Shown one piece after another: positions 1-64,000 of a stretch of 64,000 nt of DNA. Each line of letters opens with the position of its first letter. Positions within the stretch are counted from its first letter, which is position 1. The position numbers and the translations under genes were made by a program. The stretch is from assembly GCF_028288225.1 (NCBI RefSeq), contig NZ_JAQBOC010000039.1:1-64000 (forward strand). The letters run 5' to 3'. Origin of the DNA: Mucilaginibacter sp. (GTDB taxonomy: Bacteria; Bacteroidota; Bacteroidia; Sphingobacteriales; Sphingobacteriaceae). Below the pieces are notes generated by a model. It was not told the origin of the DNA. It saw nothing but the letters and a program-made list of their open reading frames with translations, and ran no database searches.

Positions 1-2
1 GC

Positions 3-86
3 GATATTTGTTCTGTAGTAAGTATTGAAGGTTTTTATAATGGCGAAAACAATGCCCAATTTGACAAACCAGAAAAACATGCCGGT
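3..86 (+). repeat. Diverged copy of an internal typA segment, out of frame
   Basis: Read in the third frame, these bases give DICSVVSIEGFYNGENNAQF and then DKPEK. The authentic typA frame at 190-273 gives DICAVVGIDGFDIGDTIADF and then EKPEQ. By hand count the two DNA segments agree at about 64 of 84 positions without gaps, far above chance. The copy is out of frame with the downstream typA, and the switch falls in a shared AAACCAGAA-type stretch around 66-80. This could be a partial tandem duplication that breaks typA, the end of a typA paralogue, or an assembly join. Confidence 0.6.
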
Positions 87-1194
87 ATCGTTGGTAAAAC
101 GCGATGGCACCATCATAAAAACCAGGATAAAAGAATTATATACGTTTGAAGGCTTAGGTAAGGTTAAAGCTACCGAAGTTAGCTCGGGCGATATTTGTGC
201 TGTTGTTGGTATTGATGGTTTTGATATTGGTGATACCATTGCTGATTTTGAAAAACCAGAACAATTGGCCGTTATTAAAATTGATGAGCCTACCATGAAC
301 ATGCTGTTCACCATTAACACTTCACCGTTTTTTGGTAAAGAAGGCAAGTTTGTAACTTCACGCCACCTGCGCGATCGTTTATACAAGGAAATGGAAAAAA
401 ACTTGGCGCTTAAGGTTGTTGAAACCGAATCGCCTGACTCTTACTTAGTATACGGCCGTGGTATTCTCCACTTATCAGTTTTGATAGAAACCATGCGCCG
501 CGAAGGTTATGAGCTGCAGGTTGGCCAGCCACAGGTTATCATCAAAGAAATTGACGGTGTTAAATGCGAGCCTATTGAAACTTTAATAGTTGATGTACCG
601 GGCGAAGTAGCAGGTAAAGTTATTGAGCTGGTAACACAGCGCAAAGGCGACCTGTTAGTAATGGAGCCAAAAGGCGATTTAAAACACCTTGAATTTGATA
701 TCCCTGCACGTGGTATTATCGGTTTACGTAACAACGTATTAACTGCTACAGGCGGCGAGGCTATTATGGCACACCGTTTTAAAGCTTATGAGCCATGGAA
801 GGGTACTATTCCCGGCCGTTTAAATGGTGTATTGGTATCAATGGATACCGGTAAAACCACTGCCTTTGCAATTGATAAATTACAGGATCGTGGTCGTTTC
901 CACATTGATCCGGGAGTTGATGTTTACGAAGGGCAGGTTTTAGGCGAGCACATCCGCGATAACGATTTGGTTATTAACCTTACAAAAGGCAAGCAATTAA
1001 CTAACATGCGCGCATCAGGCAGCGATACTAACGTGCGTATTGCTCCTGCTATAAAATTCTCGCTTGAAGAATCAATGGAATACATACAGGCCGACGAATA
1101 CATTGAGGTTACCCCGCAAAGTATCCGCCTACGTAAGATCTTTTTGAATGAAAATGAAAGAAGAATTAATGCTAAAAGGTTTGTTAATCAGTAA
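25..1194 (+). CDS. typA: TypA/BipA translational GTPase, C-terminal part
   Basis: TypA/BipA is a ribosome-binding GTPase of the EF-G type, used in ribosome assembly and stress adaptation. What is visible is domain II onward: MPVSLVKRDG near residue 19, then GDICAVVGIDGFDIGDT, the IDEPTMNM segment, the EF-G-like domains III and V, and the TypA-specific C-terminus with GSDTNVRIAP. The family is about 600 residues; only 389 codons are open here and the whole G domain is absent. The frame is closed by a TAG at 16-18, so the TTG at 25 is only the first possible start in the open frame and not a believable gene start. Homology is solid from about position 76. Either the gene enters from the left in another frame, or the first ~80 bases are foreign to it (see the repeat entry). 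A strong hairpin terminator follows. The identity is certain; whether the gene is intact is not. Confidence 0.9.
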   Translation: MKVFIMAKTMPNLTNQKNMPVSLVKRDGTIIKTRIKELYTFEGLGKVKATEVSSGDICAVVGIDGFDIGDTIADFEKPEQLAVIKIDEPTMNMLFTINTSPFFGKEGKFVTSRHLRDRLYKEMEKNLALKVVETESPDSYLVYGRGILHLSVLIETMRREGYELQVGQPQVIIKEIDGVKCEPIETLIVDVPGEVAGKVIELVTQRKGDLLVMEPKGDLKHLEFDIPARGIIGLRNNVLTATGGEAIMAHRFKAYEPWKGTIPGRLNGVLVSMDTGKTTAFAIDKLQDRGRFHIDPGVDVYEGQVLGEHIRDNDLVINLTKGKQLTNMRASGSDTNVRIAPAIKFSLEESMEYIQADEYIEVTPQSIRLRKIFLNENERRINAKRFVNQ

Positions 1195-1215
1195 TTAATC
1201 TACTGAATTAAGTAA

Positions 1216-1253
1216 ATAAAAGGCTGATGGTGTAAAATCCATTAGCCTTTTAT
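1216..1253 (+). terminator. Intrinsic terminator after typA
   Basis: The stem pairs ATAAAAGGCTGATGG (1216-1230) with CCATTAGCCTTTTAT (1239-1253), with one G-T pair and an 8-base loop. It begins 21 bases after the typA stop codon, and its T-rich distal arm suits termination. Confidence 0.8.
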
Positions 1254-1512
1254 TGTTTATTACCATCACGATAATTGCAATTGACTATATAGTGACACTT
1301 CCGGACGGGCCGGTCACCCTACTCAACTGTTAAATGATGTTAGCTCGCAGTAGTATGTTGATTATTTTTGGAGAGATAATAAACCTGTTCACCCGTATTA
1401 TTGCCTGATGAGACACCTCGCGCTGTTTACTTTTCTGATTGCGACATCCTATTGTATGGTAGATGAAAAGCAAACGAAGGTTGTTAGGATAGAAATATTA
1501 TAGGATTCTATT

Positions 1513-1614
1513 TGACAAAACCACAATCGTCACTTTGTCAGTATCTTGTCATGGAAAATTTTGGAAAAATTTTGGAAAAAACATGCGCTTGTCATGCTTA
1601 ATGACAAATTGTCA
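1513..1614. promoter_or_regulatory. Cluster of six TTGTCA/TGACAA boxes
   Basis: TGACAA occurs at 1513-1518 and 1602-1607; TTGTCA occurs at 1535-1540, 1546-1551, 1589-1594 and 1609-1614. The boxes at 1589 and 1601 form a perfect inverted repeat (TTGTCAT, 5-base spacer, ATGACAA), and those at 1513 and 1534 a second, wider one. Six copies of a hexamer in about 100 bases is unlikely by chance. The arrangement resembles an operator array, but the binding protein is unknown. Confidence 0.45.
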
Positions 1615-1689
1615 ATTATTTATTTTTATGAGCTAAGTAATCATCAATCATATTATTTTAAATGTCTTTTTTTTAAAAGGAGGTGAAAC

Positions 1690-1734
1690 ATGGCGGATAG
1701 TTTTATTCAAATGCCTATGCCAAAAACTCCGTGA
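1690..1734 (+). CDS. 14-codon micro-ORF behind a consensus ribosome-binding site
   Basis: The reading frame encodes MADSFIQMPMPKTP and stops with TGA. It is preceded by AAAAGGAGGTGA (1675-1686), a near-perfect Shine-Dalgarno sequence with correct spacing. That is unusual because Bacteroidota genes rarely use strong Shine-Dalgarno sites. It may be a leader peptide or a small secreted or signalling peptide, or a fortuitous match. No homology is recognised. Proline and methionine make up half of the last eight residues. Confidence 0.3.
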   Translation: MADSFIQMPMPKTP

Positions 1735-1963
1735 ATTAATTTTTTATCCTGAAGTTAATATCTGTCTTTACAACAGTCATTTTTTGTGCTTATTTATAAT
1801 ATCGTCCCAAAAAAGCAGCTAATATTTCCTTTTACACTTTTTTTGGGTTAAGAATATTTAAAATATCTATAAAAAATGAAAATACACGCGTTTTTTTTGT
1901 GAATTTAATTTTTTAATAATTTTCGTTTTTGCTGTTTTTTGACCAAAAAATATTTTATTAAAA

Positions 1964-2146
1964 ATGGCATGTTTTGTGTCGCCTCCCTGGTACAGAAAAG
2001 AATTATTTTCTTTTCTCAAAGCTATTAATCGTTTAATAAATAAATACTTAAATCCCAAAGACATGTTAGTTGTATTAGAAGTTGTTGCCTTGTTAGCAGT
2101 TATTATTTTACCATTGTTCCCTGCAAAAAAAACAGCGAATAAATAA
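1964..2146 (+). CDS. Small single-pass membrane protein, unknown function
   Basis: This encodes 60 residues. The N-terminal half is basic and amphipathic (KELFSFLKAINRLINKYLN). One hydrophobic span follows (LVVLEVVALLAVIILPLF, about residues 36-53), and the protein ends in a lysine-rich tail (AKKTANK). The layout suits a small inner-membrane protein. A clear intrinsic terminator lies about 28 bases after the stop, which supports transcription on this strand. An internal ATG at 2063 would give a 27-residue peptide that is almost only the membrane span. I do not recognise the family. The AT-rich island upstream and the TTGTCA boxes may control it (inference). Confidence 0.45.
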   Translation: MACFVSPPWYRKELFSFLKAINRLINKYLNPKDMLVVLEVVALLAVIILPLFPAKKTANK

Positions 2147-2171
2147 GGTTTAACAACCGCGATAGAAATTG

Positions 2172-2199
2172 AAGGACAGCCTCTGTGGTTGTCCTTTTT
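2172..2199 (+). terminator. Intrinsic terminator after the small membrane protein gene
   Basis: The stem pairs GGACAGCC (2174-2181) with GGTTGTCC (2187-2194), with one G-T pair and loop TCTGT. Two flanking A-T pairs lead into a T5 tract at 2195-2199. Confidence 0.75.
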
Positions 2200-2248
2200 C
2201 ATTTTACGTGATTTGCACCCACCCTTTCATATTGCCCCGCTATTTTTT

Positions 2249-2256
2249 TATATTTG
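2249..2256 (+). promoter_or_regulatory. Bacteroidota-type -7 element TATATTTG
   Basis: TATATTTG matches the TAnnTTTG consensus for the primary sigma factor of Bacteroidota. It lies 15 bases before the ATG at 2272. No good -33 TTTG is seen at the usual distance, so the assignment is tentative. Confidence 0.35.
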
Positions 2257-2271
2257 GTTAGCTGTTTTAAA

Positions 2272-2586
2272 ATGAGCCAGGTTAGAGAAATAAAGTGCCC
2301 GAAGTGCGGGAAATGGACGTTATGGGCCGGAGATATTGACGACAGGTGCCTTTATTGCGACAGCTTCCTGGAATCGCGGCGCTTTTCGCGCGAGGTGGAG
2401 AAAAAGATAAGAGGCGAGGTACAAAAGGAAAACGACTACTTTTTTATAAAACCTACCGATGGCCCATTTAAGCGCTTATGCAAAAAAACTTTAGGTGTCC
2501 TCCGCTGGTGGGTAATAGGCCTGCAAATAGCATTTTTTGTATTTGTGACCATAATAATAGTGTTAATTAGCCTGATCCCCGGCTAA
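2272..2586 (+). CDS. Zinc-ribbon protein with a C-terminal membrane anchor
   Basis: This encodes 104 residues from the ATG at 2272; an upstream TTG at 2254 lies inside the promoter-like element and is less likely. Two CxxC pairs (CPKC and CLYC, about residues 10-31) form a probable zinc ribbon. A charged linker follows, then one C-terminal transmembrane segment (WWVIGLQIAFFVFVTIIIVL, about residues 78-98). The ribbon should face the cytoplasm. The stop codon directly abuts the ATG of the next gene, so the two are probably co-transcribed and translated together. No specific function is known. Confidence 0.7.
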   Translation: MSQVREIKCPKCGKWTLWAGDIDDRCLYCDSFLESRRFSREVEKKIRGEVQKENDYFFIKPTDGPFKRLCKKTLGVLRWWVIGLQIAFFVFVTIIIVLISLIPG

Positions 2587-2964
2587 ATGAAAACACTGCT
2601 TAATAAATGGTTTATTGCGGGCTGTCTTATTTGGCTAGTTGTATTCATTATGCGAAAGCTAAACCATCCACTCCCCTTTATTAATGGTTATGTTGATGAT
2701 GCCATTGCCATACCAATTATTGCCAACCTCGGCCTGTGGTTTCAAAGAGTAGTTATTATTAAAAGCAACTATTATGTGCTATCCATATGGCACGTTGTTT
2801 TTATAACCGTCTATGTGGCATTAGTATTTGAAGGATTGTTGCCGATGCTCTCCAAAACCTATACTGCCGATTGGGTTGACGTGCTGCTCTATATTATTGG
2901 CGGGGTATTTTTTTATAAGGTGATGAATGAGCCGGTGGTAGAGGTTAGGGATAAATCAACTTAA
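2587..2964 (+). CDS. Small polytopic membrane protein, unknown function
   Basis: This encodes 125 residues with about four hydrophobic segments, near residues 8-22, 40-52, 63-85 and 98-112. The ATG follows the stop codon of the zinc-ribbon gene without a gap. Similar short Bacteroidota proteins are sometimes labelled as magnesium citrate secondary transporters. I see nothing in the sequence that demonstrates transport, so I leave it as an uncharacterised membrane protein that may act with its zinc-ribbon neighbour. Confidence 0.65.
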   Translation: MKTLLNKWFIAGCLIWLVVFIMRKLNHPLPFINGYVDDAIAIPIIANLGLWFQRVVIIKSNYYVLSIWHVVFITVYVALVFEGLLPMLSKTYTADWVDVLLYIIGGVFFYKVMNEPVVEVRDKST

Positions 2965-2993
2965 TACCGGATTTATTTATTTCAAAAAATGTG

Positions 2994-3001
2994 TATTTTT
3001 G
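2994..3001 (+). promoter_or_regulatory. -7 element TATTTTTG before the antitoxin remnant
   Basis: TATTTTTG fits TAnnTTTG and lies 18 bases before the ATG at 3019. A -33 element is not obvious. Confidence 0.35.
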
Positions 3002-3018
3002 TTAAAAGCAATATCGCC

Positions 3019-3215
3019 ATGCAAATCAAAAATTAAGTGCTTTACAATTAGAATTGTTAAACATTTATTCTTTTCAACCAAAGCAAGAAGATCTGCTTGC
3101 TATTAAACAATTATTAGCTAAATATTTTTCTGGTAAACTTCAAAAAAAAATTCAGAAAGCAATTGAAGAGAAAAATATTACTGAAGAAGATCTTGATCGT
3201 TGGATAAATGAGTGA
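3019..3215 (+). pseudogene. Frameshifted antitoxin-like gene
   Basis: From ATG 3019 the frame stops after five codons. The next frame, entered at the A5 run at 3028-3032, is open to TGA 3213 and reads LSALQLELLNIYSF, later EDLLAIKQLLAKYF and TEEDLDRWINE. That helical, leucine-rich pattern with a WINE-like C-terminus resembles small antitoxins that partner PIN-domain toxins (family resemblance from memory). One extra A in the run would give a continuous protein of about 65 residues. An ATG at 3208 overlaps the stop as a toxin gene would, but that frame ends after 16 codons. The toxin therefore seems lost and the antitoxin is broken, or a single base was missed in sequencing. Confidence 0.55.
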
Positions 3216-3258
3216 TCTTCTTTTATTTTTACATTTAGAATCGATCTCTAACCTCTAA

Positions 3259-3897
3259 TCACTTCTTCTTCCCCATCCTCAACGCCCCAGTCGGGCATTT
3301 AGCCACCTGCTCGACAATTTCCTTACCTGGTGCCCCATCCACATTTATCCATGGTTTTGCGGCCGGGTTAAATACCTGCGGCAGTTGGGTAGCACATCTT
3401 GCAGCGTGTTTGCAAAGTTCGGGGCGCCATTCAACGGTAACATTCCCATTGGTGTAGGCGTGCGTGTTTTCTGTATCCGTGCCTGTATAAGCAAACGTGC
3501 GTACCTGGATCCCGCCTTCCATTATTTTTGAAACGGGACAAACTTTAGCTATTTGTACCAGACGTTCGCGCTGTTCATCAGTTACAGGCGATAAAAAATT
3601 AATATCCCGGTCAATAACCGTAATCCTTTTTTCGCCTTCCTGTTTAAAAAACATGTTAATTGCAATTGCTATCTGCGGGATGTCCCAGCCTTTGCGGTCA
3701 ATGTACATGCGCAGCGTTGTAATAGTACAGGCCCCCAACGAGGAAAGGAGCAGCGTATAAGGATCCGGTCCCGCATCTTTTCCGCCATTAAACGCCGGCT
3801 CATCCGAAATAAATTTGCCATTGCGCCACTCAACCGTGCACTTATATTTTTCTGTGCCAATGCTGGTAATTACCGGTTGTTCTAATATGTATTCCAT
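3259..3897 (-). CDS. OsmC-family protein fused to a ferredoxin-like domain
   Basis: This encodes 212 residues. Residues about 15-135 form an OsmC/Ohr-type domain, a fold that reduces organic hydroperoxides with a cysteine pair. Here Cys57 (in LGACTITTLRMY) and Cys120 (in KVCPVSK) sit where the family has its redox cysteines. Residues about 150-210 match the short divergent 4Fe-4S or mono-cluster domain (Fer4_19 type): NVTVEWRPELCKHAARC, then VAKCPTGALRMG, with Cys162, Cys168 and Cys201. The fusion suggests a peroxidase or sulfur-chemistry protein with its own electron donor (inference). It stands alone, convergent with the broken antitoxin and possibly followed by the GNAT gene's transcript from upstream. 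Confidence 0.85.
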   Translation of the reverse strand: MEYILEQPVITSIGTEKYKCTVEWRNGKFISDEPAFNGGKDAGPDPYTLLLSSLGACTITTLRMYIDRKGWDIPQIAIAINMFFKQEGEKRITVIDRDINFLSPVTDEQRERLVQIAKVCPVSKIMEGGIQVRTFAYTGTDTENTHAYTNGNVTVEWRPELCKHAARCATQLPQVFNPAAKPWINVDGAPGKEIVEQVAKCPTGALRMGKKK

Positions 3898-3978
3898 TCT
3901 CCACTATTTTACTATTTTCAACAATTCAAATATCTATTGCGCCATCTTCCTGCTATGAACCTAACTATGAATCATGAA

Positions 3979-4269
3979 CTAAAACAATACATCAGCAAAC
4001 TCCGGCGTAATTGCAAAGATCTTTTTTGCAAACGGGCAATAAGGCAAGATCTTCATTTTATGCTCACGGGCATATTCCACACCCGCTTTCACCAGCTGGC
4101 GGCCAAGACCTTTTCCTTCGTAAGCCTCATCCACTACAGTATGGTCAATAATAAGCTTACTCTCCCCCGAAAAAATATAATGCATAAATGCTACCTCTTT
4201 ACCATCATCCTCAATAAAAAAAGCTCCGCGTTTGCCATCATTTTTGTTTTGTACCTGCATTTGTTTCAT
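3979..4269 (-). CDS. GNAT-family acetyltransferase, short YjdJ type
   Basis: This encodes 96 residues. The acetyl-CoA-binding motif appears as VVDEAYEGKGLGRQLVKAG (about residues 45-63), followed by ILPYCPFAKKIF, typical of the minimal GNAT family that includes E. coli YjdJ. Such proteins are single-domain N-acetyltransferases whose acceptor is usually unknown. It is about the normal length for this short family. It lies 81 bases upstream of the OsmC gene on the same strand and could share a transcript with it. Confidence 0.85.
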   Translation of the reverse strand: MKQMQVQNKNDGKRGAFFIEDDGKEVAFMHYIFSGESKLIIDHTVVDEAYEGKGLGRQLVKAGVEYAREHKMKILPYCPFAKKIFAITPEFADVLF

Positions 4270-4327
4270 TCATGGTTCAAAGCCGGAACATTCCGTTTTT
4301 TGTCATAAAAATACGATATTTTGAAGA

Positions 4328-4423
4328 GAGATTGGAGGTTAGAGGTCAGAGATTAGTTTTTTTATGAAGAATGAATTACATTCGGACTTTCAGAGTAACT
4401 ACTGATCTCTAATCTCCAATTAC
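4328..4423. repeat. Intergenic inverted repeat built on AGAGATTAG words
   Basis: The left arm (4328-4356) contains GAGATTGGAGGTTAGAGGTC. The right arm (4402-4423) is an imperfect reverse complement, with CTGATCTCTAATCTCC. It lies between the divergent GNAT and histidine kinase genes. The same AGAGATTAG words occur at 23100-23150. Confidence 0.55.
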
Positions 4424-4427
4424 TAAC

Positions 4428-5828
4428 ATGGAACCCGTAACAGTTGCCACCCTTAAAAACTTTGATGCTTTAAAAAGCGTTCCCGACGAACAGCTGCAAT
4501 GGCTGATAGCTAATTGCGAAGAACGCATATTGCCGGAAGGTACTGTTTTTATAAAGCCCGACCAGCCAATGGCTGGGCCGCATTTTATAATTGACGGTGA
4601 ATTTTATGCATTTATTATGCAAAACGGCAGTAAGCGCGAACTGGGTACGTTTGGCGTGGGGAACATCACTGGTTACCTGCCCTTTTCGAGGGGCAAAACT
4701 GCAAGCGTGTACATGAAAGCCCAGGGTGATGTGCGCATCCTCACGTTCCCGACCGAAAGGATACGGGAAATGATAAAGGATCAGTTTGAGCTTACGCAGG
4801 CACTGGTACATGTTATGAGTAACCGCGTACGCGAGTTCACAGCTTTTCAGCAGCAAAATGAAAAGATGATGGCACTGGGAAAGCTATCAGCAGGCTTAAC
4901 ACATGAACTAAATAATCCCGCATCGGCCATTGTGCGCGATTCTGTTTCGCTGCGCGAACACCTGCGCCTTGAGCCGGAGACCTTTAAAAAGATAATTGCC
5001 ATTCAAATGGACTGCACACAGGTTGATGCCGTTAATGACGAGCTATTTCGTGTATTGGCCGAAACTGAGAGACCAAAGCTATCTTTAAAAGAAAAAACCA
5101 AACGCGAAGAAGAACTTGGTGACTGGTTTAATGATTTGGAAGTTGAAGACGCTTATGACCTGGCTGAAAACTTTGTGGATTTTAATTTTAAAGTTGCCGA
5201 CCTTGAAAACTTTAAAAAGCATATTCCTGATGCTTTTTTATCACCCGTTTTTGGTTGGATAAACACATTGCTGGTAACCGAAAAAATGGTGGAAGATATC
5301 CAGGAATCATCGCGCCGGATAGCTGAGCTGGTAAAATCTGTTAAAACCTTTACCCACATGGACCGCGGAGCAGATAAGGAATATGCCGACATCCATATTG
5401 GCATCCGCAATACACTTACTATGCTTGGCTACAGGAAAAAGAAAGGCAATATAACACTTGTAGAAGATTATGACCTTAACCTGCCACCGGTAAAAGCGCT
5501 GATAGGTGAGCTTAACCAGGTATGGACCAATCTTATTGATAATGCCTTTGATGCGATGGAATTGAACGGCAAGGGCACATTAACCATAAAAACCGAAAAG
5601 GATAAAGAGTTTGTGCAGGTATCCATTATTGATGATGGGCCCGGCATCCCCGAAGATATCAGATCAAGAGTGTTTGATCCGTTTTTTACCACCAAAGAAA
5701 TGGGCAAAGGCACCGGCATGGGGCTTGAAGTGGTACAACGTATTGTAAACCAGCATAAGGGCTCAATTAAAATAAAATCAGTTCCGGGGCATACGGAGTT
5801 TATCGTATGTTTTCCTATTAATGGGTGA
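4428..5828 (+). CDS. Cyclic-nucleotide-binding-domain histidine kinase
   Basis: This encodes 466 residues and no transmembrane segment, so it is a cytoplasmic sensor kinase. Residues about 10-135 form a cNMP-binding (Crp-like) jelly roll. The kinase core follows: phosphoacceptor His159 in AGLTHELNNPASAI, N-box NQVWTNLIDNAFDAM (about 363-377), G1 box DDGPGIP (about 403) and G2 box GTGMGLEV (about 428). Between His159 and the N-box is a long charged helical region. No response regulator is adjacent, so its partner is elsewhere. Related kinases in Bacteroidota often sit beside thioredoxin-reductase-like oxidoreductases, but none is present here. It begins five bases after an inverted repeat, which may overlap its promoter. 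Confidence 0.88.
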   Translation: MEPVTVATLKNFDALKSVPDEQLQWLIANCEERILPEGTVFIKPDQPMAGPHFIIDGEFYAFIMQNGSKRELGTFGVGNITGYLPFSRGKTASVYMKAQGDVRILTFPTERIREMIKDQFELTQALVHVMSNRVREFTAFQQQNEKMMALGKLSAGLTHELNNPASAIVRDSVSLREHLRLEPETFKKIIAIQMDCTQVDAVNDELFRVLAETERPKLSLKEKTKREEELGDWFNDLEVEDAYDLAENFVDFNFKVADLENFKKHIPDAFLSPVFGWINTLLVTEKMVEDIQESSRRIAELVKSVKTFTHMDRGADKEYADIHIGIRNTLTMLGYRKKKGNITLVEDYDLNLPPVKALIGELNQVWTNLIDNAFDAMELNGKGTLTIKTEKDKEFVQVSIIDDGPGIPEDIRSRVFDPFFTTKEMGKGTGMGLEVVQRIVNQHKGSIKIKSVPGHTEFIVCFPING

Positions 5829-6188
5829 GTTTTTAATTTCGGAAGTCGGATGTTCAATTTCGGATTTATTTGAACGCGGAAGCCGGGTGTTCCATTTCGG
5901 ATTTGTTTGAATGCGGAAGCCGGAATGCCGATTTCGCAATGATCTTATTTTTCCAATCCCCTCCTTTTGGGAGGATTTAGGTGAGATCCATGTCACTATC
6001 CCCCCCTTACATTGTCATTAACGACACCTCCTTTTCTTTTTTCCTGGAAGTATATTTGTTCTGTAATACATGACAAAGTACCATGGAAGCTTGCCGCTAT
6101 CCACGCTGGAGACGGATTGGTAGGGATCATACTGATCACAGTTATCATCAGCATTTGGAAATAGGAATTAAATTTAATCTATATTGAC
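5829..6188. other. Intergenic region with a tandem repeat and a CCTCC palindrome
   Basis: This gap contains the 37-base tandem repeat (5840-5936) and a short palindrome around 5957-5975 (CCCCTCC, TTTT, GGGAGG). At about 6072-6165 one frame reads DKVPWKLAAIHAGDG and then a hydrophobic stretch ending IISIWK, with no start codon. That may be the tail of a decayed small membrane protein. No complete gene is seen. Confidence 0.5.
5840..5936. repeat. 37-base tandem repeat, 2.6 copies
   Basis: Units begin at 5840, 5877 and 5914, each starting CGGAAG(T/C)CGG and containing ATTTCGGATTT. The first two are full length and differ at a handful of positions; the third is cut after 23 bases. The array starts 11 bases after the kinase stop codon. 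Confidence 0.75.
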
Positions 6189-6473
6189 ATGAGCACTTTA
6201 AACAAACAATTTACAGCAACCCTGCAAAAAAGCCCCAATAAAGGCGGGTGGACCTACATAATATGGCCAGAATCTGTTGAGTTTTTTAAAACCCGCGGAT
6301 TAGTAAAGGTACAGGGCACAGTTGATGGCCATCCCTTCCGGAGCTCTTTTATGGCATTGGGCAATGGCACGCATAAGCTTCCCATAAAAGCGGAAATGCG
6401 AAAGATTATTGACAAAGAAGAAGGAGACAATGTTATTGTGAGGTTGGAAGAGAGGATTGATGGAAAAGAATAG
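6189..6473 (+). CDS. DUF1905 domain protein
   Basis: This encodes 94 residues matching the DUF1905 family: [21 protein letters not shown] at the start, then [28 protein letters not shown] and a D(N)VIVRLE-type ending. The family is a small beta-rich cytoplasmic domain of unknown function, often found fused to YdeI-type domains; here it is a stand-alone copy of normal length. It is followed by a strong bidirectional terminator. Confidence 0.8.
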
Positions 6474-6556
6474 GTTTTATAACGCACTAATTCTTCATCC
6501 TGTAGTCCTGAATTCAGAAAAACAAAATCCTTCTTGAACTTCATTAAAAAACAAAA

Positions 6557-6588
6557 AAAGCGTCCCGTATTTCACCCCGGGACGCTTT
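6557..6588. terminator. Bidirectional intrinsic terminator
   Basis: AAAGCGTCCC (6557-6566) pairs with GGGACGCTTT (6579-6588). A and T runs on both sides allow termination in both directions. It lies between the convergent DUF1905 and YceI genes. The rest of the 6474-6784 gap shows nothing else. Confidence 0.85.
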
Positions 6589-6784
6589 GTTACCAATAAA
6601 ATCAATAACAATCAACTAAATCCAGGCCGGGTATCTCACGTCCGTGCCTTTTCTCATGATCATTTAAGATCTATAAGCTCTTTTTAAGTATTTAATTTAT
6701 TTTCAATAACAATACGTATATGACGCTTCAAATGCAACAGTGTTACAAATAAAAGCGTCTTATCAGCGTCAATTGAGCATTTTT

Positions 6785-7354
6785 TTATTCCTGCCCGAAT
6801 TCGCCGTTTGCCCTGAGTTCTATTTTATTGCTAACAACTGTAGCCGGTGCAGTACCTACGCCAAAGTCCGTTCTGTCAATTGTTCCTGAAACCTTAAAGC
6901 CTGCTACTGGTTTGTGCGTCCTCATGTTTTGTCCTATGCCTTTTAATGTAAGGTCTAAAACAACTGGCTTTGTTACGCCGTGCATGGTTAAATTGCCGGT
7001 TAACTTATAAGTTTTATCCCCAACTGTACTTATTGCTGTACTTTTGAAAGTGATTTTAGGATATTTTGCTACATCAAAAAAATGATCGCTCTTCAAATCA
7101 TTATCGCGCATATCGTTATCGGTGCTTATTGAAGAGGCATCAACAGACAAATCAAAAACAGCATCACTGAAATCCGGTTTTGACGAAGTAATACTGGCAT
7201 CAAAACTTTTAAAATTACCGTCAACGTCTGATATCATCATGTGTGTTACGGTGAAACCAACCTTTGCATGGGCTTTGTCAACATTCCATTTCGTTTGCGC
7301 AAATAGTGTGCTGCTTGTTAGTAAAACAGCAATTAATAAATTGATCTTTTTCAT
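6785..7354 (-). CDS. YceI-family secreted lipocalin-like protein
   Basis: This encodes 189 residues. A signal peptide covers residues 1-19 (ending TLFAQ). The mature protein carries the YceI pattern: KWNVDKAHAKVGFTVTHMMI, DVDGNFKSFDASI, and a central LTMHGVTKPVVLDL. YceI proteins are eight-stranded barrels that bind isoprenoid or amphiphilic molecules in the periplasm. Length is normal. It is preceded on the same strand, 95 bases upstream, by a large outer-membrane protein gene and may be read with it or alone. Confidence 0.9.
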   Translation of the reverse strand: MKKINLLIAVLLTSSTLFAQTKWNVDKAHAKVGFTVTHMMISDVDGNFKSFDASITSSKPDFSDAVFDLSVDASSISTDNDMRDNDLKSDHFFDVAKYPKITFKSTAISTVGDKTYKLTGNLTMHGVTKPVVLDLTLKGIGQNMRTHKPVAGFKVSGTIDRTDFGVGTAPATVVSNKIELRANGEFGQE

Positions 7355-7449
7355 TTTTGTGGAATTTAAATTAGTTTATAATTAATATTATCTATAATTG
7401 ATTAAGCTATGGCTAATAAATATGTTTAACAACATAACCCGGTTAAAGT

Positions 7450-10302
7450 TTAATCACCTCCGGGGCCACCCGGACCGCCACCACCTGGAGGAGGGCCGCC
7501 AAAGCCCCTGCCAGGACCACCAGGACCCATGGCAGGAGCCTTACCCGCCATTTTAGTGAACCTGTAGGTAAATGTTAACAGGTAATACCTGCCTAACCTG
7601 TTTGCGTTAGTTTGCGTAATGTAGTTGCCGTTTTGTGTGCTGGTATAGCCTGTATTTTCATTAAATACATCATAAACACCTGCCCTGATGGCAGCCATAT
7701 TGTTTTTCAGAAATCGGCGCTCAACATAAGTGTTCAGTAAATTAGGGTTAGTGGCGCCTTTGTAACCATAGTAAAGCGTCTTAGTATAATCGTAGCTAAG
7801 TGTCCAGTTTTTCCAAAAGTAGTTTTTACCGTTCAAACCTAACTGCCAGCTCCGGAAGTTATCATTTATACCCGGCTGATCAATAGAGTTTTTTGATGAA
7901 TTAACACTATAGGTGGTACTGGCTTCAGCATCAATTATATCAGTAATATCAACCCTGAAACGCACGCCTTGCGAGGCAACAATGGTTTTAGCTATATTTT
8001 TTTCGGTAGTTATGTCAAAAGTTGAAGCGTCGGCATTAGAGATATATGAAATATTATTGCTGTATGACAGGTTTCCTATAAAGAACAGGTTATACCTGCG
8101 TTTTTGCCATGGCTTGGCAAATACATAAAAGCCTTGTGCAGAATAATAACCATCGGCATTTAAATATCCGGTAGCAATGGTACCCGCCAGTTTGCTGTTT
8201 GGGGTATAGTTTGATGGGTAAGTTATCGTGTTTGATACAATTTTATTGTTGGTTTGCGTAAAGCTAAAATTGCTAAAAAACACATTGCCTGATGCAAAAT
8301 CAAATTTGTTGTACCTAAAATCGAACTTGTTGTTGTACTCCGGCTTCAAATCAGGGTTACCCGTTATAGGGTACGATGCATTTGAGAAATCAGTAACAGG
8401 CTGCAATTCAGAAAACGTTGGCTGACTGCTGCCACCGCTATAATTAGCACTTATGGATTGTGTACGCGAGAAATTATAGATAAAGTGTGCATTGGGGGAA
8501 AAGTTAAACGAAGTTACATGTGTGCTTTGCCCGGTGCTTGGCGAGTACCCGTTTAAAACGGATGGTTGTGCAGTAACGCCCAATACGTAATTGTATTTCT
8601 TTTCAACAAAGCGGTAGTTTAGCCCAAAACGATTGGTTATAAAAGTGAAATTATAGTTGTTGCTCAGCAAAGCATAGTTGTTAATATTAGTCCCGTTGCT
8701 CGCAAGCGTATCGGTTTCTTTATCGGCAGTTGTATATGAGCGGCGAAAGTTGTGGTTAACCTCCAGGTATGATCTTTTGGCTAAAGGCTCAATATATGAA
8801 AGTGACGTACCGACAGTATCGGTATGGCTGTTTGTGTTGATGAACTGGTTTAGCGGGGCATGGGCGGCGCTATCAAGATAAGTGTAAACCGGGTTTTGAT
8901 ACTGGTTGCTGGTTGATCTGCCTGCGCCTAAATTAATACTAAAATTACGGCCATGGCCATTAAAACGATGGTTATACAAAGCATTAATACCATAGTTTGG
9001 CGCCGATGAATGGCTTAACGATTTAAAGTTATAGTTTGATATGGTGGTGGAATCATTTGTAAGCAGGTTTGAACCATTTTGCGTAGTGTTAACACCGGCA
9101 AATGAATATGACGGGCTTACCTTTAAATAATTAATAGTGTCGGGCTTGTACTCCATGTTGAAGTTAATCCGGTGGTTCTTCGTTTCGTCCATTTGAGTAC
9201 TGCTCTGCGAGTTGGTGCTTGGGTTCATCAGCGAGATATTGTTTTGCAGCGTTGAACTGATGGTATTGGTAGAGTTATTAGAAAAGCTGTAGCTTCCATA
9301 AACAGTGATCTTTTTCCCCCACGAATCGCGATAGTTAAAGCCCAGTGAACGGGCAGTAGTGATCCCATTGGTTGCGTTGTTGCCGCCCCGCGGGCCTCCA
9401 CCGCCACCCTGCCTGCCGCCGGGGCCGCCAAAATTAAACAAATTGGTATTGGTATTATTAAGGTTGCCCAATATGGCTATTTGCTGATTATCATTAAAAT
9501 TAAACACGTTGGCCTGTACTAAAAAGCGGTTACCCTCCTTCGTGCCGGCAACCTGCGGAATGGCGTCACGCCCCTCGCCTGCGCTGGCCTGCCCAAAATA
9601 GCCATGGTTACGGCTGGGTTTTATGTTGATGTTTAAAATAGTTTCGGGGTCGCCGGTCTTTATGCCTGTAAGGTTGGCCTGGTCGCCGTAGTCATTTACC
9701 ATCTGTACATTTTGCACAGCATCTGCGGGCAGGTTTTGTGTGGCTGTTTTTAAATCACCGCCAAAAAAATCTTTCCCGTTTACCCTTACTTTAGTTACAC
9801 TTTTTCCGCGGAAGGTGATATTACCATCCTTATCAACATCAGCACCGGGAATCTTTTTTATTACATCCTCAACAGGTGCGCCATCTCTAACCTTATAAGC
9901 GGCGGCACTAAATTCAACCGTGTCCTCTTTTATTTTAACCGGCACCACATCGGTAATAGTAACCCCATTTAACACAATGGTTGATGGTTTTAGGGTAATA
10001 GGCTTTAAAAACACCGTATTGTTTGTATTATCCAAACCCATACGGCGCCTTATGGGCTCATAACCTATTGATTGCACCACCAGGCTAAACTGTGTGGCTT
10101 TTATCCCGTTAAAAATAAAAGCGCCTTTTGAGTCGGTTATGGTTGTTACGCTGTCCTTGTCGGTTATTAGCTTAACGCTCGATCCGGCCAAGGTTGCTTT
10201 TGTGGTATCAATGACGGTTCCCCGTACATCGCGCCCTGCTTGTGCAAAGCTGTTAAGGCTTGTTAAAAGCAGTGCGGCAATAAAAAAGTATATTAGTTTC
10301 AT
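7450..10302 (-). CDS. Outer-membrane beta-barrel protein, TonB-receptor-like
   Basis: This encodes 950 residues. The signal peptide ends near residue 20 (LNSFAQ). A carboxypeptidase-regulatory-like domain (about 24-105), a plug-like region with VRVNGKDFFGGD, and a long barrel of the OMP_b-brl family follow. Such proteins are placed among TonB-dependent receptors or their relatives; the ligand cannot be read from the sequence. Two Gly/Pro-rich insertions stand out: one near residue 300 (GGPGGRQGGGGGPRGG) and a tail of about 30 residues after the last barrel strand (TFTYRF). Barrel proteins usually end at an aromatic residue, so the tail is unusual. The gene is divergent from the LytS/LytTR pair, which may regulate it (inference). 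Confidence 0.88.
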   Translation of the reverse strand: MKLIYFFIAALLLTSLNSFAQAGRDVRGTVIDTTKATLAGSSVKLITDKDSVTTITDSKGAFIFNGIKATQFSLVVQSIGYEPIRRRMGLDNTNNTVFLKPITLKPSTIVLNGVTITDVVPVKIKEDTVEFSAAAYKVRDGAPVEDVIKKIPGADVDKDGNITFRGKSVTKVRVNGKDFFGGDLKTATQNLPADAVQNVQMVNDYGDQANLTGIKTGDPETILNINIKPSRNHGYFGQASAGEGRDAIPQVAGTKEGNRFLVQANVFNFNDNQQIAILGNLNNTNTNLFNFGGPGGRQGGGGGPRGGNNATNGITTARSLGFNYRDSWGKKITVYGSYSFSNNSTNTISSTLQNNISLMNPSTNSQSSTQMDETKNHRINFNMEYKPDTINYLKVSPSYSFAGVNTTQNGSNLLTNDSTTISNYNFKSLSHSSAPNYGINALYNHRFNGHGRNFSINLGAGRSTSNQYQNPVYTYLDSAAHAPLNQFINTNSHTDTVGTSLSYIEPLAKRSYLEVNHNFRRSYTTADKETDTLASNGTNINNYALLSNNYNFTFITNRFGLNYRFVEKKYNYVLGVTAQPSVLNGYSPSTGQSTHVTSFNFSPNAHFIYNFSRTQSISANYSGGSSQPTFSELQPVTDFSNASYPITGNPDLKPEYNNKFDFRYNKFDFASGNVFFSNFSFTQTNNKIVSNTITYPSNYTPNSKLAGTIATGYLNADGYYSAQGFYVFAKPWQKRRYNLFFIGNLSYSNNISYISNADASTFDITTEKNIAKTIVASQGVRFRVDITDIIDAEASTTYSVNSSKNSIDQPGINDNFRSWQLGLNGKNYFWKNWTLSYDYTKTLYYGYKGATNPNLLNTYVERRFLKNNMAAIRAGVYDVFNENTGYTSTQNGNYITQTNANRLGRYYLLTFTYRFTKMAGKAPAMGPGGPGRGFGGPPPGGGGPGGPGGD

Positions 10303-10585
10303 ATCTTGTGTTCTGTTTTAGATGCTGCAAATAAATATCAAAGCAACATCACCCAAAAACAGAATAGACAGGGACTTATTAAAAGTAGATCAAGCCTCAA
10401 TTTTAACCTATAAAAGCTTAATTTTTGCAGCAGTAAACCAAATGCAGTTTATAAAGATGTTTTTTATCTGTCCGTCGGTAAACTTTGACTGCTCATAGAT
10501 TTTGATTGGGTTTATGTTGATTTGCATTGTAATATTGTTGTTATAAATCAATGCCATAAGCGTTTGATTATAAATTATTTAGGAA

Positions 10586-11659
10586 ATGATAATACCAAAA
10601 TCAAAAAGTAAGCTGATAACTATAGTCATCCACATATTAATATGGGGCGTATTCGGGCTCATCTATTTTTCTCCGCCGCTTAATTGGAACATAGTGGTGC
10701 CTTATCAACTATGGATAAAGGAGATCATCATTTTAGGCTCACTGGCTGTTGCCTTTTATCTTAATTCGTTTGTATTGGTTCCAAAATTCCTGTTGAAAAA
10801 TAATACCGGCATTTACTTTTTGATAATTGTCGGTATTGTTATAGTTGTTGTGCTGCTGAATATTTACATGGATGAATGGTTTAATATTCATAAATTAATG
10901 GACGCGGCTTTTCATAAAAGCGGGCCGCCAAAACACCGTCGTGGCAGAGACCATAGCTGGGACTTTATTATGCTAGCTAACATTGCCCTGGTTTTAGGCA
11001 TCAGCACCAGCATCACAACTATACAAAAATGGCAGAAAGACAAGCAAATGCACCAGGATATGGAACAGGACAGGGTAAGTTCCGAGTTATCATTCCTTAA
11101 AGCGCAGATCAACCCGCATTTCTTTTTTAATACGCTTAATAATATCTATGCCTTAACCCACGTAAATGCTGAAGTATCGCGCAAGGCCATTCACCAGCTC
11201 TCGCGCATGATGCGTTATGTATTGTATGATACGCAAAATAGCACCACCCTGCTAAGCCAGGAAATTGCTTTTATAAAAGATTATATCAGTCTGATGGAGC
11301 TGCGCTTAACCGATGTGGTTAAAATAGAGTTTACTGCGCCGGCCGCGTTAAAGGACATGGCAATTGCACCTATGATATTTTTACCGTTTATTGAAAATGC
11401 TTTTAAACACGGCGTTAGCGCTACACAGCCAAGTAACATTAGTATAACTGTAAGCCAGAAGGATACTGTGATTGAATTAAATGTGATTAATTCCATAATT
11501 AAGGAACAAAGTAATAACTTAGAGGAAGGCAGCGGCATAGGCCTTAATAATACCAAACGCCGGCTCGATCTGTTGTACCCCGGCAAACATACTTTAGTTA
11601 TAAATGAAAGCACTGCTGAAAATATTTATTTAGTTCACTTAACGCTCAATTTATCATGA
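10586..11659 (+). CDS. LytS/YehU-type sensor histidine kinase
   Basis: This encodes 357 residues. Four N-terminal transmembrane segments (about residues 10-30, 45-65, 75-97 and 127-145) precede a coiled linker. The His_kinase core has phosphoacceptor His178 in KAQINPHFFFNTLNNIYAL, an N-box with FLPFIENAFKHG (about 264-276) and a G-box with GSGIGLNNTKRRL (about 312-326). This is the classical kinase partner of LytTR regulators. The ATG of the response regulator overlaps its stop by four bases (ATGA), so the pair is translationally coupled. No extracytoplasmic ligand domain is visible. Confidence 0.93.
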   Translation: MIIPKSKSKLITIVIHILIWGVFGLIYFSPPLNWNIVVPYQLWIKEIIILGSLAVAFYLNSFVLVPKFLLKNNTGIYFLIIVGIVIVVVLLNIYMDEWFNIHKLMDAAFHKSGPPKHRRGRDHSWDFIMLANIALVLGISTSITTIQKWQKDKQMHQDMEQDRVSSELSFLKAQINPHFFFNTLNNIYALTHVNAEVSRKAIHQLSRMMRYVLYDTQNSTTLLSQEIAFIKDYISLMELRLTDVVKIEFTAPAALKDMAIAPMIFLPFIENAFKHGVSATQPSNISITVSQKDTVIELNVINSIIKEQSNNLEEGSGIGLNNTKRRLDLLYPGKHTLVINESTAENIYLVHLTLNLS

Positions 11660-12414
11660 TAATTAATTGTATAGCTGTTGATGATGAACCCCTGGCGCTT
11701 GGCCTGGTATGCTCGTTTATTGAGCAAACGCCATTTTTGAATTTGGTGGGTCGGTATTCCAGCGCGGTTGAAGCATTAAGAGCGATACATGCGCAAAAGG
11801 TGGATGTGCTGTTTTTAGATATCCAGATGCCTGATCTGAACGGAATTGAGCTGGCCCGCGTGCTTGATAACAGTAAAACCAATAAACCCCGCATAATTTT
11901 CACTACCGCCTACAATCAGTTTGCACTTGAAGGTTACCGCGTTGATGCGCTCGATTATCTGCTTAAGCCCTTTAATTACGAGGAGTTTTTGCATGCAGCC
12001 CACAAAGCTTTAGCTTATAACCAGCTGGTTGAAAAATCAAATGCTACCCCTGCTGCGGCTTCTGCACCGGTTGTTGCCGAAGAAAGAATTGAGGATGAAT
12101 ACCTGTTTTTAAAGGTTGAGTACCAGTTGGTACGCCTGGCGCTTAATGATATCCTGTACATTGAGGGGTTAAAAGATTATGTGAAGGTGTGGCTAAAAAA
12201 TACAGAAAAGCCAATATTATCGCTCACCAGCTTAAAATCACTGGAAGAAAAATTGCCATCCAAACGCTTTATGCGGGTACACCGGTCATTCATTGTTTCG
12301 CTGGATAAGATCAATTCGATCACCCGCAATGCGCTGCAGATCGGCAAGATCAACATTACCGTTGGCGATCAGTATAAAGAAGCGTTCAGCCAGTTTTTAA
12401 GTAAGTGGGTGTAG
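11656..12414 (+). CDS. LytTR-family response regulator
   Basis: This encodes 252 residues. The receiver domain has the acidic pair near residues 9-11, phosphoacceptor Asp55 in VDVLFLDIQMPDLNG, and the conserved Lys in LLKPFNYEEF near residue 104. An Ala/Pro-rich linker (about 128-145) leads to a LytTR DNA-binding domain: DILYIEGLKDYVKVW, later FMRVHRSFIVSLDKI. LytTR domains bind imperfect direct repeats in promoters. The target may be the divergent outer-membrane gene or the efflux operon downstream; both are inferences from position. Confidence 0.93.
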   Translation: MIINCIAVDDEPLALGLVCSFIEQTPFLNLVGRYSSAVEALRAIHAQKVDVLFLDIQMPDLNGIELARVLDNSKTNKPRIIFTTAYNQFALEGYRVDALDYLLKPFNYEEFLHAAHKALAYNQLVEKSNATPAAASAPVVAEERIEDEYLFLKVEYQLVRLALNDILYIEGLKDYVKVWLKNTEKPILSLTSLKSLEEKLPSKRFMRVHRSFIVSLDKINSITRNALQIGKINITVGDQYKEAFSQFLSKWV

Positions 12415-12663
12415 GAAGAGTTGCAAGGTTGAAATGTTGGAAAGTTGAAAGGTTTCTTATTGTTAATTATTCATAAAACCTAAGATAAGGTTGCAAAAAG
12501 GATAAAAGGTTTGTAACACATCGGCTCTTCGTGCGTCATACCTATCCGGGTTCATTTAAATAACAGGGCAAACTGTTTAAAATAAAACCTATTGGATTGA
12601 AATAATTTTCTCTCCCCCCTAATAAAAACAATGTTTACAGCTTATTAAGTGAGATTCAAAAAA

Positions 12664-12802
12664 CAAGAATCAAGAGATAGGAAGAAAAGCGGCTAATTTT
12701 TATATAAACCTGTAACATAGAAATGAACGTTTGAGAATAAATTTAATTATACAAGTTAATATTCGGGATTTATCTGTCTTGTTTCTTGACTCTTGATTCT
12801 TG
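12664..12802. repeat. Inverted repeat CAAGAATCAAGA / TCTTGATTCTTG
   Basis: The left arm is at 12664-12675 and the right arm at 12791-12802, a perfect 12-base match, with further partial matches around it (CTTGACTCTTGATTCTTGAC). Related words recur at 35355-35430 and 45298-45330. Confidence 0.6.
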
Positions 12803-12828
12803 ACTCTTAATTAATGCTATTATATTTG
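12800..12828 (+). promoter_or_regulatory. Bacteroidota-type promoter for the first efflux operon
   Basis: TTG at 12800-12802 and TATATTTG at 12821-12828 are separated by 18 bases, close to the TTTG-N19-TAnnTTTG consensus. The start codon of the adaptor gene lies 38 bases after the -7 element. The -33 element is supplied by the right arm of the inverted repeat. Confidence 0.55.
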
Positions 12829-12865
12829 CGCGCCTTAAAAGCAATCCTATTATTTCTGTCACAAA

Positions 12866-14071
12866 ATGAACAATAACAACAATTTATACAAACCCTTAAC
12901 TGTCCGCCCTTTTAATCAATTGCTAAAAACAGCGTTGCTGGCTCTCCCTGTTTCACTGTTAATGTTCGGTTGCGGCAGTAAAGGGAACCAAAGCGCACAG
13001 GGCCCTGCGGCAATACCCGCCTACAAAGTACTTACTTTACAACCGCGTTCGGCTACTTTAAATGCCGATTACCCCGCCAGTATCCAGGGACTTCAAAACA
13101 TAGAGATAAGACCAAAAGTTGATGGCTTTGTTGAAGGTATTTACGTAGATGAAGGTACATTGGTAAAAAAACGGCAGCTGCTTTTTAAAATAAAAGCTCC
13201 GCAATATGAACAGGATGTACGCACCGCCGAAGCAGGGATCCAAACTGCACAGGCCGATGTAAATACCGCCACCCTGCAGGTTAATAAGATTAAGCCACTG
13301 GTTGAAAAGGATATTATCAGCCATTACGAGCTCGAATCGGCACAGAATACTTTACAAACAAAGCAAGCTGCATTGGCGCAGGCCAAAGCTGCACTGGTTA
13401 ACGCCAAAGTTAACCTGGGCTATACAACCATTACCAGTCCGGTTAATGGGGTTATTGGTTCATTACCCTATAAACTAGGCAGCCTGGTAACCAGCACCAC
13501 TACCGAGCCTTTAACAACGGTTTATAATACTGCCACTGTTTACGCCTATTTTGCCATGAACGAAAAGCTCCTGCTTGATTTTAGCCGGGACAGTACAAGT
13601 AAATCAATCAAATCCAAATTAAATAACATCCCGAAAGTTTCGTTGATCCTGTCTGACGGAACAACTTATGAGCACGCCGGCAAGGTAGAAACCGTTAACG
13701 GCCTTATCAACACCAATACCGGTTCTGCAAATTTCAGGGCAGCATTTGTCAATCCTAAAGGTTTGCTGCGAAGTGGCGGCAGTGCTACGGTCCGTGTCCC
13801 TAACAGGGTAAAGTCGGCCATCCTGGTTCCCCAAAACATCACTTATGAGCTGCAGGATAAGCGCTTTGTTTATGTGGTAGATGCACAGAACAAGATTAAG
13901 AACGTTGCAATAACAACTATGGAAAATACCCCGGGCCAATTTTATATTGTAACAGGAGGCATAAAAAGCGGCGATAAGGTTATTGCCGAAAGCGTAAATA
14001 ATTTAAAAGACGGAACAGAGATTAAGCCTGCAGAGGTTAGCGTGGATGCTATTTATAAAGATTTGAAATAA
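12866..14071 (+). CDS. RND efflux periplasmic adaptor (AcrA/MexA type)
   Basis: This encodes 401 residues. The N-terminus has a lipobox (LMFGC, Cys36), so the protein is a lipoprotein tethered to the membrane. A biotinyl-lipoyl-like half-motif (about 80-105, IEIRPKVDGFVEGIYVDEG), a coiled-coil hairpin (about 118-180, with AEAGIQTAQADV and QAKAALVNAKVN), the second lipoyl half (YTTITSPVNGVIGS) and beta-barrel domains follow in the usual order. Adaptors bridge the inner-membrane pump and the outer-membrane channel. It is first in an operon with the pump and the outer-membrane factor; a 111-base palindromic spacer separates it from the pump. Confidence 0.93.
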   Translation: MNNNNNLYKPLTVRPFNQLLKTALLALPVSLLMFGCGSKGNQSAQGPAAIPAYKVLTLQPRSATLNADYPASIQGLQNIEIRPKVDGFVEGIYVDEGTLVKKRQLLFKIKAPQYEQDVRTAEAGIQTAQADVNTATLQVNKIKPLVEKDIISHYELESAQNTLQTKQAALAQAKAALVNAKVNLGYTTITSPVNGVIGSLPYKLGSLVTSTTTEPLTTVYNTATVYAYFAMNEKLLLDFSRDSTSKSIKSKLNNIPKVSLILSDGTTYEHAGKVETVNGLINTNTGSANFRAAFVNPKGLLRSGGSATVRVPNRVKSAILVPQNITYELQDKRFVYVVDAQNKIKNVAITTMENTPGQFYIVTGGIKSGDKVIAESVNNLKDGTEIKPAEVSVDAIYKDLK

Positions 14072-14076
14072 GTTTT

Positions 14077-14176
14077 TAGTCTAAAGTCCGGAGCACTAAG
14101 TCTGTAGTCTTGGATCCGGATGTAAAAGCAAATACATTTTCTGACTTAAGACTACAGACTTAAGACTCAAGACTAA
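14077..14176. repeat. AGTC/GACT palindromic element inside the efflux operon
   Basis: AAGTCTGTAGTCTT (14098-14111) pairs perfectly with AAGACTACAGACTT (14148-14161). Looser pairing extends the arms to 14077 and 14176. The element fills nearly the whole gap between adaptor and pump, so the mRNA should carry a long hairpin there. Confidence 0.75.
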
Positions 14177-14182
14177 AATAAT

Positions 14183-17100
14183 ATGTTAAAAAAATTCATC
14201 GAGCGTCCTGTACTTTCAACGGTTATTTCAGTACTGCTGGTTATATTGGGTATTATAGGATTGATAAATCTACCTATTTCACAATATCCTGATATTGCAC
14301 CGCCAACCGTATTCGTATCAGCTAACTACAGCGGCGCAAATGCCGATGTTGTACTTAAAAGTGTTATTGTACCGCTTGAGGAGCAAATAAATGGAGTGGA
14401 GAACATGACGTATATGACCTCCAGCGCAGGCAATGACGGCTCGGCCCAGATAACCATTTTCTTTAAAGTAGGCACAAACCCCGATCTTGCAGCGGTAAAC
14501 GTTCAGAACCGGGTATCAAGGGCAGTAAGCCTGCTGCCACAGGTTGTAACCCAGGCGGGGGTTACCGTTGCGAAAAGCCAGAACAGCAACCTGCTGATCT
14601 TCTCGTTATACAGCGAGAATAAGGATTATGACGACACATTTTTGCAGAACTATTGCCAGATAAATCTTGTCCCTGCAATACAGCGGGTTAACGGTGTTGG
14701 TAATACGCAGATCTTTACATCAAAAGATTACTCTATGAGGATCTGGCTAAAACCGGATGTTATGGCAAGCTACAGCCTTGTGCCCGATGATATTACAAAT
14801 GCTTTAAACGAGCAGAACATTGAAGCTGCTCCCGGAAAATTTGGAGAAAACAGTAACGAGTCTTTTCAATATGTAATAAAGTATACAGGCAGGCTTAAAA
14901 CTGCCCAACAATTTGGCGACATAATTATTAAGTCAGTTGGTAAAGGCCAGCTACTGCATTTAAAAGATGTTGCCCGCATTGAACTGGGTGCATTAGATTA
15001 TTCTGCTGTTTTGAAAACTAACGGCATGCCCTCCATCGGTGTTGGTATTACCCAGGCATCAGGGTCCAATGCCCGCGATGTGATCAACAATACAAAAAAA
15101 ATATTGGAAACAGCTTCTGAATCGTTTCCAAAAGGCATAAAGCTCACCTACCTGGTTGATGCCAATGAATACCTGAACGCTTCTATCGAAAAAGTGATCA
15201 GCACCCTTATTGAGGCCTTTATATTGGTTTTTATTGTTGTGTTTGTTTTTCTGCAGGATTTTCGGTCAACACTTATCCCTGCTATCGCGGTTCCGGTTGC
15301 AATTGTAGGAACCTTCTTCTTTTTAAACCTGTTTGGCTTTACCATTAACCTGCTTACGCTATTTGCACTGGTTTTGGCCATAGGCATTGTGGTTGATGAT
15401 GCCATAGTGGTTGTGGAGGCCGTGCATGCCAAGCTTGATAAAGGCTATAGATCTGCCCGCAAAGCATCAGTTGATGCCATGAAAGAAATCTCAGGGGCCA
15501 TTATTTCTATTACGCTGGTAATGTCGGCGGTGTTTTTACCGGTAACTTTCATCACCGGTTCAACCGGTGTATTTTACAAACAATTTGGTATTACACTGGC
15601 AGTGGCTATCCTTCTTTCGGCAGTAAACGCTTTAACACTTAGTCCCGCGTTATGTGCTATATTTCTAAAGCCGCATTCTGAAGAGCACAAAAAGAAACGA
15701 TTTTTCAACTGGTTTTATACCCGGTTTGATAAGGCTTTTTACACAGTAACCAAAAAATATGAAAAGTCGGTAACCTGGTTAGCTGCAAAAAAATGGATAG
15801 TGGTAACTGCAATTGTGATATTTGCCGTGTCGCTCACCATCCTTATAAAAACCACGCCGTCCAGCTTTGTGCCAAGTGAAGACCAGGGTACTATTTTTGT
15901 AAGTATCAGCCTGCCCCCTGCATCAGGCATGCAGCGCACCAGTGCTATAACCAACCATATTGACAGCATTGCCCATACATTTTCATCAGTAAGTAACACG
16001 CTGCAAATAATTGGGTTTAGCTTTACTGCAGGCAGCGGGAGCGCCTACAGTATGGATATCATTAAGCTAAAAAAATGGGACCAGCGAAAAAATGATGGGA
16101 TACAAAAGGTTATCCAGCAGCTTTATGGAAAGATCGGCGACATTCATGGGGCCAGCATTTTCATTTTTTCACCACCCACTATCCAGGGATTTGGATCTGG
16201 AAACGGTTTTTCGTTCGAGCTGCAGGATAAAGGCGGCCACACATCTGCCGAGATGTACAAAGTAAGCACTGATTTTTTAGAAGCCTTAAATAAACGTAAG
16301 GAAATTCAAAATGCAAATACACCGTTTAATCCCAATTTTCCGCAATACCAGGTTGATGTAAATGTAGCCAAGTGTAAGGAAGCAGGGATTGAAGTAACTT
16401 CTATTATAAATACCCTGCAAGGCTATTATGGCGGTTTGTATGCTTCAAACTTTAACCAGTTTGGTAAACAATACAGGGTAATGGTACAGGCCGATTATGC
16501 ATACCGGAACAACCCGGAAGGTTTGAATAAGATTTTTGTGCGGAACAGCAATGGTACCATGGCACCTATAACAGCGTTTATTACGCTTAGCAAAGTGTTC
16601 GGCCCTGAATCTATATCCCGCTTTAACTTATTTACAGCAATATCTGTTCAGGGGCAGCCAAACGCCGGGTATAGCTCGGGAGATGCAATTAATGTCATAA
16701 AAGCTGTTGCTGCCGAGAAGCTGCCTGCCGGTTATGGTTATGAATTTTCGGGGTTAACCCGTGAGGAGATCTCAAGCGGTACCCAATCTGTTTACATATT
16801 TTTGCTTTGCCTGGTATTTGTTTACTTTTTATTGAGCGCCCAATATGAAAGTTATATTTTGCCATTTGCTGTATTACTTTCATTGCCAATAGGTTTAACA
16901 GGCACTTATGTATTTGCAAGAATTGCGGGTATTGACAGTAATATTTATGTACAGATCTCGCTGATTATGCTTATCGGCTTATTGTCAAAGAATGCTATCC
17001 TGATAGTGGAGTTCGCGCTCGAACGCAGGCGCGCCGGGATGCCAATTTTACGGGCTGCCATTGAAGGCGCTGAAGCCCGTTTAAGGCCGATATTAATGAC

Positions 17101-17344
17101 CTCATTTGCTTTCATCTTTGGTATAATGCCTTTAATGTTCTCAACCGGAGCAGGTGCTATAGGCAACCGTTCAATAGGTACAGGTGCTGTAGGCGGGATG
17201 TTTATAGGTACTTTATTAGGAGTATTTGCCATACCGGTACTGTTTATCGTTTTTCAGCATTTACAGGAAAAAGTAAGCGGCGCGCGCCATTTACGGAACC
17301 TTGAAGAGGATGAGGACGATGATGCAGTTATACCGGCTAAATAA
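14183..17344 (+). CDS. RND multidrug efflux pump (AcrB/MexB, HAE1 type)
   Basis: This encodes 1053 residues, the normal length for proton-driven hydrophobe/amphiphile pumps of the inner membrane. It begins KKFIERPVLSTVISVLLV and contains the two large periplasmic loops and 12 membrane segments. The proton-relay acidic pair lies near residues 405-406 in LAIGIVVDDAIVVVEAV, and the partner lysine is present in LLSKNAILIVEFA near residue 936. The Asp-Glu-rich C-terminus (EEDEDDD) is cytoplasmic. Together with the preceding adaptor and the following outer-membrane factor it makes a complete tripartite efflux system; substrates cannot be inferred. Confidence 0.95.
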   Translation: MLKKFIERPVLSTVISVLLVILGIIGLINLPISQYPDIAPPTVFVSANYSGANADVVLKSVIVPLEEQINGVENMTYMTSSAGNDGSAQITIFFKVGTNPDLAAVNVQNRVSRAVSLLPQVVTQAGVTVAKSQNSNLLIFSLYSENKDYDDTFLQNYCQINLVPAIQRVNGVGNTQIFTSKDYSMRIWLKPDVMASYSLVPDDITNALNEQNIEAAPGKFGENSNESFQYVIKYTGRLKTAQQFGDIIIKSVGKGQLLHLKDVARIELGALDYSAVLKTNGMPSIGVGITQASGSNARDVINNTKKILETASESFPKGIKLTYLVDANEYLNASIEKVISTLIEAFILVFIVVFVFLQDFRSTLIPAIAVPVAIVGTFFFLNLFGFTINLLTLFALVLAIGIVVDDAIVVVEAVHAKLDKGYRSARKASVDAMKEISGAIISITLVMSAVFLPVTFITGSTGVFYKQFGITLAVAILLSAVNALTLSPALCAIFLKPHSEEHKKKRFFNWFYTRFDKAFYTVTKKYEKSVTWLAAKKWIVVTAIVIFAVSLTILIKTTPSSFVPSEDQGTIFVSISLPPASGMQRTSAITNHIDSIAHTFSSVSNTLQIIGFSFTAGSGSAYSMDIIKLKKWDQRKNDGIQKVIQQLYGKIGDIHGASIFIFSPPTIQGFGSGNGFSFELQDKGGHTSAEMYKVSTDFLEALNKRKEIQNANTPFNPNFPQYQVDVNVAKCKEAGIEVTSIINTLQGYYGGLYASNFNQFGKQYRVMVQADYAYRNNPEGLNKIFVRNSNGTMAPITAFITLSKVFGPESISRFNLFTAISVQGQPNAGYSSGDAINVIKAVAAEKLPAGYGYEFSGLTREEISSGTQSVYIFLLCLVFVYFLLSAQYESYILPFAVLLSLPIGLTGTYVFARIAGIDSNIYVQISLIMLIGLLSKNAILIVEFALERRRAGMPILRAAIEGAEARLRPILMTSFAFIFGIMPLMFSTGAGAIGNRSIGTGAVGGMFIGTLLGVFAIPVLFIVFQHLQEKVSGARHLRNLEEDEDDDAVIPAK

Positions 17345-17370
17345 TTAACGGTATGTCCTGTACCAGAAGG

Positions 17371-17524
17371 AGGCTCCCATGGAGCCTGGCAATGGGCTAC
17401 GGTTTAGCTATAAACAGGATGCTCCGATGGAGCAAAAAAATATAAATTGATCGTATCAGCGGCTCCGTCGGAGCCTCCTATTTATAAAAAAAACAAAATA
17501 GTTTACGGACTCCAGCGGAGTCCC
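17371..17524. repeat. Four short hairpins with a CTCC-N3-GGAG core
   Basis: Perfect palindromes lie at 17371-17387 (AGGCTCC, CAT, GGAGCCT), 17420-17434 (TGCTCC, GAT, GGAGCA), 17461-17475 (GGCTCC, GTC, GGAGCC) and 17508-17524 (GGACTCC, AGC, GGAGTCC). The CTCC and GGAG cores are constant, while the three-base loop and outer pairs vary with compensating changes. They occupy the gap between the pump and outer-membrane-factor genes and resemble REP-type elements. Confidence 0.8.
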
Positions 17525-17555
17525 CTGAATGGAGACCAGTTAAGAGATTTAAACA

Positions 17556-18962
17556 ATGAACAGAATCTACATAAAATATACTTTTTTAACGTTCGCTTTA
17601 TTGAGTACGGCACTCTCCTGTAAGATAACTAAGACTTACCAGCGGCCCGACCTTAATACTGCCGACCTTTATCGTAACCAGCAAACTACCGATACCACAA
17701 CCATTGCCGCCATGCCATGGGAAAGTATGTTTACTGATACTGTTTTGAAAGCGTTGATCCACGAAGGACTTTACAATAATCTTAACTTAAAGATAGCAGT
17801 ACAAAAGATTTATGAGGCACAGGCGACATTAGGACAAAGCAAAGCGGCTTTGCTACCCAACCTGAGCGCCGGTGCAAATGCAACACGGTCAAAGCTATCA
17901 GCGGCAAGTTTGAATTATCCTCCCGGAACTACTGTCAGCACTTTAACTACTTCGTACCAATTGGGGCTTAACTCATCATGGGAGGCGGATATTTGGGGAA
18001 AGCTGAGCAGCGCCAAAAGAGCGGCATTCAACACACTTTTACAAACCGACGCCGCTAAAAGAGCCGTACAAACCCAGCTGATAGCAGATATTGCCAATAA
18101 CTATTACATTCTGCTCGCGCTTGATAAAGAACTTGAAATTACATCCCGCACTTTGCAAAACCGGATAAAGGATGTTGAAACCATGAAGTCGCTTAAGGAA
18201 GGAGCAGTAGTGAACGGAGCAGCAGTTGTACAAAGCGAAGCCAACCGCTATGCTGCAGAAGTTGCTATTCCCGATATAAAAAGAAGCATCCGCGAAACGG
18301 AAAATGCTATTGATATACTGGTTGGCCGTCCTCCCGGTGCATTAAACAGATCGAAACTTGAGGCCCAGAAACAAATTGACAGCCTGCAAACCGGCATCCC
18401 ATCTCAATTATTAAAAAATCGTCCCGATGTGCAGCAAGCTGAATATGCTTTTCACAGCGCTTTTGAAAACACCAACCTGGCACGTACTTATTTTTACCCA
18501 TCGTTAACCATTACTGCCAGCGGCGGATGGTCGAATTTACAGTTGAAAGACTTTTTTGTAGGATCGGTATTTTACAACCTGGCGGCAGGTTTAACCCAGC
18601 CTATATTTAACCAGGGCATTAACAAAGCAAGGTTAAAAACTGCCCAGGCGCAACAACTGGAATCATTGTACAATTTTCAGCAAAGCCTGTTGGTAGCAGG
18701 GCAGGAAGTGTCAAATGCTCTTTATGCCTACCAAACTGCTAGCGAAAAAGGTGGAGCCCGCAGCAAACAAATAGCCGCCCTTACTAAAGCGGTTGATTAT
18801 ACACAGGAGCTTTTACGCTACAGTTCGGCAACCAACTACACCGATGTGTTAACTTCTGAACAAAACCTGTTAGCCGCTCAATTGGATGGAGTTAATGACA
18901 GGTTGCAGCAATTGCAGGCTGTTGTTAATTTGTATAGGGCACTTGGCGGAGGGTGGAACTAA
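17556..18962 (+). CDS. Outer-membrane efflux lipoprotein (NodT/OprM type)
   Basis: This encodes 468 residues. A lipoprotein signal ends at Cys22 (LSTALSC), followed by the NodT-family start YQRPDL. Two repeated outer-membrane-factor halves (about 60-260 and 270-465) contain the coiled helices of the TolC fold, with KIYEAQATLGQSKAALLPNLS and AQAQQLESLYNFQQSLL. It provides the outer-membrane duct for the pump encoded just upstream. The stop codon lies inside the left arm of an inverted repeat. Confidence 0.93.
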   Translation: MNRIYIKYTFLTFALLSTALSCKITKTYQRPDLNTADLYRNQQTTDTTTIAAMPWESMFTDTVLKALIHEGLYNNLNLKIAVQKIYEAQATLGQSKAALLPNLSAGANATRSKLSAASLNYPPGTTVSTLTTSYQLGLNSSWEADIWGKLSSAKRAAFNTLLQTDAAKRAVQTQLIADIANNYYILLALDKELEITSRTLQNRIKDVETMKSLKEGAVVNGAAVVQSEANRYAAEVAIPDIKRSIRETENAIDILVGRPPGALNRSKLEAQKQIDSLQTGIPSQLLKNRPDVQQAEYAFHSAFENTNLARTYFYPSLTITASGGWSNLQLKDFFVGSVFYNLAAGLTQPIFNQGINKARLKTAQAQQLESLYNFQQSLLVAGQEVSNALYAYQTASEKGGARSKQIAALTKAVDYTQELLRYSSATNYTDVLTSEQNLLAAQLDGVNDRLQQLQAVVNLYRALGGGWN

Positions 18963-19054
18963 GATTTATAGGATTAGTAAGATTTTAGGATTCGTATCCG
19001 CAAACATCTTCTGCATATCTTAATCTTATAATCTTACTAATCCTACAAATCTTA
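18960..19054. repeat. Long inverted repeat built on GGATTAGTAAGATT
   Basis: The arms at 18960-18992 and 19022-19054 match as reverse complements at about 30 of 33 positions, with a 29-base loop. The left arm includes the TAA stop codon of the efflux lipoprotein gene. A separate intrinsic terminator follows. Confidence 0.8.
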
Positions 19055-19061
19055 GTCAAAA

Positions 19062-19091
19062 AAAGCATCGCCTCAAAAGAAGCGATGCTTT
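19062..19091. terminator. Bidirectional intrinsic terminator
   Basis: AAAGCATCGC (19062-19071) pairs perfectly with GCGATGCTTT (19082-19091), with a 10-base loop and A/T runs outside. It lies between the convergent efflux operon and the small secreted protein gene. Confidence 0.85.
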
Positions 19092-19114
19092 ATAGTATAA
19101 GGGGTTATCAATTA

Positions 19115-19474
19115 TTATTGCTGAACAATAAATGTTTTGGTTTTACCTTCGTTATAAACATGGATGTTCTTTTTAACGGTTTTTTTGTTTGAAGTAATTT
19201 CCATGGTATAATCGCCGTTTTCAAGTGCATTTAAAACATAGCCTTTTGAGGTGTTGCTTGCCAATACATCTTTACGCAGTACGTTTTTATCCTGGTCGTA
19301 AATCATTACGATTGATTTTGAACCGGCAGCTTTTACTGCAATCCCTTTATGTAAAGCCAGTGGAGAAATAATTACTGATGGCACATCTGTCTTTAAAGCT
19401 TTTGCTGGTACTGCTGCAAATAAGCCTGTTGTTGCCAGTAAAAATAGTGCTGTTAATTTGATTGAATTTTTCAT
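19115..19474 (-). CDS. Small secreted protein, DUF3244-like
   Basis: This encodes 119 residues from the ATG at 19474; the longer open frame upstream (to 19549) lacks a signal sequence and is less likely. A signal peptide ends near TTGLFAAVPAKA. The mature part is a small beta-rich domain with IVMIYDQDKNVLRKDVL, then ALENGDYTMEITSNKKTVKKNI and a TKTFIV ending. This is the pattern of DUF3244-like or T9SS-tail-like single-domain proteins in Bacteroidota. The function is unknown; location is likely periplasmic or extracellular. It is transcribed alone, opposite to the efflux operon. Confidence 0.6.
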   Translation of the reverse strand: MKNSIKLTALFLLATTGLFAAVPAKALKTDVPSVIISPLALHKGIAVKAAGSKSIVMIYDQDKNVLRKDVLASNTSKGYVLNALENGDYTMEITSNKKTVKKNIHVYNEGKTKTFIVQQ

Positions 19475-19797
19475 GATCTTAATTTTTTTAATGTATGTGA
19501 ATGTTTTTGTTATCGTTTTACAATTCAAAGGAACAACAACTTTAAACACTAAAAAAACTTAATAGACCAGCACCTTTTATAAATAGACAAAAGGGATATT
19601 TCATCCTACAAACGCTTGTAAAGTACTAATAATGTGAATAATACGATTTTATCGATTGATTACCGCTGTTTATCGGTGTATTTCGGTTGCTTGTAGGATG
19701 GGCGCTTTTTTTGCCCTATTTACGCAGAGAGAGGGATTAAAAAATCTACTTCAAATTTCACCCCTACCTCTTAATAAAATAACACACCGTTAATATT

Positions 19798-19805
19798 TAC
19801 ATTTG
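19798..19805 (+). promoter_or_regulatory. -7 element TACATTTG before the phosphodiesterase gene
   Basis: TACATTTG fits TAnnTTTG and lies 40 bases before the ATG at 19846. No convincing -33 element is seen. Upstream, CATCCTACAA (near 19602) and TTGTAGGATG (near 19691) form an inverted repeat about 80 bases apart. Confidence 0.4.
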
Positions 19806-19845
19806 CTTAAAGGTCTTAATTTAGCCGCATTAAACATTGTATAGT

Positions 19846-21093
19846 ATGAATAAAGTAAAATGGTTGTTATTACCATTATTAATGATCGCCATCAGCGGAT
19901 TTTCACAGAACAGAACCAAGAAGGCCTTATTTATAATTGCCGACGGGATCCCTGCCGATGTGATAGAAAAATTAAACACGCCAAATTTGAAAACAATAGC
20001 CGCACAGGGCCAATACCTTCGGGCTTATGTTGGCGGCGAGAAGGGTGGTTATTCACAAACACCTACCATATCGGCCAATGGCTATAATAGCCTGCTTACA
20101 AGCACGTGGGTAAATAAACACAACGTTTGGGGCAATGATATAAAAGCGCCCGATTATAACTACTGGACCATATTCCGGATGGTTAAAAATGCTGATCCGG
20201 CAAAAAAGACAGCCATATTTTCGAGCTGGACTGACAACCGAACCAAACTTGTTGGCGAAGGCCCTGAAACCGGCAGCTATAAAATTGATTATGCTTTTGA
20301 CGGCTATGAACTGGATACCGTAAAGTTTCCGCATGATAAGGCCGGCAACTACATGCACCTTATAGACGAGCAGGTAGCCAATGCAGCCGCGGCATGCGTT
20401 AAGGATAAAGGCCCCGACCTGAGCTGGGTTTATTTGGAATATACTGATGATATGGGCCATGGATATGGCGATAGTCCGCAATATTATAATGCCATTGAGA
20501 AAATGGACAGCCAGATTGGCCGCATCTGGCAAGCCATCCAGTATCGTCAAAAGCATTTTAACGAGGATTGGGTAATATTTGTAACTACTGATCATGGCCG
20601 TAGTGAGCAAAACGGGAAGGACCATGGCGGGCAGTCGGCAAGACAGCGTAATACATGGATGGTAACCAGCTATCATCCGCTTAATAATTATGCACAATAC
20701 TACACACCGGGTATTATTGATATTACACCGTCTATCATAAAATTCATGAACATCAAAATACCTGTTGCGCAATTACGCGAGGCTGACGGCACATCCCTTA
20801 TTGGCCCGGTGTCAGTAGCCATTCCGCAGGCAACTTATGTTCAGGGTAATATTGATGTATCATGGAAAGCCCTTGATCAAAAAGGCAATGCAAAGATCTG
20901 GGTTGCTGCTTCCAACAATTTTAAAGATGGCAAGCCGGATGATTATAAGCTATTAGCTGAAGTACCGGTAAATGCGCAACATGCACTGGTATCAGTTAAA
21001 GATCTGTCATCGGCATTTTATAAAGTTTGTATTGAAGCACCAGGTAATATAGTGAACAGATGGGTTATTATTGGGGGTAAGGAGACTAAGTAG
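19846..21093 (+). CDS. Alkaline phosphatase / type I phosphodiesterase family protein
   Basis: This encodes 415 residues from ATG 19846; an upstream TTG at 19837 is less likely. A signal peptide ([15 protein letters not shown]) targets it to the periplasm. The alkaline-phosphatase-superfamily core is visible: [12 protein letters not shown] (first metal Asp), the [15 protein letters not shown] segment where the nucleophile Thr lies, [10 protein letters not shown] and [16 protein letters not shown] (metal ligands). The family hydrolyses phosphodiesters or nucleotide pyrophosphates. The C-terminal about 90 residues form an extra beta domain with [15 protein letters not shown]. No operon partner is visible. 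Confidence 0.85.
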
Positions 21094-21101
21094 TTCCCCA
21101 T

Positions 21102-21157
21102 CACGTTATTGCAAGGAACTATCAGGGGGATCCCTGAAGGCTACTCGCAATGACGTG
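21102..21157. repeat. Inverted repeat CACGTTATTGC / GCAATGACGTG
   Basis: The left arm is near 21102-21119 and the right arm near 21146-21157, with an inner palindrome CAGGGGGATCCCTG. The words resemble the widespread GTCATTGCGAGG dispersed repeat seen in many genomes. It starts a few bases after the phosphodiesterase stop codon. Confidence 0.6.
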
Positions 21158-21196
21158 TTTTTAATCAGCGCAATTCTTTCAAAAAAATCACCGGTT

Positions 21197-21913
21197 TTAC
21201 TTCAGCAACCCCGGTTCAAAAATGCTCATATCAACAGGCTCACCGGCAACCACATCATGATAGGTTTCGGTTTGCAGCAGCTTATCGTTTATGAAAAACT
21301 TGCATTTGGTTTCGCTCCACGCGCCTTTAAGCGGAATCTGATCTTCAAAGGTTCCCTCCTCTTTGGTATCCTTATCGTACTTTAAAAACCGTACGGCTAC
21401 CATCTTTTCCTGATCAATCCAAAGCTGGTTTACCTTATCGTCATCTTTATCAGCCCCTAAAACATAAACCGGTTTACCTTTCCAGGTTGAGGTATGGAAT
21501 TTTGAAAGATCATAATGCAGCTCAGCAAAATGCGACAGCACCTGGTCGAACGTTTTAAAATACATCCCGCCCAGGAAAAATATCAGCTCATTTTCGTCCT
21601 TTGCACTCCGCACTATTTTATTGTTACGAAACACGTAGGTTGAATCATGTCTGAACAGGATGCCATTGGCGCTTTTTGCCGAGCCGATATCAATCCGAAG
21701 CAGGTCAGGGTACACAATGGTTTCGTACCATGTATCAGTTTTTATCAAACTATCATTCCTGAAACGCTTAGTAGTTTGGTTAAACTTTAGCGATTTATGC
21801 CAGGTACCATGGTATTTTTTATACATGCGGGTTAGTACTTCTTTTGAAGTGGAGTTTTTATTTGTCGGGATAAAAAAGGCAAGAAGCAATAGAGCTGGTA
21901 GGAATTTCATCAT
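21197..21913 (-). CDS. Secreted LolA-fold-like protein
   Basis: This encodes 238 residues with an N-terminal signal peptide (FLPALLLLAFFIPT). The mature sequence starts like outer-membrane lipoprotein carrier relatives (VLTRMYKKYHGTWHKSLKF) and continues with strands such as YETIVYPDLLRIDIG and QLWIDQEKMVAVRFLKYD, ending with VDMSIFEP. This matches a LolA-like half-barrel used by Bacteroidota for lipid or lipoprotein handling, but I cannot assign a substrate. It is convergent with the phosphodiesterase gene. Confidence 0.6.
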   Translation of the reverse strand: MMKFLPALLLLAFFIPTNKNSTSKEVLTRMYKKYHGTWHKSLKFNQTTKRFRNDSLIKTDTWYETIVYPDLLRIDIGSAKSANGILFRHDSTYVFRNNKIVRSAKDENELIFFLGGMYFKTFDQVLSHFAELHYDLSKFHTSTWKGKPVYVLGADKDDDKVNQLWIDQEKMVAVRFLKYDKDTKEEGTFEDQIPLKGAWSETKCKFFINDKLLQTETYHDVVAGEPVDMSIFEPGLLK

Positions 21914-22194
21914 ATTATTTGTTAATAAGGCCGAAAGCTAAAGCTAATCAATTTTTAGAAATGTGTGAAAGTTACTTTATTGAAAAACTGCTCCTTTCGT
22001 TTCCGTAGATTTAGATGCTACTCTACCCTCTGTGTATGTGGTTACCAAAAATTCATTACAATGCCGCCGGCTATTTGGTCAACATGAAATTCATACACCG
22101 CAGGGTCGCCTCTGGCAGACCTGCGAGGACATGAAGTTTTAGCCATCAAGCGCGCTTAATTCGTGAAATTCGATTCAATTCGTGAAATTAGTGT

Positions 22195-23094
22195 TTATGT
22201 TGTTGTTAATTCCTCATAAGCAGCTGTGATCCCGCGCTGAATCCCATCGCCCTGCCATTCGGTTACACCGGGAATGGAGGTAGCGGCCATTATCTCGTCT
22301 TTAGTTTTGCCTGCTTTAACCGCGCCTGATACGTAGGCCTCCAGCTTCTCCATAAAATCCTGCATAGCTTTAACATCTTCCATGGTACCGGTAACTTTCT
22401 GCGGATCAAAAGCATGGCCGAACACAAACATGGTATTCTTATCAAACTTTTTTGTTGCCTGCTCCAAAGCTACCGGCCAATGTTTTACTGATGCCCCTGC
22501 GCTATTATCCACAAAGGGATAGCGACGGTTAAATACCAAATCGCCGGTGTGCACAATATTGGCATTTTCAAAGTGGATCATGGCATCGCCATTGGTGTGG
22601 CCGGTGCCAAAGTAATACGCAGTAATATGCTCATCCCCTACTTTAACCTTCCAGGTATCGGTAAAAGTTGTATCCGGATACAGTTGCTGGTCTTCTTTAT
22701 TATTTTTTACCGCTACCGCTTTTTGATTGGTCAGCGAATTGGCATGGGCAGCCACATTTTTTGCAATGCCTTTAAACGAGATATTACCACCGGTATGGTC
22801 GCCGTGGTGATGGGTATTTATCAGCCACTCAAAAGGCAGATCTGATTGTTTTTTTAATTCGGCGATGAGGTGCTTTGCCGGATCAGGAAATTCAGCATCT
22901 ACAACTACAATACCTTCTTTATTTACCAGCCAGGCAATAGTTCCGCCCTGCTCGGCAAACATGCCTACATTATGGCGCAGGGGTTTAAACTGGTAAGCTG
23001 GGTCGGCCAGCATTGCTGCAAAGCTTTTTCTTCCTAATAATGCAAGCGAACCTGCTGTTAATGCGGTGTTTCTTAAAAATTGACGGCGTTCCAT
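22195..23094 (-). CDS. MBL-fold metallo-hydrolase with Tat signal
   Basis: This encodes 299 residues. The N-terminus is a Tat signal (MERRQFLRNTALTAGSLALL), implying export of a folded metalloprotein. The metallo-beta-lactamase core motif HxHxDH is seen as NTHHHGDHTGG (His95, His97, Asp99, His100). Further ligands are in GTGHTNGDAM, VHTGDLVF and FVFGHAF. The family includes beta-lactamases, quorum-quenching lactonases and other hydrolases; the reaction cannot be decided from sequence alone. It is co-directional with the esterase gene upstream (106-base gap). Confidence 0.88.
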   Translation of the reverse strand: MERRQFLRNTALTAGSLALLGRKSFAAMLADPAYQFKPLRHNVGMFAEQGGTIAWLVNKEGIVVVDAEFPDPAKHLIAELKKQSDLPFEWLINTHHHGDHTGGNISFKGIAKNVAAHANSLTNQKAVAVKNNKEDQQLYPDTTFTDTWKVKVGDEHITAYYFGTGHTNGDAMIHFENANIVHTGDLVFNRRYPFVDNSAGASVKHWPVALEQATKKFDKNTMFVFGHAFDPQKVTGTMEDVKAMQDFMEKLEAYVSGAVKAGKTKDEIMAATSIPGVTEWQGDGIQRGITAAYEELTTT

Positions 23095-23200
23095 GGTAGT
23101 TAGAGATTAGAGGTTGGTTGATTAGAGATTAGTTAAAATTAGACATAAATAATTATTAGTTATGACGATATTCTTTCTATTACGGTTGCCTGTTTGTCGA

Positions 23201-24067
23201 TTAATACTGGTGAAATGCCTGCGATACAAACTCCAGCACGTTTGGCAATGATGCGCGCCAGTACGTCCAGGTATGGGCGCCATCGCGGATCCGGAACTCG
23301 TGCGGGATGTCTTTCTTACGCATGGCAATATGCACCAGGCAATTTCCCTCATACAAAAAATCATCGTCGCCATCATCAATATACCAGCGCACGGCTTTCT
23401 TCTGACTGTCGGGCATATTATTAACCAACGCTATTGCACTATGCTGGTTATAATACTTCACTATCAGTGAGTCAGCAATGCCGGGATTATTTTTGGTGAT
23501 GAATGTGCGGGCATCCTCCAAAGTTAGCGGCCCAACCGATGCACTGAGCGGACAGGCAGACGAAAACATTTCCGGATGATGCAGTGCGTACATAAAGGAG
23601 CCGCCACCACCCATTGACAGGCCGGCTATTGCCCGAAAGCGCTTATCGCTTTTTACCCGGTATTTCTTTTCAACAAACGGCACCAGTTCTTTAAAAAAGA
23701 AATCCTCATAGTTCCAGTCGCCTTTAATATCATTAAAATACCCTTTGCGACCTGTATTGGCATCAGGCATAACAATTATCATGGGGGTAGCAATGCCATC
23801 GGCAATCGCTTTATCAGTTATGTTTAATACCTCGCCAAACTGTACCCAGCCGGTTTGGTCGTCGCCACTGCCATGCAGCAGGTACAGGATGGGGTAGCTG
23901 CGGTCGGATGTTTCATAGCCCGCAGGCAGGTAAACTGCGTATTTACGGTCGCTTTTTAATATTTTGCTTTGTACTGAAAGGTTGTCGTAAACCTTACCTG
24001 TTTGTGCCGATAACAGTGCCGGACAAAGCAGCAATACAAGGGCCAGCAGTTTGAAGGATCTTTCCAT
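23201..24067 (-). CDS. Secreted esterase of the CE1/esterase-D type
   Basis: This encodes 288 residues with a signal peptide ending CPALLSAQ. It is an alpha/beta hydrolase with oxyanion segment LYLLHGSGDDQTGW, nucleophile Ser151 in AGLSMGGGGS, acid in WYIDDGDDDF and base His in RDGAHTWTYW. This is the pattern of feruloyl or acetyl-xylan esterases of carbohydrate esterase family 1 and their trehalose-mycolyl relatives. A role in polysaccharide ester removal is plausible but no glycoside hydrolase is adjacent. It precedes the MBL-fold hydrolase gene on the same strand. Confidence 0.88.
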   Translation of the reverse strand: MERSFKLLALVLLLCPALLSAQTGKVYDNLSVQSKILKSDRKYAVYLPAGYETSDRSYPILYLLHGSGDDQTGWVQFGEVLNITDKAIADGIATPMIIVMPDANTGRKGYFNDIKGDWNYEDFFFKELVPFVEKKYRVKSDKRFRAIAGLSMGGGGSFMYALHHPEMFSSACPLSASVGPLTLEDARTFITKNNPGIADSLIVKYYNQHSAIALVNNMPDSQKKAVRWYIDDGDDDFLYEGNCLVHIAMRKKDIPHEFRIRDGAHTWTYWRASLPNVLEFVSQAFHQY

Positions 24068-24212
24068 AATTAAGGTTGATTGGTTTGTGTTTCAATATCG
24101 GGGATATATTGTTTAACCTTATAAATTTAGTGTAAAAATGTTGATATACCCCGCTTCGGTGTTATCTCAAAAGTGCAATTGTAAGATTGATTAATAATAT
24201 AATGTTTCTAAA

Positions 24213-24299
24213 CCTCCGTGTGCTCTGTGCCTCCTCTGTAAACTCTGCGGTAAAAAAATAACCGCAAAGGCCGCTAAGGAGGCACAAAGATCACTGAGA
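24213..24299. repeat. Inverted repeat with CTGTGCCTCCT / AGGAGGCACAAAG
   Basis: The left arm (24213-24251) contains CTGTGCCTCCT and CTCTGCGGT. The right arm (about 24260-24292) contains ACCGCAAAGG and AGGAGGCACAAAG. A related copy lies at 30112-30195. Apart from this element the 24068-24371 gap is empty. Confidence 0.65.
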
Positions 24300-24371
24300 C
24301 TAAATGTTTGCAAAGAAAATGAAGAAGAAAACATTTACCCAAAATCTCGTTACCTTTATCCACCCTTAACT

Positions 24372-26039
24372 ATGACGGACAAAAACCCAATATCTGCTCA
24401 AAACAAGTTACTCTACCTTTTTACCGGGCTGGCTGTTTTGATAAATTTCAGCGGGTTATTTATTCCTGTTCAAAGTCCGGATGCGGCCATTTATGCGCTT
24501 ATTTCAAAAACGATGGTTCAGCGGAATGATTTTGCACAGCTTATCTATCATGGTACCGACTGGCTTGATAAGCCTCATTTTCCTTTTTGGGTAACGGCAC
24601 TTTCATTTAAACTGTTCGGCTTTACTACCTGGGCTTATAAATTACCGGGCATCATGTTTTTAATGATGGGTGCATTTTATACCTGGCTGTTTGCTAAAGA
24701 GTTGTACAATAAACAAGTTGCTTTATGGAGCGTGCTGATATTGCTTACCGCCCAGCACATTGTACTATCAAATAACGATGTGCGTGCCGAACCTTATTTA
24801 ACCGGACTAATTGTTGCCGCTGTTTATCATTTTTATAAAGCCCATACCAGCAATAGTTTTTGGCAGCTGCTCGCAGGTTGCGTTTTTACCGCCTGCGCTA
24901 TCATGACGAAGGGTATGTTTGCCCTGGTACCTATTGGCGGTGCAGTAGCAGGGCACTTTATCATTACCCGGCAATGGCGCTCCCTCTTCAATTTACGCTG
25001 GCTTATAGCAGCTGTATTGATTGCAATATTTATCCTGCCCGAGCTTTGGTGCCTGTACCGGCAATTTGACCTCCATCCGGAGAAGGTGATTTTTGGGCAA
25101 AAGGGCGTATCAGGGATCCGGTTTTTCTTTTGGGACAGCCAGTTTGGCCGTTTCTTTAACACCGGCCCCATAAAAGGCCACGGCGACCCTTTGTTTTTTG
25201 TACATACCGCTCTTTGGGCATTTTTACCATGGTCGCTTATAATGTTTGCAGCTGTTTTTCAATTTATAAAAAAAGGTTTCAAATATGCGAAGACTATGGA
25301 GTGGTATTGCATTAGCGGGGCGTTGCTTACTTTCCTGCTTTTTTCAGCATCAGGGTTTCAACTGCCGCATTATTTAAACATTGTGTTCCCGTTTTTTGCC
25401 ATTATTACGGCTCAATATCTAAGCTATTTATCCAACAAAAAAACTATTCGGGCCATTGCAATTGTACAGGCTGTTGTTATTAGTCTTATGCTGCTGCTAA
25501 TAACCGCCCTCCACTACTTTTTCAGACCCGAAATATTTAGCTGGTTCACCGCTTTAACACTACTGATACTTTTTATAATGCTTGTGTTTTTTTCGAAGTT
25601 TATCAGGATCCACGGCTATCAAAAAATTGCGCTCCGCACGCTGCTGGTTTCATTTATTGTTAACCTGTACCTTAACCTTTCCTTTTACCCGTCATTAATG
25701 CGCTACCAAACTAGTAGCGAAGCTGCCGTGTGGATAAATAATCATAACCCACGTAACCTGCCCGTTGCCGCAGTTATAGATGATAACGCTACGCCCTTTG
25801 AGTTTTACAATAATAAGCCGGTTATTAATTTTAACGATACGAAACAGGGGCTACCGGCAAAACCATTTTTGTTATACACTACAGCTGGTAAGATAAAGGG
25901 ATTAAATGCCAGGGGCATACACACCCAAACACTGGATAGTTTTCAGCGATATTGGGTTACGAGGCTGAACCTATCTTTTTTAAACAAAAAAACAAGAGAT
26001 AAGGAATTAGAGCAGATGGTGGTTGTTAAGGTGGATTAG
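24372..26039 (+). CDS. GT39-type glycosyltransferase (ArnT/PMT-like)
   Basis: This encodes 555 residues with about 12 membrane segments. The first loop contains the catalytic-region signature of the family: PDAAIYALISKTMVQRNDF and then DWLDKPHFPFW, with the conserved acidic residue early in the loop. The protein belongs to the dolichyl- or undecaprenyl-phosphate-dependent GT39/GT83 superfamily, which moves a sugar from a lipid carrier to a lipid or protein on the periplasmic face. The soluble C-terminus (about 450-555) has the usual alpha/beta fold (VAAVIDDNATPFEFYNNKPV). A close paralogue lies at 40924-42597. Neither has other glycan genes beside it. Confidence 0.85.
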   Translation: MTDKNPISAQNKLLYLFTGLAVLINFSGLFIPVQSPDAAIYALISKTMVQRNDFAQLIYHGTDWLDKPHFPFWVTALSFKLFGFTTWAYKLPGIMFLMMGAFYTWLFAKELYNKQVALWSVLILLTAQHIVLSNNDVRAEPYLTGLIVAAVYHFYKAHTSNSFWQLLAGCVFTACAIMTKGMFALVPIGGAVAGHFIITRQWRSLFNLRWLIAAVLIAIFILPELWCLYRQFDLHPEKVIFGQKGVSGIRFFFWDSQFGRFFNTGPIKGHGDPLFFVHTALWAFLPWSLIMFAAVFQFIKKGFKYAKTMEWYCISGALLTFLLFSASGFQLPHYLNIVFPFFAIITAQYLSYLSNKKTIRAIAIVQAVVISLMLLLITALHYFFRPEIFSWFTALTLLILFIMLVFFSKFIRIHGYQKIALRTLLVSFIVNLYLNLSFYPSLMRYQTSSEAAVWINNHNPRNLPVAAVIDDNATPFEFYNNKPVINFNDTKQGLPAKPFLLYTTAGKIKGLNARGIHTQTLDSFQRYWVTRLNLSFLNKKTRDKELEQMVVVKVD

Positions 26040-26217
26040 TCAAGTTATTTCTTCCTCTTTCCGCCGCAGGTGGTTGTTGCTCGTCGGGAGTGAACTCGTC
26101 GCCATGCAACAATCAACTTTTTTGACCGAACATTTTTTCACCCCCTGTATCATTTCCCCCTCCATCCCCGTAATGTTAATACCAGGTGAAAATAAATTAG
26201 TTATTCCTTATTGTTTT

Positions 26218-27455
26218 ATGATGGTAAAACACAAAACTCCGTTGTTAGTATTAAGCTTTTTGCTAATTGTTATTGCTTCCTGCAAAAAAACAATGTAACA
26301 CCCCTTCCTAAGGGAAAGAACCTGGTACTTTTATCTTTTGAGGAACAAAAAGTTACAGCGGACAATGTGTTTTCCCTAAACCTGTTTAAAAACTTAAGCA
26401 GCGCAAATACTTCAAATGCCAACTTGTTTGTATCGACCCTGAGTGTGAGTTTTGCCCTTGGGATGACCAGCAATGGGGCTAACGGCCAAACGCTTGATGC
26501 GATCCGGAATACTTTGAATTTTGCAGGCCTTACACAGTAGCAGGTAAACAATTATTACAATAACCTCATCACCAACCTGCCGCTGCTTAATCCTAATACT
26601 ACGCTTAAAATTGCTAACTCCATTTGGTACAAACAAGGTTTTGATGTACTGCCGGCTTTCCTGAAAACCAATAATGATGATTTTAATGCGCGGATACAAG
26701 CTCTTGATTTTAACAATCAGTCATCGATAAATACTGTAAACAATTGGGTAAAAGACAATACCGGTGGAAAAATACCGGATATTATTGATCAGTTAGATCC
26801 GCAGGCTGTTATGTACCTGGTTAATGCCATTTATTTTAAAAGCAGCTGGAATCAAAAATTCGATCCGGCTAAGACCAGGCCAAAACCATTTTATAAAACA
26901 GATGGCAGCCAGGTGCAGGCCAGTTTTATGACTGGAACCAAAGATTACAGTTATAACGCTGAAGGAAATATAACTATATTTGAGTTACCTTATTCTGATA
27001 AAAAGTATAGCATGGTTATTATAATGCCAACAGACGGAGCACCGCTTAAAGATGTTGTAAATAGCCTGGACCCGGCTAAATGGCAAAGCTTAACTAAAAG
27101 ATTAACAGCGCTTAACAGCGAACTTTCATTGCCAAAATTTAAGTTTAGTTACAATGTTACATTAAATAATGCGTTAATAAATTTGGGTATGGGAATTGCC
27201 TTTACTGATAACGCCGATTTTTCATTAATAAATGCAGGCGGCAACCTTAAAATAAGCGAGGTAAAACACAAAGCTTTTGTTGATATTGATGAAAGCGGTA
27301 CTACAGCAGCAGCGGCGACATCTGTAGGTATAGTGCCAACCAGTGTTTTAATACCTAAAACTGTTACTATTGATCATCCATTTGCATTTGCAATAAGAGA
27401 AATGAGCAGCGGGCTCATCTTGTTTGCGGGTACAGTTAATGATCCAACGAAATAG
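26218..27455 (+). pseudogene. Serpin-family lipoprotein, disrupted
   Basis: The start reads MMVKHKTPLL with a lipobox (IVIASC), then hits a stop because of a frameshift at an A7 run (26284-26290). The next frame carries serpin sequence (NVTPLPKGKNLVLLSF, later FALGMTSNGANGQT) until an in-frame TAG at 26538-26540. The rest is intact to 27455: YLVNAIYFKSSWNQKF, FELPYSDKKYSMVIIMP, and a reactive-centre hinge DESGTTAAAATS followed by DHPFAFAIRE. Repaired, it would be about 412 residues, normal for a serpin. The small hinge residues predict an inhibitory serpin. Two separate lesions favour a pseudogene, but one extra A would mend the first. Confidence 0.85.
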
Positions 27456-27461
27456 CCCTAT

Positions 27462-27571
27462 AGCCCTCCTGAAAGGGGAGTTTTTTTTGAATAGCTTCTT
27501 GCCTCCCCAACTAATATTTTTCCACCCCGGAAAAATCCGAGGCGAAACTCCCCTTCAGGGGGCGGAGGGTT
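27462..27571. repeat. Inverted repeat CCCTCCTGAAAGGGGAGTTT
   Basis: The left arm (27462-27486) and the right arm (27544-27571, with GAAACTCCCCTTCAGGGGG) are imperfect reverse complements, separated by about 57 bases. The right arm runs into the stop codon of the convergent permease gene. The left arm ends in T8 and may also terminate the serpin transcript. Confidence 0.7.
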
Positions 27572-29975
27572 ACTCCGTCCTCAAACTTTTTACCGGATTA
27601 CTTATGGCCGCTTTAATAGTTTGCAGCGTTATTAATACAACGGTTAATATAGTAAGCAGTAAAATTGATAGCATAAACGGGTAGCCGGTAATTGTTATTC
27701 TGTATGCATAGCCATTAAGCCAGTTGTGCATAATTAAATACGCCAGCGGACAGGATACTATCCCCGCTATAAAAACTATCCCCAAAAACTCTTTCAAAAA
27801 AAGATTGATAATGCCTGGTACGGATGATCCAAGCACTTTGCGGATGCCGATCTCTTTTGTCCGTTTTTGAATGCTTAGTGATATAAGGCCCAAAACACCC
27901 AGCAGAACAATAGTTATTGCTAAAACAGTAGCCATAAATGAGGCCTTTTTTAACTGAATCTCAGTAGTATAAAGTTTTGCTACGGCTTCATCCATAAAAT
28001 GATATTCAAACGGCTCGTTGGGCAATAATATGCCCCATTGCTTTTGCAGAGCTTGTATGTTATCCTGTATATTTCCAGGTTTTAGCTTAATTGAAAAGTA
28101 GCGGTAAAAATGGGTAAAATTAACATTTGTAAAACTAATTGGCCCGGTTTGCCACTTCATAGAGCCTAAATGAAAATCGGCAGTAACACCACAAATTGTT
28201 AAAGGTGTAGCCAGGCCCGGCACATTTACCAATTGCCCAACAGCATCTTTAGGATCAATCCAGCCCAACGCTTTTGAGGCTGTTTGATTAATAACTATTT
28301 TGGCTGAATCGCCCGGAGTATATTGTGGTGTAAAAAACATGCCTGCTAAAAGTGGAATGCCATACGTAGTTGCATATTGGTTATCTGTTGCCAATCCATC
28401 AATAGTTATCGCTTTTTGGGGATCTGTACCCTGGCGATACAACTGATATCCGCCACCACCTTCCTGGGGGATCTCCCATGATAATGAGAGGCTGCTTACC
28501 TGGGGCATTTGTGCAAGCTGGTGGCGGATGGCTTGCATTTTTTTAACGCCTTTATCAGACCAGTCACGAGGTACCTGGGCATAAACAATGTAGTCTTTAT
28601 TAAAGCCAAGGTTGCCGTTTAGAAAAAGTGTTACCTGCTGCGAAACGACTATGGCAACAATAAAAACAAGGGCGGCCGTGCCAAATTGAAACCCAACCAA
28701 TACTTTGCGAAATAATACACTTTCTTTTACTGAGCTTAATTTCCCCTTTAATGACTCCACTGATTTTAATGACGAAAGTACCAATGCTGGATAAATACCC
28801 GAAAGAATGCCTAAAAAGAGTGCAAACACAAGTAGTATACAATACATGTATAAAGGAAACGAGAAAAGCCCGGTTATTTCTTTACCCAAAACATCGCTGA
28901 AATATGGGCGGGCAAGCAGATAAATTGCCATTGCTATTACTGTAGCCAGCATTACCAAAATGGTCGACTCTATCAAAAACTGCCACACCAACTGCTTTTT
29001 TAGCCCCCCAAGTACTTTTCGAATTCCCATTTCTTTCATCCGGAATGATGAACGGCCTATACAAATGTTTATAAAGTTAATAACGGCCATCAACAATATA
29101 AAAACCGCTATTATGGTTAATGTATAAAGCATTTTTTTTACCACCCCGTTATTGGCATCCAAATAATACGATTTTAAAGGCACCAGGTAAGGTGTAAGAT
29201 TATCACTTATTTGCTGTGGCGCATTTTCTTTTACCAGGTGTCGCATAGGTTGCTCAAGATCCGCCGGGGTAACTCCTTTTTTTAACTCGATGTATCCAAC
29301 CAGGATAGTATTGTTCCAGCCATCCATATTCCGGCCTAAAAAATCAGCTGCCTTGGCCGGCAAAAAAATATCGTTTTTATTATCATCGTTAATGTTAGTT
29401 ACCGAGTTTTTGGGGATTTTGTTTAACACCCCCGAGATGGTGAAATCATGCTTTTCGCCCTTAAAACTTTCAATAGTGATGGTTTGGCCTACAACATCAG
29501 TTTTACCGAAATACTTAATTGCCAGCTTTTCTGTTACCACTGCCGAAAACGGATCAGTAAAGGCCTTTTGTGCATCGCCGTGTAATAAACCAAAGCCATA
29601 CATGTTTAACATTGTACTGTCGCAAACCTGGATACTTTCTCTGAAATGCTTTTCGCCTTTTGAAACAATAGACCCTACACCATCCCAATGGAAGTAATTG
29701 GCAACCAGGGTAGGATACATCTCCTTTAATGTTTTGGGCAACTGTGCAATGGTAGTAAACTCGGGGCCCATACTTGGGTCTTTCCATTTGCTTTTAATAA
29801 TGTATTGATTATCTGCATTTTTAAGGTCATGATTTACCTGTAATTCACTCCAAACATAGGCGCCTGTTAGCAGGGCAAAGGCAATGCCGGCTGAGAGCCC
29901 TAAAATATTGATAATAGAGAAGCCCTTGTTTTTCCAGAGACTCCGCCATGCCATTGTGAAGTAATTTTGCAGCAT
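27570..29975 (-). CDS. ABC transporter permease, MacB/FtsX type with two FtsX domains
   Basis: This encodes 801 residues. It begins MAWRSLWKNKGFSIINILGL, typical of Bacteroidota permeases of this class. Order: transmembrane segment (about 20-42), periplasmic MacB-type domain (about 45-250), FtsX domain with three segments (about 285-410), a second transmembrane plus periplasmic unit (about 425-680), and a C-terminal FtsX domain with RTKEIGIRKVLGSSVPGI. Such proteins work with a separate ATPase in lipoprotein or peptide mechanotransmission; no ATPase gene is adjacent. A TAATTTTG -7 element is seen upstream. Confidence 0.9.
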   Translation of the reverse strand: MLQNYFTMAWRSLWKNKGFSIINILGLSAGIAFALLTGAYVWSELQVNHDLKNADNQYIIKSKWKDPSMGPEFTTIAQLPKTLKEMYPTLVANYFHWDGVGSIVSKGEKHFRESIQVCDSTMLNMYGFGLLHGDAQKAFTDPFSAVVTEKLAIKYFGKTDVVGQTITIESFKGEKHDFTISGVLNKIPKNSVTNINDDNKNDIFLPAKAADFLGRNMDGWNNTILVGYIELKKGVTPADLEQPMRHLVKENAPQQISDNLTPYLVPLKSYYLDANNGVVKKMLYTLTIIAVFILLMAVINFINICIGRSSFRMKEMGIRKVLGGLKKQLVWQFLIESTILVMLATVIAMAIYLLARPYFSDVLGKEITGLFSFPLYMYCILLVFALFLGILSGIYPALVLSSLKSVESLKGKLSSVKESVLFRKVLVGFQFGTAALVFIVAIVVSQQVTLFLNGNLGFNKDYIVYAQVPRDWSDKGVKKMQAIRHQLAQMPQVSSLSLSWEIPQEGGGGYQLYRQGTDPQKAITIDGLATDNQYATTYGIPLLAGMFFTPQYTPGDSAKIVINQTASKALGWIDPKDAVGQLVNVPGLATPLTICGVTADFHLGSMKWQTGPISFTNVNFTHFYRYFSIKLKPGNIQDNIQALQKQWGILLPNEPFEYHFMDEAVAKLYTTEIQLKKASFMATVLAITIVLLGVLGLISLSIQKRTKEIGIRKVLGSSVPGIINLFLKEFLGIVFIAGIVSCPLAYLIMHNWLNGYAYRITITGYPFMLSILLLTILTVVLITLQTIKAAISNPVKSLRTE

Positions 29976-30016
29976 ATTTCGTGATTTTTTGTGTTAAGGT
30001 ATAACCAGATGCAGAC

Positions 30017-30024
30017 CAAAATTA
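30017..30024 (-). promoter_or_regulatory. -7 element TAATTTTG for the permease gene
   Basis: On the minus strand the bases read TAATTTTG, fitting TAnnTTTG, 41 bases before the start codon. The -33 element is not clear. Confidence 0.35.
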
Positions 30025-30111
30025 GGTAATAAACTTATCAGCATAAAAACATTAACAATTTTTAACTCAAATGTTAAAACCACCCTCTCTATGTTTGAAT
30101 TAAAAAGCTCT

Positions 30112-30195
30112 CTGCATCTCTGTGCCTGCTCCGTGACCTTTGCGGTTAAATTTTAAACACTGAGGCCGCTAAGAAGGCACAAAGTACACTGAGGC
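30112..30195. repeat. Inverted repeat related to the 24213 element
   Basis: It carries CTGTGCCTGCTCCGTG and CCTTTGCGG on the left, and GAGGCCGCTAAGAAGGCACAAAG on the right, an imperfect palindrome sharing words with the element at 24213-24299. Confidence 0.6.
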
Positions 30196-30265
30196 TTAAA
30201 TAAAATTACATTCAGATAAATAATAGGTTATTATATTGCACCGCACCAAGTTAAACAACAAAGTG

Positions 30266-30706
30266 ATGGAAAACTATTTGGCCGAACTTTATGAACGCGA
30301 TCTTTTAAAACTGCGCGACGAGATAAAAAACTTTAAAGATGATTATAACATCTGGCGTAAAACCGATGGCATAAGCAACTCTGCGGGTACGCTGGTGCTA
30401 CATTTAACGGGCAACCTTAATTTTTGCATCGGCACCAAAATAGGGAATACCGGCTATGTACGGAACCGCGAGCGTGAATTTTCGGTAACGGATGTACCAC
30501 GCCAGGAGCTTATTACCGGCATTGATAATTTAATTGAGGTGGTAAAAACCAGTTTAACCAACATCAGTCAGCAAAAGCTTGACGAAACCTATCCGCTTGA
30601 AGTTAACGGGCAAAAAAGCACCGCTTATTATCTTGTTTATTTTCACGGCCATTTAAACTACCATTTAGGGCAGGTGAATTATTTGAGGCGGATGCTGGAG
30701 GGGTAA
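30266..30706 (+). CDS. DinB-superfamily protein (DUF1572-like)
   Basis: This encodes 146 residues from ATG 30266; an upstream TTG at 30236 is less likely. The sequence is a four-helix-bundle DinB type: LAELYERDLLKLRDEI, then SAGTLVLHLTGNLNFCIG with the first metal His, and YYLVYFHGHLNYHLGQVNYLRRML with the second and third His. Three His form the usual metal site. DinB-like proteins in Bacteroidota are often thiol-dependent transferases or of unknown activity. The length is normal. Confidence 0.8.
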   Translation: MENYLAELYERDLLKLRDEIKNFKDDYNIWRKTDGISNSAGTLVLHLTGNLNFCIGTKIGNTGYVRNREREFSVTDVPRQELITGIDNLIEVVKTSLTNISQQKLDETYPLEVNGQKSTAYYLVYFHGHLNYHLGQVNYLRRMLEG

Positions 30707-30800
30707 GCGGAGTCACCCTAAGTAAACTATTTTTGCGTGCAAACAATCGCATTGAAAATGACATATTATAAATTGTTTATAATCAGTATTTTATACAATG

Positions 30801-30895
30801 TGTCATTGGCAGGCACAAGCGTGCCCTGAGTTTATCGAAGGGAAGGGTAGGCGCAGAAGCCTTTGCCCACATGCTTCGGGTGCCAGCATGACAGC
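30801..30895. repeat. Dispersed repeat of the CTGAG-TCGAAGG kind
   Basis: TGTCATTGGCAGGCA with CCCTGAGTTTATCGAAGGG on the left faces ATGCTTCGGGTGCCAGCATGAC on the right. The words match the dispersed CCTGAG..TCGAAGG repeat common in many bacterial genomes. A second copy is at 34551-34669. Confidence 0.6.
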
Positions 30896-30909
30896 TTTTT
30901 GCTGCGGTT

Positions 30910-31107
30910 CTATCGCCACAGCCCCTTAAACCAATGCCCTTTCCACAGCCAGAAGCCTGATAATATAATGACAGGGAAAAACACCCATCGTACCGCTATG
31001 GCGGCATAATGCAGCTGTGCAACCGGACCGTAGATATAGCCGATAACCGGGATACTCAACAGAATATGCAGCCAGCGGATCACTTTTCTTTCGGTTGATG
31101 CTTTCAT
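30910..31107 (-). CDS. Small two-span membrane protein, unknown
   Basis: This encodes 65 residues from ATG 31107; the longer frame would start at a TTG inside the upstream gene. Two hydrophobic segments (about residues 11-27 and 36-52) and a basic, tryptophan-rich tail (WLWKGHWFKGLWR) are seen. It follows the HMA-like gene after 11 bases on the same strand, so the two form a mini-operon. I do not recognise a function. Confidence 0.55.
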   Translation of the reverse strand: MKASTERKVIRWLHILLSIPVIGYIYGPVAQLHYAAIAVRWVFFPVIILSGFWLWKGHWFKGLWR

Positions 31108-31118
31108 AGGCAAGTAAC

Positions 31119-31337
31119 TTAATACTCCAGCTCGCGGCAATCGTAGCCTGCCGTTTGCAGCAGTGTTTCGATATACCGGGGCGAAATATTGCTGGCCTCT
31201 ATCCGCAAGATGTTGTCACAATCTTCCAGGTCGAAATTCCAGCCGGTAATTGCCGGAACAGCGGTTAGCAGGGGCTTTACCTCGCTAACCTGTTCGGGTT
31301 TTTCAACGCTTGTTATAAATATCAATATGTCAGTCAT
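31119..31337 (-). CDS. Small HMA-like domain protein without a CxxC motif
   Basis: This encodes 72 residues with the beta-alpha-beta-beta-alpha-beta pattern of heavy-metal-associated domains: MTDILIFITSVEKPEQVSEVKPLL, then ITGWNFDLEDCDNILRIEAS and YIETLLQTAGYDC. The usual metal-binding CxxC in the first loop is missing. The only cysteines lie in DLEDC and GYDC, so classic copper binding is doubtful. Similar proteins are common in Bacteroidota. It is co-transcribed with the next small membrane protein gene. Confidence 0.6.
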   Translation of the reverse strand: MTDILIFITSVEKPEQVSEVKPLLTAVPAITGWNFDLEDCDNILRIEASNISPRYIETLLQTAGYDCRELEY

Positions 31338-31470
31338 TGGTCAGTGGTTATTAGTCAGTGGTCATTAATTATTGGTATTCATCACTTAATAACTATTGAG
31401 AATTAAGATATTGGACAAAAGCCTTGTTTTATTTTTTAGCCGATAGTCTCGGCTTATAGTTCTAAGTCTT

Positions 31471-31540
31471 GAGTCGATAGTCCTGAGTCAAACATTTTCC
31501 GACTCTGGACTATAGACTCAGGACTCGGAACTCAGGACTC
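31471..31540. repeat. AGTC/GACT palindromic element
   Basis: AGTCCTGAGTC (31479-31489) pairs perfectly with GACTCAGGACT (31515-31525); a further CTCAGGACTC lies at 31531-31540. The right end includes the stop codon of the adjacent membrane protein gene (31532-31534). Confidence 0.7.
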
Positions 31541-31918
31541 CTTCTCCTCACTTTTAACATCATCCCAATATTTTTCATAGGGATGACCGCCGTGCCTGCC
31601 CCAACGGCCGTGACCGCAGTTTTGCATCTTTTCTTTAAACTTTTCACGTTCGTCGGGCGTCATGTTTTTAAAGCGTTCTTCCATACGGTGGCGCATCCAG
31701 TTGCCCCTGCCGGGACCGCCGCCCTTGCCAAAACCGAAAAGGATTTTGCATAAAATAAATATGCCCATAGCCTGCCAAAAGGTAATTACACCAACGTGCA
31801 ATATGCCTGGCAGTAAATAGTTCCACAAATTCATCACTACAAAGCTGACAAGCGACAGTATGGCGGCTACTGCCAGTGGAATAAATAAAAACCGCCTTTT
31901 ATAAAAAAATGATCTCAT
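31532..31918 (-). CDS. Small membrane protein beside the ECF sigma factor
   Basis: This encodes 128 residues. Two transmembrane segments (about 10-30 and 40-62) are followed by a Gly/Arg/His-rich soluble tail with NMTPDEREKFKEKM, reminiscent of the LTPEER motif in Spy/CpxP-type periplasmic chaperones and metal sensors. His-rich GHGRWGRHGGHP follows. It lies 11 bases downstream of the sigma factor gene, the usual place for an anti-sigma or sensor partner. That role is inference, since no zinc-binding anti-sigma motif is seen. Confidence 0.65.
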   Translation of the reverse strand: MRSFFYKRRFLFIPLAVAAILSLVSFVVMNLWNYLLPGILHVGVITFWQAMGIFILCKILFGFGKGGGPGRGNWMRHRMEERFKNMTPDEREKFKEKMQNCGHGRWGRHGGHPYEKYWDDVKSEEKES

Positions 31919-31929
31919 GTCTTTAATTT

Positions 31930-32487
31930 TTAATATTGTGTAATTTCCTCGTACAATTGTTTTAACCGTTTGCGCAGATGCACTACCGCATACCGTTTGC
32001 GCGATACCAGTGTTTGCACATTTATGCCGGTATTTTCGGCAATTTCGCTAAAAGGGATATCATCCAGCTCGTGCCACATAAATACCTGCCTTTGCTGCGG
32101 TGGCAACTCATCAAGCGCAATAAATAACTGCTCCCAAAAAAGGTTGCGCACATACTCCGTTTCGGGCGTGGTTGCTTCCGTCATCAGGATGGCTTTAAAG
32201 TCCGGTGCTTCATCGTCATCCTCATCCCCTGCAAGCATATCATCCATCAAAACTTCAGTATGCTTTTTATGCTTGTCAAGTATTTTATTACGGGCTACCC
32301 GGTAAAGCCAGGCCCCGGTTTGCTCAATAGGCTCCGAATTAATAACCGAGCTAAACTGGTACCAAACATCCTGCAGAATGTCTTCGGCGTCGGCATCGTT
32401 TTTAACCCTGCGCCTGATAAAGCCCAGCAAGTTTTTACCATACGCTCCTATAGCTTGTATGATAGTCTTGTGGTTTTCCTCTGGCAT
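31930..32487 (-). CDS. ECF-type RNA polymerase sigma factor
   Basis: This encodes 185 residues from ATG 32487; a TTG at 32511 would add eight. Region 2 shows DAEDILQDVWYQF and TGAWLYRVARNKILDKHKKH. Region 4 shows ALDELPPQQRQVFMWHELDDIPFSEIAENTG and then VSRKRYAVVHLRKRL, the helix-turn-helix for -35 recognition. ECF factors transcribe a small regulon in response to envelope signals. The small membrane protein directly downstream is the probable partner. A long acidic linker (DDEDEAPD-like) joins the two regions. Confidence 0.9.
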   Translation of the reverse strand: MPEENHKTIIQAIGAYGKNLLGFIRRRVKNDADAEDILQDVWYQFSSVINSEPIEQTGAWLYRVARNKILDKHKKHTEVLMDDMLAGDEDDDEAPDFKAILMTEATTPETEYVRNLFWEQLFIALDELPPQQRQVFMWHELDDIPFSEIAENTGINVQTLVSRKRYAVVHLRKRLKQLYEEITQY

Positions 32488-32624
32488 TACGGCGGTTATC
32501 AATTTCTTCAACGTTATTTAATATAGCAGACGATTGTGTTTTGAAAACATTTTAAGTTATTTTTAAAAAGTCCGGAAGATGTTAATCAACCTAAAAACCA
32601 ATATTGTCATACACCAGTGAACAA

Positions 32625-33536
32625 ATGAACAAACTCAACTATCTCAACGCCATCCTCATGCTTGCTTCGGCATGTTTGGCCATGTTCATTCCGTTCGAGC
32701 TGGTGCTGTTGTCTTATGCCATTCTCGGCCCGGCACATTACCTTACCGAGATCTCGTGGCTTAAGGGCCGGCACTTCTTCACCCTAAAAAAATACGACTA
32801 TCTTTATATTGCAGCCATAACCATTGCTTGCCTGCTGTTCAGGCTGCCATCAGCCAATCTTATTTTTTACACCTTTGGCCTGTCGTTCATATTACTTGCA
32901 GTTAAAGGTAATATTAACCGTTTGCTGGCTTTTACGTTGCTTATTGCCTCGGGTTATTTTTTGCTTACCAACAATTTACTAAGAACAATATTCGGTCTTT
33001 ACATCCCCACGCTTATCCATGTGTACGTGTTTACCGGTGCGTTCCTTTTGTTTGGAGCATTAAAACACAAAAATGTTTCAGGCTATGTTGCTTTTTTTAC
33101 ATTCCTGTTATGCCCGCTGCTGTTGTGTGTTTTGTTTACCAGGATGCATACGGTGCCAACACAATGGGCCATCAGCAATTACGGGCATTTTAAAAGTTTA
33201 AATACTACCAGCCTTCGCAGCCAGGCAATTGATATTTACACCAACCCGGCCAGCATTATTTTAACCCGGCTGATAGCCTTTGCCTACACCTATCATTATA
33301 TCAATTGGTTCAGCAAAACAAGAGTAATAAACTGGCACCGCATCCCGGTAAAATGGGCGATAGTAATTACACTGGTATGGATAGCATCTGTGGGCATTTA
33401 TTTTTATAATTATCACCTGGGTATTAAATGGCTGTTTTTACTGAGCCTGGCACATGTTGTATTGGAGTTTCCGTTGAATTACAGGAGTTTCGCGGGGATA
33501 GGGAAGGTCATTGGTCATTATGTCATTGGTCATTAG
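32625..33536 (+). CDS. Polytopic membrane protein, unknown
   Basis: This encodes 303 residues from ATG 32625; an upstream TTG at 32604 is possible. About eight hydrophobic segments span the whole length. Conserved-looking polar pieces are GPAHYLTEISWLKGRHF near residue 33 and AYTYHYINWFSKT near residue 223; histidines in membrane-adjacent positions could bind metal or haem. The last residues (VIGHYVIGH) are encoded by the left arm of an intergenic repeat, so the natural C-terminus may have been replaced. I do not recognise the family. Confidence 0.6.
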   Translation: MNKLNYLNAILMLASACLAMFIPFELVLLSYAILGPAHYLTEISWLKGRHFFTLKKYDYLYIAAITIACLLFRLPSANLIFYTFGLSFILLAVKGNINRLLAFTLLIASGYFLLTNNLLRTIFGLYIPTLIHVYVFTGAFLLFGALKHKNVSGYVAFFTFLLCPLLLCVLFTRMHTVPTQWAISNYGHFKSLNTTSLRSQAIDIYTNPASIILTRLIAFAYTYHYINWFSKTRVINWHRIPVKWAIVITLVWIASVGIYFYNYHLGIKWLFLLSLAHVVLEFPLNYRSFAGIGKVIGHYVIGH

Positions 33537-33656
33537 TGAATGAGGTAAGGTTTTTGATAATACTCAACCATTACAAGCTATTAAATTTATTATTAATTTA
33601 GGTTGATGAAATAATAAGTTGTCATGAGCAACTAATGACACAATGACTAATGATTA
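33506..33656. repeat. Inverted repeat of GTCATTGGTCATTA words entering a gene
   Basis: The left arm (33506-33538) has GGTCATTGGTCATTATGTC and more of the same. The right arm (about 33630-33656) has ACTAATGACACAATGACTAA. The left arm covers the last nine codons and the stop of the membrane protein gene. Confidence 0.65.
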
Positions 33657-33662
33657 AATAAA

Positions 33663-34004
33663 ATGGCTTACAATACCAAACTTGCCGACAGAATAAGAGA
33701 AGCCCTGGCCCACCTGCCTGATGTGGAAGAAAAAGAAATGTTTCGCGGGGTGTGTTTTATGGTTGATGGAAAGATGTGTGTTTGTGTTAGCGGCGAAGAA
33801 ATGATGTGCCGCATTGGTGCAGATGCAACAGAAAAAGTATTGGAGCAAAACGGCGTTCGCCAGATGATAATGCGGGAAAAAGTGATGAATGATTATGTTT
33901 ATGTAAGCGAAGAGGCTTTTCATACCCAAAAAGATTTTGACCACTGGATAAAGCTTGCATTGGATTTTAATCCGAGAGCTAAGGCATCGAAGAAGAAGAA
34001 ATAG
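33663..34004 (+). CDS. TfoX/Sxy N-terminal-domain protein
   Basis: This encodes 113 residues. The TfoX N-domain pattern is clear: LADRIREALAHLPDVEEKEMFRGVCFMVDGKMCVCVSG, then WIKLALDFN, and a lysine-rich tail KASKKKK. In gamma-proteobacteria TfoX controls competence; stand-alone N-domains in Bacteroidota have no proven role and are often compared to small regulators or RNA-binding proteins. The length is right for a single-domain family member. Confidence 0.85.
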   Translation: MAYNTKLADRIREALAHLPDVEEKEMFRGVCFMVDGKMCVCVSGEEMMCRIGADATEKVLEQNGVRQMIMREKVMNDYVYVSEEAFHTQKDFDHWIKLALDFNPRAKASKKKK

Positions 34005-34069
34005 GTTGTAGTTGTTGTAAGGGTTGCCAGATCTTATTCATCAATTGAATTTAAATTAAACACATCGTT

Positions 34070-34528
34070 ATGAATATATTTAATAAAGCTATTTTTAAAC
34101 AATCAGCAATAATATTATGCTTTTTGTTGGCAGCAGTTGGTATGCATGCTCAAACAATACAGCAAGGCACGGCCTCCAAAGAAATTACCGATGCCATGAA
34201 TAATTCGGCAAATGAATGGAACAAGGGACATCTTGACGCTTTTATGAGCCTGTATGATCCATCGGCCACCATGATGATGCCTACCGGACCAGTCGGGATG
34301 GGTGGGATAAAGGGTTTGTATGAAACAAAGTATTTTAAAGATGGAATGCCCAAACAAAACCTGAAGTACACCGATATGCAGGTACGCATGCTGGGTGCCG
34401 ACTATGCACTTTTAACAGGCGGCTTCACTTTGTACGGTAACAATTTACCCGAACGCTCAGGCAGGTATTCATTAGTGTTGCAACATACTAAGGATGGATG
34501 GAAAATCCTGCACGATCATTCGAGCTAA
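34070..34528 (+). CDS. Secreted SnoaL/DUF4440-like protein (NTF2 fold)
   Basis: This encodes 152 residues with a signal peptide (FLLAAVGMHAQ). The mature part matches small NTF2-fold proteins of the DUF4440/YybH group: SANEWNKGHLDAFMSLYDPSATMMMPTGPVGMGG, later TGGFTLYGNN and GRYSLVLQHTKDGWKILHDHSS. The fold binds small hydrophobic ligands or catalyses isomerisations; no activity can be assigned. The region after its stop contains a dispersed repeat that could act as a terminator. Confidence 0.85.
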   Translation: MNIFNKAIFKQSAIILCFLLAAVGMHAQTIQQGTASKEITDAMNNSANEWNKGHLDAFMSLYDPSATMMMPTGPVGMGGIKGLYETKYFKDGMPKQNLKYTDMQVRMLGADYALLTGGFTLYGNNLPERSGRYSLVLQHTKDGWKILHDHSS

Positions 34529-34550
34529 GAGGCAAAAACATAAACCATGT

Positions 34551-34669
34551 AAAAGAGGGTGTCAGCCTGAGGTACTCGAAGGGTGAGCGCAGTGGCCTGT
34601 CCGCTTGCTAAGCATGGCGCTGAGGCCCATGCGCACATGCTTCGAGTACCTCAGCATGACACCCTTTTT
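34551..34669. repeat. Dispersed inverted repeat CTGAGGTACTCGAAG / CTTCGAGTACCTCAG
   Basis: Left arm 34551-34581 (GGGTGTCAGCCTGAGGTACT and on) and right arm 34640-34669 (CTTCGAGTACCTCAGCATGA and on) are near-perfect reverse complements over about 25 bases, with a GC-rich loop. The distal T5 could terminate the upstream gene. Confidence 0.75.
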
Positions 34670-34764
34670 ATTCGCACTCCTTCACATTACGTTAGATTTT
34701 GTTTCGACATGATATTTTATTTTACTGCCAACTGCCTACTACAAACTGCAAACTTTTCCTGAAC

Positions 34765-35256
34765 CTACTCCAGTCCCAAATACTCTTTCTGCTTTATCTC
34801 AACCAGGCCAGATGTTTGATCGCGGCGCAGGTAAATGCTTACTTGGTAAAAGCTGCTGTCGAACAGGTAAATGTTATTTGCTTCGTCGGCACCGTGAAAT
34901 TTCATTTCCAGGCCGAAGCGTTTAGCCTGGGCTATCATGTTTATAATGTGCTGCGGATCGGTAGACGTATAGTTAACAGTATGCAGTATTGTACCATCAT
35001 AAAGCCTGGTATAATCGCCTACCATAATTTTTTCGGTATTGGGTTTAGTTCCTATATTTTTAAAATACTCAAGCTGGCGCCCGTTCACATCTACACTGTA
35101 ATCCTGCCTGAAGGATTTTCCCTGCAATAAAGTATTGTGCACGTCGCCGTTACTTAAACTGGTAAAATAAATCAGATCACTAAACTTTGTGCTTTGCCCG
35201 TACATATTTAAGGTTGCCAAAAGCATTGCCGGCAAAAGGAACAGGTATTTTTTCAT
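34765..35256 (-). CDS. Secreted protein of unknown function
   Basis: This encodes 163 residues with a signal peptide (FLLPAMLLATLNMYGQ). The mature sequence is mixed alpha/beta: FSDLIYFTSLSNGDVHNTLL, later RQLEYFKNIG and FYQVSIYLRRDQTSGLVEIK. No family is recognised. It is on the same strand as, and downstream of, the acylase gene (185-base gap containing an inverted repeat), so a shared transcript is uncertain. Confidence 0.6.
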   Translation of the reverse strand: MKKYLFLLPAMLLATLNMYGQSTKFSDLIYFTSLSNGDVHNTLLQGKSFRQDYSVDVNGRQLEYFKNIGTKPNTEKIMVGDYTRLYDGTILHTVNYTSTDPQHIINMIAQAKRFGLEMKFHGADEANNIYLFDSSFYQVSIYLRRDQTSGLVEIKQKEYLGLE

Positions 35257-35354
35257 ACAACAGTAATTGTTTACTCAATATGTTATTTTTTTAAAAGGCA
35301 CAGGCTAACTGTGCAATTACCAAATATACTTTGATTAATTCAGAATCAAGATAA

Positions 35355-35430
35355 CAAGAGTCAGGAATCAAGAATGAAAAAAGAATAAAGCATACCTTCC
35401 GTTTCTTGATTCTTGTGTCTTGAATTCTTG
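35355..35430. repeat. CAAGAATC-type inverted repeat
   Basis: The left arm (35355-35379, with CAGGAATCAAGAATG) faces the right arm (35402-35430, with TTTCTTGATTCTTGTGTC). It lies just downstream of the acylase stop codon and shares words with the 12664 element. Confidence 0.6.
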
Positions 35431-35441
35431 CTTCTTTCGCC

Positions 35442-37625
35442 TCACTCTCCCGGATGATAGGTTTTTTCAGCATGCTTAAGCACATCGGCTTTATAAAACA
35501 AAACATCCTTAAACTTACCTTCAATATACATGCCAGCCTGGTCTGTATAATGTTTTGAAGCCGGATTGAATGACTGACCGCCGGTAATAATAGTTTTCGC
35601 CTTAATCCGGGTACCAAATTCCACAGCAGCAATAAAGCTGTTGCCCGAATATCCATACCTCTTTTTAGTATTCATTGTTCGGCTCTGGAATGATGGCAAC
35701 TGCCCAAATGCCGATGAAACCCCGCCAACAGGCAGACTCGGCGCATCATCATTAAACGTTATCCCATCCGCCGGGCGCTGGTAACGGTTAATGTCGCCCC
35801 ATTTAATTTTCCAGCTGCCATAACGGGTTTTAAGGTTATTTACGGCTTCGGCGAAGATGTCAAGCTGCTCTTTGGCAGTTAGCGTTTGTATTAAAGTGTC
35901 TATGCGTTCGGTTTGATAGGTTCCTTCCTCTTCAGTTTTTGCACCTGGCAATTTGCGCAGCAGTAATGTGCCCCATTCAACAGCCAGTGTAGTTGGTGTG
36001 GAGTTAATTGCCGAATATTTATCCCATTCACGCATACTTTTTACCGGCCTGGCAAGCGATTGCTTAACCGAATCGGGCGCGGTATCATAGGCTTTATACA
36101 GCGGCGGCAGCAATACATCAAAGGCCGCCAGGTAATGATTATAGCCTTTGTCAATCAGCTCATCAAGCGTAAGGTTTTTTATATCACTCAACAGCTTAAT
36201 AGCATTTACCGCTCTAAAGTTTTGTCCATCGGGCGCCATGTATGCCGGGTATTTATTTTTATCCGGACTGTACCTGCCTGATGATGCAAACGGCGTTGAG
36301 TTACAATTCTGGATCCAGCCGTTTGCAGGGTTATACACATGCACAATTTCGTCAACGTTGTGCAGGCCCTGCCATTCGGTTGCCGGAGTGCTGCCATCAA
36401 CAGGCAGGCGCCAATCATAAGCCGGGTTGCGTTTGGGCATAAAGTTGCCGTACCAAAAAGCAATGTTGCCCTGGTCGTCCGCATAAACCGTATTGTTGGT
36501 AGCATTCGATAGCAGGCTCATTGCCTTTTTATATTCGGCAAAAGTATTGGCCCTGGTTATCAGCCACGATTCAAGCAGGGCATTGTATGAGCGGTTGTTG
36601 GCCTTTAGCGCCAGCCATTTGCCGTCGCGGCTGGCAAGCACGGGGCCATGTTGGGTGTAAAAGCCCGTTATGGTTTTATGCTCCACTCCCGCTTCATTTT
36701 TAATGTTCATTACCAGCTTACGGGTAGTAACAGGTTTTTGCTTTCCATCATACTCGTAATACCATTGCCCGTCTTTTTTCATTACCTTTTCGGCATACAG
36801 GTCGCCAACATCAGCATTGCTGCTTGTATGCATCCAGCCGCAGTGCGGATTAAACCCCTGGTAAACAAAAAACTGGCCCCAGGTAACCGCGCCGTAAACA
36901 TTTAACCCTTCCTCACTTACCAATTGCACCTCGCTCCGAAAGTAAAACGGAACATGCGGATTAATGTACAGCATGGCATGCCCTGATGCCGATCTTGATG
37001 GCGCAATCGCAAACCCGTTGGAGCCGGTTTCCCTGTCATCAACAGCGGGTTTATAAACTGCTCCCAATTTTTCGGAAGTGTCACCATAAAATGTTTGAGT
37101 CTCGTTTAAATTTATGCCACCTGTAACTGTTGCCGATACACTGCCATCAGTAAACATCAAAGCATACCATGGCTCAAAGTGTTGAAAAACAGCAGGTTTA
37201 ACCTCCGGATGTTTGTATAAATAATAGTTCACACCGTCGGCAAAAACATCCATTAACTTCCTAAACCATGGGGCAGCAGCTTTGTAATCTTTAATGGCAT
37301 CGGCAGTATCTGCAATTAATTGCAATTGCACATCAGTATAAAGTTTTTTTTTGCCGTCAACCTCGCTTTGCCTGCCCATCTGGTATAAATAGTTTCGTTC
37401 AATCCCCTTAAAATTATCTTCGCATTGGGTATACATCAGCCCAAAAACAACGTCAGCATCGGTTTTGCCATAAATATGAGGTATTCCCCAGTTATCGCGT
37501 ATTATGGTTACTGCGGCAGCCTCTTGTTTAAAGTGTTTTATTTGTGCTGATGAATATTTTTGGGCAATGGTAAATAGTGGTGATAGTATTAACGCGATAA
37601 ATAATTGTTTTTTTATTGTAACCAT
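35442..37625 (-). CDS. Penicillin-acylase-family Ntn hydrolase
   Basis: This encodes 727 residues. A signal peptide (LIALILSPLFTIAQ-like) is followed by the alpha subunit with IIRDNWGIPHIYGKTDADV. The self-cleavage site and nucleophile are in ETGSNGFAIAPS (Ser202), preceded by a linker with DETQ- and DRE-type residues. The beta subunit has HVPFYFRSEVQL and NNTVYADDQGNIAFWYGN. The family cleaves amides such as N-acyl-homoserine lactones, aculeacin or beta-lactam side chains in the periplasm. Substrate is not determined by sequence. AHL acylase is a reasonable guess. Confidence 0.88.
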   Translation of the reverse strand: MVTIKKQLFIALILSPLFTIAQKYSSAQIKHFKQEAAAVTIIRDNWGIPHIYGKTDADVVFGLMYTQCEDNFKGIERNYLYQMGRQSEVDGKKKLYTDVQLQLIADTADAIKDYKAAAPWFRKLMDVFADGVNYYLYKHPEVKPAVFQHFEPWYALMFTDGSVSATVTGGINLNETQTFYGDTSEKLGAVYKPAVDDRETGSNGFAIAPSRSASGHAMLYINPHVPFYFRSEVQLVSEEGLNVYGAVTWGQFFVYQGFNPHCGWMHTSSNADVGDLYAEKVMKKDGQWYYEYDGKQKPVTTRKLVMNIKNEAGVEHKTITGFYTQHGPVLASRDGKWLALKANNRSYNALLESWLITRANTFAEYKKAMSLLSNATNNTVYADDQGNIAFWYGNFMPKRNPAYDWRLPVDGSTPATEWQGLHNVDEIVHVYNPANGWIQNCNSTPFASSGRYSPDKNKYPAYMAPDGQNFRAVNAIKLLSDIKNLTLDELIDKGYNHYLAAFDVLLPPLYKAYDTAPDSVKQSLARPVKSMREWDKYSAINSTPTTLAVEWGTLLLRKLPGAKTEEEGTYQTERIDTLIQTLTAKEQLDIFAEAVNNLKTRYGSWKIKWGDINRYQRPADGITFNDDAPSLPVGGVSSAFGQLPSFQSRTMNTKKRYGYSGNSFIAAVEFGTRIKAKTIITGGQSFNPASKHYTDQAGMYIEGKFKDVLFYKADVLKHAEKTYHPGE

Positions 37626-38081
37626 AATTTTGCTGAGAAATTTATAATAAATGTGTCATTTTTGTGCGATATTATAAATTAGCGTTGTTATTACAGTTAT
37701 TAAAATATAATAAAGCTTAATGTATCGCGTTGGCATAATATTGTATCTAATATAGCTCAAAATTGTATAATTAGGTATAGGATTTGATATGGCTATACAA
37801 TAATTAAAAATTCACTTTACTGATCTGATCGTCAGTTACATAAAGAGCTTGGATTTTCATAAAATATGACATCTGAGATTTAGTTGATCAACATTATTTG
37901 AATGATGTTGTGTGCGTTCGGGGGTGAGATACCGAACGCATTTTTTTGGGATGGATTTTTATACCAATTTCAAGCCGCATTCTGCTTTACATTTCTTTTT
38001 TTATCAAAATCCGCAATTTCCTTAAAAATAACGGAAACATTTTTGATGCTTGTAGTATTACTATGGGATAAACCCACAACT
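37626..38081. other. Intergenic region with terminator and inverted repeat
   Basis: This 456-base gap lies between divergent genes. It holds ATTGTATA (37762-37769) and TATACAAT (37794-37801) as an inverted repeat, with a third ATTGTATC at 37740. A perfect intrinsic terminator is at 37913-37947. An open frame runs through the terminator into the next gene, but the hairpin and lack of a start make coding there unlikely. Confidence 0.55.
37913..37947 (+). terminator. Intrinsic terminator with no gene upstream
   Basis: TGCGTTCGG (37913-37921) pairs perfectly with CCGAACGCA (37932-37940), followed by T7. The nearest plus-strand gene upstream ends at 34528, so this ends either a small RNA or the leader of the gene at 38082. 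Confidence 0.8.
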
Positions 38082-38603
38082 ATGAAATACGCATTTGTAA
38101 TAGGCTCGAGTGCTTTTATTGTTCCGGGCAAAACAATAAGCTCCGGCACACAAGGGAACTGGAAATATTTTTTAAGGATAAATGCCATTTATCACGACAC
38201 ATCAGCCCCTGCAGAAAACACTTACCTGGATGTTGACCTTGACATTAAGGATACTGACGGCACACCGGTTACCATATTATCAAACAAGCCGATAACCGGA
38301 GCTCCGTATACCATTAAAACAGACCGTGACAGTGTAAAAGTATTACGGCTTGACGGAACGCCAATTATCCACGTGCACCAGCTTGATGATGAATCGGCAA
38401 TGAGCCTGGAGCATAATATTTCGGCGGAGCTTGATGTACAGGCCCCCGTTGTAGTAATAAGGGTAACTGGTGAGTCTTTTGTAGACCGCCTGCATATCCG
38501 GGCTGAAAACGAAAAGCTCCTGATCAATGATAACGGTTATGCCAGTTCAGCAATGGTTGGCCACAGCGATTTGAAATTTACAGAAGCGGGGGTTCTTTTG
38601 TAG
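38082..38603 (+). CDS. Conserved hypothetical protein with repeated beta strands
   Basis: This encodes 173 residues from ATG 38082. A longer frame reaches back to 37902 but crosses the terminator hairpin. No signal peptide is clear (MKYAFVIGSSAFIVPGKTI). The body is rich in short beta segments: TYLDVDLDIKDTDGTPVTIL, SVKVLRLDGTPIIHV, APVVVIRVTGESFVDRLHIR. I recall similar proteins in Sphingobacteriaceae but no function. The preceding terminator may act as an attenuator for it. Confidence 0.55.
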   Translation: MKYAFVIGSSAFIVPGKTISSGTQGNWKYFLRINAIYHDTSAPAENTYLDVDLDIKDTDGTPVTILSNKPITGAPYTIKTDRDSVKVLRLDGTPIIHVHQLDDESAMSLEHNISAELDVQAPVVVIRVTGESFVDRLHIRAENEKLLINDNGYASSAMVGHSDLKFTEAGVLL

Positions 38604-38658
38604 TGGGCAGTTGAGAGTTGGCAGTGGGCAGTTTGGTTCGCAGAGAGTATTTTAATAA

Positions 38659-39756
38659 TTATTGACTATGGACCATGGACTTCCCATATTTCGCCATCAC
38701 TAATAAAATCATCCTGTTATAGGTGTCAAGGCCATTGGGTTGGTTATTAACTTTTAAAAAACGGTCATAAAAAATACCGGTTATAATTTCAGCCTTGTTT
38801 TGGTAAGCTATCCAGTAAGCCCGTTCTGTTACAAAATCCCGATGAACCGCCCTTGAAATGCGGGGTTTTAGTTGTTTGTTTGATAAGCTATCGCGATAAT
38901 ATAAGGCGCGCATAAATTCGTCAACAGCGAGATGGTAGGCTGAATAACGAAGTAATCTGTCACGGGAGCCGATTCCCGCCAGGAAACCTGTAAAATCGGC
39001 CTCGTCCTCTGGCCCGTATCCCATCTGGTGCGACATTTCATGACAGGCAACTACCGGCCTGTTAAAAACCGGCATCTGGTAATTTATTTGTGCTTCGCCG
39101 GTAAATGGATTAAAATACCCGGATGTGCCAATATAATTGAGCAAAGGCGTTAATATGGATGGCTTAACACCCGGATGAAAAGTACGAAAATTAATAGAAT
39201 CACTTGATAAATTACTTACTGCCTGCACAGCTGTTTGGTATATTGTGCTGTTATTCTGCGCCAGGTCGGCGGGGATTAAACGGGCACGGCAGGCATTGGC
39301 GCTATCAATAAGCATAGCAGTAACCGCTTTAAGATTGGTCGTAGTATAGTTGGTATCCCTAAGATTTAATCTTTCGCCGGCTGATGGGCGGAAGTAATTC
39401 ATCCCCCAAAACAAATAAAAAAACAATATAGCCACCTGCACTTTTACAATCATGCCGCCCAATAAAAAAACGGCCTGCATAAACTCCTTTTTAAAAAGCA
39501 GTTTTATAAACCTGGCAAATGCATAAATTAGGTAAATAATAGCAAGGATGTAAAGTATATCGCCAATGCTAAATGGAAAAATATTAAGAACGGGATGCAG
39601 CAGGTAACAAATAACCGGGTAAAAACCTTTGGAAAAATAATGCTCTATTGCTTGCGGATAGCCGGCAAATATCATCAGTAAACAAATAAAAACAGCAAGT
39701 ACTGCTATAGTTATAGCTTTTTCTATTAATGCTCTTCTATTTACTTTGTTTACCAT
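38659..39756 (-). CDS. DUF3810 membrane protein with HExxH-like motif
   Basis: This encodes 365 residues from ATG 39756; an in-frame TTG at 39774 is less likely. Three N-terminal membrane segments (about 12-32, 45-85 in two, 95-120) are followed by a soluble domain. The latter contains ACHEMSHQMGYGPEDEADF, an HExxH-like zinc-binding segment with a downstream acidic residue, as expected for DUF3810. The family is annotated as a putative metalloprotease of the membrane; its substrate is unknown. It is convergent with the gene at 38082. Confidence 0.85.
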   Translation of the reverse strand: MVNKVNRRALIEKAITIAVLAVFICLLMIFAGYPQAIEHYFSKGFYPVICYLLHPVLNIFPFSIGDILYILAIIYLIYAFARFIKLLFKKEFMQAVFLLGGMIVKVQVAILFFYLFWGMNYFRPSAGERLNLRDTNYTTTNLKAVTAMLIDSANACRARLIPADLAQNNSTIYQTAVQAVSNLSSDSINFRTFHPGVKPSILTPLLNYIGTSGYFNPFTGEAQINYQMPVFNRPVVACHEMSHQMGYGPEDEADFTGFLAGIGSRDRLLRYSAYHLAVDEFMRALYYRDSLSNKQLKPRISRAVHRDFVTERAYWIAYQNKAEIITGIFYDRFLKVNNQPNGLDTYNRMILLVMAKYGKSMVHSQ

Positions 39757-39798
39757 CGGTGGTAAATATAGCAATATGCAGGTGTTGGCAAATAAAAA

Positions 39799-39822
39799 AG
39801 CCTTCCGTAAATACAGAAGGCT
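39799..39822. terminator. Intrinsic terminator between minus-strand genes
   Basis: AGCCTTC (39799-39805) pairs with GAAGGCT (39816-39822), with an A-rich flank that becomes a T tract on the minus strand. It would end transcription of the DUF2911 gene. Confidence 0.7.
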
Positions 39823-39852
39823 CTAATTGTAATCAGGTATAAGTTAGGGTTA

Positions 39853-40371
39853 TTATTTTATAGAAACCGGGATGCTTATTTTATCCCAGTTCATGCTGAA
39901 ACCATTTTTTGTAATTGCATAGGTAAGTGATTCGCTCATTGGATGTGCTTTAGGAGTTACCATTACGCGCAGCTGGTCCTGAGCCTGATCATATTTATAA
40001 GCACCCCATTGCTCAGCAGTTTTGTTAAAAATAACGGTCCATTGTCCTTTTTTAGTCGGGATAACAAAAAATGAATATTTGCCGGCCGGTAGTGCTTTAC
40101 CTTCAACTGTAATTGCTTTATCAGTAGTAAAAGTAGTTGCAGAATCAGCGCCTGCGCGGTAAACTTTACCATAAGGCTCTAAACCGCCCCATATTTTGCG
40201 GCCTTTTACATAAGGGCTCCCGTAACGGATGCTGATATTTGCACCTGCTACTGTACCTTTTACGCCTAAGTGCGGGCTTGCCGGTTTTTTATCCTGCGCC
40301 ATTATCATGGTCGACATAAAAAGCGCGCATACAAAAACTGATAATGTTTTGAATTGGAATAATGCTTTCAT
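39853..40371 (-). CDS. DUF2911 secreted protein
   Basis: This encodes 172 residues with a signal peptide ending STMIMAQ. The family signature is clear: [36 protein letters not shown] in the middle, followed by [18 protein letters not shown] and [14 protein letters not shown]2911 proteins are small beta-sandwich proteins of the periplasm in Bacteroidota with no known activity. Length is normal. Confidence 0.88.
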
Positions 40372-40495
40372 AATAAATGTTTTTTATTAGTTATAATTAT
40401 GACATAAAGATAAACCGAAATTTGGATTTTCAGCTCCTAACTTTCTTAAATTATTTTTTAGTGATTTTAACATAGAAACCCGGCTAATTACCCTG

Positions 40496-40503
40496 TAACT
40501 TTG
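40496..40503 (+). promoter_or_regulatory. -7 element TAACTTTG
   Basis: TAACTTTG fits TAnnTTTG and lies upstream of the terminated, ORF-less stretch. The -33 element is unclear. Confidence 0.3.
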
Positions 40504-40509
40504 TGCTGC

Positions 40510-40678
40510 TAACTGCAGATGCGCTGTTAGAATAATTTAAATATCCAGCACTTACTATAAAACAAATACAATATTGTAGCGTTTTAAATACAGAATCATA
40601 TTACAGTTAGGAATTGACCGAAAGGTTAAACAATTGTTGTGATTTTTGGCCTCATGCCGCAAGGTGTGAGGTTTTTTT
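40510..40678 (+). ncRNA. Candidate small RNA of about 170 nt
   Basis: A -7 element (40496-40503) and an intrinsic terminator bracket a stretch without any open frame. The terminator has CCTCA (40650-40654) paired with TGAGG (40667-40671), an inner CC/GG pair, and T7 (40672-40678). The size is close to 6S RNA of this phylum, but I see no decisive 6S feature, so the class is left open. It could also be a leader or an orphan terminator. Confidence 0.3.
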
Positions 40679-40705
40679 ATGTTTAAAATCCATCCTATCA
40701 TTCCC

Positions 40706-40729
40706 GCAGGCTGTGTCCTCACAGCCTGC
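40706..40729. repeat. REP-like hairpin GCAGGCTGTG-TCCT-CACAGCCTGC
   Basis: A perfect 10-base stem with loop TCCT. Two related hairpins lie at 49945-49966 and 50040-50063. Confidence 0.75.
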
Positions 40730-40882
40730 TAACCAGGAGTTAGTGAAAGCAATGGCGAACACACCCCTCCACCCCTCTCGAGAGGGGAATCGCACCGGCC
40801 CGTGTTAAAATAGTTCTTCCACATAAAGAAAGTTAAAAACCATCCTTCTTCTATGGTTGCAAATTTATTTGACCGCTTAAGC

Positions 40883-40890
40883 TATATTTG
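40883..40890 (+). promoter_or_regulatory. -7 element TATATTTG before the second GT39 gene
   Basis: TATATTTG fits TAnnTTTG and lies 33 bases before the start codon. A TTG at 40856-40858 is slightly too far upstream for an ideal -33. Confidence 0.4.
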
Positions 40891-40923
40891 CCGGTATATT
40901 TATAAAACTGCTTACACCATTAA

Positions 40924-42597
40924 ATGAAGGATACAAATAAAACATTCTACCTTTTATTATTTGTATTAGCGCTTGCCGTTAACATGGCCGGCATAAATGT
41001 TAAATTTTTTACCGACGATCCTGGTCTCTATGCTTCATTGGCGAAAAACCTGCTATACAAAAAAGATTTTTTTGAACTTTTTACCTACAATAGTGTCGAT
41101 TGGCTTGATAAACCACATTTTCCCTTTTGGGTAATATTGTTAAGCTTTAAAATATTTGGCATAAGTACATGGGCCTATCGTTTACCAGCATTGATCTTCT
41201 TCCTTATCAGCCTGTTATACACTTATTTATTTACCCGGAAATATTATAACCGGGAGATGGCTTTTATTGCTGTACTGATACTAATGACAGCCCAGCACGT
41301 ACTACTATCAAACACTGATTTGCGGGCAGAACCTTATCTTATGGGCCTCATAATTGGCGCCATTTATCATATCTCGCAACTACAGGAACGCTATACTTTT
41401 GCTGATCTTGTATTAGCAGCCCTGCTTACCGCGTGCGCCATTATGACCAAGGGGCTGTTTGTAATAGTTGCTATTGGCGGTGCGCTGCTTGGGCAGCTCA
41501 TCTTTCAAAAAAAGTTTTCTGATTTGTTTAAATTTAAGTGGTTAGCACTGGCAATACTTACTTTTATATTCACCTTGCCCGAGCTTTATGCTTTATACAT
41601 TCAGTTTGATCTGCATCCCGAAAAAATAGTTTTTGGCATGCACCATGTTTCAGGCATCAAATGGTTTTTATGGGATAGCCAGTTTGGGCGTTTTATAAAT
41701 AGCGGGCCAATTAACCGTAAGGCAGCATCAGGCAGTATATTTTTTTATGTGCATACTTTACTATGGGCCTTTGCTCCCTGGTGCCTGTTGTTTTATTATG
41801 CGCTATTAAAAAATATAAAGAACATCTTTCAGCATAAAAAATTAGCGGAGTACTATTCTTTGAGTGGGGGCTTGCTGTTGTTATTACTTTTTTCGCTTTC
41901 AGGCTTTCAGCTGCCGTTTTATACCAACGCAGTTTTTCCGCTATTTGCAATTGTTACGGCGCCAATTTGCTTTAACCAATTAAGCCGGTTTGGAACCAGG
42001 TTCAGGCTTATTTCGCAATGGGTATTTGTGGTGGCACTGCCGGCTGTTGTAATATTGCTAAACTATTTTTTAAAACCAGCTAACAATTTATTCCTTATTG
42101 CCGATTGCATCCTTTTCGGTATAGTGATATTGCTGGTTTCAATAAATATTAAAGAAGCTCACAACAGGATTTTCTTTTTTGGCTGCGCTGCTGCCCTATT
42201 TGTTGGCTTTTACCTTAACACTGTTTTTTTTAAGGAGATTGTTGCCTACCAAGGTGAAATTACTGCGGCAGCATACATTAACCAAAAACCTTTTAACAGC
42301 TTTCGGATCTACACATTAAAAACTGAAAACAATATATTCCAATTTTACTGTAAACGGCCGGTTAATTTTGTGCCGATAGAACAATTCGACAAGTTTGTAC
42401 CAAACAAAGCATCTATATTTTATGTAAACCAGCGCTCAATGGATTACCTGGTTCAAAACCATGCTCAGTTTACTGTAATACGTTCATTTATAAATTATCC
42501 GCAGGAAAACATCATGCTTGCTTTTATAAATAAAACCAGCAGACACGATGTTTTGGGCTATGTATATTTAATTACCAAACCTAGCAGGCATTTTTAA
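40924..42597 (+). CDS. GT39-type glycosyltransferase (ArnT/PMT-like), second copy
   Basis: This encodes 557 residues with about 12 membrane segments. It shares long blocks with the protein encoded at 24372: DWLDKPHFPFW, AQHVLLSNTDLRAEPY and FHGMHHVSGIKWFLWDSQFG-like (here VFGMHHVSGIKWF). Both therefore use polyprenyl-phosphate-linked sugars on the periplasmic side. The soluble C-terminal region differs more, which suggests different acceptors or a different interaction (inference). The gene is convergent with the macroglobulin/TonB gene, their stop codons only three bases apart and without an obvious terminator between them. Confidence 0.85.
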   Translation: MKDTNKTFYLLLFVLALAVNMAGINVKFFTDDPGLYASLAKNLLYKKDFFELFTYNSVDWLDKPHFPFWVILLSFKIFGISTWAYRLPALIFFLISLLYTYLFTRKYYNREMAFIAVLILMTAQHVLLSNTDLRAEPYLMGLIIGAIYHISQLQERYTFADLVLAALLTACAIMTKGLFVIVAIGGALLGQLIFQKKFSDLFKFKWLALAILTFIFTLPELYALYIQFDLHPEKIVFGMHHVSGIKWFLWDSQFGRFINSGPINRKAASGSIFFYVHTLLWAFAPWCLLFYYALLKNIKNIFQHKKLAEYYSLSGGLLLLLLFSLSGFQLPFYTNAVFPLFAIVTAPICFNQLSRFGTRFRLISQWVFVVALPAVVILLNYFLKPANNLFLIADCILFGIVILLVSINIKEAHNRIFFFGCAAALFVGFYLNTVFFKEIVAYQGEITAAAYINQKPFNSFRIYTLKTENNIFQFYCKRPVNFVPIEQFDKFVPNKASIFYVNQRSMDYLVQNHAQFTVIRSFINYPQENIMLAFINKTSRHDVLGYVYLITKPSRHF

Positions 42598-42600
42598 CAA

Positions 42601-45060
42601 CTATTCAACCTTATATTTATAAACCAGCCTGCCCAAGTTGCCTTTGCTGTCAATACCTTCAATCTCAACCCTGTAGGTCCCGGCACCATCAGCATTAAAG
42701 AAATTAAATGCAACACTTCCATCCGCACCGGTAACTACATCGGGTTTCCAGAATATTGTGGTGCGCGTATCAGGTAGTTTTGTTGCCGGCAGTTTAACGT
42801 CATAACGTGGTGAGTAAAATTCTTTTGCTTTATAAAACCCATTTGGCGTAAGTGAATAAACACCTGGTGCCATTTCCTTGCTCACTATTGCACGGGTGGA
42901 CGATCCTTGCCTGGTAGTAATAACTATAGCACCGGCACCGCCTTCCAGGCCATAAATAGCTGCATTATTTCCTTTTAAAATTTCAACGGTTTCAACTGCC
43001 CGCGGTGCAATTGCATCAATACCATCATTGCGTGCACCCTTAGTGCCGTCAATTATAATCAACATTGGTTCGGTCATACCGCCACCTGATGTAGTTATCT
43101 GCGAAGTTTTTAAATATGGCACACCGTTTGCAAAATCAACACCGCGCGCAATGCCATTCAAAGCGGTTACAAGTGTAGGCGCATCTGCAATATCATCCCC
43201 ATGGATAACCTGGTCGGCATGGCCTGCACCTCCTAAATTTGATGATCTGTAATTATCATTCCGTTTAGGGCTTACAACCTTGTCGCCTTTTAAATACACC
43301 CTCGAATCATTACTCGCTGTTATTGCACCTGTTTTCTGACTATTTTGCAGGGAGGCAAGTATATCAGCATTTGAATTGTATTTGGCATCAATTGCGTTCT
43401 CAGCATCTATAGCAGCCCCCGGTGTAGGCGGATCAAAAGTAATAATTGCGGCTTTTTTTCCCGATGATGATTGCGTTTTAAAAACAAATCTTTCGCCTGT
43501 TTCAAATGTCAGATCTGCAAATTTAAAGCTCCCTGTTGCATCTGTTGCCGATGTTTTAACCGGGCCGCCTGAGTTTGGCAACATGGTAACCTGGGCATTT
43601 ACTATAGGAGCGCCGGCTTTATTTTTCACTTTACCGGTAATATCAATGGTGCGTTCTGGCTTGTAAGTGGCTGCCGCAGCCGGAGAGCTATCATTCAGCA
43701 GTTGTTTCCACACAAAGCGGCGATATCCATGGGTAAGCATTAAAACATCAAGATCGGCACGGGTGTCTTTAGTTATGTTTGCAAAATAATAGTTCGGCTT
43801 TTCAACGTAACCCTTTAAATCAGTAGTTAGCAGCAGATGTGTCAATATTGAATTCCCGGCGTTTTCATCAACCAAAATTTTGCTTTCATCAATAACTGAT
43901 ACCGAGAACGATCCGTTTACAGGGGTGCCTTCTTTATTTTTGGCATTAAAGTTCAACGTAATGCTTTCGCGTTTTGCAAACGACGGCTTATCAGTTTTAA
44001 GTGACAGGTTTAGCAAATCCTCGTTTTGAACAAAGGCAAGGCGCTCATTCAGTGGTTCGCCCGTTTGCGCAAATAAAGTAACCTGTAAAACCCCGGTTCT
44101 GAGCGTACCTGTGGGCAGATCGAGGCCTAATATAGCGTTATCCAGCCTAGTGCTTATTTTTTTTACCGAGCCACCCCAATATACCAGCAAGTTCAACTCT
44201 TTATTTAAGTTTTCTTTAAAATAAGCGCGGTTAGCTTTTATTTCAATTGAGATTTTTGCCGGATCGTCGCTGTTAACCGCTAAAGTAACTCCCTTTGATT
44301 CAGCCCCCGGTAAATTAACCGTGCTTTGTGAACCATCGTTATAAGTTACTTTCGCCTTATACTTTTTACCCTCTTCGGGTATAAAGTCAAATACGCCCAT
44401 CCCTAAATGAGTTGAAGCAATTTTTGCTACTTCCTTATTTTCATTATCTAAAATAACTCCTTTTACGTTTATACCTAACCCATCGGTTCCAATTGCCTTA
44501 AATGCTACTTTTGAATGGATATCTGACACCAAATTACCACCTTCGGGGAAAAACTCAATTATGGGCTGTGCAGATAGTTTTACGTCCGCGGCAATCCTGT
44601 CAACATTATTAATTGAGCTTACGGAAATATGCTGATCAAAATAATAAGCATGATCACCATTGCGCATCCAGTTGGTATAGGCCCTTATGCGGTAGCTGCC
44701 TTTTTGCAAAGTATCCGGCAATGAAAAATCGCCCCAGCCTATGCCATTAGTAAGTTGAATAGTTTTTGATTGTAATAAAGCATCGCTTTTACCTATAAGG
44801 TCAACGTGCAATATTCCGCTTATCCGCGATGGCTCATGCAACTCGCCCATCGTAACATAAGCTTTAAAATACACTACATCACCGGCTACATAAAAAGAGT
44901 ACGGCCTATCGAAATGCAAATATGCTTTTTCAATAATATGGTCGGTAATTGTACTTTGTATTTTTGAAACCGCGTTTTCTAACACCGGGCTGCTGCCCTG
45001 GCAAAAAGCCATTGCCTGAATGGAAACAAACAGCGCAATAGTAAAAAGTATTTTTTTCAT
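42601..45060 (-). CDS. Macroglobulin-like / TonB-plug outer-membrane protein
   Basis: This encodes 819 residues. A signal peptide ends MAFCQG. The N-terminal half has an MG2-like macroglobulin start (IIEKAYLHFDRPYSFYVAGD, KGSYRIRAYTNWMRNGDHAYYF) and further beta domains. A carboxypeptidase-regulatory-like domain lies about 470-560 (TIDITGKVKNKAGAPIVNAQV). A TonB plug-like domain lies about 610-730 (GGGMTEPMLIIIDG, VETVEILKGNNAAIYG), and a short C-terminal domain ends VYKYKVE. No barrel is present, so it cannot be a channel alone. It is the last gene of the minus-strand cluster with the GG-leader peptide, and a 3' relic of a paralogue lies at 47434-47490. Confidence 0.8.
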   Translation of the reverse strand: MKKILFTIALFVSIQAMAFCQGSSPVLENAVSKIQSTITDHIIEKAYLHFDRPYSFYVAGDVVYFKAYVTMGELHEPSRISGILHVDLIGKSDALLQSKTIQLTNGIGWGDFSLPDTLQKGSYRIRAYTNWMRNGDHAYYFDQHISVSSINNVDRIAADVKLSAQPIIEFFPEGGNLVSDIHSKVAFKAIGTDGLGINVKGVILDNENKEVAKIASTHLGMGVFDFIPEEGKKYKAKVTYNDGSQSTVNLPGAESKGVTLAVNSDDPAKISIEIKANRAYFKENLNKELNLLVYWGGSVKKISTRLDNAILGLDLPTGTLRTGVLQVTLFAQTGEPLNERLAFVQNEDLLNLSLKTDKPSFAKRESITLNFNAKNKEGTPVNGSFSVSVIDESKILVDENAGNSILTHLLLTTDLKGYVEKPNYYFANITKDTRADLDVLMLTHGYRRFVWKQLLNDSSPAAAATYKPERTIDITGKVKNKAGAPIVNAQVTMLPNSGGPVKTSATDATGSFKFADLTFETGERFVFKTQSSSGKKAAIITFDPPTPGAAIDAENAIDAKYNSNADILASLQNSQKTGAITASNDSRVYLKGDKVVSPKRNDNYRSSNLGGAGHADQVIHGDDIADAPTLVTALNGIARGVDFANGVPYLKTSQITTSGGGMTEPMLIIIDGTKGARNDGIDAIAPRAVETVEILKGNNAAIYGLEGGAGAIVITTRQGSSTRAIVSKEMAPGVYSLTPNGFYKAKEFYSPRYDVKLPATKLPDTRTTIFWKPDVVTGADGSVAFNFFNADGAGTYRVEIEGIDSKGNLGRLVYKYKVE

Positions 45061-45400
45061 CGGAGTAATTTATTTATGAACGATATTATTAATTCCAGTT
45101 GAAGATAATTATGATTAGATGCAACCAATAAGTTAATTAATACAATACTTATAATATTAATCCTTTATTAAAATAAAGACTAACTAAGTGTAGAACAAGG
45201 CATTGATAAGAAACTATACCGGTGGTTTATATTGGGTGCTTAAATATACTTATCTTTTTAAAAAGAAAAAATATTTATTTGAGGAAGAGGAAAAAGAGAG
45301 TCAGGAATCAAGAAGTTAAGATGCAAGAAAAAGTCAGAAGCGTTTATCAAATGCCTGGTAGTTAGTAATTAACTACCAGGCATTAATAAGAAAAGTTACA
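45061..45400. other. Intergenic region after the GG-leader peptide gene
   Basis: This 340-base gap separates the peptide gene from the macroglobulin/TonB gene. It contains the long hairpin at 45350-45384 and GAGTCAGGAATCAAGAAG words near 45298 that belong to the CAAGAATC repeat family. No gene is seen. Confidence 0.55.
45350..45384 (-). terminator. Perfect 14-base hairpin downstream of the peptide gene
   Basis: AATGCCTGGTAGTT (45350-45363) pairs with AACTACCAGGCATT (45371-45384), loop of seven bases. On the minus strand it is followed by only a short T run, so it may be a weak terminator or an mRNA-stabilising 3' structure that leaves part of the message to reach the macroglobulin/TonB gene. 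Confidence 0.6.
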
Positions 45401-45607
45401 TTATGCCAAACAAGGACAACGGGTTTCATCTCCTGAATAGGCATATCTTACAAATGTACCTGTTGTGCAATAAGGGCATGGAGTACATGGGCTTAATTCC
45501 TGGGTTTGAGTACCATTTACATTACAGATAAGCCAAACCTGGTTTTGCCCGATCCCGCCTGTAACATTCTTCATTTCATCTCTGCTTAATTTTTGTTGCT
45601 TTTTCAT
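45401..45607 (-). CDS. GG-leader peptide with six cysteines
   Basis: This encodes 68 residues. The leader MKKQQKLSRDEMKNVTGG ends in a double glycine at 17-18, matching the leaders of Bacteroidota peptides exported by C39-peptidase ABC transporters (KLSRDEMKNVTGG-type). The core has Cys28, Cys41, Cys44, Cys47, Cys64 and Cys66, the even number expected for three disulfides; PCTPCPYC is the most concentrated patch. It is a probable secreted bacteriocin-like or signalling peptide. No lanthipeptide, sactipeptide or other tailoring enzyme is in view. The gene directly follows a C39-like/VKOR/thioredoxin gene (103-base gap), which fits oxidative maturation. Confidence 0.75.
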   Translation of the reverse strand: MKKQQKLSRDEMKNVTGGIGQNQVWLICNVNGTQTQELSPCTPCPYCTTGTFVRYAYSGDETRCPCLA

Positions 45608-45710
45608 ATAAGGGTATTTTTTAGTTTTTTACCGGTAACACCCCGGCTGGTGGCATGCATTTTAAAGTACATACTCCTTTACTTTTGTGCACAAAGTATC
45701 TTTATATGCT

Positions 45711-47300
45711 TTATTCAAGCATGTATTTTAAATCGGGCAGCTGGTATAGATCAGGCAGGCGGTAACCGTTAAGCAGCATTGTTGGCGTAGCGGTAACCTC
45801 TGCCATTTCACACCATACTTTTTGTTTATCAAGCTTCTGAAAATCAGCCTCAATTAATTGTACGGGATAAACCTTTGCCCAGGCTTCGTAACTCTTTTGT
45901 TTTTGTTCGTACCAATCATGCAGGGCTTGTTTTACAATTGTTTTATCGGGTTGCTGATTCAGAGCCATCAGGTGGCGGCTTACGGGGGTTTTTATATCTT
46001 CATCAGTATTATTGGCGGTAAAAACTATTCGGGCCTGTATATCGTCACGCTGCTCAAGCAATTCAGTTAATTGATTATGGGCTTTGGCACAAGGCCCGCA
46101 ATAAGGATTACTTACCATTGTAATAATATTATTAGCCCCTACATTACCTAAAACAATACTCCACGCATCATCAGGCTGGGCATACTTGGGTTGCGCCGTT
46201 AATGTATTATTAAACAGGTCGGTATTGTATTTAAATTTACGCAGCTGCTGTTTTAAAGGCAGCATTTGCTGAAGCTTTAAGAACAGGGGTTTCAATAGTA
46301 GCCATAAAATAACGGGGATAAGGAGGCAAATAATAATGGTTGCCAAGCTCTGACCCTTTCTAAAAGCAATAGAGAAGGTTTGAATATTAGTAACCAATGA
46401 AATAAACTCCAGCCATAACAATGCCTGTACTGTGCAACATAACACGCACCATTGTTTTGCTACGCGGGCCTGGTAGTAAACAGAATAAAAAGTATATGGC
46501 AAGCTAACAATATTTAAAATTGCCAATGTCCACCAAATTATTGCTGAGCCGCCGCCAAACAATAACAGCAGCCAGGTGCCTGCAAAATAAAAAAAGCCTA
46601 CCTCGCTCCAGGTAAGCCCCTCAAATACTTTTGCTGCTTTCGACGATAATATAGCGTTACAATTGGTTTTGGTACCACCTTGACAAAGCTTTTGCACCAG
46701 CGGGTTATTACTGTCTATTGATTGTACCAGTAATAATATAGATGTAATTAATCCAGCAGTTTTAAAAATGGTTAATAAAGCTGTTTGCCAGTTTACGTTA
46801 ATAAAATAACCATTACTAAAAAGCGCTGATCCCAGGATCATTAGTAACCCTGCCGCTATTGCCGGAGCTTTTATTGCAGATAAAGTTGATGAAAGTGTTT
46901 TAGTGGTTATAAAACCTGCAGAAGGTTCGGCAGTTAAAACAATGCCTTTGAATAGCTTTTTAAATTCATCAAGACTTAGCTTATGGTTGTTCCATTTTTC
47001 GCTTGATACCCTTACCTTATCTCCATCAATTTTATTTACCACTAAAAAATCACCACTGTTAATATTAGTATGAGCTATAAACGGACAGGGTACATTGAGC
47101 AGGTTTTCCTGGTCTACACGGTAAGCAGCATTTTCAATATTAAATGCGTTTAGTACATCGCTAATTGCCAGCAGACTTGGGTAATCGGGATGCTTTTCTA
47201 ATTCGGCGATGATAGTTTCGGGCTCAATATTAATTGATAAGCCCTTTAATAATTTGTTAACAGCCGCGTCGGGGTTTTGATAGTTAGTAAATGAGAGCAT
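45711..47300 (-). CDS. C39-like / VKOR / thioredoxin fusion protein
   Basis: This encodes 529 residues. Residues about 1-125 resemble a C39 peptidase (EKHPDYPSLLAISDVLNAFNI, then VPCPFIAH and GDFLVVNK), but the N-terminal catalytic cysteine is missing, so it probably only binds a leader. Residues about 140-345 are a VKOR membrane domain of several spans with loop cysteines Cys206 and Cys214 and the active CVLC (Cys285, Cys288). Residues about 375-529 form a periplasmic thioredoxin/DsbA-like domain with NPYCGPC (Cys401, Cys404) and a cis-Pro loop VTATPTM. Such a protein passes electrons from substrate thiols to quinone. It is encoded next to the six-cysteine GG peptide, its likely client (inference). 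Confidence 0.85.
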   Translation of the reverse strand: MLSFTNYQNPDAAVNKLLKGLSINIEPETIIAELEKHPDYPSLLAISDVLNAFNIENAAYRVDQENLLNVPCPFIAHTNINSGDFLVVNKIDGDKVRVSSEKWNNHKLSLDEFKKLFKGIVLTAEPSAGFITTKTLSSTLSAIKAPAIAAGLLMILGSALFSNGYFINVNWQTALLTIFKTAGLITSILLLVQSIDSNNPLVQKLCQGGTKTNCNAILSSKAAKVFEGLTWSEVGFFYFAGTWLLLLFGGGSAIIWWTLAILNIVSLPYTFYSVYYQARVAKQWCVLCCTVQALLWLEFISLVTNIQTFSIAFRKGQSLATIIICLLIPVILWLLLKPLFLKLQQMLPLKQQLRKFKYNTDLFNNTLTAQPKYAQPDDAWSIVLGNVGANNIITMVSNPYCGPCAKAHNQLTELLEQRDDIQARIVFTANNTDEDIKTPVSRHLMALNQQPDKTIVKQALHDWYEQKQKSYEAWAKVYPVQLIEADFQKLDKQKVWCEMAEVTATPTMLLNGYRLPDLYQLPDLKYMLE

Positions 47301-47433
47301 AAGGCCAGGTTTATTATTTTTTTATTGCATTAAAGGTATATCTCTTAAAGCAATAAATAAAGATAGTGAATAAATTGTTTGTATTTAATAATGCAACAAG
47401 GACAATTTTCAGAATAATATTTTTCGTTTAACG

Positions 47434-47490
47434 CTACTCCACCTTATATCTAAACACCTGCCGCCCTAAATTACCATCCGCATCAATACC
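47434..47490 (-). pseudogene. 3' relic of a second macroglobulin/TonB gene
   Basis: On the minus strand these bases encode GIDADGNLGRQVFRYKVE and a stop. The end of the intact gene at 42601 encodes GIDSKGNLGRLVYKYKVE and a stop, so 14 of 18 residues agree. The relic overlaps the last codons of the ABC ATPase gene in another frame. A deletion apparently joined the ATPase gene to the tail of a lost paralogue. Confidence 0.7.
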
Positions 47491-48145
47491 CAATCCTAAT
47501 ATATCCTAATTCCTCCAAATCTTCAACAGTTTTAGTTAGGTGTGTGCGGCCATCCTTCAATAAATATACCGTATCACTTATATCAAGCAGGTGAGTGTAC
47601 ATGTGGTCGGTTATTAAAAAGCCTTTGTTAGCTTTTTCTTCCAGCAAAAACTCTTTGATGTTCTCTATCTGGATGGGATTCAAATGCGTAAAAGGCTCAT
47701 CAAGCATGGCAAACAGCGACGGGGCTTTTACAACAATGTATAGTTCAAGGGTACGCCATTGGCCGCCGGAGAGCTGGTTTACTTTCAGATCGTATCTTGA
47801 TTTAAATTCAGGGAAACGATTTTCCAAATCTGCTACAGATAACTCAAAATCACCCAAAACTTTTTTTACGGTAAGGCTTTTAGGTATAAAATTAAACTGG
47901 GGCAGGTACAATAACAGATCGGGCCGCTTGTTTACTTTATGGGTAACATTCCCATCAAACCTGATGGAATTAATGGAGGCATTTAATGTGCCGAGTATAA
48001 TGTTCATTAAACAGGTTTTACCCTGCCCGTTGCGGCCCAGCAGACCGGATATTTTACCGGTTTCGCACTTTAAATAAACATCAGACAGGATGCGCCTTAC
48101 GCCAAAATCAAGCTGGATGCCATCTGCTTCAAGGGTGTGGATCAT
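47483..48145 (-). CDS. Stand-alone ABC transporter ATPase
   Basis: This encodes 220 residues. Walker A is GLLGRNGQGKTCL, the signature is NQLSGGQWRTLEL, Walker B is LFAMLDEPF and the switch His is in ITDHMY. The order and spacing are those of a complete nucleotide-binding domain. No permease is fused. The nearest membrane proteins are the 100-residue protein upstream and the VKOR fusion downstream. The final codons (RIGY, stop) are shared with the relic of the macroglobulin/TonB gene, so the original C-terminus may have been altered. Confidence 0.88.
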   Translation of the reverse strand: MIHTLEADGIQLDFGVRRILSDVYLKCETGKISGLLGRNGQGKTCLMNIILGTLNASINSIRFDGNVTHKVNKRPDLLLYLPQFNFIPKSLTVKKVLGDFELSVADLENRFPEFKSRYDLKVNQLSGGQWRTLELYIVVKAPSLFAMLDEPFTHLNPIQIENIKEFLLEEKANKGFLITDHMYTHLLDISDTVYLLKDGRTHLTKTVEDLEELGYIRIGY

Positions 48146-48152
48146 TAGTTTT

Positions 48153-48247
48153 TTGAATGTCGAACATCGAATGCTGAATTTTGAATAATAAAGTAATAAA
48201 ATCCGGACACTTCAATATTCATTATTCGAAATCCGGTGTTCATTATT
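48153..48247. repeat. Inverted repeat of GAATGTCGAACATCGAATG words
   Basis: The left part (48153-48190) has TTGAATGTCGAACATCGAAT and on; the right part (48215-48247) has TTCATTATTCGAAATCCGGTG. The arms are imperfect reverse complements. It lies between the ATPase gene and the small membrane protein gene. Confidence 0.55.
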
Positions 48248-48267
48248 ATTTTTTTTATTAACAATTA

Positions 48268-48570
48268 TTATTTGTAGGCTATCACAATTAATACAAGCCA
48301 TATCAAAAAATCAAATACTGAAGTTGCTATGCCCAGCATCAGTTTTGGTACACCCAGGTTTTGGTAGTAATACATTTCTTTCTTTTGATAATAGATAGCG
48401 GTAGAAAATATCATGCCTATGGTAACAACCTTAAACCAAAACAACACCCCCATTAATTTATGGGCATAAGGGCCATAAAAACCAATAATGCCTATGCAGC
48501 TGAGCGTAACCAAAAAGTTGGCTAAAAATATTCCCGCGTAAAATCTTGTGATAAGCTTAAGAGTGCGCAT
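48268..48570 (-). CDS. Small membrane protein upstream of the ABC ATPase
   Basis: This encodes 100 residues with three to four hydrophobic segments (about 8-30, 38-60, 75-98). No motif is recognised. It is co-directional with the ATPase gene 122 bases downstream. It is too short for an ordinary ABC permease. It could be a minimal membrane partner of the ATPase; that is inference from position only. Confidence 0.55.
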   Translation of the reverse strand: MRTLKLITRFYAGIFLANFLVTLSCIGIIGFYGPYAHKLMGVLFWFKVVTIGMIFSTAIYYQKKEMYYYQNLGVPKLMLGIATSVFDFLIWLVLIVIAYK

Positions 48571-48617
48571 AAGTTGTGATAACGCAATAAATTTGAATAA
48601 CTTATAATTTAGTTAAA

Positions 48618-49814
48618 CTAATTTTCGGGCAAAACTACTGTTGCTTCTTCCTGTTGCCTGCTATCCTCTTTTATTTTTGATACCAGCAACACTATCATAG
48701 CGCCAAACAAAGCAATTATGCCAAAGGACCAGCGGATACTTGAGGCATGTGCAATGTAGCCCACAAACGGCGGCACCAGCAAAAAGCCGGTATAACCAAT
48801 AGTTGAGATTGATGCCAGGGCAGATGAGCTGCTCATTGTTTTTGATTTGCCAGCAAGGCTGAATATCATTGGCACAACGCATGATACACCAAGCCCTACC
48901 AAAATAAATCCAAGCATGGCCGTAATCGGGTATGGCAGCATTACAGCAAGCAGCAATCCGCAAAAAATAAAAATACCGCTAAACCTTAGCACCGTTTTTA
49001 TGCCAAGGCGGGTTACCAGCCTGTCGCCCACAAAGCGTCCGGTTGTCATGGCTACCATGTAAACTACAAAGGCGGCTGTTGCAGTTGCTTTCTCGGCATG
49101 AACTGCCTTTTGAAAGTAAATAGCGCTCCAGTCGTACATAGCATTTTCACAGGCCATGCTGGCAAAGCAGATCAGCGAGAATTTAATGAGGTATTTATCG
49201 GGTAAGGAGAATATGGGCTTACGGCTTTGCGGGATCGGTTTTTGATCAATGGTATCTTTAATAAAATAAAACGTCATCACAAAAAGGGCAATACCCACAA
49301 ACAAAAAGTGATACTGCACACCCACATTAAAGGACACCATTAAATAGCCAACAGCCGCACCGGCAAACCCCGCTAAACTCCAGATGCCATGAAAGGTAGC
49401 CATGATTGATTTACTGTAAAGCTGCTGCACAGCAACGCCCTGTGTATTTATTGAAAGCGTCATGAGGTTACGTGCCGAGCCAAAGAAAAACAGCACCACT
49501 ATCAACTGCCACATATTGCTTGTAATACCTATCAAAACCAGCAGCACGCATAAAAATACCGAACCAAAAAGCATAACGCTTCTGCTGGTGTACTTACTTA
49601 ACAAAACATTAGTAACAGGCATGGTTAACATTAGTCCAACAGGTAAAGCAAACAGTACGGTACCTAACTGCGCCTCATTTAAATTCAACTGGTGTTTTAT
49701 GGTTGGGATGCGTGATGCCCAGGTTGAGTAGCCAAACCCTGAAATAAAATAAAATATGGCACAAGCTATACGATACTGCAGGGATGTTTTTATGTTGATA
49801 GCTTGTTCGTCCAC
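48618..49814 (-). CDS. MFS transporter
   Basis: This encodes 398 residues, with GTG as the start (MDEQAINIK). Twelve membrane segments are expected from the hydrophobicity. The start RIACAIFYFISGFGYSTWASRIPTIKHQL and the motif LLSKYTSRSVMLFG resemble the FucP/sugar or YbjJ-like branch of the major facilitator superfamily. The first cytoplasmic loop is not a textbook MFS motif A. Substrate is unknown. It lies 47 bases upstream of the small membrane protein gene on the same strand, but the gap to the ATPase cluster does not show it is functionally linked. Confidence 0.85.
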   Translation of the reverse strand: MDEQAINIKTSLQYRIACAIFYFISGFGYSTWASRIPTIKHQLNLNEAQLGTVLFALPVGLMLTMPVTNVLLSKYTSRSVMLFGSVFLCVLLVLIGITSNMWQLIVVLFFFGSARNLMTLSINTQGVAVQQLYSKSIMATFHGIWSLAGFAGAAVGYLMVSFNVGVQYHFLFVGIALFVMTFYFIKDTIDQKPIPQSRKPIFSLPDKYLIKFSLICFASMACENAMYDWSAIYFQKAVHAEKATATAAFVVYMVAMTTGRFVGDRLVTRLGIKTVLRFSGIFIFCGLLLAVMLPYPITAMLGFILVGLGVSCVVPMIFSLAGKSKTMSSSSALASISTIGYTGFLLVPPFVGYIAHASSIRWSFGIIALFGAMIVLLVSKIKEDSRQQEEATVVLPEN

Positions 49815-49902
49815 TTAAATATTTAGCAAGCGCTAAAATACAAGTTTGGTTTAATAGATGATCAGAAACAGGTTATTAAAATGCGATAAACCCTATAATT
49901 AT

Positions 49903-50067
49903 CCGGAGTTTAAATCAGGCAATTAACAGACTCCCTGTCCGGTGGCGGGCTGTGAGGACAGCCCGCGGGGGTAGATTATTAAAAAGAAGCAAAGTCAGTT
50001 GATACCCGGAGTTTAAATCCGGCGGTTACTTGTCCTGCGGCGGGCTGTGTCCTCACAGCCCGCGGGG
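49903..50067. repeat. Two tandem REP-like units
   Basis: Each unit has CCGGAGTTTAAATC (near 49903 and near 50006), then a GGC..TTA stretch, then a palindrome. The palindromes are GCGGGCTGT-GAGG-ACAGCCCGC (49945-49966) and GCGGGCTGTG-TCCT-CACAGCCCGC (50040-50063), both followed by GGGGG. The units are about 100 bases apart. The second ends about 15 bases before the stop codon of the propeller gene. The hairpin at 40706 is a third member. Confidence 0.8.
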
Positions 50068-50082
50068 GACCTTTTTTAAGGG

Positions 50083-51117
50083 CTATTTTCCGACTACAAC
50101 TATATGAAAAGTACCCGGAATTTGCTGAGGCCTTGGGTGCGCATTATCAGCTGTTGGCTCAACAGGTTTCATTTGGGCTGTAGGCAAGTATAGTTTATGT
50201 GTAAGCACATCAATACCAATTGTTCTAGCTCCTCTTTCGGTTGGAATATTCTCAACAAATTCAAATTTATCAGCGCTTAACTCCCGTATCACAGAAATAG
50301 TGCCCTCGCCGTTTGAGGCGTAAGCCTGTTTTAACTCCGGGTCAAAGGCAACGCCGTCACAACCGCCAATTGGGAATTTTCCCAGCACTTTACCATTTGA
50401 TGCATCCATTACTACCATGGTTTTATTACCGCCGCAGCCTATAAAAAGACGGTTTGTTGTGCGGTCGATGGCCAGGCCTGAAGGCTCCTCACCGCCATCC
50501 AGTTTCCACCTGTTCAATATTTTAAAGGTTGTGGCATCAATTTCAACCTCTTCATTGGTATCTTCAATATTAACAAATACCTTCCCTTTACCGTCAGATA
50601 CACCTGTTTCTGGTTTACCGCCCAATGGGATAGTTGCAACCACCATATCATTTGCTGCGTCAATTACAGTAGCATCTTTACTGCGGCCGTTAAATGCGTA
50701 AACTTTTTTAGAAAATTCGTCATAAAAAATAGCATCGGGATTAGTACCTACAGCAATCTGCTTTAAAACCTGGTTGGTTTTCAAATCAAAAACTGTCACA
50801 GAATTTGCTCTGCCGTTGCTTGTATAGCCTTTATTCAAATCTGAAGCCAAAGCTATACCGTGTACGCCTTTGGTATCAGGAATTATGCCGACTGAATCGC
50901 CTGTTGCCACATTTAAAATATTTACCTGGTTACCATGCGATGTATAAATGAGCTTGTTTACACCATCAACAGTAATATAATCCCAGCCGCCGGTGCTTTT
51001 GATGGGAAAATCATTTAAAACTTTAAACCCGGTTTTCTTTTGGGCAAATAGATGTGCCGGAGCAATAAAAACTGTACTGATCAGTACAATGCAAAGCGAT
51101 CTCAAAATTGGTTTCAT
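50083..51117 (-). CDS. YncE-like seven-bladed propeller protein, secreted
   Basis: This encodes 344 residues with a signal peptide (FIAPAHLFAQ). Repeated beta-propeller blades are visible: YITVDGVNKLIYTSHGNQVN, KGVHGIALASDLNKGYTSNG, NPDAIFYDEFSKKVYAFNG, GGCDGVAFDPELKQAYASNG. This is the YncE family (DNA- or ligand-binding periplasmic propeller in E. coli, where it neighbours the TonB receptor YncD). Here it lies 68 bases downstream of a TonB-type receptor gene on the same strand, a similar pairing. A paralogue begins at 63533. Confidence 0.88.
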   Translation of the reverse strand: MKPILRSLCIVLISTVFIAPAHLFAQKKTGFKVLNDFPIKSTGGWDYITVDGVNKLIYTSHGNQVNILNVATGDSVGIIPDTKGVHGIALASDLNKGYTSNGRANSVTVFDLKTNQVLKQIAVGTNPDAIFYDEFSKKVYAFNGRSKDATVIDAANDMVVATIPLGGKPETGVSDGKGKVFVNIEDTNEEVEIDATTFKILNRWKLDGGEEPSGLAIDRTTNRLFIGCGGNKTMVVMDASNGKVLGKFPIGGCDGVAFDPELKQAYASNGEGTISVIRELSADKFEFVENIPTERGARTIGIDVLTHKLYLPTAQMKPVEPTADNAHPRPQQIPGTFHIVVVGK

Positions 51118-51185
51118 GGCTATAATTTTTTATATAGTTACACTAAGATTCTGTAAATATGTTGTATAAATATTCATTATCCTAA

Positions 51186-53660
51186 TTATCCGCCGTTATC
51201 GGTAGGTACATTATTATCATCTCTTTCTTTATCCTTTTTAAATTCAAGTTTACCAAATTTATAACTAAAGGTAATACCGAACGAACGGAACGGAACTTGC
51301 CTGATACTTGTCTGGTTAAATAAAGTGCCCGAGGTTGTTGAAGTTAAGTTAACATATGGGGTAAAGGGATCGGCAGCAGTTAAGCCTAAGCTTATCTTTT
51401 TATCCATAAATTGTTTACGCACAGCCAGGTTATAAAATACAAATGCAGGCCTGGTACCCTGTATAGTTCGTTGTGAAGAATTGTAGTTTCCAAATGCTTC
51501 AGCTGTAAAGTCATTACCGAATTCGTAAGAAGCATTTAAATTAATACGGTAAGTAAAGCCACTGACCGTGGGATTACCCGGGTTAGTAGTTATTCTGTCG
51601 CCCAGCATTACATTTGAACGAAGGTTTAGTTCTTTGGTAATAGGTATTGAACCGAACAGGCTAACACCTTCAGTAACCTCTGTTCCGATGTTAAAACGCT
51701 GGTTTAAATAAACATTTGAATATTTGGTACCCTGTATGGTCAAGGTATCATAATAAGTAGTGTAGGATTGCAGATCATTGGTATTGTAACGATAGAATGC
51801 AGCTACATACAAACTGCCTCCCTTTGTAAATGATTTATTATAGCCAAGCTCATAATTATGGCCAACCTCGGGCCTTAAGTTAGGATTTCCGGTACTTATG
51901 TTGTGAGGGTCACTTATATTATAAAATGGATTCAGATCACCGTAATCCGGCCGTTCGATGCGATAGGTGTAGCTTAGCTTAATAGATTGTGTTTCATCAA
52001 TTTTATGAGACAGCACAGCCGAAGGCGCAAGAATATTATAGCCCGGGATTTTAGCACCCGGAAAGTCTGCAGTAGTTGAAGTATACTCATCCCTAAGGCC
52101 AGCTTTACCGTCAATAAACTTATTGAATAAAGAGAAGGATGCTGAAAGGTAATAGGCATAAACTTTACGGTTATAGTTAAAACCATAGGTTTGGTTTGCA
52201 TTCGGTACAAAAACCCCGTTTGAAAGCGTATCTGTCACCACCGTATTATTAATATTTTCCAACACGGCTTTTGCTCCGGTTTCAATTGTAAAATCTTTGC
52301 TCACAGGCTGTGTGTAATCAATAGAGATATCTGTTTCATGATCTTTCCCGGGGTTATTTCCAAGGGATCCTGATGAAGGCTGCCCGCCCTGGAAATCCTG
52401 TCTTTGAAAAAACGTTGAATTGTTATTTCCATAACTTGATGTGTATAATATATCCAGTTCCTGGTTTTCTTTATTAAAGGTTTTTTTATAATCAACACTA
52501 TAATCAAAATATTTCCCGCTAAAACGGCTATCAGAGTTCCGGGTGCTAAGAAGATCAGATACTACGCTGTTGGTACCCAGCGCGGTTATGGTTTGGTCCT
52601 GGTTGGTAATCCCGCTATTATGGTTAGCAAAATGATTATACCCGAATGAGGCGGTTAATTCATCTTTTTTGGTAATGCTCCAGTTAAAGCTTAAGCCCGT
52701 TCTGTAGCCTCCCCTTGTAAAAGCGCTCCTACCTTTTTGAATTAAATGATTTGAAGTATCACGGGTATTATTATAGGATAGGTTATCATTAGTATTAATT
52801 GTAGTACTATTGATCTGGTCGTTGCCGCTAAAAGACGCGTTCACACCAAAATTACCCTTACGGATGTTTAAATTAACTGAACCATTCTCACGGCGGGTTC
52901 CTGCTGAAAGATTAACAGTTCCATTTACACCCTGTACTTTACTGTCCTTTAAAATAATGTTGATAATTCCTCCTGTACCATTAGCATCGTACTTTGCACC
53001 CGGACTGGTAACCACTTCTATGCTTTTAATCTCGCTGGCCGGGATCGTTTGCAGTGCATCTGTTAAACTTGCTCCAAACACGCTTGATGGCTTCCCGTTA
53101 ATTAAAAAACGGATATTTGCATTTCCCTGCAACTCTACATTACCGTCAATATCAACGGTTACCATTGGTACTTTTCTTAATACATCTATAGCAGCTCCAC
53201 CCTGTGCAGTAAGGTCATTTGCAGGATTATAAACCAGCTTATCTATTTTATTTTCAACCGCAGGGGCACTGGCAGTAATAACCACGCCTTTTAATTGGCT
53301 TTGAACCGGTGACAGAACAATGTTACCTAGTGTTAAACTCTTAACAGTATTGCTAATAACAAGATGTTCAGTTGTAAGCCGTTTATACCCTAAAAAATCA
53401 ACTGTAATTGTATACTCACCGGGTGCGATATTATCAATTTTAAAGTTCCCTTTAGTATCTGTACTTGCTCCGTTAAATGGCGATGTATTGCCTTGTTTGT
53501 AAATACTCACAGTTGCATAATCAACCGCGGCTTTTGTAACGGCATCAGTAACCTTGCCGCTTATTTTACCTTTATCAGTTGAGCTGCCACTTTGAGCATT
53601 AACATATAAAGAGCAAATAATCAGTAGTAAAAATAGTCCGGTGTTCTTCATTAAGCGCAT
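51186..53660 (-). CDS. TonB-receptor-type outer-membrane protein
   Basis: This encodes 824 residues. Two ATG codons are possible (53660 and 53651); the second sits right before the signal peptide (MKNTGLFLLLIICSLYVNAQ). A carboxypeptidase-regulatory domain (about 30-115), a plug with INGKPSSVFGASL and SIEVVTSPGAKYDANGTGGIINI, and an OMP_b-brl barrel follow. The last barrel strand SFGITFSYKFGKLEFK is followed by a charged tail of about 17 residues. The gene precedes the YncE-like propeller gene by 68 bases, suggesting the two proteins act together on one ligand. Confidence 0.9.
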   Translation of the reverse strand: MRLMKNTGLFLLLIICSLYVNAQSGSSTDKGKISGKVTDAVTKAAVDYATVSIYKQGNTSPFNGASTDTKGNFKIDNIAPGEYTITVDFLGYKRLTTEHLVISNTVKSLTLGNIVLSPVQSQLKGVVITASAPAVENKIDKLVYNPANDLTAQGGAAIDVLRKVPMVTVDIDGNVELQGNANIRFLINGKPSSVFGASLTDALQTIPASEIKSIEVVTSPGAKYDANGTGGIINIILKDSKVQGVNGTVNLSAGTRRENGSVNLNIRKGNFGVNASFSGNDQINSTTINTNDNLSYNNTRDTSNHLIQKGRSAFTRGGYRTGLSFNWSITKKDELTASFGYNHFANHNSGITNQDQTITALGTNSVVSDLLSTRNSDSRFSGKYFDYSVDYKKTFNKENQELDILYTSSYGNNNSTFFQRQDFQGGQPSSGSLGNNPGKDHETDISIDYTQPVSKDFTIETGAKAVLENINNTVVTDTLSNGVFVPNANQTYGFNYNRKVYAYYLSASFSLFNKFIDGKAGLRDEYTSTTADFPGAKIPGYNILAPSAVLSHKIDETQSIKLSYTYRIERPDYGDLNPFYNISDPHNISTGNPNLRPEVGHNYELGYNKSFTKGGSLYVAAFYRYNTNDLQSYTTYYDTLTIQGTKYSNVYLNQRFNIGTEVTEGVSLFGSIPITKELNLRSNVMLGDRITTNPGNPTVSGFTYRINLNASYEFGNDFTAEAFGNYNSSQRTIQGTRPAFVFYNLAVRKQFMDKKISLGLTAADPFTPYVNLTSTTSGTLFNQTSIRQVPFRSFGITFSYKFGKLEFKKDKERDDNNVPTDNGG

Positions 53661-53803
53661 TCAATAATTAATATTGGTAAAATTGTATGTTAACTTTGTA
53701 TTAATACTGAATTTTGAAAAAGACTGTATAATTGTTACAATAAGAAATGAAACGTATTGCAATTTCAGCACTATTATATTCAATAAAAAGAATTAAGAAA
53801 TAA

Positions 53804-54394
53804 TTATTGGCTTGCCAGCATCACATCATTTTGTTTCAGCAGGCGAACTACCTGAACAAAACGACGTTTATAGGTGGCATCCATGGCTGTTATGGTAACG
53901 CCATATTCTTTACCGGAGGTTGAATGGATAAATTTAAATTCATCGCCCGTATTGCTAAACACAATGCCAATATGCCCAATTCGGCGGCTGCGTTTTGTAG
54001 GGCTGGTGAACAATATGATATCGCCGGGCCGGGCATCTTCAAGGCTTACTTTTTCGCCTGCATTTATAAATTCGCAGGATGACCGGGGTACATTAAAATT
54101 AAAATTTTTAAAAACATAACTTACAAAACCGGAGCAATCAAAACCGCGTGAAGGGTCGGATGTTGCGGAGCGGTAACGTGTTCCTATTAAACTTTGAGCA
54201 AAATTTAAAAGGGTATCTGCTGTAACGCTATCAGTATCAAAAGAAGTTTGATAAACCGGTTTATAGAATATTTCGTGAGCTATTTTATGGTGATTTGCCT
54301 TATGGCTTTTGCCGGATTTTTTGGCGCGCGCAGTACAAGGCAATGCTGCAGTTAGTGATAAAAGGATAATTAGGGTTGATAAATTTTTCCTCAT
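53804..54394 (-). CDS. NlpC/P60 cysteine peptidase
   Basis: This encodes 196 residues with a signal peptide (LIILLSLTAALPCTARA). The C40 core is LNFAQSLIGTRYRSATSDPSRGFDCSGFVSYVF with the catalytic Cys in GFDCSGF, then ARPGDIILF, GHIGIVFSNTG with the His, and FKFIHSTSGK. This family cuts the gamma-D-Glu-diaminopimelate bond in peptidoglycan. It probably acts in cell-wall turnover in the periplasm. It has no membrane anchor beyond the signal sequence. Confidence 0.9.
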   Translation of the reverse strand: MRKNLSTLIILLSLTAALPCTARAKKSGKSHKANHHKIAHEIFYKPVYQTSFDTDSVTADTLLNFAQSLIGTRYRSATSDPSRGFDCSGFVSYVFKNFNFNVPRSSCEFINAGEKVSLEDARPGDIILFTSPTKRSRRIGHIGIVFSNTGDEFKFIHSTSGKEYGVTITAMDATYKRRFVQVVRLLKQNDVMLASQ

Positions 54395-54505
54395 TTACAA
54401 GTCGCAATTTATCGTTTTTATTTACATATGTCAATCTTTTGTCAGAAATGTAAAACAATAGTTTTAAATTTCTGTGCAAAAACCTTTTAACCAGTGTAGT
54501 GGCTA

Positions 54506-54572
54506 AGTCTTGAGTCGAAAGTCCTAAGTCAGAAAAAGACAAAACTTGACTTAAGACTTTCGACTCAAGACT
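54506..54572. repeat. Near-perfect AGTC/GACT palindrome
   Basis: The left arm (54506-54531) and the right arm (54547-54572) are reverse complements at 25 of 26 positions; the left arm begins AGTCTTGAGTCGAAAGTC. The loop is 15 bases. It ends 13 bases before the stop codon of the transporter gene. It belongs with the elements at 14077 and 31471. Confidence 0.85.
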
Positions 54573-54585
54573 GCTGACTTCACAT

Positions 54586-55002
54586 TCAGGCAAATATCAA
54601 AACTACACTTCCGCCTATGATCATTAAAGCGCCAATAGCCTGTGCAATGCTCACTGTTTCTTTTAAAAAAACAACCGCGAGTATAATAGCCAGCGCTACG
54701 CTCAGCTTATCAATAGGTGCAACCTGTGAAACTTTGCCTAATTGTAAAGCCTTAAAATAACAGATCCATGATAAACCGGTGGCACAGCCCGAAAGCACCA
54801 GGAAGGTCCAGTTTTGGCGGGTTAAGCCGCCGATTGAACTTGCGCCACCTTTAAAAATTACAATTGCCCAGGCAATTAACAAAATTACAACTGTACGTAT
54901 TGCTGTTGCCAGGTCAGTATCAACCCCTTTAATACCAACCTTTGCAAATATTGCAGTTAAGGCCGCAAAAAATGCTGAAAGTAATGCATAGATCCACCAC
55001 AT
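54586..55002 (-). CDS. Small EamA/DMT-family transporter
   Basis: This encodes 138 residues from ATG 55002; a TTG at 55011 would add three. The half-size EamA unit has five hydrophobic segments with ALLSAFFAALTAIFAKVGIKG, FLVLSGCATGLSWICYFKALQLGKVSQVAPIDKLSVALAIILAVVFLKE. This arrangement of one EamA domain is found in small drug/metabolite transporters. The substrate is unknown. It is divergent from the OmpR/histidine-kinase operon. Confidence 0.85.
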   Translation of the reverse strand: MWWIYALLSAFFAALTAIFAKVGIKGVDTDLATAIRTVVILLIAWAIVIFKGGASSIGGLTRQNWTFLVLSGCATGLSWICYFKALQLGKVSQVAPIDKLSVALAIILAVVFLKETVSIAQAIGALMIIGGSVVLIFA

Positions 55003-55197
55003 ATAACACAATTTAAGAATTTCAATTATCAGGATTAAAGTTCGTTAATATAATTGCATCAACGAAACCACAACTATCAAGCCTGATTAATGCGAAACTA
55101 ATTACCAAACCTGTACAAAAATTGACTTGCGGCAAAAAAAATCAACAAAATCCAACAATCATCCAAAATCACGGGTTAACTTTAACAAAAAAAAGTT

Positions 55198-55872
55198 TTG
55201 AAAATACTGGTAATTGAAGATGAAGAAGGCCTGCGTGAAAGTATTGAAGAATATTTTACAGAAGCGGGCAATATTTGCGAAACTGCAAATAGCTATCAAA
55301 ATGCATTAGGCAAGGTAAGCCTTTACAGATATGATTGTATCCTGCTGGATATCACGCTGCCCGGCGGTAATGGTCTCGATATTCTGAAAAGCTTAAAGGA
55401 AAACAATCATCCCGATGGGGTGCTGATCATCTCCGCCAAAAACTCGCTGGATGACCGCCTGGAAGGATTAAACATTGGCGCCGATGATTACCTGGTAAAA
55501 CCATTTCATTTATCAGAATTAAAAGCGCGGGTATCTGCTATCATCAGGCGTAAAAGCTTTAATGGCAGTAACCTGCTTGTATTTAACGAGATTACAATTG
55601 ACTTGCTGGCAAAAGATGTAAAGGTTGGAACAACGCCTGTAAAATTAACCCGTAAAGAATATGCCCTGCTGCTTTATTTTATAGCCAACAAAGGTAAAGT
55701 GGTTTCAAAAAATGCTATTGCCGAGCATTTATGGGGCGATGGGATTGATATGGCCAATAACTTTGATTTTATTTACTCGCACATTAAAAATATCCGTAAA
55801 AAATTGATGGAAGCCGGTTGTAATGATTACATCCAGGCTGCTTATGGTATGGGATATAAGTTTACCGCTTAA
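55198..55872 (+). CDS. OmpR/PhoB-family response regulator
   Basis: This encodes 224 residues from a TTG start (there is no ATG in place; MKILVIEDEEG follows). The receiver has Asp8-type acids, phosphoacceptor Asp51 in YDCILLDITLPGGNG, and Lys in YLVKPFHLSEL. The C-terminal winged helix shows KLTRKEYALLLYFIANKGKVVSKNAIAEHLWGDG. It starts the five-gene block, and its TAA overlaps the ATG of the kinase gene (TAATG), so the pair is coupled. It likely controls the efflux genes that follow (inference). Confidence 0.92.
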   Translation: MKILVIEDEEGLRESIEEYFTEAGNICETANSYQNALGKVSLYRYDCILLDITLPGGNGLDILKSLKENNHPDGVLIISAKNSLDDRLEGLNIGADDYLVKPFHLSELKARVSAIIRRKSFNGSNLLVFNEITIDLLAKDVKVGTTPVKLTRKEYALLLYFIANKGKVVSKNAIAEHLWGDGIDMANNFDFIYSHIKNIRKKLMEAGCNDYIQAAYGMGYKFTA

Positions 55873-57170
55873 TGAAACTTTTAACCAAATATAACCGGGT
55901 AAACCTTATTACCATAATAATAGTAATGCTGATAACCGGCATTATTTATTACCAGGCTATCAGCTATATCTTAACCGGCCAAAATGATAAGGACCTCGTG
56001 GTAGAAGAGCAGGAGATTTTTGACTACGTAAAACTAAACCACCATTTACCGCAAACATTTGAATCAAACGATCAGCAGATCTCTTTTACACCGGCCAGTC
56101 CCGGCTCGGTAAAAAGAGAGTTTATAAATACAATATATTTTAAAAAGTGGGGGCAGGACGATAAATATAAATTTAAAAAGCACAAACACAGGCTCGAAGG
56201 AGAATATGAATCGGCCAGGGGATTAATAAGTTCGGTTACCGCTGGTAATAAATATTATAAAATACTGATCATAGAGTCGAAGGTTGAAACAGAGGACCTG
56301 ATCCGGATTATCTTCGCGATTACTATAGGTGTTATCCTGCTTTTATTATTGATTTTAGTAGTAATAAACCGCTTGATTTTAAACAGGCTGTGGCAACCTT
56401 TTTATAATATAATGAGCGAATTGCGGCTTTTTAATATTGCTGACAGCAAGCAAATTCCAAAACTGGGTAATAACATTGATGAGTTTAAGGAGTTGAACAA
56501 TGTGGTAATTGATATGGCTGCAAGGGCTAAAAATGACTACCAGGATCTTAAAGTATTTACTGAAAATGCCTCGCACGAACTGCTTACCCCTATTGCCGTT
56601 ATCAACTCAAAGCTTGATACCCTGATCCAAACCGAAAATTTTAGCGACAGGCAAAGTAAATTATTAAACGACCTGTACAGCGCAGTTTCAAGACTGAACC
56701 GTTTAAATCAATCGCTGTTATTATTGGTAAAAATTGAGAATAAGCTCTTACATGATAAGCAGCAGATAAACCTAAGAGAACTTGTTGATGAGATGATCAT
56801 TCAGTTTGAAGAGATCTTTAATGATAAGGACTTAAAGCTAACCTATGAGCTTGATGATAAAGAAATTTATGCAAGCCGGTATTTGGTTGAGATCTTATTA
56901 AGCAACCTCATCAGTAATGCTATCAGGCACAATAAGCATGGGGGCGAGGTGATTATTAATTTAAATGCTGAAAGCCTTACCATTCAAAACACGAGTGATA
57001 ATGAACCCCTGCCCGATGAAAAGATCTTTACCCGCTTTCATAAGTCGTCCGGCTCGGAAGGCAGCGGTTTGGGATTAACCATTTCAAGGCAGATCTGTGA
57101 GAATTTTGGATTTACATTGGATTACGAATTTAGAGACCGGTATCACGCTTTCATTGTACATTTTGTTTAA
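55872..57170 (+). CDS. Sensor histidine kinase with two membrane segments
   Basis: This encodes 432 residues. Transmembrane segments at about 12-32 and 158-178 flank a periplasmic sensor region of about 125 residues. The kinase core has His235 in ENASHELLTPIAVINSKL, an N-box with NLISNAIRHN and a G2-like box with GSGLGLTISRQI. It is the partner of the OmpR-type regulator encoded just upstream. The periplasmic domain is short and unfamiliar; cue unknown. Confidence 0.92.
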   Translation: MKLLTKYNRVNLITIIIVMLITGIIYYQAISYILTGQNDKDLVVEEQEIFDYVKLNHHLPQTFESNDQQISFTPASPGSVKREFINTIYFKKWGQDDKYKFKKHKHRLEGEYESARGLISSVTAGNKYYKILIIESKVETEDLIRIIFAITIGVILLLLLILVVINRLILNRLWQPFYNIMSELRLFNIADSKQIPKLGNNIDEFKELNNVVIDMAARAKNDYQDLKVFTENASHELLTPIAVINSKLDTLIQTENFSDRQSKLLNDLYSAVSRLNRLNQSLLLLVKIENKLLHDKQQINLRELVDEMIIQFEEIFNDKDLKLTYELDDKEIYASRYLVEILLSNLISNAIRHNKHGGEVIINLNAESLTIQNTSDNEPLPDEKIFTRFHKSSGSEGSGLGLTISRQICENFGFTLDYEFRDRYHAFIVHFV

Positions 57171-57318
57171 TCATGCCGATGGGCCTGAAGTAAGGTAATT
57201 ATTGAGCACACACTATATAAAACCCTTCGTGATAGTATGTATCACTGTTGTTGCATCCCAAATTAATTCAGAATTATGTCATAATTTAGCTACCTTAAAG
57301 GCATTATTAAACTACCGG

Positions 57319-58551
57319 ATGAGATTATTTTTCAGCATTGTTTTATTCGTATTTATTTGTTCTGTTTCGTTTGCGCAAACCTACACGCTTGATCATTTTC
57401 TGGAAACCGCGAAAAGTAATAGCCCGTTGTTAAAAGATCTGAAAAACCAGGTATCATCAGGGCAGCTCGATAGTCTTAGATTGCGCGCTGGTTATAAGCC
57501 TCAGGTAAACTTGAACAGCGGCGGTTATTTTGCACCCGTTGTTAAAGGATTTGGCTATGCCGGGGCCATAACTAACGTTCAAACTTTTAACGCGCTGTTA
57601 GGTGTTAATCAACAAATTATAGGCAAAGGTTATCTTAATGCCCAACTGGCATCAATAGCTTTTCAGCGCGATTCTTTGATCAATAGCGGAAAACTGTCTG
57701 AACAGGACCTGAGAAAAACTGTTACCGGGCAGTACATTACTGCGTATGGCAGTTTGCAACAGGTAAAATTCAACAGTGAGGTTGTAAAGCTGCTTACAAA
57801 AGAAGAAGACCTGCTTAAAAAGCTTACCCGCACCAACGTATATAAACAAAGCGAATACCTTGCATTTTTGGTAACATTAAAACAACAGCAATTACAATTA
57901 ATGCAGGCCCGGCTGCAATATAAGAATGATTATGCCACGCTGAATTATATAGCTGGCATTGCCGATACTGCTTATGCTGAGTTAAGTGAACCAGGCATTC
58001 AAAAAACCATAACTCCTGATGAAAGTAACAGCATATTCTTTAAACAATATAAACTTGATAGCCTGAGGTTGAGCAACGGGCGCAGTTTGCTTAATTACAG
58101 CTATAAACCAAAAGCCAACATATTTGCCGATGGGGGTTATAATACCGATTTTGTGCAACCGGCCAAGAACTTTGGCACAAGCTTTGGCTTTAGTTTAACC
58201 ATGCCTATTTATGATGGCGGGCAGCGTAAGCTGCAGTATAAAAAAATAAGGCTGGAAGAAGAGACCCGCCAAAACTATAAAGCATTTTTTAATGTGCAGT
58301 ACAAGCAGCAAATAGCACAGCTAAATCAGCAAATAAATGAAAATGAAAACCTGCTGGCCCAGGTAAAAGAGCAGATGAAATATTCAGAGAGCCTGATAAA
58401 GGTTGATACCCAGCTTTTACAAACCGGCGATGTTAAAATTGCCGACCTGATACTGGCTATTAATAATTATTTTACTATTCAAAACCTTTTAACACAAACA
58501 ACTATAAGCAGACTGCAGCTTATCAATCAATTAAACTACTGGAATAAATAA
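57319..58551 (+). CDS. TolC-family outer-membrane efflux protein
   Basis: This encodes 410 residues from ATG 57319; a longer frame begins at 57202 but lacks a signal peptide. The signal (FSIVLFVFICSVSFAQ) is followed by the repeated TolC helices: FLETAKSNSPLLKDLKNQV, later NYSYKPKANIFADGGYN and QIAQLNQQINENENLLAQVKEQMKY. There is no lipobox, unlike the first operon's outer-membrane factor. It is the outer-membrane duct of the second efflux system. The adaptor gene begins two bases after its stop. Confidence 0.9.
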   Translation: MRLFFSIVLFVFICSVSFAQTYTLDHFLETAKSNSPLLKDLKNQVSSGQLDSLRLRAGYKPQVNLNSGGYFAPVVKGFGYAGAITNVQTFNALLGVNQQIIGKGYLNAQLASIAFQRDSLINSGKLSEQDLRKTVTGQYITAYGSLQQVKFNSEVVKLLTKEEDLLKKLTRTNVYKQSEYLAFLVTLKQQQLQLMQARLQYKNDYATLNYIAGIADTAYAELSEPGIQKTITPDESNSIFFKQYKLDSLRLSNGRSLLNYSYKPKANIFADGGYNTDFVQPAKNFGTSFGFSLTMPIYDGGQRKLQYKKIRLEEETRQNYKAFFNVQYKQQIAQLNQQINENENLLAQVKEQMKYSESLIKVDTQLLQTGDVKIADLILAINNYFTIQNLLTQTTISRLQLINQLNYWNK

Positions 58552-58552
58552 T

Positions 58553-59506
58553 ATGAAAAACCTGTATACATCCTATTCCCGTTTCAAAAATATTTTGTGT
58601 TTTGCAGCAATAGCTTTGGTATATGTATCGTGCAAAGGCGGCGCTGCACCGGCGGCTGATAATACTGCCGCACCGGCAGTTACAGAAACACCTGTTAAAG
58701 TAACTACAATTGACGAGAGCTCCCTTGTAAATTATACCGAGCTGAATGCCACGTCGTCATTTTTGCAAAAAAACTATGTAAAGGCAAATGCAATAGGTTA
58801 TTTACAAAAAGTTAATGCACAAATTGGTCATTACGTAAATAAAGGCGAAGTACTTTTCACCGTTAAAACCAAGGAGGCCCAAAGCATTGGCAACAGCATC
58901 AATGTACTCGATACTACTTTCAAATTCTCGGGTGTAAACAAAATAAAGGCATCAGAGCATGGCTATATTACGCAGCTGAGCCACCAGGTTGGTGATTATG
59001 TGCAGGATGGTGAACAATTAGCAATAATAAGTGACAGATCCAGCTTTGTCTTTATAATGCAGCTGCCTTATGAAATGCGCGGCAACTTAAAAAACAACCA
59101 GGATGTACAACTTACCCTTCCCGACGGAACGAAGCTAACCGGCAGGGTGGCTTCTTTTATGCCAACGGTTGATACCCTTTCACAAACACAGGGAGTGATT
59201 ATCAAGGTAAGTTCAAATGCCCCTATCCCCGAGAATTTGGTTGCCAGGGCACGTATAATTAAATCAGCCAAATCAAACACAATATCGCTGCCCAAATCTG
59301 CATTGTTATCAAACGAAACACAAACTGAATTTTGGGTAATGAAGCTGATTAACCCTACAACAGCGGTTAAGACACCTGTAACAAAAGGCATTGAAAGCGG
59401 TGACAGGGTTGAAATATTATCGCCTAAATTTTCAAATAAGGATAAAATAGTTATAAGCGGAAACTACGGTTTGGCAGATACGGCTAAAGTTAAAATTGTG
59501 CAATAA
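58553..59506 (+). CDS. RND efflux adaptor, lipoprotein
   Basis: This encodes 317 residues. A lipobox (LVYVSC, Cys27) predicts a lipid anchor. The chain is short for an adaptor. A lipoyl half-motif (KANAIGYLQKVNAQIGHYVNKGEVLF) is present, followed by the second half (HGYITQLSHQVGDYVQDGEQLAII). The usual long coiled coil between the halves is almost missing. The beta-barrel part then includes PDGTKLTGRVASFMPTVDTLSQTQGVIIKV. Its stop overlaps the ATG of the pump gene by one base (TAATG). Confidence 0.9.
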   Translation: MKNLYTSYSRFKNILCFAAIALVYVSCKGGAAPAADNTAAPAVTETPVKVTTIDESSLVNYTELNATSSFLQKNYVKANAIGYLQKVNAQIGHYVNKGEVLFTVKTKEAQSIGNSINVLDTTFKFSGVNKIKASEHGYITQLSHQVGDYVQDGEQLAIISDRSSFVFIMQLPYEMRGNLKNNQDVQLTLPDGTKLTGRVASFMPTVDTLSQTQGVIIKVSSNAPIPENLVARARIIKSAKSNTISLPKSALLSNETQTEFWVMKLINPTTAVKTPVTKGIESGDRVEILSPKFSNKDKIVISGNYGLADTAKVKIVQ

Positions 59507-62500
59507 TGGGCAACGCAGTAAATAAGGTTGAGAACTTTTTTATTTTTTATAGAAAACCGCTTATGATGGTATTATCGCTCATTTTAATGGGCGGAATATT
59601 CTCTTATACCAAACTTCAGACATCCCTTTTTCCAGAGATCACTTTTCCAAAAATAAAGGTTATTGCAGACGCAGGCCTGCAGCCGGTTAACAAAATGATG
59701 ATAACGGTGACCAAACCGTTGGAAAATGCCATAAAACAAGTACCCAACTTACAAATGGTACGCAGCACTACCAGCCGCGGCAGCGCCGAGATCTCTGCTT
59801 ATATGGATTGGAGTGCAGATATAGACCTAAGCAAACAACAGATTGAATCACAGATCAGCAAGATACAAAACAGCTTGCCGCCTGATGTAAATATTTCTGT
59901 TGAGAAGATGAACCCGTCTATACTACCTGTTAGCGGGTATACACTTGAAAGTCATGAACGCTCACCTATTGAGTTAAAACAACTGGCCACGTTTACTGTA
60001 AAACCATTCCTTTCGCAGGTGGGCGGGGTTTCTGAAATAAGGATTATTGGAGGTAAAACCAAGGAATACTGGCTGGTGCTTAATCAGGATAAAATGACCT
60101 CGCTTTCTTTAACGCCTGATATGATCAGCAATGCCCTCAGCCAAACAAATTTTATAAAATCAGAAGGGTATCTGTCCGACTATAAAATGCTTTATCTTAC
60201 TGTAACCGACGCTACCGTAAGTGCTAAAGACCAACTGGAAAACATAGTAGTAAGCAATAACAGCAAAAGGGTTGTACAATTAAAAGATATTGCAGCAATA
60301 CAAATAAATGAAGGCATAGAATATACCAAAATTAACGCAAACGGGCATGATGGCGTATTGGTTGCAGTTATTAAACAACCCAACGCTAATTTAATAACCC
60401 TGTCAACAGACATTACAGCAAAAATAGCCGCCCTGCAAAAAATATTGCCTAAGGATGTAACTATAAAGCCTTATTATGTGCAGGCAGATTTTGTTAACGA
60501 CTCGGTTAAAAGCGTTACCGATAGTGTTTGGATAGGTTTATTACTGGCCATTATTGTGGCTATAATTTTCCTCCGTTCATTAAAGGCAAGTGCTACTATA
60601 TTGATCACTATACCGGTAACACTTGGGCTTACCCTTATTGTACTTTATGTAATCGGGTATACCTTTAATATCATGACGCTGGGTGCCATTGCTGCAGCTA
60701 TAGGCTTAATTATTGATGATGCCATTGTAGTTGTTGAGCAAATACACCGTACACACGAAGAACACCCCACTGAACCAACCAGCAAACTTTTAAAAAAGGC
60801 CATTGATTATCTTTTCCCGGCCATGGTGGGGTCGTCTGTAAGCACAATTGTAATATTTGTACCGTTTTTACTGATGACAGGTGTTGCAGGTGCCTATTTT
60901 AAAGTAATGACCAATACCATGATCATTACGCTTATCTGTTCCTTTGTTGTAACCTGGATAGGCTTGCCGGTAATATATCTTTTTCTTACACGCAACCATC
61001 AAAGTAACACAACAAGTGTAAAGGAAGAAACACATGAGGTAAAAAGGCAAGCCTGGGTTTCATTTTTTATACTGCGCCCCTTTTTAAGCATTATTATAAT
61101 GCTGGCCCTGATTGCAGTTATTATTTTTGTACCATCAAGGCTGCAAACCGGCTTTTTGCCTGATATGGACGAAGGAAGTATAGTGCTTGACTACAGCTCG
61201 CCACCGGGCACCTCACTTGAAGAAACGGACAGGATGCTGCGCGAGGTAGAAAAAACTATCAGCAAGCATCCAGATGTGGCGGCATACTCGCGCAGAACTG
61301 GCACTCAAATGGGTTTCTTTATCACAGAACCTAATACCGGCGATTACCTGATCCAGTTAAAAAAGGATCATGCAAAAACAACCGAAGAAGTAACCAGCGA
61401 TATAAGGGCCGAGATAGAAAAAACACAGCCTGCTTTAAGGGTTGATTTTGGACAGGTAATAACTGACATGCTTGGTGATTTGATGAGCTCGACCCAGCCT
61501 ATTGAGATCAAAGTATTTGGTGACGACCAACAGCTGCTGCAAAAACTTTCAAAACAAGTTGCGGCTGAAGTTACCGCAGTTAAAGGTACCGCCGATGTTT
61601 TTGATGGTATTGTAATTGCAGGCCCTTCTGTTAGTATTTTACCCAATTTTACAAAACTTGCGCAGTATGGCATTACCCCTAACGGCCTGCAATTCCAGGC
61701 ACAAACCGCCCTGGATGGCAATGTTGTTGGCAGCCTGTATGAAACCCAGCAGCTATCTCCAATCCGCATGGTTTACCCCGGTAACCGGTCATTAAATATA
61801 ACGGCTATAAAAAACTTGAATGTATTTTTAAATAACGGACGGCTGATACCTATAAACCAGCTGGCCACAGTTGATATTAAACCAGGGGATGCCGAAATAA
61901 ACCGCCAGGATCTGCAATCAATGGGGGTAGTTACAGCACGTTTAGAGAACAGTGACCTCGGTACAGTTATCCCGGCTATTCAAAAAAATATCTCTCAAAA
62001 AATAATTCTGCCAAATGGCTACCATATTGAATACGGGGGCGCCTATGCCGAGCAACAACAATCGTTCAAAGAGCTCCTAATCATACTTATTACATCAAGC
62101 TTACTGGTATTTGGTGTTATTCTTTTCCTGTTCAAACAGTTCCGAATAGCATTTTTGATCCTGGCAATGGCTGTTTTGGGTATTGCAGGCAGCTTCCTGG
62201 CTTTATATATAACCAATACGCCACTTAATGTTGGCAGCTATACCGGGCTGATAATGATTGTTGGAATTATTGGCGAGAACGCCATATTTACCTTTTTACA
62301 ATTCAGGGAAAGTGCGCGCGAAAAAACCGTGGATGAGGCAATTATCTATTCCATTTCAACCCGTCTGCGCCCCAAATTGATGACAGCTTTAGGAGCCATT
62401 ATAGCATTAACCCCGCTTGCTTTAGGCATTGGGGCAGGTGCACAGTTGCACCAGCCTTTGGCCATTGCGGTAATTGGCGGCTTTTTGGTAGCGCTGCCAT

Positions 62501-62595
62501 TATTGCTTATTGTATTACCAAGTATGATGCGCATTTTTTACAAATCAGGGCATTTTCATGAAAGTGTTCATTCGGTTTCGGATCCAGAAAGTTAG
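59506..62595 (+). CDS. RND efflux pump, second type
   Basis: This encodes 1029 residues. Twelve membrane segments and two large periplasmic loops follow the RND plan. The acidic pair of segment 4 is kept (Asp404, Asp405 in IGLIIDDAIVVVEQ). The lysine that AcrB uses in segment 10 is replaced by glutamate (Glu924 in VGIIGENAIFTF), unlike the first pump. Proton coupling may therefore be arranged differently, or the pump belongs to another RND branch. It is last in the operon regulator, kinase, TolC, adaptor, pump; an intrinsic terminator follows. Confidence 0.92.
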   Translation: MGNAVNKVENFFIFYRKPLMMVLSLILMGGIFSYTKLQTSLFPEITFPKIKVIADAGLQPVNKMMITVTKPLENAIKQVPNLQMVRSTTSRGSAEISAYMDWSADIDLSKQQIESQISKIQNSLPPDVNISVEKMNPSILPVSGYTLESHERSPIELKQLATFTVKPFLSQVGGVSEIRIIGGKTKEYWLVLNQDKMTSLSLTPDMISNALSQTNFIKSEGYLSDYKMLYLTVTDATVSAKDQLENIVVSNNSKRVVQLKDIAAIQINEGIEYTKINANGHDGVLVAVIKQPNANLITLSTDITAKIAALQKILPKDVTIKPYYVQADFVNDSVKSVTDSVWIGLLLAIIVAIIFLRSLKASATILITIPVTLGLTLIVLYVIGYTFNIMTLGAIAAAIGLIIDDAIVVVEQIHRTHEEHPTEPTSKLLKKAIDYLFPAMVGSSVSTIVIFVPFLLMTGVAGAYFKVMTNTMIITLICSFVVTWIGLPVIYLFLTRNHQSNTTSVKEETHEVKRQAWVSFFILRPFLSIIIMLALIAVIIFVPSRLQTGFLPDMDEGSIVLDYSSPPGTSLEETDRMLREVEKTISKHPDVAAYSRRTGTQMGFFITEPNTGDYLIQLKKDHAKTTEEVTSDIRAEIEKTQPALRVDFGQVITDMLGDLMSSTQPIEIKVFGDDQQLLQKLSKQVAAEVTAVKGTADVFDGIVIAGPSVSILPNFTKLAQYGITPNGLQFQAQTALDGNVVGSLYETQQLSPIRMVYPGNRSLNITAIKNLNVFLNNGRLIPINQLATVDIKPGDAEINRQDLQSMGVVTARLENSDLGTVIPAIQKNISQKIILPNGYHIEYGGAYAEQQQSFKELLIILITSSLLVFGVILFLFKQFRIAFLILAMAVLGIAGSFLALYITNTPLNVGSYTGLIMIVGIIGENAIFTFLQFRESAREKTVDEAIIYSISTRLRPKLMTALGAIIALTPLALGIGAGAQLHQPLAIAVIGGFLVALPLLLIVLPSMMRIFYKSGHFHESVHSVSDPES

Positions 62596-62623
62596 AGCAA
62601 GCGAAATTTCCCCAAATAAAAAA

Positions 62624-62652
62624 ACCGGCTCAGCAAAATAAGCAGAGCCGGT
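62624..62652. terminator. Bidirectional intrinsic terminator
   Basis: ACCGGCTC (62624-62631) pairs with GAGCCGGT (62645-62652), with A/T runs at both ends. It lies between the convergent pump and GIN-domain genes. Confidence 0.85.
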
Positions 62653-62672
62653 AAACGTGGTTAGGTAATTAA

Positions 62673-63275
62673 TTACAGTGATATAAAATCTGCTGCGCTA
62701 TCTTTAACAGCATCAACATCAATTTTCTTCATATTTTCGGTAACAAGGTTTGCAGTATTTAAAACTGAAGTTCTGTTATATTTGAGCTCGCCCAGGCTAA
62801 TGTATCCGCCAATGTTTGCTTTAGCATTATCATTTAAGGTGATATTTGCCTGGAATGCATCCATGTTTAATTGCGCTGATGCATTATTGTATAAGTCCAC
62901 ATCCAGGTCAATTATAGAAAGCATCCCGAATGATTTTACATGTGCATTGTCATAAATAGCCAGGCTGCGCAGGTCGCTTGCTGTAACCCAAACTACTAAT
63001 TTTTCTGTTTTGTATGACGAGATGCACAATGTGCCATTTTGATTTTGTGCCAGCGCACTTTCTTTATAATACTTATTATAAACTTTTATTTGATCGCTTG
63101 CTCCGTCAGAAATATAAAGTTCAACATTGCCATGAACCTCAATTTTATTGATGTTGCTTACCCCGGTTAAAATAGTATATGCCTGATCGTCTTTATTGGT
63201 TGCGGCATAGGTGGATTTATTTATGCCGAATACTGTTACCAGTACTATCGCTGTGGTTAAAATTATAGTTTTCAT
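62673..63275 (-). CDS. GIN-domain (DUF2807) secreted protein
   Basis: This encodes 200 residues with a signal peptide (VLVTVFGINKSTYA). The GIN pattern is a run of short beta rungs: INKIEVHGNVELYISDG, LRSLAIYDNAHVKSFGML, VDLYNNASAQLNMDAFQANITLNDNAKANIGGYI. DUF2807 proteins fold as right-handed beta helices and have no known activity; they are common as secreted proteins in Bacteroidota. Length is normal to slightly short. Confidence 0.85.
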   Translation of the reverse strand: MKTIILTTAIVLVTVFGINKSTYAATNKDDQAYTILTGVSNINKIEVHGNVELYISDGASDQIKVYNKYYKESALAQNQNGTLCISSYKTEKLVVWVTASDLRSLAIYDNAHVKSFGMLSIIDLDVDLYNNASAQLNMDAFQANITLNDNAKANIGGYISLGELKYNRTSVLNTANLVTENMKKIDVDAVKDSAADFISL

Positions 63276-63395
63276 TGTTGTATTTTTTTATAGTGAATTA
63301 TTTATTTATTCTTTTATTGATCTATGCCAATATTGATACCTTATTTACAAATAACTCATTATCAATTAATTGAATTTAACATTCAGTTAAAAAAT

Positions 63396-63436
63396 GTTCG
63401 ATAGCGTACGCTTCCTGCGCGAAGGCGAACGTTTTT
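63396..63436 (+). other. Hairpin with T run upstream of the last gene
   Basis: CGTACGC..TTC and GAAGGCGAACG around loop CTGCGC form an imperfect stem followed by T5. GTTCG at 63396-63400 could pair instead with CGAAC at 63425-63429. It lies about 100 bases before the propeller gene and could be an attenuator or leader structure, but the pairing is imperfect. Confidence 0.3.
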
Positions 63437-63532
63437 CAACAGTGAGAACACCTTTTAATGATGCATTTGCCCAATTTTTCTACAGAATTACTTTCCATAT
63501 TTATATATTAAGCAATATTACCCTTCCCCTAT

Positions 63533-64000
63533 ATGAAAAAGATTTTATTAGCAGCCTTTTGCGGCGCATTTCTAACCTTATCGCTGCATGCACAAACGTA
63601 TGTTTTGGATAAAACCATCGCTTTACCTGGCGACGCTGGTTATGATTACCTTTCTATTGATAAAGTAAACCATCGCCTTTATGTCTCGCACGGTACAACA
63701 GTAAATGTTATTGACCTGCAAACGGAACAACCAATAGGTGTTATTGCGGATATGAAAGGCGTACATGGTATAGCCATAGATAATAAAGCTAACCGTGGTT
63801 TCATTAGCGACGGGCGTGCAAATGCCGTAGTTGCTTTCGATTTGAAAACATTAAAGATCATTGCCACAATCCCTGTTGAGGCAAAAGGCCCTGATGCTAT
63901 TATGTACGATCCGTTTTCCGACCGTGTATTCACTTTTAATGGGGAGAGCAATAACTCATCAGTAGTTGATCCGAATACCCTTAAACAGGTTGGCACAGTT
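63533..64000 (+). CDS. YncE-like propeller protein, cut by the window edge
   Basis: From ATG 63533 the frame stays open to the last base (156 codons). A signal peptide (LLAAFCGAFLTLSLHAQ) precedes propeller blades: YDYLSIDKVNHRLYVSHGTTVNVID, KGVHGIAIDNKANRGFISDG and KGPDAIMYDPFSDRVFTFNG. These align with the same blades of the protein at 50083-51117 (KGVHGIALASDLNKGYTSNG and so on). The rest lies outside the window. It is probably co-transcribed with unknown genes on the right. Confidence 0.85.
   Translation, partial: MKKILLAAFCGAFLTLSLHAQTYVLDKTIALPGDAGYDYLSIDKVNHRLYVSHGTTVNVIDLQTEQPIGVIADMKGVHGIAIDNKANRGFISDGRANAVVAFDLKTLKIIATIPVEAKGPDAIMYDPFSDRVFTFNGESNNSSVVDPNTLKQVGTV

Follow-up and report, generated by a model that had tools for sequence, protein, structure and literature searches.

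INTRODUCTION

Bacteria usually make disulfide bonds outside the cytoplasm. A cytoplasm-facing VKOR has reportedly been described in Aeropyrum pernix (Hibender 2017, listed among the references of PMC12453122), together with VKOR-promoted disulfides in two compartments; this precedent is archaeal and is not known to involve a peptide leader or an exporter. The VKOR-thioredoxin fusions are represented by the Synechococcus VKOR (PDB 4nv2/4nv5), which has a VKOR bundle, a further helix, a thioredoxin-fold partner, a loop cysteine pair and a CXXC motif, as does the protein described here.

Three described systems combine some of the same elements in another way. Bacteroidetocins, the class IIf bacteriocins of Bacteroidales, are double-glycine-leader cysteine peptides like the one studied here, and their genes stand with those of a thiol oxidoreductase and an exporter of C39 type; deletion of the oxidoreductase attenuates activity, from which the authors infer that it makes the disulfides (PMC6671954). 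There, unlike in the present locus, the oxidoreductase and a membrane protein of five helices each have a gene of their own; the words VKOR and C39 are absent from the main text of PMC6671954, and its accessible passages describe no cytoplasmic side. The RiPP TMcin needs TmcD, a dedicated member of the DsbA family, for its correct disulfide; it differs in being a staphylococcal transmembrane peptide served by a separate TmcD, and the accessible text of PMC13252029 mentions no C39-VKOR fusion. The C39-like domain (CLD) of HlyB (PDB 3zua) is an inactive C39 fold without the catalytic cysteine and a proposed substrate recruiter (PMC6363468, in the part accessible); the CLD of type I exporters is part of the exporter, whereas here it is fused to a redox enzyme as a separate protein. 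A search of the open-access literature, with subscription journals mostly outside its scope, returned no description of a C39-VKOR fusion or of a leader-guided cytoplasmic VKOR, and VKOR does not occur in the accessible text of PMC10352776 and PMC12181424.

RESULTS

A six-cysteine peptide lies beside a three-part fusion protein

The window, the whole 64,000-nucleotide stretch of DNA that was analysed, comes from the soil bacterium Mucilaginibacter sp., and the four ORFs considered here, which are as the initial annotation had them, all lie on the minus strand. A 68-residue precursor peptide (45401–45607) with a double glycine at residues 17–18 and six cysteines after it is encoded beside a 529-residue C39-like/VKOR/DsbA-like fusion (45711..47300), the peptide being downstream with a gap of 103 nt. 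The same annotation also pointed to two flanking genes, which encode a 220-residue ABC ATPase (47483–48145) and an 819-residue MG2/CarboxypepD/plug protein (42601–45060). We rejected both as parts of the system because they recur in only 3 and 8 of 82 fusion loci, respectively; the ATPase and its upstream genes are common only to relatives L049 and L051 and thus look like chromosomal background. Searched against an anti-phage library, the fusion, the peptide and the plug protein gave no match, and the ATPase gave ATPase-type matches only. The four-gene set of bacteroidetocins, in which a five-helix protein, peptide, thiol oxidoreductase and C39 exporter adjoin, is absent from the window: no separate oxidoreductase was found among the scanned window neighbours, and no exporter in the window.

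The fusion carries an inactive C39 fold, a VKOR and a DsbA-like domain

A Pfam scan of the fusion, run without the first methionine, matched Peptidase_C39 (E 1.1e-14), VKOR (E 2.9e-15) and Thioredoxin_4 (E 4.4e-7). The C39-like domain (residues 5–125, 46926..47288), which is the proposed leader-binding part, superimposes on 6mpz, a C39 domain with bound leader, with Z 16.4 and an rmsd of 2.4 over 122 residues, and on 3zua with Z 13.8 and an rmsd of 4.2 over 127 residues. The position of the catalytic cysteine is occupied by Asn9, and across 82 fusions by N in 73, P in 3, D in 3, S in 2 and G in 1, but never by cysteine, which is present in 62 of 62 neighbouring C39 exporters. The catalytic histidine is likewise kept in 1/82 fusions vs 62/62 exporters, and the catalytic aspartate in 45/82 vs 62/62. 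With a C39 fold in which the catalytic cysteine and histidine are both replaced, the domain of the window fusion resembles a CLD and not an active PCAT-type peptidase.

The VKOR four-helix bundle (residues 164–309, 46374..46811), with the loop pair Cys206/Cys214 and the CXXC motif CVLC at residues 285–288, matches 6wv7 (Z 14.5, rmsd 2.8, 140 residues) and Synechococcus 4nv2 (Z 13.3). The C-terminal domain (residues 370–529, 45714..46193), with CGPC at 401–404 and His408, is a thioredoxin fold with inserted helices that matches ScsC 5id4 (Z 17.9, rmsd 2.8, 154 residues) and BdbD 3eu3 (15.1). All six redox cysteines (206, 214, 285, 288, 401 and 404) are kept in 82/82 fusions. These data bear out the earlier assignment of a C39 fold devoid of its catalytic cysteine and of a VKOR domain with CVLC; the assignment of a CGPC thioredoxin domain holds for the motif and the fold, but the domain is structurally nearer to DsbA/ScsC than to a plain thioredoxin. 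In the genome there is no match to DsbB and no other VKOR above the cut-off, and a second fusion of the same kind (39% identity) has two such peptides behind it.

The peptide has a conserved leader and an even number of core cysteines

The leader (residues 1–18, 45554..45607) matches the NCBIfam family NF047798 'leader_Chryseo, bacteriocin-like protein' with 27.4 bits, above the curated cut-off of 23.5, and the peptide has no Pfam family; a zinc-finger-family match is weak (E 0.0089) and below the cut-off. At positions −12, −8, −7 and −4 the window leader has L, E, M and V before its double glycine, as in double-glycine leaders of secreted peptides. Among 56 peptides, L-12 occurs in 53, E/Q-8 in 52, and M/L-7 and V/I-4 in 56 each, the last two counts being partly required by the search motif used. 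This pattern agrees with the consensus given in the accessible part of PMC6363468.

All six cysteines of the core (residues 19–68, 45404..45553) are kept in the related cores of relatives L135, L136, L137 and L049. Furthermore, as had been predicted for a disulfide-bonded product, the number of core cysteines is even in 186 of 197 unique leader peptides, a set that includes six one-cysteine peptides with an FKRK leader, seemingly of another peptide class, and in 67 of 72 clusters, compared with 50% in shuffles. Among peptides with at least three cysteines the number is even in 183/188, vs 501/1484 for other small ORFs, most of which are not genes. Leaders share 54% pairwise identity; cores without their cysteines share 25%, the value for shuffled cores, and are thus otherwise unrelated, and the spacing of the cysteines differs widely between them.

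The fusion and the peptides are paired beyond chance

Neighbourhoods were collected from 80 regions of a search of family genomes, with short fragments and the lowest-ranked matches omitted; strict and loose leader counts were both used, as the strict pattern missed variants that end in AG and peptides whose starts were miscalled. With the wider leader patterns, 68 of 82 fusion loci have a cysteine-containing leader peptide that follows in the same orientation at a distance of at most 3 kb, the conserved neighbourhood that the initial annotation anticipated; at the other 14 none was recognised over that distance. In 53/82 loci (2.17 per kb), ORFs with a GG motif and at least four core cysteines occur in the first 0–300 bp downstream, on the strand of the fusion, and at the 82 loci there is none on the other strand of that interval and none 0–1 kb upstream. 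The pairing of fusion and peptide is therefore beyond chance. Of 23 fusions outside the family but within the phylum, 10 have a strict peptide, 3 more a peptide of the loose pattern, and 10 neither.

The fusion has a patchy presence, in 77 of 251 family genomes, and the leader profile is found in 77 of the same 251; 71 genomes are common to both, a co-occurrence that is partly circular because the profile was built from peptides adjoining fusions. Six genomes have leader matches and no fusion at the threshold used. In four of these that were inspected, 9 of 10 leader peptides have an even cysteine count, so the presence of a fusion in the genome is not a strict requirement; one of the four carries a short stretch that matches the N-terminal part of the fusion, and one is a 3-kb contig.

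Charges and helix count suggest a cytoplasmic side for all three parts

The structure, predicted for a single chain of the fusion, contains six long hydrophobic helices. Model residues 170–309 align to residues 17–154 of the Synechococcus VKOR, so the helix at 137–162 (46815..46892) is extra. This helix precedes the VKOR bundle and would thereby reverse its orientation relative to that of Synechococcus VKOR, which has no C39-like domain, and leave the C39-like, VKOR and DsbA-like parts on one side of the membrane. The extra helix is modelled with moderate confidence (pLDDT 59–77 by block, pTM 0.62) and passes the hydropathy threshold in 102/104 fusions, while VKOR helices 2 and 3 do so in only 59 and 56. 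The last transmembrane helix (residues 317–344, 46269..46352) is followed by a strongly positive stretch.

The density of K+R per residue is 0.11–0.28 in the four segments of the side that holds the three parts, vs 0.02–0.035 in the three segments of the other side. The K+R totals, 13.9 vs 0.8, differ in the same direction in 104/104 fusions, although they are swollen by segment length, which is about 80 residues on the first side and 26 on the second, so that the densities are the fair comparison. K+R is also higher just before the CXXC than in the TM2–TM3 loop in 102/104 fusions. In a control set of 26 VKORs without C39, several of them near-duplicates, the charge pattern is the reverse in 24; of the two exceptions, one has the pattern of the fusions and one is a tie. 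Charges and helix count thus strongly suggest that the side shared by the three parts is the cytoplasm, and argue against the outer-face active site of a canonical bacterial VKOR. The extra helix before the bundle and the probable cytoplasm-facing placement of all three parts appear to be new here.

The exporter is encoded elsewhere in the genome

Of the 82 loci, 61 have a C39 exporter no more than 7 kb away, and 50 have HlyD. In the window, C39 was matched only in the fusion, but an exporter outside the view of the initial annotation does exist: the one C39 exporter of this genome lies on another contig, C60. TlpA-like thioredoxins recur in 45/82 loci, with a hydrophobic N-terminus in 54 of 62, so thiol chemistry in the periplasm may contribute as well. 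One neighbour cluster (6/82 loci) has a representative with a LANC_like match below the cut-off (19.6 vs 23.2 bits), and clusters with glycosyltransferase-matching representatives occur in 17, 6 and 6 of the 82 loci. One representative was scanned from each of ten neighbour clusters among the 13 commonest, and none gave a LanM, LanB or radical-SAM family.

DISCUSSION

We consider the fusion to be probably a leader-guided maturase, dedicated to introducing disulfides into cysteine-rich secreted peptides of the double-glycine type, a reading that draws on sequence comparison and structure modelling. The inactive C39-like domain would bind the leader helix, through L-12, E/Q-8, M/L-7 and V/I-4, in the cytoplasm and leave it uncut, while the DsbA-like CGPC site, tethered to the same cytoplasmic face, would oxidise the paired cysteines of the core. 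The reduced CGPC would be re-oxidised via the VKOR loop pair Cys206/Cys214 and CVLC, with electrons passing to membrane quinone. The disulfide-bonded precursor would then be handed to a C39 exporter (PCAT with HlyD), which would remove the leader and secrete the core; the exporter on contig C60 may be shared by the two fusions and several peptides of this genome. Leader binding, core oxidation, quinone coupling and this order of steps are inferred, and the product may have an antibacterial or signalling role; C39 exporters, present in the genome and in the neighbourhoods, would carry out leader removal and secretion. That the core is oxidised before export, as originally proposed, is possible given the cytoplasmic placement of the VKOR by helix count and charges.

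The same substrate could instead be served by a periplasmic enzyme that uses its C39-like domain only for docking beside the exporter, with disulfides forming during or after export. The well-known bacterial VKOR/DsbA systems do act outside the cytoplasm, and TlpA-like proteins with hydrophobic N-termini (54/62) recur in the loci; this arrangement is nonetheless unlikely, as the six helices put the C39-like, VKOR and DsbA-like sites on one side, and it would need a 125-residue N-terminal domain to be exported without a recognised signal and 104/104 proteins to break the positive-inside rule. That the fusion is a redox gate or isomerase, which holds or shuffles precursor disulfides or controls the exporter and makes no bonds, would suit a DsbA-like domain closest in structure to ScsC, with DsbG/DsbC chains also among the matches. 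An own VKOR with all four redox cysteines in 82/82 fusions points to net oxidation and makes this improbable.

A general or housekeeping thiol oxidase with an incidental double-glycine neighbourhood could account for the 14/82 loci in which no peptide was recognised within 3 kb, and such an enzyme might act on several substrates; we regard it as very improbable, given a peptide linkage specific in strand and position, 71 of 77 genomes shared with the leader, a C39-like domain matched to GG leaders, and a presence in 77/251 family genomes that is too patchy for a housekeeping gene. Even cysteine counts occur in metal sites too, so the peptides might bind metal, as the below-cut-off zinc-finger match (E 0.0089) would allow, or carry other cross-links or glycosylation, with LANC_like (6/82) and glycosyltransferase (17, 6 and 6 loci) clusters nearby and the fusion unrelated or one of several tailoring enzymes. 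Such neighbours are a minority of loci and absent from the scanned neighbourhood of the window, LanM, LanB and radical-SAM are missing from the ten common clusters, one representative each, and the cysteine spacing varies widely between cores, all of which renders this reading extremely improbable.

The chances are slightly better than even that these loci represent a Bacteroidota-wide class of ribosomal peptides, whose main recurrent tailoring enzyme would be one leader-reading membrane protein that forms disulfides in the reducing cytoplasm, drains electrons through an inverted VKOR to the quinone pool, and folds its substrate before leader removal and export. If true, the system could be turned into a compact tool for producing disulfide-rich peptides in laboratory E. 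coli, and would provide a signature with which to search Bacteroidota for a large family of these peptides. It would be a natural case of substrate-addressed cytoplasmic disulfide formation in bacteria, achieved by tethering and not by changing a whole compartment, and would account for the making of disulfide-rich secreted peptides in a bacterium that has neither a DsbB match nor a usual VKOR.

Structure of the locus and its genome

Four ORFs were found on the minus strand where the initial annotation had placed them: an ABC ATPase (47483–48145), the fusion (45711–47300), the double-glycine (GG) leader peptide (45401–45607), and an MG2/CarboxypepD/plug protein (42601–45060). The fusion matches Pfam Peptidase_C39 (E 1.1e-14), VKOR (2.9e-15) and Thioredoxin_4 (4.4e-7); the peptide ORF starts 103 nt downstream of it, and its leader exceeds the NCBIfam NF047798 cut-off. 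The lone ABC ATPase, preceded by genes for an MFS protein and a 100-aa membrane protein, is found near the fusion in just two to three relatives.

The assembly (96 contigs, 6.77 Mb, contamination 6.11%), whose closest relatives found are Mucilaginibacter, encodes a second fusion (39% identity to the window fusion); downstream of it, on the same strand, lie two GG peptides (eight core cysteines each) and a thioredoxin/redoxin-domain protein. A further five GG peptides with four or six core cysteines (counted by eye) lie far from both fusions, in the regions L014 (5862–6056), L015 (6631–6816 and 6877–7059), L016 (6448–6654) and L017 (6067–6285). No DsbB match was obtained in the genome; apart from the two fusions, no VKOR reaches the cut-off, and two weak VKOR matches fall below it. 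Its single genuine C39 exporter, on contig C60, carries the motif QMDCGPTCL and adjoins an HlyD protein, so that the cleavage and export which had been assigned to genes outside the window now have a candidate.

Association of the fusion with leader peptides

The fusion is present in 77 of 251 family genomes (E <= 1e-20). We fetched 80 regions with flanks of about 8 kb per side (shorter at contig ends); adding the window and the genome's second fusion brings the set to 82 loci, in all of which the fusion ORF is 450 aa or longer. In 53 of them, a GG-motif ORF with at least four core cysteines lies 0–300 bp downstream of the fusion on the same strand, while no such ORF occurs on the opposite strand over that distance, and the 1 kb upstream has none on either strand. 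When leader variants are allowed, a peptide lies within 3 kb in 68 of the 82 loci; the other 14 have none within that distance, and 10 of these have an exporter nearby. Outside the family, a VKOR search covered 296 genomes of the phylum; the 20 regions selected from it by the size of the open frame all contain fusions. Among 23 outside-family fusions with more than 300 matched positions, 10 are accompanied within 3 kb by a strict-leader peptide, three (L249, L253 and L256) have loose-leader peptides only, and the remaining 10 have neither; the strict-leader peptide of L251 has three cysteines. Extra fusion copies, partial or split, at L102, L109, L095 and L066 point to duplication and decay of peptide–fusion pairs; at L102, L109 and L066 the partial copy has a cysteine-rich leader peptide some 100 bp away.

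The leader profile matches in 77 of the 251 genomes, 71 of them among the 77 fusion genomes (odds ratio 331, p 1e-47), the p value being overstated because the profile was built from fusion-adjacent peptides and the genomes are related. C39 domains overall, fusions counted, occur in 163 of the 251 genomes (E <= 1e-10), indicating that an exporter by itself does not bring the leader. Searched with the fusion profile, two of the six leader-only genomes gave no match at all, three gave matches solely in exporter-sized frames, and one gave, besides a match in an exporter, a short one to the fusion's N-terminal part. In the four of these six that were inspected, core cysteines are even in 9 of 10 leader peptides.

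Across 56 peptides selected with positions −12 and −8 unconstrained, Leu occupies −12 in 53 and Glu or Gln occupies −8 in 52. These frequencies agree with the C39 consensus, Leu(−12), Glu(−8) and Leu(−7), and with the groove contacts Val-4, Leu-7 and Leu-12, as published (PMC6363468).

Conserved leaders, variable cores and even cysteine numbers

The 56 peptides share 54% pairwise identity in their leaders and 25% in their cores minus cysteines, which is the shuffled level (400 random pairs), and unrelated cores adjoin close orthologues of the window fusion. A conserved leader with unrelated cores beside orthologous fusions is expected of a leader-reading enzyme with interchangeable substrates.

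Searching 182 loci (the 82, L133–L212 and L243–L262, some places duplicated) for the leader pattern, with no cysteine filter, gave 197 unique small ORFs. Core cysteines number 1 (6 peptides), 2 (3), 3 (2), 4 (24), 5 (1), 6 (126), 7 (1), 8 (31), 9 (1) or 10 (2), and are thus even in 186 of 197; clusters of related cores divide into 67 even and 5 odd. Residue shuffling among cores gives 50% even. Of 1484 other small ORFs with at least three cysteines in the 82 loci, taken over all six reading frames and for the most part not genes, 501 have an even count. One-cysteine GG-leader peptides with an FKRK stretch, a separate family kept among the 197, occur near fusions (L078 7260–7442, L082 7141–7338, L094 7279–7458, L097 10119–10304, L115 10150–10332 and L193 7313–7492); this family is likely a different ribosomal peptide class.

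Fold and membrane orientation of the fusion

The AlphaFold2 model of the fusion, built from alignment A2 (64 sequences), has a mean pLDDT of 86.1 and a pTM of 0.62. Compared with solved structures, residues 5–139 match C39 domains, 164–309 VKOR, and 370–529 ScsC/DsbA. Its long helices (137–162, 171–195, 231–249, 253–280, 286–304 and 317–344) correspond to the family profile's six hydrophobic stretches. Residues 17–154 of Synechococcus VKOR align to 170–309, so that helix 137–162, modelled with moderate confidence, is an addition. Cys206, 214, 285, 288, 401 and 404 and His408 are kept in 82 of 82 fusions. Lys180 lies midway along the first VKOR helix; it is almost invariant, and a lysine is unusual within a membrane helix.

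In VKOR, the loop cysteine pair, the CXXC and the thioredoxin partner all lie on one face; exporter C39 domains are cytoplasmic. With a single added helix, the N-terminal C39-like domain would share the face of the VKOR cysteine sites and thioredoxin partner. Among 104 fusions (82 plus 22), K+R per residue is 0.11–0.28 in the four segments of this face versus 0.02–0.035 in the three of the other; totals per protein are 13.9 versus 0.8, but the first-face segments are longer, and the direction is the same in 104 of 104. In an alignment-free control, the 13 residues before CXXC hold more K+R than the TM2–TM3 loop in 102 of 104 fusions. Phylum VKORs lacking C39, stand-alone or VKOR–thioredoxin, have fewer before CXXC in 24 of 26 (30 loci minus three fusions and one in which no pattern was found; some near-duplicates), with one tie and one reversed. 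The reversed control is a 161-aa stand-alone VKOR (L231, 1483–1968, minus strand) with two K/R before CXXC and none in the loop. VKOR helices 2 and 3 have weak hydropathy, and a hairpin there would leave the side unchanged. The K+R distribution and the cytoplasmic nature of exporter C39 domains both point to redox sites on the cytoplasmic side.

Other neighbours and relation to known systems

A C39 exporter lies within 7 kb of the fusion in 61 of the 82 loci, HlyD is among its neighbours in 50, and TlpA/redoxin-like proteins are present in 45 (L018 7193–8341 and 62 cluster members, 54 of the 62 with a hydrophobic N-terminus). A LytTR-type regulator cluster occurs at 17 loci, as does a cluster whose match to glycosyltransferase-25 is weak. 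Some leader peptides may carry further modifications, as glycosyltransferase-like proteins and one below-cut-off LANC_like protein recur at a minority of loci (L119 10083–11435, L112 3906–5795, L123 3275–4981 and L120 13844–14836; 17, 6, 6 and 6 of 82).

A VKOR of Aeropyrum reportedly serves two compartments. In bacteroidetocin systems a GG peptide goes with a thiol oxidoreductase and an exporter (PMC6671954), and TMcin employs a DsbA-family protein (PMC13252029). On a bold reading, the leader peptides associated with the fusion would form a separate peptide class.
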